From contig CAMDOA010000029.1 of assembly GCA_945903305.1 (NCBI GenBank), forward strand, positions 1 to 32,836: a DNA stretch of 32,836 nucleotides, read 5' to 3'. Position 1 is the first letter of the stretch, and every line of letters starts with the position of its first letter. The notes beneath the pieces are model-generated. The model ran no database searches and was not told the DNA's origin. It saw nothing but the letters and a program-made list of their open reading frames with translations. Position numbers and translations under genes: made by a program. The DNA is from Chitinophaga pinensis. GTDB taxonomy: Bacteria; Bacteroidota; Bacteroidia; Chitinophagales; UBA10324. Shown here piece after piece: positions 1 through 32,836 of this stretch.

Positions 1-257
1 ATATGAATCCTTATGGATGGGAGGCTGAATACGATGTGTGGTTGAAAAAACAAATTGACGAACGAAATTTCACCAACCTCATCAACTACGAAACCAGTCA
101 CAAACTCGGCAAACTTGCTGCACCAACACCCGACCATTATGTTCCCGTGCTTTATAGTTTGGGTTTGATGGACACCGTTGATGAAATAAAATATTTTTAT
201 GAAGGCGAACCATCACTGCCGGCATTCAGCGAGCGGAGTTTTATTATAAGCAGTTAA
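1..257 (+). CDS. 4,5-DOPA-type extradiol dioxygenase, C-terminal end (partial)
   Basis: This is the C-terminal 84 or so residues of a gene that starts before the window; the frame is open at base 1, so the first ATG at base 3 is internal. The segment NPYGWEAEYDVW, then the motif PTPDHYVPVLYSLG and the ending FSERSFII, match the C-terminus of class III extradiol ring-cleavage dioxygenases of the YgiD/DODA (LigB-like) group. In that family the His of PTPDHY is a conserved metal-site residue. These enzymes open catechol rings; the true substrate of the bacterial members is usually unknown. Only the tail is visible, so the assignment rests on this short conserved block. Confidence 0.8.
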   Translation, partial: MNPYGWEAEYDVWLKKQIDERNFTNLINYETSHKLGKLAAPTPDHYVPVLYSLGLMDTVDEIKYFYEGEPSLPAFSERSFIISS

Positions 258-313
258 AAATTCCGGGTACAAGACATAAACAAAATGAGAAATAATTTTC
301 TCTTCTTTGCTAC

Positions 314-1144
314 ATGTCACTCTACATCAACTCGCTCAACTCCGGAAGCAACGGAAATTGCTACTATGTCGGCAACAAGACCGAGGCTGTGTTGATTGAT
401 GTTGGAATATCATGCAAAGAAATTGAGCTGCGCATGAATCGCTTGCAACTGCCGATTGAAAATGTGAAGGCCATTTTTATTTCGCACGAACATATCGATC
501 ACATTCGCGGTGCGGCACAACTAAGCAAAAAATATTATTTACCAGTTTATATAAAACCGCGCACCTACAAACATTCAGGCATTCACCTCGACAGAGCATT
601 CGTACATAATTTCAACTGCAACGAAAAAACAACCATCGGGAATCTGACGGTAACACCATTCGATAAACATCATGATGCACAAGACCCTGTAAGTTTTGTG
701 GTGGAACACAAAGGCATTAAAGCAGGTGTGATAACTGATCTTGGCATTGCATGCAAACGGGTGATTCATTATTTCAAACAGTGTCACGCATGTTTTTTGG
801 AAAGCAATTACGATGAAAAAATGTTGAGTGAAGGCAGCTATCCGCAGCGATTAAAGAATAGAATCAGTGGAGGCAACGGACATATATCGAACACACAAGC
901 GCTCGAACTTTTTATCAGGCACAAACCGAAGTACATGAGTCACCTGTTGCTCGCGCATCTTTCAAAAAATAATAATCATCCGGGGTTGGTGCATGAGTTG
1001 TTTTTAAAACATGCAGGCGATGTAAAAATTGTTATTGCATCCCGCGATGAAGAATCAGCAGTTTATGAAATCACACATCAATTAAAAAGCGAGGTTATTC
1101 CACTGGTAGTGAAAAAAGAAATGGTGCAGTTGAATTTGTTTTGA
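314..1144 (+). CDS. MBL-fold metallo-hydrolase, YycJ/WalJ-like
   Basis: This 276-residue cytoplasmic protein belongs to the metallo-beta-lactamase superfamily. The N-terminus (NSLNSGSNGNCYYVG, about residues 6-20) and LIDVGIS (27-33) are typical of the YycJ/WalJ branch. The metal motif HEHIDH is at residues 58-63, the TDLG aspartate at about 142, and GHISN at 189-193, followed by LLLAHLSKNNN at about 211-221. Family members are predicted DNA or nucleotide exonuclease-like hydrolases; the Gram-positive gene lies with walKR but no such context exists here. It follows the dioxygenase tail by 56 bases and precedes a secreted protein. No signal peptide is seen. The fold is certain, the substrate is not. 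Confidence 0.88.
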   Translation: MSLYINSLNSGSNGNCYYVGNKTEAVLIDVGISCKEIELRMNRLQLPIENVKAIFISHEHIDHIRGAAQLSKKYYLPVYIKPRTYKHSGIHLDRAFVHNFNCNEKTTIGNLTVTPFDKHHDAQDPVSFVVEHKGIKAGVITDLGIACKRVIHYFKQCHACFLESNYDEKMLSEGSYPQRLKNRISGGNGHISNTQALELFIRHKPKYMSHLLLAHLSKNNNHPGLVHELFLKHAGDVKIVIASRDEESAVYEITHQLKSEVIPLVVKKEMVQLNLF

Positions 1145-1179
1145 AATGACTTTTATATTTACAACAACAAAAATTTTTT

Positions 1180-2466
1180 ATGCTTAAACATTTACTCCTC
1201 ATCGTTTTTATTTCTGTGCTTGCAACAACTAATTCCAAGGCACAATGGAGTGCGTGTGGTTCAGGATTCGACTCACAGCCATACGACATGGTAGTTTACA
1301 ACAACGAATTATATGTGAGCAATGTTGATAGTGCCGGCGGCATTCCTATCACCTGCCTTGCAAAATGGAATGAAACCAATTGGTCTGCATTCGGGGGTAG
1401 TGGTCCTGATGTTAGCGGAATCGCTGAGATGATAGTATATAATGGCAACCTGGTTGTTTCAGGTGGCTTCACAGCAATAGATGGATTCCCTGCAACCCGT
1501 ATTGCCATGTGGAATGGTTCTTCGTGGGATTCACTCAGCAGCGGATTGGATGGAGGTATTTATAGCATGACAATATTCAATGGTGATTTAATTGTAGGAG
1601 GAAATTTTTCTAATGCAGGAGGTGTAAGCGCTAAAAAAATTGCGAAATGGGACGGCACTACCTGGAGCAATATGCATGATGGTTTCGATGGGCCGGTCGA
1701 GGCTTTTGCGGTTTACAACAATGAACTATATGCCGGAGGTAATTTTATTCGATCAGGGCAAGACACCATGTATTATATTGCAAAATGGAATGGCGCAGAT
1801 TGGGATTCCCTCGGCAACGATGAGTTGAACGGTGAAGTTTCAACACTCGAAGTCTATAATGGAAGCTTGTATGCAGGTGGCGATTTTGATTTCGACAGTG
1901 TCAACTATGTCGGTTATTGGGACGGGGTTGTATGGAATGGTTGCAACAATGGTGTTAACGATTGGGTTTATGATTTGGAAGTTTATAATGGCGAACTTTA
2001 TGTGGGCGGATTTTTTGATGAGGCATATGATGGCACCGACATCAACTTTGTTGGCAGATGGAATGGCAATTCATGGGCTGTATGCGGTTCAGGTATGGAT
2101 GAAGAAGTGGATGACTTTTGTGTTTTTAACGGAAAAATTTATGCAAGCGGATACTTTGAGCATGCAGACGGAATTCTAACCAATTACATTGCCGGATGGT
2201 CGGTACCAAGTGCAATAGATGAAATAAATAATGATGATCCTGTTTCTGTTTTGCCGAATCCAACTGCTGGAAAATTCACTTTTGATTTTGCGGATGTGCA
2301 GACAGTACCGATGAAAATATTCAATGCACTTGGTGAAACAGTTTTTGCAGACAATCGCTTCAAAAGAAATTCTGAAATTGATTTGAATGAACTTGCCCCC
2401 GGAATTTATTTTGCTCTAATAAATTTTAAAGACAAACAGGTACGGAAAAAAATTGTTTTGCAATGA
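1180..2466 (+). CDS. Secreted seven-repeat beta-propeller protein with T9SS sorting domain
   Basis: The 428-residue protein begins with a signal peptide (MLKHLLLIVFISVLATTNSKAQ). Residues from about 22 to 345 are seven repeats of roughly 42-48 residues with the pattern W-x(3)-GxG...VYNGxLYxGGxF...iAKWNG. Seven units suggest a seven-bladed beta-propeller. The first repeat is the most degenerate: it has YVSNVDSAGG where the others have the YxGGxF core. After a linker, the last 75 or so residues (VLPNPTAGKF, GIYFALINF, KKIVLQ) form a T9SS type A sorting domain, so the protein should cross the outer membrane by type IX secretion and be released or surface-anchored. The ligand is unknown. Only 35 bases separate it from the MBL gene, with a weak -7-like TATATTTA just upstream. 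Confidence 0.88.
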   Translation: MLKHLLLIVFISVLATTNSKAQWSACGSGFDSQPYDMVVYNNELYVSNVDSAGGIPITCLAKWNETNWSAFGGSGPDVSGIAEMIVYNGNLVVSGGFTAIDGFPATRIAMWNGSSWDSLSSGLDGGIYSMTIFNGDLIVGGNFSNAGGVSAKKIAKWDGTTWSNMHDGFDGPVEAFAVYNNELYAGGNFIRSGQDTMYYIAKWNGADWDSLGNDELNGEVSTLEVYNGSLYAGGDFDFDSVNYVGYWDGVVWNGCNNGVNDWVYDLEVYNGELYVGGFFDEAYDGTDINFVGRWNGNSWAVCGSGMDEEVDDFCVFNGKIYASGYFEHADGILTNYIAGWSVPSAIDEINNDDPVSVLPNPTAGKFTFDFADVQTVPMKIFNALGETVFADNRFKRNSEIDLNELAPGIYFALINFKDKQVRKKIVLQ

Positions 2467-2572
2467 TTTTTTTTGAGCCGAAATGCCTGAAAACAAAAGA
2501 TGAAATTTCAAATGACCTTAGACGACTGGAATTCACTTCTTTAAAATGAAGTTTCAAATTCTTAAAAAATAA

Positions 2573-3163
2573 ATGGCGGTTAATTACAACTACGATAAGA
2601 AACGATTCGAAGCTTTTATTGATGCAATCATTGCGATACTGCTAACGATTCTTGTTCTTGAAATCCGTGTGCCTGATAATGAGGAACATCAATCACTTTC
2701 TACTGTTAAGCAGGTTGCCTCGTTGCTTCCTGTTTTTGTTTCTTACATCGCATCATTCCTGTTGATTGTTGGCTTTTGGTTAGACTTTCACCTTCTGTTT
2801 TTGAACATTAGTCATATCAGCAAGCGATTCATTTTACTGAACATGCTGTTCATACTATCTGTATCATTTGCACCTTTCACCACAGCATATTCAGGCGAAC
2901 ATTACGATGATTCATTTGCTGTGGCATTACTCATGGCTAATTATTTTTTCACGAATTTGCTTTTTGGCTCTCTCTATACCTATGCAATGAAAAAGAATTT
3001 AGTTGACCAGCAATTCTGGATTGATAACAAGTCAGCCGGAATTTATTCTGTACTAGGAATTATTGTGATATTAGCGGCTATCCCGCTTGCTTATGTTCAT
3101 ACCTATATTTCATTTACTCTGGCCCTACTTGTTTTTGCGGGTCACTTTTTAAAAAAGAGATAA
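2573..3163 (+). CDS. TMEM175-family (DUF1211) membrane channel protein, first of a pair
   Basis: This 196-residue protein has about six hydrophobic segments and the TM1 signature of the TMEM175/DUF1211 family near the start (KKRFEAFIDAIIAILLTILVLEI). Characterised prokaryotic members form potassium-permeable channels by oligomerising six-helix subunits. Here the usual DGVFAI in TM1 is replaced by DAIIAI, and the WVNHH-like element after TM2-TM3 is WLDFH, so this is the divergent partner of the pair. The second TMEM175 gene starts 29 bases downstream on the same strand, suggesting co-expression. Family membership is clear; ion selectivity and gating cannot be read from the sequence. Confidence 0.85.
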   Translation: MAVNYNYDKKRFEAFIDAIIAILLTILVLEIRVPDNEEHQSLSTVKQVASLLPVFVSYIASFLLIVGFWLDFHLLFLNISHISKRFILLNMLFILSVSFAPFTTAYSGEHYDDSFAVALLMANYFFTNLLFGSLYTYAMKKNLVDQQFWIDNKSAGIYSVLGIIVILAAIPLAYVHTYISFTLALLVFAGHFLKKR

Positions 3164-3192
3164 CAATAATAACAATAAGAAATAGCTGAATA

Positions 3193-3807
3193 ATGTCCGA
3201 ATCAAATCCCAACTCCCGCCTCGAAACATTTTGTGATGGTGTGTTTGCCATTGCACTCACGCTGCTGATTATTGATATTAAAATTCCTTCTGACAAGGAG
3301 ATTCACGGCACTCAGGATTTCTGGAAGGTGCTTTATGAAATGCTTCCTTCTGTTTGCGCTTTTCTTTTAAGCTTCTTTGTCATTCTCATTACATGGGTCA
3401 ATCATCATCAAACGATGTTGCTGGTTCATAAAACAAGCACCTCCTTTATTTATGCAAATGCTTTATTACTGCTCACCGTTGTGTTCATTCCTTTCCCGAC
3501 TGCGTTGATTGGTGAATATATTTTCACTAACCACCCTTCTCCGGCTTTAATTCTTTACAATGTAACCTTAGCGCTTGGTGCAATTAGCTGGGTACTCATT
3601 AGTGTATCGGCCCTGAAAAATAACTTAGCAAAAAGCGAACATGCTAAAAAAATGTTACGCCAAAATAAATTTTTCGGTTTTTTTGCTTGCGCGCTTTACC
3701 TCGTTTGCGCCTTCATTTCAATTTGGTTTCCTCTCACCATTGCGGCAGTAACAGTTATTATTTGGCTTTTCTGGTTTGTATATGGAATTTCTTTGAAGCA
3801 CGAATAA
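3193..3807 (+). CDS. TMEM175-family (DUF1211) membrane channel protein, second of a pair
   Basis: The 204-residue protein has the canonical TM1 motif of the family, RLETFCDGVFAIALTLLIIDI at about residues 9-29, then roughly five more membrane segments. WVNHHQTML lies at about residues 72-80 and a polar loop containing NPSPAL-like residues follows the fourth helix. It is a probable potassium-permeable channel subunit in the inner membrane. It is paralogous to the gene immediately upstream but clearly diverged, and the two are separated by only 29 bases. A hetero-oligomer is an inference from this arrangement, not something the sequence proves. Confidence 0.87.
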   Translation: MSESNPNSRLETFCDGVFAIALTLLIIDIKIPSDKEIHGTQDFWKVLYEMLPSVCAFLLSFFVILITWVNHHQTMLLVHKTSTSFIYANALLLLTVVFIPFPTALIGEYIFTNHPSPALILYNVTLALGAISWVLISVSALKNNLAKSEHAKKMLRQNKFFGFFACALYLVCAFISIWFPLTIAAVTVIIWLFWFVYGISLKHE

Positions 3808-3820
3808 AATATTTTCAATC

Positions 3821-4231
3821 ATGGCAAAAGCGATTTTAAAAACACAGAAAACAGAATCGAGCGTCGAAGATTTTTTGAATTCGGTAAAAGATGAACAACA
3901 ACGCACTGATAGTTTCGCCATTGTAAAAATGATGCAACAAGCAACCGGCGAAAAACCAAAAATGTGGGGCGCTGCAATTATTGGCTTTGGAAATGTGTCG
4001 TTGAAATACGAAAGTGGTCGCGAGCTCGATTGGTTTAAGATCGGTTTTTCGCCTCGCAAACAGTCGATCACCCTTTACGGATTAATTGGTTCCGAAAAAC
4101 AACTAGAGCAGTTGAAAAAACTAGGAAAACATAAAACCGGAAAGGGATGTTTGTATATAAATAAACTGACCGATGTTGATGCAACAGTGTTAAACACCCT
4201 GATAAAAAAAGCGGCAGATAAGAAAAAATAA
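3821..4231 (+). CDS. DUF1801-domain protein
   Basis: This is a 136-residue soluble protein. It opens with a Lys/Thr-rich stretch, then SVEDFLNSVKDEQQRTDS (about residues 14-31), LVKMMQQATGEKP-like sequence and the block MWGAAIIGFGNVSLKY followed by DWFKIGFSPRKQSITLYG. This is the classic layout of DUF1801 (YdhG-like) proteins, which share a fold related to frataxin/YjbR-type domains. Biochemical function is unknown; some relatives bind iron or are annotated as chaperone-like. It starts 13 bases after the TMEM175 pair and ends 4 bases before the next small gene, so it probably belongs to one transcript. Confidence 0.85.
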   Translation: MAKAILKTQKTESSVEDFLNSVKDEQQRTDSFAIVKMMQQATGEKPKMWGAAIIGFGNVSLKYESGRELDWFKIGFSPRKQSITLYGLIGSEKQLEQLKKLGKHKTGKGCLYINKLTDVDATVLNTLIKKAADKKK

Positions 4232-4235
4232 AATT

Positions 4236-4535
4236 ATGACAACCGAAAAATCAGCAAACATATTAGGTACATCATCCAATCTTCTTGGATTTTGTTTAGT
4301 AGTACTAACCACTTTTAAATTTTCAGGATTTAATGTTGAATCGGTAATTGATGAAGTTACAGGAGTGATTTCTGTTTTTTTGGGAATGAGTTGCTTGCTT
4401 TCATTTCTGTCAATGTACTCAGCAAAAGAAAAATTGAGTGAACGATATGAGCAGTGGGCGATAAGATTTTTTATAGTTTCATTAAGCTTGTTGTTCGTCA
4501 CCATTCTGATGATTGCTTTTTCTATTTTCCTCTGA
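4236..4535 (+). CDS. Small three-helix membrane protein, function unknown
   Basis: The product has 99 residues and three hydrophobic segments: about residues 10-30 (LGTSSNLLGFCLVVLTTF), 42-62 (VTGVISVFLGMSCLLSFLSM) and 75-99 (IRFFIVSLSLLFVTILMIAF). A charged loop, SAKEKLSERYEQW, lies between helices two and three. I do not recognise a named family. It begins 4 bases after the DUF1801 stop and is followed 16 bases later by an NTF2-like gene, so it is probably co-transcribed with both. The hydrophobic pattern and tight spacing support a real gene. Confidence 0.72.
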   Translation: MTTEKSANILGTSSNLLGFCLVVLTTFKFSGFNVESVIDEVTGVISVFLGMSCLLSFLSMYSAKEKLSERYEQWAIRFFIVSLSLLFVTILMIAFSIFL

Positions 4536-4551
4536 GAATAAATATTGAAGC

Positions 4552-4908
4552 ATGAATGACTTGAAAATGATTGCACAAGAATGGTTCAATGCATTTAACA
4601 AACATGACATTGAAATGCTGCTTGCATTGTATGATGAAAATGCAGAACACTACAGTCCGAAATTGAAAGTTCATCAACCCGAAACAAACGGATTAATAAA
4701 AGGCAAGCAAGCTTTGCGAAATTGGTGGACAGATGCATTTCAGCGACTGCCGAAATTGAATTATGAAATCATTCAGCTCACGGCAAATGATGAGCGTGTG
4801 TTTATGGAATATACGCGACGCACACCCGAGGAAGAAGATTTAAGAGTGGGTGAGGTGCTTAAAATAAAAAACGGAAAAATTATTTCTTCGCGTGTGTATC
4901 ATTCATAA
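4552..4908 (+). CDS. NTF2-like / SnoaL-like protein
   Basis: The product is a 118-residue single-domain protein. MIAQEWFNAFNKHDIEMLLALYDENAEHYSP at the N-terminus, GLIKGKQALRNWW in the middle and VGEVLKIKNGKIISSRVY at the end are the usual landmarks of the NTF2-like superfamily (SnoaL-like branch). The fold is a cone-shaped alpha+beta barrel with a hydrophobic pocket, used by polyketide cyclases, isomerases and many uncharacterised stress-related proteins. No catalytic function can be assigned. It is the last gene of the tightly packed run starting at 2573. Confidence 0.83.
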   Translation: MNDLKMIAQEWFNAFNKHDIEMLLALYDENAEHYSPKLKVHQPETNGLIKGKQALRNWWTDAFQRLPKLNYEIIQLTANDERVFMEYTRRTPEEEDLRVGEVLKIKNGKIISSRVYHS

Positions 4909-4987
4909 TTTGAAATGAAATAATTCTTCGCTGCTCTATTTTTTATTTTACTTTTAAGCAGAAATAGTATCCTCAAAAATCTTTTTT

Positions 4988-5383
4988 ATGGCTGCATATG
5001 GAATAGAAATTATCTTGAATCGTCAATTGGCCGATTGTCTTTCGGTGCCGGTTTTTATTACCGACACAGTAGGGAATCTTATTTTTTACAACGAACCCGC
5101 TGAAAAAATTCTGGGTTCACGATTTGAAGAAACCGGAGAAATGAAAGTGGAAACATGGGGCACCATATTTAAGTAGAAAGATGATGAAGGAAATTTATTA
5201 CTTCCCGAAAACCTGCCGCTTGTCAGAACACTGCGCGACCAATATCCTTATCATAAAACTTTTTGGATTGAAAGCCTGACCGGAAAATCAGAACGAATTT
5301 CTGTTACCTCGTATCCCATTATCGGACGGGCCGGCGATTTTGTTGGAGCAGTTGCCATTTTCTGGGAAGCAAGAGACTTATGA
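4988..5383 (+). pseudogene. PAS-domain protein interrupted by an in-frame amber codon
   Basis: Translation from the ATG gives a PAS-like start (VPVFITDTVGNLIFYNEPAEKILG, about residues 20-43) and reaches TAG at 5174-5176. The same frame then continues without another stop to TGA at 5381-5383, encoding the expected second half of the domain (DDEGNLLLPENLPLVRTL, FWIESLTGK, GDFVGAVAIFWEA). The full frame would give 131 codons. It overlaps the next gene's ATG by the ATGA arrangement, so the intact gene was evidently coupled to it. The amber codon therefore truncates the domain at residue 62. Options are a recent nonsense mutation, a sequencing or assembly error, or stop readthrough. No in-frame ATG restarts the second half. 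Confidence 0.75.
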
Positions 5384-6216
5384 AAATTTCTTTGAGAGGC
5401 GTTCGCGGATCCATTCCAACTACCGGTGCCGACACCGCAATTTATGGTGGCAACACTTCGTGTGTTGTAGTATCAGAAGGCGATTGCCTGCTCGTACTCG
5501 ATGGTGGTTCGGGCATGCAAAAATTTAATCTGCACAACAACACTGCTATTAAAAGAATTGACATACTGCTTACTCATCTTCATCTTGATCATATTCAGGG
5601 GCTCGGATTTTTCAATCCGTTTTTTGATCCAGATATGCATGTACACATCTGGGGGCCAAAAAGTAAAAGCAGCAGTTTGCATTCGCGACTCAGCAGGTAT
5701 TTGTCGCCTCCATTGTTTCCGGTATCGCTTCGCGACCTTCCTTGTAAACTCACTATGCATGACATTGAAAACAGTTCGTTTGAAATCGGTCCGTTCATTA
5801 TTGAATCGCGATACATAATTCATCCCGGAACCACAGTCGGATTTCGCGTTAGCAATCGTCGTTCTGTTTTTACATATCTTCCCGATCACGAACCGGTTCT
5901 GGGTTCAACAGAATTTTTATCAGATAAAAAATGGATATCAGGTTTTGATTTGGCATTAAATGCCGACTTGCTTTTACACGATGCACAATATACTAAGCAA
6001 CAATATTTAAATAAATTCGGATGGGGACACAGCAGTATGGACGATGCAATTAAGTTTGCTGCATTAGCAGAAGTCAAGCACCTTTTGCTTGCTCATCATG
6101 ACCCCCATCATTCTGATGATCAACTCAACCAATTTTTTGATGAATTGAAAAACAACAACAACTATACTTTTAAATATGAATTAGCTGCCGAAGGAATGAA
6201 TTTTGAATTGCCCTGA
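5380..6216 (+). CDS. MBL-fold metallo-hydrolase, GRGSIP-type
   Basis: This 278-residue protein starts with GVRGSIPTTG and YGGNTSCV (about residues 7-29), the signature of a metallo-beta-lactamase branch related to RNase Z, PhnP and cyclic-nucleotide phosphodiesterase-like enzymes. Metal ligands are visible: HLHLDH at 66-71, HPGTTVGFR from about 148, LPDHEP at 167-172, LLHDAQYT from 198, WGHSS at 215-219 and AHHDPHHSD at 238-246. No signal peptide is present. The ATG overlaps the TGA of the broken PAS gene, implying translational coupling; relatives are sometimes linked to PAS or sensor modules. The likely role is hydrolysis of a phosphodiester, possibly signal-regulated, but the substrate is unknown. 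Confidence 0.85.
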   Translation: MKISLRGVRGSIPTTGADTAIYGGNTSCVVVSEGDCLLVLDGGSGMQKFNLHNNTAIKRIDILLTHLHLDHIQGLGFFNPFFDPDMHVHIWGPKSKSSSLHSRLSRYLSPPLFPVSLRDLPCKLTMHDIENSSFEIGPFIIESRYIIHPGTTVGFRVSNRRSVFTYLPDHEPVLGSTEFLSDKKWISGFDLALNADLLLHDAQYTKQQYLNKFGWGHSSMDDAIKFAALAEVKHLLLAHHDPHHSDDQLNQFFDELKNNNNYTFKYELAAEGMNFELP

Positions 6217-6345
6217 AAACTATATTCTGTTTAAGTACAAAAAATATTACCGATAACATTTTGAAAATTCTAAAGTTTAATCCGGAGACCATGCGTTGTA
6301 TAAAGTTTTATCATTGCCAAACAAATTCAAAATAAAAATAAAAAA

Positions 6346-6825
6346 ATGAACAATCAACTATTAGTAAAAATGGTGCTCGATTCATGGAATGCTAAACTGA
6401 AAGAAACAGAAGCATTGCTTGTTGCGCTCACTGATGAACAATTAATGAATGAAGTTGCACCCGGGCGCAATCGCGGAATTTATTTACTCGGTCACCTCGC
6501 CGCCGTGAACGACAAGATGATGCCGCTGCTGAACATGGGCCAACAAATGCATCCCGAACTGAACGATACTTTTTTAAAAGAGGCGGATAAAACAGTGGCA
6601 GAAATTCCGTCGGTAAATGAATTGCGCGAGCATTGGAAAAATATTAATTCAATATTGGCTGAACTCTTCAACCAACAACAAGCAGATGATTGGTTTCAAA
6701 AACACACATCTGTTTCTGCCGAAGATTTTGCAAAAGAACCACACCGAAATAAGCTGAATGTCATCATCAGTCGCACCAATCATCTTGCATATCACAACGG
6801 GCAAATGGCATTACTGAAAAAATAA
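6346..6825 (+). CDS. DinB-like four-helix bundle protein
   Basis: The 159-residue sequence has the DinB/DUF664 metal-binding histidine pattern: H50 in YLLGHLAAVND and H146/H150 in NHLAYHNGQM close to the C-terminus. DinB-superfamily proteins are four-helix bundles that bind a divalent metal. Some act as thiol-dependent (bacillithiol, mycothiol, glutathione) transferases, but most are uncharacterised. The stop is one base before the start of the flavin monooxygenase gene, so the two are almost certainly co-transcribed. Confidence 0.85.
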   Translation: MNNQLLVKMVLDSWNAKLKETEALLVALTDEQLMNEVAPGRNRGIYLLGHLAAVNDKMMPLLNMGQQMHPELNDTFLKEADKTVAEIPSVNELREHWKNINSILAELFNQQQADDWFQKHTSVSAEDFAKEPHRNKLNVIISRTNHLAYHNGQMALLKK

Positions 6826-6826
6826 A

Positions 6827-7849
6827 ATGGAAATAGGAGTTGACAGTTTCGCCGCAATGATGAGTGGCAATGAAGAGAGAGCGATGAGCGATGCCAATGC
6901 GATTTCACAATTACTCGCACGAATAGAACATGCTGATAATTGTGGTTTGGATATTTTTGGAATTGGCGAACATCACCGAAAAAACTTTTTGGATTCAGCA
7001 CCTACTCTAATTCTTGCCGCTGCTGCGGCACGCACAAAAAATATTCGACTCACGAGTGCAGTAACGGTTTTAAGCGCTGCCGATCCGGTTCGGGTGTTTC
7101 AGAATTTTGCTACGCTCGATTTAATTTCCAATGGCCGCGCAGAAATGGTGGCAGGGCGCGGTTCGTTCATTGAAGCATTTCCACTATTCGGTTACAACCT
7201 CGAAGATTATGATGAACTGTTCGATGAAAAAATAAATCTCTTACTGAAAATCCGTGAGAGTGAATTCATTACATGGTCAGGAAAATTTCGTCCACCACTC
7301 CGCAATCAACCTGTTTATCCGCGACCGCTGCAAGAAAAACTTCCGATATGGATTGGTGTTGGTGGCACTCCCGAATCTTTTATTCGCACCGGTTCACTTG
7401 GTTTGCCATTGATGGTTGCAATCATTGGTGGCGAAACACATCACTTTCGTCCGCATGTTGATTTGTATCGCGAAGCAGGAAAGCGAGCAGGATATTCACC
7501 AGAACAATTAAAAGTTGGTGTGCACTCACTCGGTTATGTTGCCGATACAACCGAAGAAGCAATCGCAGATTTTTATCCCGGCTATGCCGCATCAATGACC
7601 AAAGTTGGGAAAGAACGAGGCTGGCCGCCAATGACTAAAGAAAGATTCAATGCACAGATGGGGCCACGAGGTGCATTGCTCGTTGGTAGTGCTGAAGAAG
7701 TAGCAGAAAAAATTCTCCGTCACTCCGAAGCGCTTGGCGGAATAACACGATTCACCTTTCAAATGGATACCGCTGAAGTGCCGCATGAAAAACTTATGCA
7801 TGCCATAGAATTAATTGGCTCAAGAATAAAACCATTGGTAAATAAATAA
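6827..7849 (+). CDS. LLM-class flavin-dependent oxidoreductase
   Basis: This 340-residue protein belongs to the luciferase-like monooxygenase superfamily (Atu2307/SP_0267-type branch). Conserved blocks include GLDIFGIGEHHRKNF (about 39-53), AAARTKNIRLTSAVTVLSAADPVRVFQ, NGRAEMVAGRGSF, FPLFGYNLEDYDELF and PIWIGVGGTPES. The fold is a TIM barrel using reduced FMN or F420-like flavin to oxidise a substrate with O2; the substrate is not predictable. The gene starts one base after the DinB stop. It is followed by a strong bidirectional hairpin at 7891-7916 that separates it from the converging DUF1761 gene. Confidence 0.9.
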   Translation: MEIGVDSFAAMMSGNEERAMSDANAISQLLARIEHADNCGLDIFGIGEHHRKNFLDSAPTLILAAAAARTKNIRLTSAVTVLSAADPVRVFQNFATLDLISNGRAEMVAGRGSFIEAFPLFGYNLEDYDELFDEKINLLLKIRESEFITWSGKFRPPLRNQPVYPRPLQEKLPIWIGVGGTPESFIRTGSLGLPLMVAIIGGETHHFRPHVDLYREAGKRAGYSPEQLKVGVHSLGYVADTTEEAIADFYPGYAASMTKVGKERGWPPMTKERFNAQMGPRGALLVGSAEEVAEKILRHSEALGGITRFTFQMDTAEVPHEKLMHAIELIGSRIKPLVNK

Positions 7850-7884
7850 TTTCTACCGAAAATTTATTTAAGAAGCGAGTTCAC

Positions 7885-7919
7885 AAAAAAGAAGCGGAGA
7901 AAATTTTCTCCGCTTCTCC
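7885..7919. terminator. Bidirectional intrinsic terminator
   Basis: A perfect 26-base inverted repeat lies at 7891-7916 (GAAGCGGAGAAAA then its complement). It sits between the converging LLM oxidoreductase and DUF1761 genes. Read on the minus strand it is followed directly by a run of six T; on the plus strand a weaker CCCTTTAAAA follows. It should terminate the minus gene well and the plus gene moderately. Confidence 0.85.
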
Positions 7920-7946
7920 CTTTAAAAATCAAATTAAGTCAATTGC

Positions 7947-8378
7947 TCAAACCATATAAGCAAGAATCATAGCAACAAGAAACAGCGACACTAAATGGTA
8001 TCCGGTATTAATACAGAACAAGGTCCATGATTTTTTTTCCCATACCGTTGAACCAAGGTCGCCTGGAAAATAAAAACCCATCCAGGTAAACACTGCTGCC
8101 ATACCAGCATTTTGCATTGCCGACATTTCTGCAGCGCCCGGCACAAAAGTCCATGCAGCCATGTTGTGAGCAAAAACATAAGCCATCAGAAAATTTCCAA
8201 TAATCATGAACACCATTCCCTTCATCATTTCAGAAGAAGGTGGTTTTTGGTTTGGGTCATATCCCAATTCTCTTCCCCAGATCTTACCAAATAGCGGGGT
8301 GTACCACAAGTAACCGAGGACAAAGTTTGCCACCACCGCTATTGCGACAGCCAGCATGTTGATGTGCATTTCATTCAT
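7947..8378 (-). CDS. DUF1761 membrane protein
   Basis: The 143-residue protein has four hydrophobic segments at about residues 6-26, 52-72, 85-105 and 118-143. LGYLWYTPLFGKIWGRELG after the first helix is the DUF1761 landmark. Members are small inner-membrane proteins of unknown function common in Bacteroidota. The gene stands alone, converging on the LLM gene and diverging from the secreted protein at 8556. Alternative in-frame ATGs occur at residues 4 and 8, so the exact start is uncertain by a few residues. Confidence 0.85.
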   Translation of the reverse strand: MNEMHINMLAVAIAVVANFVLGYLWYTPLFGKIWGRELGYDPNQKPPSSEMMKGMVFMIIGNFLMAYVFAHNMAAWTFVPGAAEMSAMQNAGMAAVFTWMGFYFPGDLGSTVWEKKSWTLFCINTGYHLVSLFLVAMILAYMV

Positions 8379-8555
8379 TATTTATTTATTTTAAGGGGTG
8401 ATTAATGCTACCAATATAAAAACAGAAATTACTTATCATTCATCATCGTTTGCACACTTCTGTTTATATTGTCTTGAATTTTTTGCAGAGAGAAAACTTT
8501 ATTGGAACAATTGCAATCAAAACATTTCTATTTTCGTGAACTAATTTTTTAGTTC

Positions 8556-9926
8556 ATGAAAAATTTTTTACTCATCAATTTTTTGCTTTTGTGTTTTGCG
8601 ATGAACGCAAAGGCGCAATGCAACCCGACCATACCAACCAATGCGGTAGTTGTAAATTCTACGGATACCATTAATGGTGGCTTTGATCCAATATGGGTTT
8701 GCAGTGGTGATTCGCTTCACACCGATGGAGGATTTCACAACATTTATCTTGAATCCGGATCAGTAATGACTTCAGGTGGCGGCATTGATACCATCTATGT
8801 TAAATACGGAGCTTCGCTGTTTTTAAACGGCGGAATTCATTACATTATATATGATACTATTTCAGATTTATATAGTCTTGGAGGAATTCCAACCCTCGAT
8901 TCTTCCTGTGGCCCGCTTATATTTGATTACACCAATGCTCCGGTGAATGGCTGTTTTGTAAATCCAATAGCAAATTTTATTTCGAACGACGATACTTTTT
9001 GCGCAGGCACTTGCATTAATTTTTCAAATCAAAGTGCAGGCGCGATATCGTATTCATGGAGTTTTTCAGGGGGAAATCCCGCAACAAGTACCGATGCAAA
9101 CCCAGCAACTATCTGTTACAATGCGCCGGGAAACTATGATGTAACACTCATTGCCATTAACGGAACCGGCAGCGATACACTTTCATACACCAACCTCATT
9201 CATGTTGATTCAATTCCGGTCATCTCCGTTTCTTCACTGGAGATTTGCATCGGTCAAAGCGGAATACTGGTGGCAAGCGGGGCAGAAAATTACAGTTGGG
9301 CTCCACCGTCAGGACTAAATACAAATACAGGCGATACTGTAATTGCCAATCCGAACACCTCATCTTCTTATACCGTTTCGGGCGTAAATAATGCTGGATG
9401 CTCAAACCTTGCCTTCACTGTTGTTACAGTGAACCCGCTACCTGTTGTTCCCATGCTTATACAAAATGGCGATACTTTATTTTCTTCAACCGGATACTCC
9501 GGCTATCAATGGTATTCCGGGTTAACATTAATTGTTGGCGCCACTAACTATTTCTACATCGGAACACTAAGCGGCAATTACCACCTTGTTGTAACCGATG
9601 ATAAGGGTTGCGAAGCAACGGCAGATATTGATTTTGTGTTTAATTCAACGAATGATTTTGATATTTGGGGAGGTGATATAGAAATTTTTCCAAATCCTTC
9701 AAGTGGTTTTTTCATTCTGAAAATTTATTCTGGTCGAACAGGGAATTTTCAAATAGCCGTTTCTGATGTTCAGGGAAAAGAAGTTTTTTCTGAAGTTTAT
9801 AAATATCACAAAGAAAATCCAGAAGTGTTTTTTGATTTAAGCTCTCAGTCTTCAGGTGTTTACTTTATTCATTACTCATCTGATACAATTCAACTGCATA
9901 AAAAAATAGTGTTGCATCATTTTTAA
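8556..9926 (+). CDS. Secreted PKD-domain protein with T9SS sorting domain
   Basis: This 456-residue protein has a signal peptide (MKNFLLINFLLLCFAMNAKAQ). A beta-rich region of short GG-centred repeats (residues about 35-105, GGFDPIWV, GGFHNIYL, GGGIDTIYV, GGIHYIIY) follows. Next comes a PKD domain (about 130-215, with YSWSFSGGNPAT and CYNAPGNYDVTLIAING), then an Ig/PKD-like region with SSSYTVSGVNNAGC, and finally a T9SS type A sorting domain (IEIFPNPSSGFF, SSGVYFIHYSSD, HKKIVLHHF). It should be exported by type IX secretion, probably for adhesion or binding. A 7-bp hairpin (8538-8555) abuts the ATG. The gene is monocistronic. Confidence 0.88.
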   Translation: MKNFLLINFLLLCFAMNAKAQCNPTIPTNAVVVNSTDTINGGFDPIWVCSGDSLHTDGGFHNIYLESGSVMTSGGGIDTIYVKYGASLFLNGGIHYIIYDTISDLYSLGGIPTLDSSCGPLIFDYTNAPVNGCFVNPIANFISNDDTFCAGTCINFSNQSAGAISYSWSFSGGNPATSTDANPATICYNAPGNYDVTLIAINGTGSDTLSYTNLIHVDSIPVISVSSLEICIGQSGILVASGAENYSWAPPSGLNTNTGDTVIANPNTSSSYTVSGVNNAGCSNLAFTVVTVNPLPVVPMLIQNGDTLFSSTGYSGYQWYSGLTLIVGATNYFYIGTLSGNYHLVVTDDKGCEATADIDFVFNSTNDFDIWGGDIEIFPNPSSGFFILKIYSGRTGNFQIAVSDVQGKEVFSEVYKYHKENPEVFFDLSSQSSGVYFIHYSSDTIQLHKKIVLHHF

Positions 9927-10289
9927 ATTGAACAGCGCTGTTTTTATAACTTGATTTTTTAATCTTCATAATTTTCCTGGTGATAAAAAAATTTCTGCTA
10001 AATTTTTCGGTCAGCGCACTGCCGAACAAATAGCTTTTCTGATTTCATGTTTCTTGAAAAGTAATTTCGCCTCCCGTAATTTATTTATCAGCGGTTGTTG
10101 CATAGAGCAAATGTAATTCTAGAGATAGAAAAAATAAGCTGGAGCTTTTAGTTGCCTGCATAGGAACACTGTTGAATGATAGGTGTAAAGAATAATTTTC
10201 GAACTATTGTGTTAAAGAAGTGAAGCAAATTTTGCACAATGGTTCGCTTGATGCCTCGTTGAATGATAAAGGGGAAGAATAAATTAGTT
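9927..10289. other. 363-base intergenic region between converging genes
   Basis: I see no convincing gene. The small palindrome AACAGCGCTGTT (9931-9942) followed by a T run may be a weak terminator for the PKD gene. An imperfect direct repeat, GTTGAATGAT-(N)-GAATAA, occurs at 10171-10194 and 10259-10282, 88 bases apart. The spacing suggests a local duplication or decayed sequence rather than a functional array. Confidence 0.5.
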
Positions 10290-11039
10290 TTACATAATCA
10301 GTATCGGCCTGTCAATATTTTCAATTAAACCGTGAGTATGATTTGTGATAAAAAAATCATGCAGTTTTCCGTGTCGATGTTTTGAGATGGCAACCAGATT
10401 AACATCTTCTTTACTATGAACATAGTGTTTGATTGCCCTGACAATATCACTTGAAAAAAGTGTTCTCAATTTACTTTCAAAATACGGTTGAAAGTAATTT
10501 ATCTCTTTTTCTGCCTCGAAAACATGCTCTTCTGTTGAAGCTTCATGATCGGGTTTAACATGAACAATTTTAACCTCTGGTTTGAATGGCAATATCAGAT
10601 CTCGAAGCAGGTAAAAATTATTATCGCCATTCAGTTCTTCAAAGTCGGAACAAACGACTACCTCTTTGAAAGAATTAAATTCAAGTTCACGCTTAATAAT
10701 AAGGATTGGAATCTCAAATTTCTCTATTTCCTTTTTAAGCTTATCAAATAATTGGTTTTTCTCTTTGTAATAATGAAGCCCAACCAGAAGAATATAATTA
10801 TTTTCTTTTGGTAACTCTTCGAATAATCCAATAAATCCTGTTACAGAAGTTACATGAAATTTAACTTTTGAATTGACTTCCGAATCTTGTTTGAATTCGG
10901 CGCTTTTCATTCCTTTTGATAGATAAACTTCAAGGGGCAACGAACAGACTAAAGCAAGATTTAGTGCATATTCGTAAGTACTTATTGAAAGTGTTGTATT
11001 CTCAATAAATACAGAAAAATATTTTAAATGATTAAGCAT
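10290..11039 (-). CDS. Tandem universal-stress-protein-like protein, divergent
   Basis: The 249-residue product looks like two USP-type (Rossmann-like) domains: residues 1-120 (FSVFIENTTLSISTYEYALNLAL... YILLVGLHY... IPILIIK) and 125-249 (FKEVVVCSDFEE... VKIVHVKPD... VNLVAISKHRHGKL... NIDRPILIM). Double-USP proteins are common in Bacteroidota and respond to stress or energy limitation. The C-terminal G-2X-G-9X-G(S/T) nucleotide-binding motif is not intact, so this may be a non-ATP-binding type. It starts 14 bases after the biotin carrier gene and is probably co-transcribed with it. Confidence 0.72.
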   Translation of the reverse strand: MLNHLKYFSVFIENTTLSISTYEYALNLALVCSLPLEVYLSKGMKSAEFKQDSEVNSKVKFHVTSVTGFIGLFEELPKENNYILLVGLHYYKEKNQLFDKLKKEIEKFEIPILIIKRELEFNSFKEVVVCSDFEELNGDNNFYLLRDLILPFKPEVKIVHVKPDHEASTEEHVFEAEKEINYFQPYFESKLRTLFSSDIVRAIKHYVHSKEDVNLVAISKHRHGKLHDFFITNHTHGLIENIDRPILIM

Positions 11040-11053
11040 TTTGAATTTAGTAG

Positions 11054-11554
11054 TTACTCCATTACAATCAGCAACTGATTCTTATCTACCTTATCTCCGG
11101 CTTTTACCTTCAGTTGTTTTATAATTCCGTCGCCCATACTTTTTAATACATTTTCCATTTTCATGGCTTCGAGCACAAGGAGCGAGTCGCCTTGTTTTAT
11201 GGTTTGCCCTTCTTCTGCTAATATTCTTAAAACCAGTCCGGGCATGGGTGCTTTCAGTTCGTTTACCTTTTTTGAGAGCGCTTTATCCATTCCGAGTTTC
11301 TTTAGCAGCTGATCATATTCATCTTCTACTTTCAGCTCAATCGGTTTGTTATTTATTTTCAGATGAACGGTTTTGTTTTCAGTATCCACTTTTAAAAGTT
11401 CTGCTTCAAAACTTTTTCCTTCAAACAAAATATGATAAAGTCCTTCCCGAATTTTCCTCATGTCCCAATTCCCCGACTTCCCATTAACCAGAAAACCTTC
11501 CTTATCAAATTTAATATCAAACTCTCCCCCTTTCTTGCTCGTAACTTTATACAT
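11054..11554 (-). CDS. Biotin carboxyl carrier protein of an acyl-CoA carboxylase
   Basis: This 166-residue protein ends in a biotinyl/lipoyl domain. APMPG is at about 102-106, and EAMKMEN at 129-135 puts the biotinylated lysine at K132. The first 95 residues form a beta-rich region as in the stand-alone carrier subunits that Bacteroidota use with separate biotin carboxylase and carboxyltransferase subunits, usually for propionyl-CoA or methylcrotonyl-type carboxylation rather than acetyl-CoA (AccB has an extended Pro/Ala linker, absent here). It is the first gene of a two-gene minus-strand unit. The divergent M1 aminopeptidase starts 61 bases away. Confidence 0.88.
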   Translation of the reverse strand: MYKVTSKKGGEFDIKFDKEGFLVNGKSGNWDMRKIREGLYHILFEGKSFEAELLKVDTENKTVHLKINNKPIELKVEDEYDQLLKKLGMDKALSKKVNELKAPMPGLVLRILAEEGQTIKQGDSLLVLEAMKMENVLKSMGDGIIKQLKVKAGDKVDKNQLLIVME

Positions 11555-11615
11555 ATTGTGATATTACACGATAAAGATAATTCCTTTAGGTTTGTTTCCG
11601 AATACAAACTTAACA

Positions 11616-14234
11616 ATGAAATTCTTTTCAATAAAAACAGTTCTCTCCTTTCTGTTATTTTCTACAATCATCATATCATTAAATTCAGGGTGCAGAATTT
11701 TTCGTGGTCGCGATTATTATCCAAAAGATGTTCCTGTAATTGAATATGCTTCGGAATACAATAATGAAGTAGAAATCGAAGGGCTTTCCCCCGGAGTGTA
11801 TCAACCATCGTATACAATTGTTAACGATATAATCTCTACAAAACTCGAGGTGAGTTTCGATTGGGACAATCAATACATGCCAGGTAAAGCAACCATCACT
11901 TTCAAGCCCCGCTTTTATCCAACCGATTCTTTAACTCTTGATGCAAAGGGGTTTGATATTTATAAAGTAGAAATGGTTTCCGCTTCCGGAAACAAGCCTC
12001 TGACTTATGTTTATGACTCGTTACAGCTTCGTATTTTTTTAGATAAAACTTATACACGAACCGATACATACACTTTGTTTATTGATTACAAAGCAAAACC
12101 TAATGAACGGCAGAGTGTCGGCAGCGCTGCAATCACTGACGCAAAGGGTTTATACTTTATAAATCCGAAAGGAGAAGAACCGAACAAACCAAAACAGATT
12201 TGGACACAGGGCGAAACAGAATCGAACTCGGCATGGTTTCCAACCATTGATAAGCCGAACATGAAAACACTGATTGAAATTTCCATGACCGTTGATACAC
12301 AGTATGTAACACTTTCGAATGGTTTAATGCTTGCTTCAAAAAATAATAATAACGGAACACGAACTGATCACTGGAAGTTGGATTTGCCCATTGCGCCTTA
12401 CTTAGTGATGATGGCGGTTGGTGATTTTAAAATAGTGCGCGACAAGTGGCGCAACATGCCCGTGGATTATTATGTGGAAGCGGAATATGAAAAATACGCT
12501 AAAGAAATTTTTGGAAGAACTCCGGAGATGATTGAATATTTCAGTAAGTTGATGGGAATTGATTATCCGTGGCAAAAATATTCTCAAATAGTTGTTCGCG
12601 ATTTTGTTTCGGGCGCAATGGAAAATGCAAGTGCAGTTGTTTTCTACGATGCGCTCAATCAAACACACCGCGAAATGATAGATGGTAATCATGACGATAT
12701 AATCAGTCACGAATTATTTCATCATTGGTTTGGTAATATCGTAACCTGTGAGTCGTGGGCAAATATTTCATTGAACGAATCGTTCGCTGATTACGGTGAG
12801 GCGATTTGGGCTGAACACAAGCATGGAAAAGATGCACATGACCTGCAGATGCTCGACGATAAAAATACTTACCTGATGGCCACTGCAAACAGTCCGGTTC
12901 CGCTTATTCGTTATCACTATAATAACCCGGACGATTTGTTTGATGCAAACAGTTACCAGCGTGGCGGTTGTGTGCTGAATATGTTGCGCAACTATGTTGG
13001 TGATGAAGCATTCTATAAATCATTGAATGTATATCTCATCCAAAATAAATTTAAAACAGGTGAGGTGCACAATCTTCGTTTGGCATTTGAAGAAGTAACC
13101 GGCGAAGATTTGAACTGGTTTTTTAATGAATATTATTTATCGCCGGGCCATCCGGTTGTTAATATTTCATATACATATAGTGATGAATCAAATGCTGAGT
13201 TTGTAACCATTGAACAAACACAAGACACCACTGCCGGCACTCCTGTATTTCGATTACCCATTGATGTTGATGTTTATTCAGGGGGAGAAAAAAAGCGATA
13301 TCGTATTGTAATGACAGAAGCGAAACAAACTTTTTCATTTCCTGCTAACACAAAACCGGATTTGATTAATGTAGATGCAACAAAAAGTATTTTGTGGGAG
13401 AAGAATGATATGAAAACTGATTCGGTATTTGTTTTTCAATACTTACATGCGCCCTTGTTTATGGATAGATATGAAGCGCTCGAACATTTTCAAAGCGAAC
13501 AGGATTTAGATGAAGCATCGCGACTTTCGCTTATAGCTGCGTTGAATGACAAATTCTGGTTCATCAGAAAAAACGCTGTTGAATTGATTGCCCTGGATGA
13601 TGAAAAAACTATTGAGCAGGTAAAACCAATTCTAATTGAATTAATAAAAACAGATCCTAAACCACAAGTGCGGTCTGTTTCTTTAACTAAACTGGGTTCT
13701 CTCTATGATAATGATTTAATAAATACCATTACTGAAATTGCGGCAAAAGATAGTTCGTACGATGTGCTTGGAACTACGCTTACTATTTTGAAGGAAAACA
13801 ATTTCGATAGAGCCTACACACTTGCCACTTCATTGAAGAATGAAAAATCAGATTATTTAATGTATTCACTTGCAGATGTTTTAGCAACAAAAGGAAATGC
13901 CGATGATTACAATTGGTTTGAACAAAATTTAAATATGGCAGGATTTTATGAAATGTTTTCGCTTTTGAGTGCAATGAAAACATATCTTTTAAAAACAAAT
14001 TCTGAAACAAGATTGAAAGGAATTAATTTGCTTGCCTCCATTGCCCTGAATGATTCAAAAAGCATGTGGGTGAAATTATCAGCCTCCGGAGCTATTTCAA
14101 ATATTAAAGATGACCTGGAGAATAGGCTTGCCGAAAACCCGGAAATAGATAGTGACATTCAATACATACAAAAGAAACTGGACGAAATAATTGATAAGCA
14201 GGATTCTGATTTGAAAATTGAAATTGAAAAATAA
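11616..14234 (+). CDS. M1-family aminopeptidase (lipoprotein-like export signal)
   Basis: I start at the ATG at 11616 (872 residues), not the in-frame TTG at 11592, because it directly begins a signal sequence (MKFFSIKTVLSFLLF...SLNSGC) with a possible lipobox Cys at 26. Catalytic features of gluzincin M1 peptidases are complete: GAMEN at 333-337, HELFHHWFGN with H365, E366 and H369, and the third zinc ligand E388 exactly 18 residues after H369. The N-terminal beta domain precedes them, and the C-terminal half (from about 620) is helical and HEAT-like. The enzyme removes N-terminal amino acids from peptides, here probably in the periplasm. A TAGGTTTG -7-like motif lies at 11587-11594. Confidence 0.93.
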   Translation: MKFFSIKTVLSFLLFSTIIISLNSGCRIFRGRDYYPKDVPVIEYASEYNNEVEIEGLSPGVYQPSYTIVNDIISTKLEVSFDWDNQYMPGKATITFKPRFYPTDSLTLDAKGFDIYKVEMVSASGNKPLTYVYDSLQLRIFLDKTYTRTDTYTLFIDYKAKPNERQSVGSAAITDAKGLYFINPKGEEPNKPKQIWTQGETESNSAWFPTIDKPNMKTLIEISMTVDTQYVTLSNGLMLASKNNNNGTRTDHWKLDLPIAPYLVMMAVGDFKIVRDKWRNMPVDYYVEAEYEKYAKEIFGRTPEMIEYFSKLMGIDYPWQKYSQIVVRDFVSGAMENASAVVFYDALNQTHREMIDGNHDDIISHELFHHWFGNIVTCESWANISLNESFADYGEAIWAEHKHGKDAHDLQMLDDKNTYLMATANSPVPLIRYHYNNPDDLFDANSYQRGGCVLNMLRNYVGDEAFYKSLNVYLIQNKFKTGEVHNLRLAFEEVTGEDLNWFFNEYYLSPGHPVVNISYTYSDESNAEFVTIEQTQDTTAGTPVFRLPIDVDVYSGGEKKRYRIVMTEAKQTFSFPANTKPDLINVDATKSILWEKNDMKTDSVFVFQYLHAPLFMDRYEALEHFQSEQDLDEASRLSLIAALNDKFWFIRKNAVELIALDDEKTIEQVKPILIELIKTDPKPQVRSVSLTKLGSLYDNDLINTITEIAAKDSSYDVLGTTLTILKENNFDRAYTLATSLKNEKSDYLMYSLADVLATKGNADDYNWFEQNLNMAGFYEMFSLLSAMKTYLLKTNSETRLKGINLLASIALNDSKSMWVKLSASGAISNIKDDLENRLAENPEIDSDIQYIQKKLDEIIDKQDSDLKIEIEK

Positions 14235-14243
14235 TTTTAGTCA

Positions 14244-14756
14244 ATGGCATTAATAAAATCTGTTCGTGGTTTTACTCCCGTGTTTGGAAAAAATATATAT
14301 CTAGCCGAAACCGCCGCTGTAATTGGCGAAGTGACAATGGGTGATGATTGTTCGGTGTGGTTCAACTCGGTTGTGCGTGGTGATGTACATTGGATTCGAA
14401 TTGGAAACAAAGTGAACATTCAAGACGGAGCAATTATTCATTGCACTTATCAAAAAGCCCCAACAACCATTGGTAATAATGTATCAATCGGTCACAATGC
14501 AATTGTACATGGTTGCACGCTGGAAGATAATGTGCTGGTAGGTATGGGCGCCATTGTAATGGATCATGTAGTAGTAGAAAAAAATTCGTTGATAGCTGCA
14601 GGCTCTGTAGTGCTGGAAAATACAAGAGTGGAATCAGGAACCATTTACGCAGGAGTGCCGGCAAAAAAAGTAAAAGAAATTAGTCCCGAACATTTCGAAC
14701 AAATAAATATGCGCATTGCAAATAACTATGTGATGTATTCAGAGTGGTTCAAGTAA
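14244..14756 (+). CDS. Gamma-carbonic-anhydrase-like hexapeptide-repeat protein
   Basis: This 170-residue left-handed beta-helix protein shows isoleucine-rich hexapeptide repeats. Three zinc-ligand-like histidines are present: H66 (IIHCTYQ), H84 and H89 (SIGHNAIVHGC), the pattern of the YrdA/PaaY/gamma-CA group. SVWFNSVVRGDVHWIRIG at about 37-54 is the family signature. Such trimers bind Zn or Fe at subunit interfaces; many lack measured carbonic anhydrase activity, so the reaction is unconfirmed. It starts 9 bases after the aminopeptidase stop, suggesting co-transcription. Confidence 0.9.
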   Translation: MALIKSVRGFTPVFGKNIYLAETAAVIGEVTMGDDCSVWFNSVVRGDVHWIRIGNKVNIQDGAIIHCTYQKAPTTIGNNVSIGHNAIVHGCTLEDNVLVGMGAIVMDHVVVEKNSLIAAGSVVLENTRVESGTIYAGVPAKKVKEISPEHFEQINMRIANNYVMYSEWFK

Positions 14757-14795
14757 GTATGAATTCCGATGCAGGAAGTTGGTAGTAAAAGAAAA

Positions 14796-16478
14796 TTATT
14801 TTTTCATTTTTCCCATTGACGGAGCTCCGACTTCTGCATCAATTTCCAAGTCCCAGTTTGGCCGAACGGTAATTTCTTTATTGTATATAATTATTTTTTC
14901 GGGTTGCTTTTTTTTCCAGTAGTCACCCGAATCCCATTTACCATTTCTGTTTTCATCGCGAATAAATTGCAGTTTATACGAACCCGGTATCAATGCTTTC
15001 AATTCAAAAACATTATTTCCGTTAACCAATTTCCACTCCCTGCTGATTGTATTTACTGAAATAAGTTGTGCGATGTATTGATTTAAGCTGTCTTTACATT
15101 TTATAGTTATGGTCAGGTTTCCGGCAGCGGTTTCTTCAAGTTGACTGAATGAGAAAGCCATGCTGTCATTTATATTTCCATAAACATCTTCAATTAATCC
15201 GGCGGGAATAATCATTTTATATTTTAGGGGAGAAAAAAATTCATCCTTACAAAATGCATAAGGCAACTGAGTTAGCGAATCAATTTTTTTTATGAATAAA
15301 ATATTCTTCGTTTCATTAGTTGAATCAATAAATAGGGTTGGAAGAATGTCAGTCGAAATACTTTTTAACGGGTATGAGAAATACAATTCGAATTTTTGTT
15401 TTGGAAAAAGTCCGTAACTGTTTTTTGAACCAAACAAATTTGTTCGGATAGAAAATTTAGTATTCAATCCTTTCGTTTGCACTGAAGAAGCATATCGAAG
15501 CTTAACGCCAACTGAATCTGATTCATTATTCATTTGTAATTGAAAAAAAACACTGTCTGCTTGCGTTGTATTTATCCAGGCATAAACAGTATCACCTGTT
15601 TTGTTATTCGATTGAAAAAGAATTTGGGTTGAATCAGAAATTGTTTTAATCGAAAATTCTTTAACTAATCGGTTGAATGCGAACGAAATTTTTTTGTTGT
15701 CGGATGTAAATGAAGAAAGTAAAACTGTTTTCTCCTGAGGGGTTAGAAATGAATTTAAAGAATAGAAAGCCGCTGTGTCGTGAACAAAAATCAGGGTATC
15801 AACAAATGCAATTTCTTCATTCGGTTGGTCAAACAAATAATTTGCGTTTTTATCACTCAGGCAAAACAACCGGTAACGGCCTTCATGCAAATGATCTAAA
15901 ACAAATTGCCCGCTTTCATCGGCACGGGCAAAATAATCGGGCTTGCTTTTGGCCACTACAGAATCTTCGGTTGATGAATACAGCATCACTAAAAATCCTT
16001 TCTGTGGCTTTTGTGTTTTCGCATCCGATAAAATTCCCTGAATGCGAAAAGAATCAATCACCGGTCCGGTTGAAAAAACATAGTTGTATCCCTCCAGTTT
16101 ATTTCCCTCTGTATTATCAGTAATGGAATTACCGAAATGGAGAGTGTAAGTAGTGTTCGACTTTAATGAATCAGGAAGTGTAATGATCAGGTTTTTTTTT
16201 CTGGTCTTCCACTTCAGGGGTTGAATAGCAATCGGCGATAAATAAATTTCAGCAGCAGGATTATTGAGAATAAAAAATTCATCGAACGAAATTTTTATTT
16301 CATCGCCCTGAAAATTTGTTGTTAAGTTTTTTGGGTTTGAGGAAAGCACTTTCGGGGGCAAAGCATCTCTTTCTCCGCCGGTTGGCGCCACCACATTGGC
16401 GCATCCACAAATAAAAATAATTAAGAATGACAGGGCTGTTTTATTAAAAAGTATTAAAGCCCGTACTGAATTTTTCAC
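14796..16478 (-). CDS. Ig-like domain lipoprotein (SbsA-Ig-like), conserved in Bacteroidota
   Basis: The 560-residue protein starts at GTG (16476-16478), which overlaps the TGA of the LytTR regulator as GTGA; no better start lies upstream in frame. A signal peptide ends in FICGCANVVAPTGG with the putative lipidated Cys at 26. PTGGERDALPPKVLSSNP then leads into an SbsA-type Ig-like domain (about 40-140, ISFDEFF, LPDSLKSNTTYTLHFG). A CarboxypepD-like region (about 148-210) and further beta-rich regions follow, ending with FIRDENRNGKWDSGDY (about 515-530). It probably sits on the periplasmic or outer-membrane side. The function is unknown; the overlap suggests its synthesis is tied to the regulator. 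Confidence 0.85.
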   Translation of the reverse strand: MKNSVRALILFNKTALSFLIIFICGCANVVAPTGGERDALPPKVLSSNPKNLTTNFQGDEIKISFDEFFILNNPAAEIYLSPIAIQPLKWKTRKKNLIITLPDSLKSNTTYTLHFGNSITDNTEGNKLEGYNYVFSTGPVIDSFRIQGILSDAKTQKPQKGFLVMLYSSTEDSVVAKSKPDYFARADESGQFVLDHLHEGRYRLFCLSDKNANYLFDQPNEEIAFVDTLIFVHDTAAFYSLNSFLTPQEKTVLLSSFTSDNKKISFAFNRLVKEFSIKTISDSTQILFQSNNKTGDTVYAWINTTQADSVFFQLQMNNESDSVGVKLRYASSVQTKGLNTKFSIRTNLFGSKNSYGLFPKQKFELYFSYPLKSISTDILPTLFIDSTNETKNILFIKKIDSLTQLPYAFCKDEFFSPLKYKMIIPAGLIEDVYGNINDSMAFSFSQLEETAAGNLTITIKCKDSLNQYIAQLISVNTISREWKLVNGNNVFELKALIPGSYKLQFIRDENRNGKWDSGDYWKKKQPEKIIIYNKEITVRPNWDLEIDAEVGAPSMGKMKK

Positions 16479-17161
16479 AGTGTATTTAAACGATCGAGCA
16501 GCTCCTTTTTGTATGACTTGCCTACAGGTATCAGTTTATTCTCTACTAATAAAATATCTTCTGAAATTTTCTTTATCTGGTCTATTCGTACAAGATAGGA
16601 ACGATGAACCCGTATAAATTCGGCTTTCGAAAGTTTTGATTCAATGTTTTTCATAGTACTTAAAACAACATATTTCTTTAGTGCCGTTATAAAATTAACA
16701 TAATCACCTAAAGCTTCCACCCACAATATTTCTTTTGTGTTGATATAAATTAATTCAGAGTCAACTTTAATAAAAATGTTTCCTGCATTTATTGATTCGA
16801 GTTTTGATGGGGCAATATTTGCCTTTGCCTTTTTAACGGCCATTAAAAATCTTCCGTGATCCACGGGCTTCATCAGGTAGTCGGTTACTGCAAATTCAAA
16901 CCCCTGAAGTGCGTATTTTTCTTTTGCAGAAACCATTATTACCTGTGGCCGGTTGGTTATGCTTTTTAAAAAATCTATGCCACTCATTTTGGGCATTTCT
17001 ATATCTAAAAAAATCAAATCCACTTCGTTTTTATCCAGGTAATTAGTGGCCTCAATCGCGTTTTTACAAACACTTGCCAACTCAAGGTCGTCGGTTTCAT
17101 TAATACATTCACACATTAACTCGCGTGAAATTTTATCATCATCAACTACTAAACATTTCAT
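16475..17161 (-). CDS. LytTR-family response regulator
   Basis: This 228-residue regulator has a receiver domain (1-120) with acidic pocket D7-D9, phospho-acceptor D53 in FLDIEMPKMSG and the conserved Lys in LMKP. A LytTR DNA-binding domain follows (about 130-228), with FIRVHRSYLVRIDQIKKI near 183-200 and PVGKSYKKEL near the end. LytTR regulators bind DNA as dimers to direct repeats and commonly control envelope or polysaccharide genes. Its stop overlaps the GTG of the lipoprotein gene. It lies 98 bases downstream of the pseudo-receiver gene, and the hybrid kinase upstream is a candidate phosphate source. Confidence 0.93.
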   Translation of the reverse strand: MKCLVVDDDKISRELMCECINETDDLELASVCKNAIEATNYLDKNEVDLIFLDIEMPKMSGIDFLKSITNRPQVIMVSAKEKYALQGFEFAVTDYLMKPVDHGRFLMAVKKAKANIAPSKLESINAGNIFIKVDSELIYINTKEILWVEALGDYVNFITALKKYVVLSTMKNIESKLSKAEFIRVHRSYLVRIDQIKKISEDILLVENKLIPVGKSYKKELLDRLNTL

Positions 17162-17259
17162 ATTTTAAAACAGTATCTGCCAAAAATAATATTAACTTCT
17201 AAATATCATTTTCTGAAGCTAAAAGATGTAAAATAAATTTAGTTGATAAATCGGATTTG

Positions 17260-17673
17260 TTATTTTTTTTCCGGATAAGTAATTTTTCTTTCGGTTTTAA
17301 TAGCCCCCGGCGAATCAAGATATTTAAAATATGCGCTGATATCGGTTAAGCAAGTGTCTTTACTAAAAACAGCAGCTGCACCTTCCGATAAAATATATGA
17401 TAATTCTTCTCTTTCGGGTTGAGTATTAGTAACAACTATGTGTCTTGTTTCTTTTAATTTATTTTTTGTAACTAAAAATTTTAGCGATTGCATACCTGAG
17501 GGGTCGCTTAAGTTAACTTCTGAAATTATAATATTGGGTGATTTATTGGTTCGTTTAATCCACTTATAAGCTTCAAACATTTCATTGAAACAATGTACAT
17601 TATTTGTTTTTTGAAAGGCTTTTATAAAAGATTCCTGTAAATTTTTATCCTGATTAACGAATACTACCATCAT
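17260..17673 (-). CDS. Pseudo-receiver (REC-like) protein with Glu at the phospho-site
   Basis: The 137-residue single-domain protein has the size and secondary structure of a CheY-type receiver but a degraded active site. The acidic pair is N7-Q8 (FVNQDKN), and the phospho-acceptor position is Glu52 (IISEVNLSDPSG) instead of Asp. The Thr in VVTNT (around 82-84) and Lys105 (FSKDT) remain. It should not be phosphorylated; Glu may mimic the active state. A short charged tail follows the domain. It starts 17 bases after the stop of the canonical receiver gene and is probably co-transcribed. It may compete for or scaffold the phosphorelay. Confidence 0.8.
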   Translation of the reverse strand: MMVVFVNQDKNLQESFIKAFQKTNNVHCFNEMFEAYKWIKRTNKSPNIIISEVNLSDPSGMQSLKFLVTKNKLKETRHIVVTNTQPEREELSYILSEGAAAVFSKDTCLTDISAYFKYLDSPGAIKTERKITYPEKK

Positions 17674-17690
17674 AATTTTTCGTTATTTAT

Positions 17691-18065
17691 TTAAGCGATT
17701 CCATTTAAAATTGTTTCTACCTTGTTTTTTAATTCTTCGGGTGTAAAAGGCTTTTGTAAAAAATCACTTGCACCCAGCCTGAATGACTTCATGTAATTAT
17801 CTGTTTTTGTTTTCCCTGTAATAATCATACAAGGTATTGTTTGCATTTGTTGGTTGCTTCTCATTTTCGTCAACAACTCGAATCCATCTAATACCGGCAT
17901 TTCAAGATCTGCTAAAATTAGATCGGTGTGATTTCCATTATTTAACCATTCAAATGCCATGCTGCCATCTTCCTTTGTTACAACATTGTATTCTTCACCA
18001 AGAAAATGTTCTAAGAGTAAACGAATGTTTAATTCATCGTCAACAATGAGCAGTGTTTTTTTCAT
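17691..18065 (-). CDS. Stand-alone CheY-like receiver protein
   Basis: This is a 124-residue single-domain receiver with all catalytic residues: D9-D10 (VDDE), D53 (LADLEMPVLDG), T83 (IITG) and K105 (LQKPF). With no output domain, it is either a phospho-shuttle or acts by protein contact. It lies downstream of the hybrid kinase (202-base gap with its own -7-like motif at 18110-18117) and upstream of the pseudo-receiver and LytTR genes. This order suits a phosphorelay intermediate. Confidence 0.92.
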   Translation of the reverse strand: MKKTLLIVDDELNIRLLLEHFLGEEYNVVTKEDGSMAFEWLNNGNHTDLILADLEMPVLDGFELLTKMRSNQQMQTIPCMIITGKTKTDNYMKSFRLGASDFLQKPFTPEELKNKVETILNGIA

Positions 18066-18109
18066 TAATTAATTGACTTAATGTTTCTACTTAACATTTT
18101 CTTAACACC

Positions 18110-18117
18110 CAAATCTA
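18110..18117 (-). promoter_or_regulatory. Putative -7 box for the receiver/LytTR genes
   Basis: On the minus strand this reads TAGATTTG, an exact match to the Bacteroidota -7 consensus TAnnTTTG. It would start transcription about 40 bases before the receiver gene at 18065. No clear TTG is found at the usual -33 spacing, so the call is tentative. Confidence 0.45.
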
Positions 18118-18139
18118 TTTATTACTTTAAAGGTTGGGA

Positions 18140-18165
18140 ATTAATTCCGATAAGGTGGAATTAAT
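18140..18165. repeat. Inverted repeat upstream of the receiver gene
   Basis: ATTAATTCC (18140-18148) and its exact complement GGAATTAAT (18157-18165) are separated by 8 bases. It lies 23 bases upstream of the putative -7 box. It lacks a T run and may be an operator rather than a terminator. Confidence 0.5.
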
Positions 18166-18191
18166 ATCTGCTAAATAGCCCTAATGTGCCG

Positions 18192-18219
18192 TTTATTGAT
18201 TTTTAAAAATCAAATAAAC
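18192..18219. repeat. AT-rich palindrome between kinase and receiver genes
   Basis: A perfect 18-base palindrome, TTGATTTTTAAAAATCAA (18196-18213), is extended by GTTTA and TAAAC flanks with one bulged A. It follows the end of the histidine kinase gene by about 50 bases. There is no GC core, so a classical terminator is unlikely. A binding site for the local regulator is possible. Confidence 0.45.
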
Positions 18220-18267
18220 CTTAATAAATTCAATAATAAACTTTTGTATTTTGTGTAATAAATTTTA

Positions 18268-21258
18268 CTACTTAATAGTGCTGTAAAACAAATGAGCCCT
18301 ACGAATCTCGTCCATAGCAGGATTCAGAAGGTGGTTAAGGTTTTCAAAAACAGCCGGAAGGGTTTCCAATTCTGTTTTCGCGTCTGCATTTTTTTCTATT
18401 TTTAAAATCAATTCATTCAATTCCTGATTACCTAATAACCCGATATTTGGTTTCATTTTATGTGCAAGGCCACGAACAGTTTCCCAATCGCCATTCGGAA
18501 TTGCTTCGCCAATTTGTTGAACAGCAGGTGGTGTTTGATTTATTAAAAGCTGTAACATTTTAACTAAGAAATCATTTTTTCCTCTTGAGAATTCTTTCAG
18601 ATTAATCAGATCAATAATAGTTGATATAAACTCCTTTTCCACAGTTGATAAATTTTTAGTTAGTAAATTATTTTTGTCGACGGCGTTTCTTTTTTCTTCC
18701 GAAATATACTGCCAGATTTTATTATTTAAATCAAGTGGTTTAAATGGCTTTGTAATGTAATCGTTCATGCCTGCTGAAAAGCATTTTTCATTGTCGCCTT
18801 TAATTGCGTTTGCAGTCATGGCAATGATTGGAATTTTACTGATGGATTCATCTGAATACTTTCGAATGATTTCGGTTGCTTCCAAACCATTAACCACCGG
18901 CATTTGAACATCCATTAAAATCAAATCATATTTTTTCTGACGGAATTTGTTCACGGCTATTTCGCCATTATCGGCAATATCTATTTGTGCGCCCCATTCT
19001 GCAATTAAGTCGTTGGCCAATAACTGGTTGACCATATTATCTTCGGCTAATAGAATATTTACCCCATTCAACTGATGATAAGTTATGGTTGTTGTTGCTA
19101 TAATTTTTTCAGTATTTGGAATTTCAAATGTTAAATCGAAAATAAAACTTGATCCCTTTCCGGGTTCACTTTCAATCCAGATTTTTCCATTCTGTGCATC
19201 CAATATTTTTTTAACAATGCTTAATCCCAACCCAGTGCCCCCGTATTTTCGGGCTGTGTCTTTATCTGCCTGCTTAAAACTTTCAAAAATGGTTTCGGTT
19301 TTATCGGCCGGAATTCCAATTCCGGTATCATCAATACTGAAACGAAGGTTAATTGAATTGTTTTTTTTCTCTAAACATTTTATTCGAATAGTAACCCCCC
19401 CATCTTCGGTAAATTTGATTGAGTTACCTACCAGATTAACCAAAATCTGATTTAGCCGAACAGGATCACCCAATAATTTTTTAGGAATATTTTCTTCAAC
19501 ATCTGAGTGTAAATAAATTCCTTTATCCAATGCACGATTACCGTAAGTCTGATTGATGTTGTAAAGCAATGATGATAAATCGAACTCAATATTTTCAAAT
19601 TCCATTTGCCCGGCAACAATTTTTGAAAAGTCGAGCAAGTCGTTTATAATGACTAATAAATGTTCTGACGATTGTTTTATGGCGGTGATGTATTGCGATT
19701 GCTTCTCATCTAATTTTGATTTTTGAATGAGTTGAGTTAAACCAATAATACCATTCATGGGTGTGCGGATTTCATGACTCACATTAGCCAGAAAACTTTC
19801 TTTTGCTTTTGAAGCGGCTTCGGTGGCTTCCATTGCCATCACAATTTCCCGCTCCTTTATTTGTTTACTCATGGCGCCTGATATTGCTGCGGCTGCAGTT
19901 CGTAAGATACTTTCTTCAATATTACTCCATTCCTGTTCGATGTGGCAATTATCAAAACCAATAAAACCACTGAATCGCTCATCAATAAAAATCGGAACAA
20001 TAATCAATGATTGTGTGCCTCTTGGTTGTAAAATTGCTTTTTCATTTTCAGGAAAATCGCGAACATTTCCTTTAATTGCTTTTCCACTGCTTAGTTCATA
20101 CTGCCAGCGCGGAAGAAAATTTTCATATAAAATATTCTGAAGTTTTGTTCTGTTTATTCTGAATGAATCAGTTTCATTTATCCATTCATAACGATGGCTG
20201 AATGTTGTTTTACCGGAATCACTATCTGTCTTGTTTTCATAAACATAAACCCGGTCAACGCGGGTTGCATTTCCAAGCATTTTTATTGCTCCCTTTATTG
20301 CTGATTGAAAATCTTTTTTCAACAACAAACTACTGCAAGCTTCTGTAACACCACTTAGTAAATTATCTTTTAGCCTCAACTCATCGGCTAATTTTTTATC
20401 GTCTGTAATATCAAGTATTCTTATTATACCATAATTCTCTCCTTGTATTGAAAAGTTTTCGCGGGCAATGTTTACCCAAATATTCTGTCTTCCTGATACC
20501 TGTAATTCCAGTATGGCCATTGACTTATTCAACTCTCTTCCAATTAATTCTTTTACCGGATGATAACCGAATTTCTCTTCATCATCAATATTGAAAAGTG
20601 AAAGCGCTTTCTTATTTATTCGAAGAATTTTATCTTCTTTCTTCTCTACTATAATAATTGCATCAGGCGATTCCTGATAAAGTGATTCTAATAAATAGGT
20701 TCCAAGATTTGTTTCGTCTTCAGCCTGAATTTTATTTGAAAGCAAAATGGAAATAACGGAAAATAAAAGGCCGGATGAAAAAATATAGTATGATGCATCA
20801 CGCGGATCTAATAAATTAAACGATGAAATGGTAATGGAGAGAATGGAGAATATTAAAAACAGCCATAAATCTTTAAGCCTCTTAAATGTAAAACTGAAAA
20901 TAAACACCACCATTATAAATCCGATGTAATAAAACACCTGAAAATTATTGAGCCACAATAAATAAGTAAAATGTGCAACCGCACTGAAAGATATGATGTA
21001 TAAAATTTTATTGAGATAATTGAGAAATATTTTTTCAGAAAACGAGAGGAAAAAAATTCCAAAACACATAGCTGAAATCAGTACCCTTAATAAAAACGAA
21101 TCGTGACTTTCAGGATAGGCATAACTAAAAATAAAATAGAAAACGGGATATGTAATTGCGCCAACTAAACTAAATAGGCGATATAAATTTAAGGTATGTT
21201 TTGCCTCGGTTTCTCGTGGTTTAAAATCTAATAGTTTATGCGATGCAACATCAAGCAT
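18268..21258 (-). CDS. Membrane hybrid histidine kinase (PAS-GAF-HisKA-HATPase-REC-HPt)
   Basis: I prefer the ATG at 21258; a TTG at 21294 would add 12 residues. Using the longer numbering, six or seven membrane helices occupy about 35-188. A PAS domain (200-300), a GAF-like domain (315-475), HisKA with H507 (NVSHEIRTPMNG) and HATPase with N624 and DTGIGIP (656-662) follow. Then come GGTGLGLS, a receiver with D795 (LMDVQMPV), and a C-terminal HPt domain with H945 (LAHKMKP). All phosphorelay modules are intact. The membrane part has no large periplasmic domain, so it may sense the membrane or a small ligand, while PAS and GAF sense cytosolic cues. Three receiver-type genes lie directly downstream. 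Confidence 0.93.
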   Translation of the reverse strand: MLDVASHKLLDFKPRETEAKHTLNLYRLFSLVGAITYPVFYFIFSYAYPESHDSFLLRVLISAMCFGIFFLSFSEKIFLNYLNKILYIISFSAVAHFTYLLWLNNFQVFYYIGFIMVVFIFSFTFKRLKDLWLFLIFSILSITISSFNLLDPRDASYYIFSSGLLFSVISILLSNKIQAEDETNLGTYLLESLYQESPDAIIIVEKKEDKILRINKKALSLFNIDDEEKFGYHPVKELIGRELNKSMAILELQVSGRQNIWVNIARENFSIQGENYGIIRILDITDDKKLADELRLKDNLLSGVTEACSSLLLKKDFQSAIKGAIKMLGNATRVDRVYVYENKTDSDSGKTTFSHRYEWINETDSFRINRTKLQNILYENFLPRWQYELSSGKAIKGNVRDFPENEKAILQPRGTQSLIIVPIFIDERFSGFIGFDNCHIEQEWSNIEESILRTAAAAISGAMSKQIKEREIVMAMEATEAASKAKESFLANVSHEIRTPMNGIIGLTQLIQKSKLDEKQSQYITAIKQSSEHLLVIINDLLDFSKIVAGQMEFENIEFDLSSLLYNINQTYGNRALDKGIYLHSDVEENIPKKLLGDPVRLNQILVNLVGNSIKFTEDGGVTIRIKCLEKKNNSINLRFSIDDTGIGIPADKTETIFESFKQADKDTARKYGGTGLGLSIVKKILDAQNGKIWIESEPGKGSSFIFDLTFEIPNTEKIIATTTITYHQLNGVNILLAEDNMVNQLLANDLIAEWGAQIDIADNGEIAVNKFRQKKYDLILMDVQMPVVNGLEATEIIRKYSDESISKIPIIAMTANAIKGDNEKCFSAGMNDYITKPFKPLDLNNKIWQYISEEKRNAVDKNNLLTKNLSTVEKEFISTIIDLINLKEFSRGKNDFLVKMLQLLINQTPPAVQQIGEAIPNGDWETVRGLAHKMKPNIGLLGNQELNELILKIEKNADAKTELETLPAVFENLNHLLNPAMDEIRRAHLFYSTIK

Positions 21259-21383
21259 TTTTAATACAATTTGTGTTTTATTAGTGTTTATCAATGGGCT
21301 TATTCGTGACCATTACTAAATAGTTTCTTTGATTATAGATTTTAAAAGGATATTTAAAGGTAATGTGACTTAATTCAATGATT

Positions 21384-21391
21384 TACTTTTG
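21384..21391 (+). promoter_or_regulatory. Putative -7 box for the MBL-rhodanese gene
   Basis: TACTTTTG matches TAnnTTTG exactly, 25 bases upstream of the ATG at 21417. Transcription from here would start after the alternative in-frame ATG at 21378, supporting 21417 as the true start. The -33 element is not obvious. Confidence 0.5.
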
Positions 21392-21416
21392 CCTCACTCA
21401 ATCAAAAAAAATTAAA

Positions 21417-22811
21417 ATGACTGTTGAACAACTTTATACCAACTGCCTGTCAGAAGCCGCCTATTTTATTACAAGTAATGGCGAAGCTGCAGTTATAGAC
21501 CCTTTGCGTGATTATCAGACTTATATTGATATGGCTGAAAAAGCAGGAGTTAAAATCAAGTATGTATTTGAAACACATTTTCATGCTGATTTTGTGAGTG
21601 GTCATATTGATTTGTCTTCAAAAACAGGCGCCCAAATTATTTATGGACCAAACGCAAAAACTGATTATACAATTTATGAAGCAAAGGATGGTGAAAAATT
21701 TAAAATAGGTAATTGTGAAATAGAAGTGCTTCACACACCAGGTCACACTCCTGAATCAAGTTGTTATTTATTGCATGATGAAGAAGGAAAACCATATTCA
21801 GTTTTTACCGGAGACACCTTATTTGTTGGAGATGTGGGTCGTCCTGATTTGTTTGGAGCAAAAATTACCAAGGAGGAATTAGCTGAAATGCTGTATGATT
21901 CCTTAAATAATAAAATTAAAAAGTTGAATGATGATGTGATTGTTTATCCTGCTCATGGACCCGGTTCATCGTGTGGTAAAAATTTAGGAAAAGAAACTTT
22001 CAGCACTATTGGTGAACAGAAAAAACTGAATTATGCATTAAAACAAATGACTCGTGAAGAGTTTATTGAAGAAATTACCTCAGGTTTATCGGCTCCTCCT
22101 GCCTATTTTCCTTTAAATGCGCAGATTAATAAAAATGGGTATTCTCCTTTAGACGAAGTTATGTCACGAAATTCAAAAGCATTAGAAGTTGTGGAATTTG
22201 AAAAGGAAATTAATAATGGTGCGTTGGTATTGGATACCAGAAATCCGGAAGAATTTGAAAATGGATTTGTGAAAGGTGCAATTAATATTGGTTTAAACGG
22301 CCGATTTGCTGAATGGGTTGGAACCTTAATAGCTATTAATCAACCACTACTGCTTATTACCTCTAAAGGAAAAGAAGAAGAAACTATTTTAAGGCTGGCG
22401 CGCGTTGGGTATGAAAATGTGAAAGGTTATTTAAGTGGTGGTTATAACACCTGGATGAACGCCGGAAAACCTTTAGATATGGTTTTAACCATTGATGCTG
22501 AAGAATTTGAATTGGATCTGAAACATGAAAAAGATATTATAGTGGTTGATGTACGAAAAGAATCAGAATACGATGCCGGACATATTGAAAATGCAGAGAA
22601 TTGTGTGTTGCAAAACTTTGATGCTTCTATTTCAGATTTAAATTCTTCTGACCGTTTATATATTCATTGTCAGGGAGGCTATCGCAGCATGATTGCCGCG
22701 TCAATTTTAAAAAGAAAAGGTTTTGATATTGTAAAAAATATAAAAGGCGGTTATTTAGAAATAGTTAAACAGGGAATTCCTGTTGAAATATCGCAACCTT
22801 CTTTAAATTAA
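21417..22811 (+). CDS. MBL-fold / double rhodanese protein (persulfide-dioxygenase-like)
   Basis: The start at 21417 gives MTVEQLYTNCLSEAAYFI, the usual family N-terminus (464 residues). The MBL domain (1-245) has THFHADFVSGH (53-63), H110 in HTPGHTPESSCY, D133 in TGDTLFVGDVGRPD and H180 in YPAHGPGS, an ETHE1-like iron-site pattern. Two rhodanese domains follow. The first (about 260-355) has LLLITSKGKEEET and no active-site Cys. The second (about 365-455) has Cys418 in IHCQGGYRS and is probably active. The expected role is sulfide/persulfide handling: oxidation of glutathione or low-molecular persulfide and sulfur transfer. The gene is monocistronic. Confidence 0.92.
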   Translation: MTVEQLYTNCLSEAAYFITSNGEAAVIDPLRDYQTYIDMAEKAGVKIKYVFETHFHADFVSGHIDLSSKTGAQIIYGPNAKTDYTIYEAKDGEKFKIGNCEIEVLHTPGHTPESSCYLLHDEEGKPYSVFTGDTLFVGDVGRPDLFGAKITKEELAEMLYDSLNNKIKKLNDDVIVYPAHGPGSSCGKNLGKETFSTIGEQKKLNYALKQMTREEFIEEITSGLSAPPAYFPLNAQINKNGYSPLDEVMSRNSKALEVVEFEKEINNGALVLDTRNPEEFENGFVKGAINIGLNGRFAEWVGTLIAINQPLLLITSKGKEEETILRLARVGYENVKGYLSGGYNTWMNAGKPLDMVLTIDAEEFELDLKHEKDIIVVDVRKESEYDAGHIENAENCVLQNFDASISDLNSSDRLYIHCQGGYRSMIAASILKRKGFDIVKNIKGGYLEIVKQGIPVEISQPSLN

Positions 22812-23304
22812 AAAATTAAAAAAACATTCTTTCGGCGGCTATTTTTTTTAGAAGTGTAAATTGAAATTTATTTTTTACTCTCCTTATCAACAGTATAAAT
22901 AATTAATTAAAAAATAAAAATTATTATTATAAACTATTAAGGGTGTGAATTGGTGTATAAAATTTTTTTACCGATGACACAAACTCAGTTACCACCATTT
23001 TAATAACACTATTCACATTTTCATCCACAAACAAATCCCCTGTTTATCAATCATTCATCCGGTTTATAAACAAAAAATAAATAACCATTTTTTAAAGAAA
23101 TATTAATAAGTTAATCCAAACAAGGTTTTATATAATTTGTTGTTGTGTGGGTTTATTCACAACAGTTAACCACACCATTAAACATCAATTTTATAACTAA
23201 GAAGTTTTAGTGGTTTTTTCGTTGGTTTACTAACAGGTACTAACATTATTTTCGTTTGATGTTGGTAGTTTAAATACACACTTTTAAAGTGTTTCACAGT
23301 TTTT
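22812..23304. other. Long AT-rich gap between converging genes; candidate oriC-like element
   Basis: No gene is visible. Both flanking genes point into this 493-base region, so it is not needed as a promoter. It has a very AT-rich tract (22884-22940) and several sequences near the DnaA box TTATNCACA: an exact TTATTCACA at 23153-23161, and one-mismatch copies TTATCAACA (22884-22892), CTATTCACA (23009-23017), TCATCCACA (23021-23029), TTAACCACA (23166-23174) and, on the minus strand, TTATACACC (22952-22960). Inverted repeats lie at 23238-23267 and 23278-23292. This resembles a replication origin (DUE plus boxes), but AT-rich DNA produces such matches by chance, so the call is tentative. Confidence 0.35.
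23278..23292 (-). terminator. Weak hairpin downstream of meaB
   Basis: ACACTTT and AAAGTGT flank one base, 12 bases beyond the meaB stop on the minus strand. The downstream T run is poor, so it may be a weak terminator or part of the adjacent AT-rich element. Confidence 0.3.
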
Positions 23305-24216
23305 TTAATCTAATATTTTCCCTGAAACAAACTGATACAGATTAAAATTTTTCTTCTTCATTTCCTTTTTAATATCAACTAATAATTGAGCGCGGTTAAT
23401 GTGCTTGGTTTTATGATTTATAATCAATTGAAGCGCCTTTTCTGCCATTAATAAATTTTTACGCTCGTTGTGATTGGCGCCGGCAAAATGATTTTGAATT
23501 TGTTGAATCAGTTCATCAACACCTTCACCATTTATGGCTATGGTTTTAATAACAGGAATTTGCCACTCAGTATCTGATTTTTCATGAACCAGTAACTCTA
23601 AATTTTTTACAAAACGATTCACATCTGCTCTATCAGCTTTGTTTACTACAAAAATGTCGGCAATTTCCATTAAACCCGCTTTCATGGTTTGCACTTCATC
23701 ACCAGCTTCAGGAACCAAAACAACCACAGTAGTATCAGCAAGCCCGGCAATCTCTACTTCGCTTTGACCCACACCAACAGTTTCAATAATAATAAAATCA
23801 AAAGCAGATGCCCGAAGCAAATCAGTTACTTCAATAATTTTTTCAGCCAGTCCGCCAAGAGCGCCGCGAGTAGCTAAGCTTCTGATAAAAATATTTTTGT
23901 CGTTAAAATGTTCGCTTAACCTTATTCTGTCACCAAGCAATGAACCAAAATTAAATGGAGAAGTAGGGTCAACGGCAATAACTGCTGTTTTTTTCCCTTG
24001 TGCCGAAAGGTTTTTTAATAAAACATTTACCAATGAGCTTTTTCCGGCGCCGGGAGGCCCGGTAAAACCAATAACCGGAATCTGATAATTAATAGTCAGT
24101 TGATTTAAAAGTTGGTGACCAACCTCCGAATTATTTTCAACCAAACTGATGGCACGCGCAAGCGCTTTAAAATTTCCGATGTGAATTTGCGCCAATAATT
24201 TTTCGGATTGATTCAT
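23305..24216 (-). CDS. meaB: Methylmalonyl-CoA mutase-associated GTPase MeaB
   Basis: This 303-residue SIMIBI-class GTPase has the P-loop GPPGAGKS (53-60), VDPTSPF (82-88), switch II ETVGVGQSE (145-153) and NKAD (192-195). MeaB (also called ArgK/YgfD) loads and protects adenosylcobalamin in methylmalonyl-CoA mutase, using GTP hydrolysis for gating. It is a cytosolic dimer. The gene starts 14 bases after the anti-sigma gene, so it appears to be the third cistron of a sigma/anti-sigma operon; the mutase itself is not in the window. Confidence 0.94.
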   Translation of the reverse strand: MNQSEKLLAQIHIGNFKALARAISLVENNSEVGHQLLNQLTINYQIPVIGFTGPPGAGKSSLVNVLLKNLSAQGKKTAVIAVDPTSPFNFGSLLGDRIRLSEHFNDKNIFIRSLATRGALGGLAEKIIEVTDLLRASAFDFIIIETVGVGQSEVEIAGLADTTVVVLVPEAGDEVQTMKAGLMEIADIFVVNKADRADVNRFVKNLELLVHEKSDTEWQIPVIKTIAINGEGVDELIQQIQNHFAGANHNERKNLLMAEKALQLIINHKTKHINRAQLLVDIKKEMKKKNFNLYQFVSGKILD

Positions 24217-24230
24217 TTATAAAAAAATAA

Positions 24231-24494
24231 TCACGCGTCGAGTTGAGACTTAATTTTTTCGCGAATGGAAGAAAGCATTTCAACAGATAGTTTTTTACGC
24301 CCCACTTTATTAAAAATATAATCTTTAAAATTTTTTTCGATGTGATAAGATTCAAGGCAGTGATTACAAATGGAAACATTCGCCAGAAAATCTTTTTCTT
24401 CAGTATCACTCATTTCTCCATCGAGCAAGAGCATGACTTTTCGCATAAGCTGTTGGCAGTTGTGCCGATCGATTAATCGTTGTTTGGCGTCCAT
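24231..24494 (-). CDS. Anti-sigma factor-like zinc-finger protein
   Basis: The 87-residue protein lies 5 bases after the ECF sigma gene. It resembles ZAS-type anti-sigma factors (MLLLDGEMSDTEEKDF, CNHCLESYHIEK). Cys43 and Cys46 are present, with Cys13 and His11 near the start. The His expected four residues before the first Cys of the C-x2-C pair is Asn39, so the zinc site is either non-canonical (possibly using H11/C13) or lost. No membrane helix is present, so it would be a soluble anti-sigma factor. The function is inferred from position and partial motif. Confidence 0.75.
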   Translation of the reverse strand: MDAKQRLIDRHNCQQLMRKVMLLLDGEMSDTEEKDFLANVSICNHCLESYHIEKNFKDYIFNKVGRKKLSVEMLSSIREKIKSQLDA

Positions 24495-24499
24495 TTTAT

Positions 24500-25078
24500 T
24501 TATCTGATTTCATTTATTCCTTTGGTTTTTGCATAGGCGCGTAATTTTTCTTTCAACATATTGCGTGAACGATGCAGGCGCGAACGAACAGTTCCAACCG
24601 GTATATCAACAATTTTTGCAATTTCTTCATAGGTAAAATCCTCGACATCACACAACAGAATCACTGTTCTGAAATCGGCCGGCAACGAATTTATAGAAGC
24701 AGTAATTTCATCTCCCATCATGTTTTGAAAAACATTGGAGCGCATATCCAAACTTCCTATTCCGGTGGCCTCGTCACTATCCTGGTAAGCAATGTAATCT
24801 TCGTAATCGGTTTCATGCGGAGCCTTGACCTTTTTACGGTACTCATTAATGAAACTGTTTTTGAGAATTTTGAACAGCCATGCCTTTGCATTCGTTCCTT
24901 TCTCATACGAATTAATAAAACGATACGATTTTAAAAAGGTATCCTGTACAAGATCGTGCGAATCATCTTCGTTATAGGTTAAATGATAAGCAAAATTGTA
25001 CAATGCATCGGCATGAGGGAAAAATTCCCGCTCAAATATCAGTTCGTTTTCTTTTTTAATTATTTCTTCAGTACTCAC
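24500..25078 (-). CDS. ECF-type RNA polymerase sigma factor
   Basis: This 192-residue sigma-70 family protein has region 2 at about 20-85 (DALYNFAYHLTY, DLVQDTFLKSYRF, NAKAWLFKILKNSFINEYRK) and region 4 at about 130-182 (LPADFRTVILLCDVEDFTYEEIA, VGTVRSRLHRSRNMLKEKL). It starts at GTG (25076-25078); a stop codon lies two codons upstream, so no longer form is possible. It is followed tightly by the anti-sigma gene and meaB. The target regulon is unknown. The gene is divergent from the O-antigen ligase gene, with 43 bases between the starts. Confidence 0.93.
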   Translation of the reverse strand: MSTEEIIKKENELIFEREFFPHADALYNFAYHLTYNEDDSHDLVQDTFLKSYRFINSYEKGTNAKAWLFKILKNSFINEYRKKVKAPHETDYEDYIAYQDSDEATGIGSLDMRSNVFQNMMGDEITASINSLPADFRTVILLCDVEDFTYEEIAKIVDIPVGTVRSRLHRSRNMLKEKLRAYAKTKGINEIR

Positions 25079-25121
25079 GATTTAAAAATAGTTTAATTCG
25101 GGTTTATTTTACAACCACAAA

Positions 25122-26366
25122 ATGAAAATACTCTTATCCTGGTTTATTATCAACAACAAACCCGACCACCTAAAACTGGGTTTGTTTTTTCTGCTCACTT
25201 TCTTTGCAGGATTAATTTTTTCTCACGCGCTGCAAAGTATAAGTATTGGGTTATTAATTGCTAATACATTATTCAACAAAAATGTGAGGGAAAATATTTA
25301 TGCGTATTTCAACGACTGGGTTTTACTCATTCTCTCACTTTTCTTTCTCACTTTTTTACTGAGCGGAATTTATTCTGACGATAAACAATACTGGTTGCAA
25401 AAATTAAATGTTCGGCTTGCGTTTGTTTTAATTCCGATTGGAATGAGTTCACTTCGGAATATGACACATAAAACTTTTCAATGGATGTTGTATTTTTTTA
25501 TGTGGATGATTGTTGCATCAAGCATAGCGGTGCTGGTTAATTATTTTGAAAACTATGATCAGATAAACAGAATGTATTCAGCCGGACACACAATGGAAAC
25601 CCCATACAGCCATGTCCGATTCAGTTTAATGGTTTGTTTTTCTGCTTTTATCGGATGGTATTTATTCCAGGGAGATTTTCAACCACTTTTCAGAGGCGAA
25701 AAATACCTGACTCTGATAGCCGCGGTTTTTTTAATTATTTTTTTACATGTGATGGCAGTTCGAAGCGGATTGCTCGCTTTTTATTTATGTGCATTTTTTC
25801 TGTTGCTCCGCTACCTGTTTCTTTTTCGAAAATGGAAGCAGGGATTTTTAGCACTGCTGTTATTAATGTTGCTGCCATTCGTTTCCTATAATTTTTTCCC
25901 GTCGGTGAAAACAAAATTTCAGTACATGAAGTACGACCTCGACCAGTATTTTTCTTTCAATCAAGTAGTGGATCTGAGCGATGCAACGCGATTGCTTTCT
26001 ATGAAAAACGGAATTGAAATCTGGAAAGAAAATATCTGGTTTGGAGTAGGTGCAGGTGATGTAAAAAATGAAGCGCTTAAAAAATATGTTGACCCGGATA
26101 TAAAAACTGCGAGCAAGTTACCGCACAATCAAATTGTTTGGGAACTGGCTTCGGTTGGTTTTATTGGTTTTGCTTTGTTCTGGTTCGCCTCGTTGCTCCC
26201 CCTTTTTTATAACCGGAATTATACCGACCCGCTTTTTGTGTGCCTGCACATCATTTTGTTTTCATCTTATTTAACCGAAGCAACCATTGACGACAGTAAT
26301 GGAAACGGATTGTACCTGATATTTCTGATTCTCATTTATTTTCAATTGCGAAAAAAGAAAGGATGA
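25122..26366 (+). CDS. O-antigen ligase/polymerase-family membrane protein
   Basis: The 414-residue protein has about ten to twelve membrane segments. The Wzy/WaaL hallmark is a large periplasmic loop (about 270-335) containing KNGIEIWKENIWFGVGAGDV and ending in LPHNQIVWELASVGFIG, with the key His at about 335. Such proteins polymerise or ligate lipid-linked glycans in the inner membrane. The gene overlaps the next glycosyltransferase as ATGA, supporting a role in cell-surface polysaccharide or lipopolysaccharide assembly. Ligase versus polymerase cannot be told apart from the sequence. Confidence 0.85.
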   Translation: MKILLSWFIINNKPDHLKLGLFFLLTFFAGLIFSHALQSISIGLLIANTLFNKNVRENIYAYFNDWVLLILSLFFLTFLLSGIYSDDKQYWLQKLNVRLAFVLIPIGMSSLRNMTHKTFQWMLYFFMWMIVASSIAVLVNYFENYDQINRMYSAGHTMETPYSHVRFSLMVCFSAFIGWYLFQGDFQPLFRGEKYLTLIAAVFLIIFLHVMAVRSGLLAFYLCAFFLLLRYLFLFRKWKQGFLALLLLMLLPFVSYNFFPSVKTKFQYMKYDLDQYFSFNQVVDLSDATRLLSMKNGIEIWKENIWFGVGAGDVKNEALKKYVDPDIKTASKLPHNQIVWELASVGFIGFALFWFASLLPLFYNRNYTDPLFVCLHIILFSSYLTEATIDDSNGNGLYLIFLILIYFQLRKKKG

Positions 26367-27112
26367 AAATTTCTGCCGTCATCATCACTTTTAATGAAGA
26401 AGAAAATATCGGCGATTGCATTGAATCGTTGAAAGAAGTGGCCGATGAAATAATTGTAGTCGATTCTTTTTCAACTGATGAAACAGAAAAAATTTGCAGG
26501 GAGAAAAAAGTGAAATTCATTCAGCACAAATTTGAAGGACACATTGAACAAAAAAATTTCGCTATTCAACATATCACCAACGATTATGTTTTATCGCTCG
26601 ATGCCGATGAAAGATTATCGGATGAATTGAAAAAGGAAATTCTTGAATGTGTTACCTGTCAAGCTGAGCCTGTCGAAACATATTTAATGAATCGCCTGAA
26701 TAATTATTGCGGTAAATGGATAAAGCACGGAGTGTGGTATCCCGATAAAAAAATAAGATTGTGGAATAAACAAAAAGGAAGATGGGGAGGCACCAATCCG
26801 CACGACAAAGTGGTGATGGATAAAAACACAACAGTAAAACCCTTCAACGGAAATATTCTGCATTATACGGCCCGAACTCCTGAACAATATAAATTGCAAA
26901 TGGAAAAGTTCAGTTCCATTGCAGCGCAGTCAATGTTGCTTGAAGGAAAAAAAACCAATTTGATAAAAGCCTATTCAGCCGGAGCATTTGCATTTGTTCG
27001 CAGCTATATTCTTCTCGCAGGATTTTTAGATGGCAGCGCCGGTTACCAAATCGCAAAAGGATATTCGCGATACACACGAATGAAATATGAAAAAATGTTG
27101 AAGAAAAAATAA
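26363..27112 (+). CDS. GT2 glycosyltransferase, WaaE/KdtX-like (LPS core)
   Basis: This 249-residue GT-A-fold enzyme has ISAVIITFNEEENIGDCI at the start, VVDSFSTDET at 32-41 and the DxD-type LDADER around 79-84. MNRLNNYCGKWI, WYPDKKIRLWN and GTNPHDKV match WaaE-like beta-glycosyltransferases acting on LPS inner core. Hydrophobic sequence near the C-terminus may touch the membrane. It overlaps the ligase gene by ATGA. Residues about 97-106 (VTCQAEPVET) appear to be encoded by an interspersed repeat (26654-26680) inserted in frame; see that entry. Confidence 0.9.
   Translation: MKISAVIITFNEEENIGDCIESLKEVADEIIVVDSFSTDETEKICREKKVKFIQHKFEGHIEQKNFAIQHITNDYVLSLDADERLSDELKKEILECVTCQAEPVETYLMNRLNNYCGKWIKHGVWYPDKKIRLWNKQKGRWGGTNPHDKVVMDKNTTVKPFNGNILHYTARTPEQYKLQMEKFSSIAAQSMLLEGKKTNLIKAYSAGAFAFVRSYILLAGFLDGSAGYQIAKGYSRYTRMKYEKMLKKK
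26654..26680. repeat. Interspersed repeat unit read in frame inside the glycosyltransferase
   Basis: The complementary strand reads TTTCGACAGGCTCAGCTTGA, closely matching a short dispersed repeat I recall from many Bacteroidota genomes (the TTCGACAGGCTCAG type). It encodes CQAEPVET in the glycosyltransferase, in a position where relatives usually have an ordinary variable loop. Only one copy is noticed in this window. Confidence 0.5.
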
Positions 27113-27248
27113 TAAACACTGCTAAAATGTTTCCTCAATTAATCTATTGTTCTGTGACAATCTTTTACAGGCAATCACGCATTTTATAATTTTTTAATCT
27201 GTGAACCCCTGCTTGCATCAGGCAAGTGTGGCTTCCAATTTCCTGAAA

Positions 27249-27286
27249 TAAAAAAAAACCGGAGCGATTCACATCAGTCCGGCTTT
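27249..27286 (-). terminator. Intrinsic terminator of the RRM gene
   Basis: On the minus strand GCCGGA (27278-27283 on plus) pairs with TCCGG (27259-27263), with weaker A-T/G-T pairs extending the stem and a 14-base loop. It is followed by nine T. It lies 24 bases after the RRM gene stop. Confidence 0.85.
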
Positions 27287-27306
27287 CTATTTTATGATTT
27301 AAGTGA

Positions 27307-27570
27307 TTACCACTTTTTTTCTCTGTCTTGAGGCGGGCGGGCTTCGCTCACTTCAATGCGACGCTCTTTCACATCAGTGCCATTGATTTTTTCAATAGCA
27401 GCTTTTGCTTCTTCGTCATTCGGCATTTCCACAAAACCGAAACCTTTCGCTCGGCCGGTCACGCGGTCTTTAATAATTTTTACTGAAGAGACCTCTCCAC
27501 ACTGAGAAAAGATCTCCCTTAATTCATCTTCCTGAAGACTGTAACTAAGGTTGCGTACATAAATGTTCAT
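27307..27570 (-). CDS. RRM-type RNA-binding protein
   Basis: The product is an 87-residue single RNA-recognition motif with RNP2 IYVRNL (3-8) and RNP1 KGFGFVEM (42-49), close to the consensus of Bacteroidota and cyanobacterial Rbp proteins. A basic/proline tail (EVSEARPPQDREKKW) ends it. Such proteins bind single-stranded RNA and often act in cold response or RNA turnover. A good promoter lies at 27705-27733, giving a leader of roughly 125 bases before the ATG, and a terminator follows, so this is a one-gene transcript. Confidence 0.94.
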   Translation of the reverse strand: MNIYVRNLSYSLQEDELREIFSQCGEVSSVKIIKDRVTGRAKGFGFVEMPNDEEAKAAIEKINGTDVKERRIEVSEARPPQDREKKW

Positions 27571-27704
27571 GGTCTGAAAATTGGGTTAAGAAAAAAAGTA
27601 GTTGATTGTTGAATTGGTTTTATGAAAGAAGCCGCGTGTATTTTTTATTATTTAAAAACGGTGCGGACTATAATTTTTTTGTCTATTGAGTTAAGGGTTC
27701 GTGT

Positions 27705-27733
27705 CAAAGATATTCTTTTATTTTAATTGTCAA
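27705..27733 (-). promoter_or_regulatory. Bacteroidota-type promoter of the RRM gene
   Basis: The minus strand reads TTG (27731-27733), 18 bases, then TATCTTTG (27705-27712). This fits the phylum's primary-sigma promoter (TTG at -33, TAnnTTTG at -7). Transcription would begin near 27698, leaving a leader of about 125 bases, which is long enough to carry regulation. Confidence 0.75.
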
Positions 27734-27781
27734 GGAAATGATTCGGAAGAAAAATTGTGATTGATAGACCTATTCTTTCAT

Positions 27782-27815
27782 AAAAAAACCGCCCCGATAA
27801 AAATCAAGGCGGTTT
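27782..27815 (-). terminator. Intrinsic terminator of the rimP-nusA-infB operon
   Basis: AAACCGCC (minus strand, 27808-27815 on plus) pairs exactly with GGCGGTTT (27786-27793), giving an 8-bp stem with a 14-base loop followed by a T run. It sits 22 bases beyond the infB stop. Confidence 0.93.
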
Positions 27816-27836
27816 ATACTTTCAACTAAAAATTTA

Positions 27837-30800
27837 TCACAGCGTCCGCTTCACCTCAACCTCTTCGTATCCCTCAATCACATCACCGGTTTTAATATCG
27901 TTGTAATTTTTAATGGTGATACCACACTCAAATCCGGTGGCCACATCTTTCACATCATCTTTAAATCGCTTGAGCGAAGCCAGTTCTCCCGTGAAAATTA
28001 CGATACCATCACGTACAATGTGAATCTTGCTGTGTCGGTTAATTTTTCCATCGGTTACAAAACATCCTGCCACAGCACCAACTTTCGGAATCTTAAATAC
28101 ATCACGCACTTCAACATTACATACTGCACGCTCTTCCACTTTTGGTTCCAGCATACCTTCCATGGCACCCTTGATTTCTTCAATGGCATCGTAGATAATG
28201 GAGTACATGCGGATTTCAATATTTTCTTTCTCAGCCAACTTGCGCGCCTGCAACGATGGGCGAACCTGGAACCCGATGATGATGGCATCTGATGCAGAAG
28301 CGAGCAACACATCCGATTCGGTAATTTGTCCCACGGCACGATACACCACATTCACATGAACTTCGGCAACCGATAATTTTTGCAATGAATCGGTTAATGC
28401 TTCCACCGAACCATCAAAGTCGGCCTTGATAATTACATTCAACTCCTTGAAATTACCCAGCGCTAAGCGGCGACCAATTTCATCAAGCGTAATATGTTTC
28501 TTGGTTCTGATTCCCTGCTCGCGCAAAATTTGTGAGCGCTTGGTTGCTACTTGTTTTGCTTCTTGTTCATCTTCGAACGCACGAACTTTTTCACCGGCTT
28601 GCGGCGCACCATCTAATCCTAATACTAAAACCGGACTAGCAGGCGGAGCAACGGTAATTTTATTTCCGCGCTCATCATACATCGCCTTCACTCTTCCAGA
28701 ATTTGCACCGGCAACAATTATATCACCATGACGAAGAGTTCCTTCCTGCACCAATACGGTTGATACATATCCGCGACCTTTATCTAATGATGCTTCTATC
28801 ACCGAACCGATTGCGGGCTTATCAGGATTTGCTTTCAATTCCAACACATCGGCCTCAATTAAAATTTTCTCTAACAACAATTGAACATTGGTTCCTGCCT
28901 TTGCTGATATTTCCTGCGACTGAAATTTCCCCCCCCAGTCTTCCACCAAAATATTCATGTTCGCCAATTGGCTGCGCACTTTTTCAGCATCAGCACCTGG
29001 CTTATCCATTTTATTAAAAGCAAAAATCATTGGAACACCTGCTGCTTGTGCGTGACTGATGGCTTCCTTTGTTTGTGGCATCACACTATCATCTGCTGCA
29101 ATTACGATAACAACAATGTCGGTAATTTTTGCTCCGCGTGCACGCATGGCGGTAAACGCTTCGTGACCCGGAGTATCAAGGAAAGTAATTTTTCGTTTAT
29201 CGGCAAGTTCCACTTCATAAGCACCAATGTGCTGAGTGATTCCTCCTTTTTCTCCAGCCACCACATTCGCGCTTCTGATATAATCGAGCAACGATGTTTT
29301 ACCATGATCCACATGTCCCATGATGGTAACGATTGGTGGGCGCGGTTTTAAATCTTCGGGTTCATCTACAAACTCAGCTTGTTCTTCCTGCGCTTCCACG
29401 CCAATGAACTCAGCTTCAAACCCAAATTCATGTGTCACCAATTCAATAATCTCGGCATCCAATCGCTGATTGATGGAAACGAAAATTCCGAGGTTCATGC
29501 AATTTTTTATAACATCAGTAACCGATACGCTTAATAAACTTGCTAATTCTGAAACAGAAATAAATTCGGTGAGCTGAATTTTTTTTGCTCCGCCTTCAAC
29601 ATTCATTTCTTCGGCAGCAACATCTCTTTTCAGTTTGCGCAATTTTGTTTTCGCGCCCTTGCCACCCTTCACACCATGCTGACCAAGGCGCGAAAGTGTT
29701 GCTTTAATTTTATCCTGAATTTCTTTTTGCGAAACTTCTTGTGGTACATCGGGTGGTTTAACACCTCGGTTACGATCGCTTCGTCCTCTGTCGCTTCCAC
29801 CTCTGTTATCAGTTCCTCTATTGTTATCGCGACGCGGGGGTTGTGATGTTGGTGGGGTGAATGGCCTGCGCTCACCGGGTTTTGGTGGAGGAGCTGTGCC
29901 TATTCCACCGCCAGTTGCGCTCGGTGCTGGCTTATTAGTTGGTCCTTGTTCTGAACTATAAATTCTTTTACGCTTCCGTTTTTCGCGGTCACCTTTTATA
30001 ATATCGGAGTAATCGGGCTTCTTATCTTTTACTGATCCTAAATCAATTTTACCCATAACAACCGGGCCCGTTAAAACCGAGAATTGTGTTTTCCGTGTCG
30101 GTTGATTGGGGTCTTCGGGTGTTGTAGAATCAGCAACATCTGCGGCGGGTTCTTCAGGAGGCTTTTTTGTTGGCGGAGCTTTCGGTTTTGGAGCTTCAGC
30201 TACAGGGGGCTCAGCCGGTTTTACATCTTCAACAACCGGAACATCTTCTTTCTTCTTTCCTTTTTTAGCAGCTACTTTTGGGGCTGCTTTTTTCTTTCCA
30301 CGATCATCGGGAGGTAGCTCTGCGGGCAATTCTATTTTACCAATAATTTTTGGCCCCTCAACTTTATCTGCCTTGCCCCGCCTGATAATTTTTTCTGCGG
30401 GCTTCTCTTCTTCTTTTGCTTTCTCTGTTTTTTTCTCTATAGGTTTTTCTACAACCTTCTCCGTCTTTTTCTCCGCAACTTTTTCTACCGGCTTCTCAAT
30501 AATTTTTTCAACGGGTTTTTCAACTTTTTTTTCTGAAATTGGTTCTTCGACTTTTTTCTTTTCTGCGGGTTTTGCAACCGGCGATTTAGAATTTTTAATT
30601 AAAACCTCTTCGGCCTGATCTTCTTTCTCTTTTGAAATTTGGGCGGCACGAACTTCTTTCTCCTCTGTTTTATCTTTTACAGGTGCAGTCGCAGCCTTTA
30701 TTCCCAGGCTAATTTTATCAGCCTGAATTTTTTCAGTTTTATCTTTTTGAAATTCGCGCAGCAATGCTTCGTACATCTCATTGGTGATTTTGGTGGTTGG

Positions 30801-30917
30801 TTTATTTTCCACCTTAAAACCTTTGATGTTCAAATGATCAAAGAGGTGATTTAAACCCACATTGAGTTCACGAGCTACTGCTGCTATCCGTTTTTCTCCG
30901 GTTGTTATTTCTGACAT
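27837..30917 (-). CDS. infB: Translation initiation factor IF-2
   Basis: This 1026-residue GTPase brings fMet-tRNA to the 30S subunit. Residues 1-60 form an IF2_N-like domain. About 60-430 is low complexity: Lys/Glu/Pro-rich with repeated VEKPVEK-type units (130-170), then Pro-rich, then an RG/RD-rich stretch (350-386). A second IF2_N motif lies at about 452-478. The G domain has GHVDHGKT (534-541), DTPGH (581-585) and NKMD (635-638), followed by domains II-IV. The length is typical for Bacteroidota. It starts 9 bases after the nusA stop and ends at a strong terminator. Confidence 0.97.
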
Positions 30918-30926
30918 TCAGTTTTA

Positions 30927-32189
30927 TTATTCTGCTTTTTTCTTTTCGTCATCAAATTCTGTTTTCAGAATCCGGATAACTTCTTTTACTGTTTCTTCTT
31001 CTAAATCAGAGCGGCGCACCAATTCATCGGCGTTCAATTCCAACACGCTTCTGGCGGTATCGCACCCGATTGCTTTTAATTCATCAATGATCCAACTTTC
31101 AATTTCATCTGAAAATTCATCTAAGTCAATATCAAAATCTTCACCTTCATCCATGGTATCGCGGAACACATCAATGCTCAACCCGGTAATGCGGCCGGCC
31201 AAACGAATGTTCACGCCACCGCGACCAATTGCTAACGAAACTTGGTCGGGTTTCAGATAAACCGACACGCTTTTTTTCTCTTCATTAATTTCCATTGAAG
31301 TGATTTTTGCAGGTGTTAAAGCACGCGCAATCATCAGCTGAATATTATTAGTGTAGTTGATAATATCAATGTTTTCATTTTTCAATTCGCGAACAATTCC
31401 ATGTATCCGCGAACCCTTCATGCCCACACAAGCACCAACCGGATCTACTCTGTCGTCATAAGACTCAACTGCAACCTTGGCTCTTTCACCGGGCTCACGA
31501 ACTATTTTTTTAATGATAATTAAGCCATCCATAATTTCAGGAACTTCCTGCTCTAACAGTTTTGCCAGAAACGAAGGGTCGGTACGCGAGAGAATCACCA
31601 TCGGCGCATTATTTTTTAATTCAACTGCTTTTAAAACAGCGCGAACATTATCGCCTTTCTTAAAAAAGTCAGCAGGAATTTGTTCGGTCTTTGGAAGAAT
31701 AAGTTCATTTCCATCATCGTCAATCAACAAAGTTTCCCTCTTCCAGGTTTGATATACCTCTCCACTGATAATTTCACCAATACGGTCAGAGTATTTTTTA
31801 AACAGCTCATCTTTTTCTAATTCAGAAACGCGGCCAGCAAGAGTTTGGCGCGCTGAAAGAATTGCCCTACGACCAAAAGAGCCCATCTTAATTTCTTCAA
31901 TTGCCTCTTCTCCCACCTGAAAATCAGGTTCAATTTTTTGTGCATCAGAAAGCGAAATTTGTTTAACCGGATCTTCAACAGCCCCGTCTTCAACAATATC
32001 GCGACGATGCCATATTTCCAAATCACCTTTCTCGGTATTTACAATGATGTCAAAGTTTTCATCCGACAAATATTTTTTACGAATAAGCGTGCGGAATACA
32101 TCTTCAAGCACCTTCATCATTGTGGGGCGGTCAATATTCTTTTGTTCTTTGAATTCTGAGAAGGATTCAATCAGTTCTATGTTGTTCAT
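30927..32189 (-). CDS. nusA: Transcription termination/antitermination factor NusA
   Basis: The 420-residue protein has the RNA-polymerase-binding N-terminal domain (1-125), an S1 domain (about 136-200, IGEIISGEVYQ), KH1 (VGACVGMKGSRI, 251-262) and KH2 (AIGRGGVNIRLA, 320-331). A single acidic C-terminal repeat region (about 350-420, IIDELKAIGCDTA, LNADELVRRSDL) follows. This form is shorter than the 495-residue E. coli protein, with one C-terminal repeat rather than two. NusA modulates pausing, intrinsic termination and antitermination. It lies between rimP (18-base gap) and infB (9-base gap). Confidence 0.97.
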   Translation of the reverse strand: MNNIELIESFSEFKEQKNIDRPTMMKVLEDVFRTLIRKKYLSDENFDIIVNTEKGDLEIWHRRDIVEDGAVEDPVKQISLSDAQKIEPDFQVGEEAIEEIKMGSFGRRAILSARQTLAGRVSELEKDELFKKYSDRIGEIISGEVYQTWKRETLLIDDDGNELILPKTEQIPADFFKKGDNVRAVLKAVELKNNAPMVILSRTDPSFLAKLLEQEVPEIMDGLIIIKKIVREPGERAKVAVESYDDRVDPVGACVGMKGSRIHGIVRELKNENIDIINYTNNIQLMIARALTPAKITSMEINEEKKSVSVYLKPDQVSLAIGRGGVNIRLAGRITGLSIDVFRDTMDEGEDFDIDLDEFSDEIESWIIDELKAIGCDTARSVLELNADELVRRSDLEEETVKEVIRILKTEFDDEKKKAE

Positions 32190-32207
32190 GGTTTTCGAAC
32201 AGTTGTT

Positions 32208-32672
32208 TTAAAATGTAACAACCAATGCGGTTGATTTTATTTGAGTAAAAGGAATTTCAATTTGTCCGGTCACTGTTTCAATTTTCTTTTCGATTTTTGT
32301 GGTTTCGAGCACAATGCCTTTGTCGCTCACTTCAATCATTTTTCCGTTCTTCGTTTGCCCTTCAGTGGTAATGATAATCACTTTTCGTCCCGTGTATTTT
32401 TTGTACTGCCGCCACACTTTAAACGGGTTTCCCATTCCGGGACTTCCCAATTCCAGTGAGTAATTATCTGAAAACGGAAACTCTGCATTCAGTTCCGACT
32501 CAAGCAGGCGACTCAGTTTCACGCAATTTTCAATCGTGAATCCGTTGTCGGCATCCACCGCAACCTGCACCCGCCCGTTTTGCACCTTGCACTCCACCAG
32601 AAACCAGTCGTGCTGTTGCAGTTCGGGTTCTAAAATGGCCGTTATCTTATTTTGAAGCTCTGAGTTGTTCAT
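32208..32672 (-). CDS. rimP: Ribosome maturation factor RimP
   Basis: This 154-residue protein has the RimP N-terminal domain (1-85) with DNGFTIENCVKLSR and LELGSPGMGNPFKVWRQYKKYTGRKV (about 74-99), then an SH3-like C-terminal domain. RimP acts in 30S maturation. As usual it heads the nusA-infB operon. Its ATG follows a terminator-like hairpin (32682-32696) by only nine bases, which may matter for expression of the whole operon. Confidence 0.95.
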   Translation of the reverse strand: MNNSELQNKITAILEPELQQHDWFLVECKVQNGRVQVAVDADNGFTIENCVKLSRLLESELNAEFPFSDNYSLELGSPGMGNPFKVWRQYKKYTGRKVIIITTEGQTKNGKMIEVSDKGIVLETTKIEKKIETVTGQIEIPFTQIKSTALVVTF

Positions 32673-32675
32673 AAT

Positions 32676-32696
32676 AAAAAAGGGGACAATGTCCCC
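32676..32696 (-). terminator. Terminator-like hairpin directly before rimP
   Basis: On the minus strand GGGGACA and TGTCCCC flank one T, then six T and ATT run straight into the rimP ATG. It could end a transcript arriving from beyond the window, or act as an attenuator in the rimP-nusA-infB leader. A -7-like box lies just upstream at 32714-32721. Confidence 0.7.
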
Positions 32697-32713
32697 TCAT
32701 CACTAATCCGTTG

Positions 32714-32721
32714 CAAATGTA
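32714..32721 (-). promoter_or_regulatory. Putative -7 box for the rimP operon
   Basis: The minus strand reads TACATTTG, an exact TAnnTTTG. Initiation about seven bases downstream would place the start just before the hairpin at 32682-32696, so the hairpin would be the first structured element of the leader. No TTG is found at the normal -33 spacing (TTC occurs instead). Confidence 0.5.
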
Positions 32722-32802
32722 ATCACACAATGTTGATAAAGAAAAAAATTGTTGCAGGCATTTTTCTGATAAACATTCGGGTGGTGTAACTCCATAAATC
32801 TT

Positions 32803-32831
32803 TTCGGTTTTGCAAGTGGTGTAAAACCGAA
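32803..32831. repeat. Inverted repeat at the window's right edge
   Basis: TTCGGTTTT (32803-32811) and AAAACCGAA (32823-32831) are perfect complements around an 11-base loop. GTGGTGTAA in the loop and arm is repeated at 32781-32789. There is no T run on either strand. Its context lies outside the window. Confidence 0.5.
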
Positions 32832-32836
32832 TTGTT

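Follow-up and report, generated by a model that had tools for sequence, protein, structure and literature searches.

The gap and its neighbours

The window, the whole 32,836-nucleotide stretch of DNA analysed here, contains a non-coding gap at 22812–23304, delimited by the stop codons of two converging open reading frames (ORFs). Its left neighbour, on the plus strand (21378–22811), encodes a protein with a metallo-beta-lactamase (MBL) fold and rhodanese domains (Pfam PF00753 and PF00581). Its right neighbour, on the minus strand (23305–24216), encodes MeaB, the methylmalonyl-CoA mutase-associated GTPase (PF03308). The gap is 493 bases long, with a GC content of 24.7%. An earlier note on this DNA had called it the longest gap in the window and had pointed to an almost pure AT tract within it, and both descriptions hold. 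Among gaps between ORFs of at least 80 amino acids the runner-up (4909–5379) measures 471 bases, and 40 consecutive bases of pure A/T lie at 22894–22933. This run, partly invariant in the six genomes of the genus, is the likely unwinding region, and its position places an AT-rich tract beside DnaA boxes, as looked for in a chromosomal replication origin (oriC).

Elsewhere in the window, the interval 28001–31000 has markedly less A than T on the plus strand and a GC content above that of the remaining sequence; most of it falls inside one long minus-strand ORF (27837–30917).

Clustering of DnaA boxes

Seven 9-mers resembling the DnaA box TTATNCACA are found in the gap, six of them oriented rightward. 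One is exact (TTATTCACA, 23153–23161, plus strand), as the earlier note had stated, and is kept in congener G004 though not in all congeners. The others carry one mismatch each; the note had counted five of these, and there are six. On the plus strand they comprise TTATCAACA (22884–22892), left of the AT tract, CTATTCACA (23009–23017), identical in five of the six genus genomes, TCATCCACA (23021–23029), variable among congeners, TTATAAACA (23064–23072), identical in five of the six and represented by an exact TTATTCACA in the sixth, and TTAACCACA (23166–23174), identified by the box scan together with congener comparison. The remaining one, TTATACACC (22952–22960), lies on the minus strand.

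The window as a whole shows no enrichment (33 boxes observed against 44.7 expected from shuffles), so the signal lies in their clustering within the gap. We scanned 417,826 intervals of 493 bases across contigs C1, C2 and C3 and the window, which together cover 419,762 of the genome's 3,117,621 bases. At least seven boxes occurred in 203 of these intervals, all overlapping the gap, and the best interval elsewhere held five. The possibility that similar clusters might be common, which would have spoken against an origin, is thus not borne out in the 420 kb scanned. Dinucleotide shuffling of the gap (2000 replicates) gave a mean of 1.31 boxes and a probability of 0.0005 for seven or more, and the reversed box pattern occurs once in the gap; by both scan and shuffles the cluster goes beyond chance. 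A whole-genome list of exact boxes contains other close pairs, and three of these, when inspected, had three to four boxes with at most one mismatch within about 500 bases each. The corresponding region of congeners contains fewer boxes: three in G003, four in G001 and four in G002, the last including one exact box on each strand.

A conserved core with split repeats

The core of the gap (22919–22960) combines the AT tract, split TAATA/TAATAATAA repeats, a GGG triplet and tandem DnaA boxes. Its DnaA-trio-like region (22919–22940, plus strand), which on the box strand, in the direction leading away from the boxes, reads TTAATAGTTTATAATAATAATT, is present in 15 of 16 family genomes and consists of two TAATA blocks separated by about one helical turn. 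Between these AT repeats and the boxes lies the GGG (22941–22943), a short GC cluster that is C/G-rich in most relatives. The box proximal to the repeats, CAATTCACA (22944–22952, minus strand), is weak, with two mismatches to TTATNCACA, and reads AATCCACA in several relatives. The distal box of the tandem pair is TTATACACC, separated from the first trio-like triplet by an 11-base spacer that includes the GC triplet and most of the weak second box.

The rule given for the basal unwinding system (BUS) has three parts: a DnaA box carrying no more than two mismatches, a spacer no longer than 16 bases (peak 10–13) and three or more triplets whose middle base on the trio strand is A (PMC8287927). 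Such an arrangement exists here, with TTATACACC at 22952–22960, a spacer of 11 and the required middle base in the first three triplets. The rule is permissive: when three triplets are demanded, ordinary sequence yields about 0.65 matches in every 493 bases and the gap yields three, so it is conservation that carries the argument. With five in-phase triplets the gap contains no match. The core also lacks the DnaA-trio consensus 3'-GAT-5' in one continuous phase: its triplets run AAT, TAT and CAA and then slip by one base. Closer 3'-GAT-like trios are present in G102 and G080.

The core resembles the BUS oriC of Bacillus subtilis (PMC8287927, PMC6669920) in several respects: its boxes are in tandem and the distal one is the better, the 11-base spacer falls within the published peak of 10–13, and after a GC-rich triplet come AT repeats, their first three triplets with the required middle base, and then an A/T run. 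It differs in its repeats, which form two TAATA blocks lying about ten bases apart and offset by one base, taking the triplets out of a single phase; its boxes overlap by one base, the proximal one being weak, and dnaA is not adjacent. The oriC of Escherichia coli lies apart from dnaA, and its boxes are arrayed next to an AT-rich unwinding region. The gap shares this adjacency and the distance from dnaA, whereas the order and spacing of its boxes are different.

Conservation in the genus, family and order

Conservation of the gap in relatives, a check that the earlier note had proposed, was found throughout the genus. The gap DNA is matched in all five congeners, most of the non-coding part at 67–81% identity, and their non-coding stretch aligns over its full length and hardly varies across the AT repeats, the GC triplet and the tandem boxes. 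With up to three mismatches allowed, each of the six genus genomes contains the core pattern exactly once. Across the order it matches 10 of 298 genomes, compared with 1 of 298 for a reversed control, and the non-genus matches among the ten belong to two other genera of the family and to two genomes of another family. When a looser pattern was combined with inspection upstream of nadA, the core was recognised in every family genome but G014 (15 of 16). As looked for in an oriC, it occurs once per genome (6 of 6 in the genus) and is conserved in relatives (15 of 16 in the family).

The neighbouring gene is less constant. The core adjoins MeaB in the window's genus and in G010, and nadA in eight other family genomes. 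The looser pattern gave 12 matches, of which eight stand directly upstream of nadA and one, in G077, lies at a contig end next to a gene that by eye looks like endonuclease III; the matches in G014, G043:C73 and G055:C27 look like chance and were set aside. In two MAG contigs labelled Cyclobacteriaceae and Cytophagales, the core sits in an AT-rich stretch with DnaA boxes.

The nadA-side element and the history of the locus

In other genera the core stands just upstream of nadA, as in the eight genomes of the looser search. A survey of the 610 bases upstream of nadA in 27 loci counted 136 boxes, compared with 35 for the reversed pattern. Loci were available for 30 of 55 nadA matches, and three of these lacked upstream sequence or the motif. 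Two of the 27, those of G029 and G067, contain no boxes. The 15 loci scored with a core in this survey include chance matches, about 10 being convincing by eye, and the survey missed G032. The near-complete relative G034, from the same order, illustrates the arrangement: nadA begins near position 1,330,561, and just upstream lie tandem boxes, a GC spacer and TTAATAGTAATAGG.

The gap's left-hand neighbour, the MBL-rhodanese gene, also lies near the nadA-side core in three genomes, at about 4 kb in G012, 10 kb in G011 and 20 kb in G008, and two of the three keep its relative orientation. Given this proximity in three genera, the gap looks like the same locus after the loss of nadA. Searches did not find nadA in G000, G001, G002 or G004 (genomes 93–99% complete), and G003 and G005 have only a divergent nadA, located elsewhere. 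The simplest account, as judged from sequence, is that the window's genus lost nadA together with the intervening DNA and that the core was left in place. The gap and the nadA-side element (G034, G032, G013, G008, G043 and others) would then share the core, the DnaA boxes and, in three genera, a nearby MBL-rhodanese gene, and would differ in the absence of nadA and the presence of MeaB as right-hand neighbour in the window's genus. Among the titles and abstract openings searched, in which subscription journals are thinly covered, no oriC of this group of bacteria beside nadA was found.

Two further observations concern this locus. The nadA pattern in G000 and its relatives represents a change in NAD synthesis in the window's genus. 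In G005, G004 and G002 an extra stretch of about 400 bases, missing from the window, lies between the MBL-rhodanese gene and the core, and by eye it contains a small lipoprotein-like ORF on the strand opposite the MBL gene.

GC skew

The earlier note had suggested looking for a cumulative GC-skew minimum at the gap. The genome is a draft of 138 contigs in which the skew changes sign within the three largest, and throughout the genus skew is weak and flips sign within contigs, so it cannot decide the matter there. AT/GC bias correlations in Bacteroidetes are reported to be unusually variable (PMC5291525); this is consistent with the weak skew seen here and proves nothing about this locus.

G034 consists of one 2.85-Mb contig and a 4-kb contig, and its skew, sampled 21 times, is negative in all 10 samples before 1.30 Mb, positive in all 10 at 1.43–2.73 Mb and negative at 2.84 Mb. 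The local cumulative-skew minimum, at 1,345,432, is 15 kb from the nadA-side element. In G032:C13 skew is mostly negative up to about 600 kb and has turned positive by about 710 kb; nadA lies within this interval, at 682 kb. The minimum of G013:C8 falls in the 10-kb bin containing the core, and that of G055:C10 about 19 kb from it. At the core, four of the eight contigs tested lack a skew minimum (G003:C3, G011:C8, G008:C10 and G012:C70). G003:C3, which is 224 kb long and comes from the only congener tested, has if anything a weak skew maximum there.

Inverted repeats

The two inverted repeats that the earlier note had placed near the right end of the gap both exist. The stem-loop at 23238–23267, TACTAACATTA-(8)-TGATGTTGGTA, is kept in all six genus genomes, with 92% of cells paired across the six species, and 3 of the 11 pairs in its consensus have changed on both sides. 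The palindrome ACACTTTTAAAGTGT (23278–23292) is not conserved. Made up of TACTAACA and its mirror, the stem-loop may serve as another protein site or as a terminator. Another pairing proposed by a folding program, of 22944–22960 with 22999–23017, corresponds to inverted DnaA boxes.

A candidate replication origin and its alternatives

The evidence points to the gap at 22812–23304 as the chromosomal replication origin, a reading to which we assign a probability of about 0.9. The earlier note had raised it as a possibility, and it gains from the once-per-genome core, the DnaA boxes and a neighbourhood held in common with the nadA-side element, as well as from the skew minima that the best-assembled relatives show at this element. 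The case is well supported, and it is built on cross-genome sequence comparison rather than on the genome's own skew. On the other side stand the four contigs with no skew minimum at the core, the offset of about 19 kb in G055, the single exact box, the lower box counts of congeners and the permissiveness of the BUS rule. DnaA would bind the tandem boxes (22944–22960) and the box array at 23009–23174, and a DnaA filament would extend across the GGG spacer onto one strand of the TAATA/TAATAATAA repeats. The adjacent A/T run (22894–22933) would melt, and helicases loaded at the melted run would start bidirectional replication. Binding, unwinding and firing at the gap are what we infer from this arrangement. 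The element is very probably ordinary in kind, with an unexpected address far from dnaA, and its interest lies in that address and in the split repeat block.

Other functions for a box-rich gap have to be weighed against this. A control locus like E. coli datA or DARS, which titrates or recharges DnaA while oriC lies elsewhere, would account for the presence of DnaA boxes of which one is exact, and would fit the silence of the skew in the genus. Yet datA and DARS need no unwinding tract beside tandem boxes, and the gap has one; skew minima fall at the nadA-side counterpart in G034, G032 and G013, and no denser box cluster occurs in the 420 kb scanned, which together make such a locus improbable. 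The gap could instead be a former origin, its core inherited from the family's nadA-side oriC in a genus that now initiates elsewhere, as the rearranged neighbourhood, the loss of nadA and the lack, in the congener G003, of a skew minimum where the core lies would allow. Against this, the non-coding DNA remains alignable in all six species, and a core that is nearly invariant while other parts drift indicates continued selection. We regard a retired origin as very unlikely.

A third reading, to which we give scarcely any credence, is that the converging genes are separated by a small RNA, riboswitch or terminator region. The stem-loop at 23238–23267, whose pairing persists in six species through changes on both sides, would suit it, but the strongest conservation lies outside this stem-loop, in the box and AT core, and that core is common to genomes in which it stands upstream of nadA. 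Rfam gave no match up to E=1 in 22500–23600, promoter-like sites in the gap region show no excess over shuffles, and the single terminator-like site falls inside the MeaB reading frame. The small-RNA alternative offered by the earlier note gains nothing from these searches, since Rfam is silent and the pairing outside the one small stem-loop is that of mirrored DnaA boxes.

A broader proposal can be made, which we put forward tentatively and at somewhat less than even odds. Throughout this order of Bacteroidota, oriC may be anchored beside nadA rather than dnaA and built on a split DnaA-trio module, in which two TAATA blocks one helical turn apart follow a GC triplet and overlapping tandem boxes; the origin would have stayed in place as the window's genus lost nadA. 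Were this so, DnaA may grip single-stranded DNA in two separated steps and not along one continuous triplet track. The core offers a defined substrate for asking whether the Bacillus unwinding module works in split form in Bacteroidota. Origins of uncultured Bacteroidota are hard to locate where, as here, dnaA is not adjacent and skew is weak. The conserved core, with nadA as a landmark gene, could allow them to be located even in draft genomes, and estimating growth rates from the read depth of metagenomes depends on knowing such positions.

Other DnaA-box sites in the genome

The genome has a single dnaA, on contig C3 and thus not on the contig of the gap. Its product carries the usual box-binding signature intact (GRDHSTV). 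The dnaA neighbourhood was considered as an origin and rejected, as the dnaA contig has no cluster of at least five boxes. Tandem exact DnaA boxes, TTATTCACAAATTATACACA, lie at G000:C27:13520–13539, about 100 bases upstream of a gene for a ParA/Soj-like ATPase. All six genus genomes have these 20 bases unchanged; they were not found as such in G010 or G011. As a rival origin the pair was set aside, with only four boxes in about 466 bases, and it is better read as promoter control: it overlaps a sequence resembling the -7 promoter element of Bacteroidota, so that parA may be under DnaA control.
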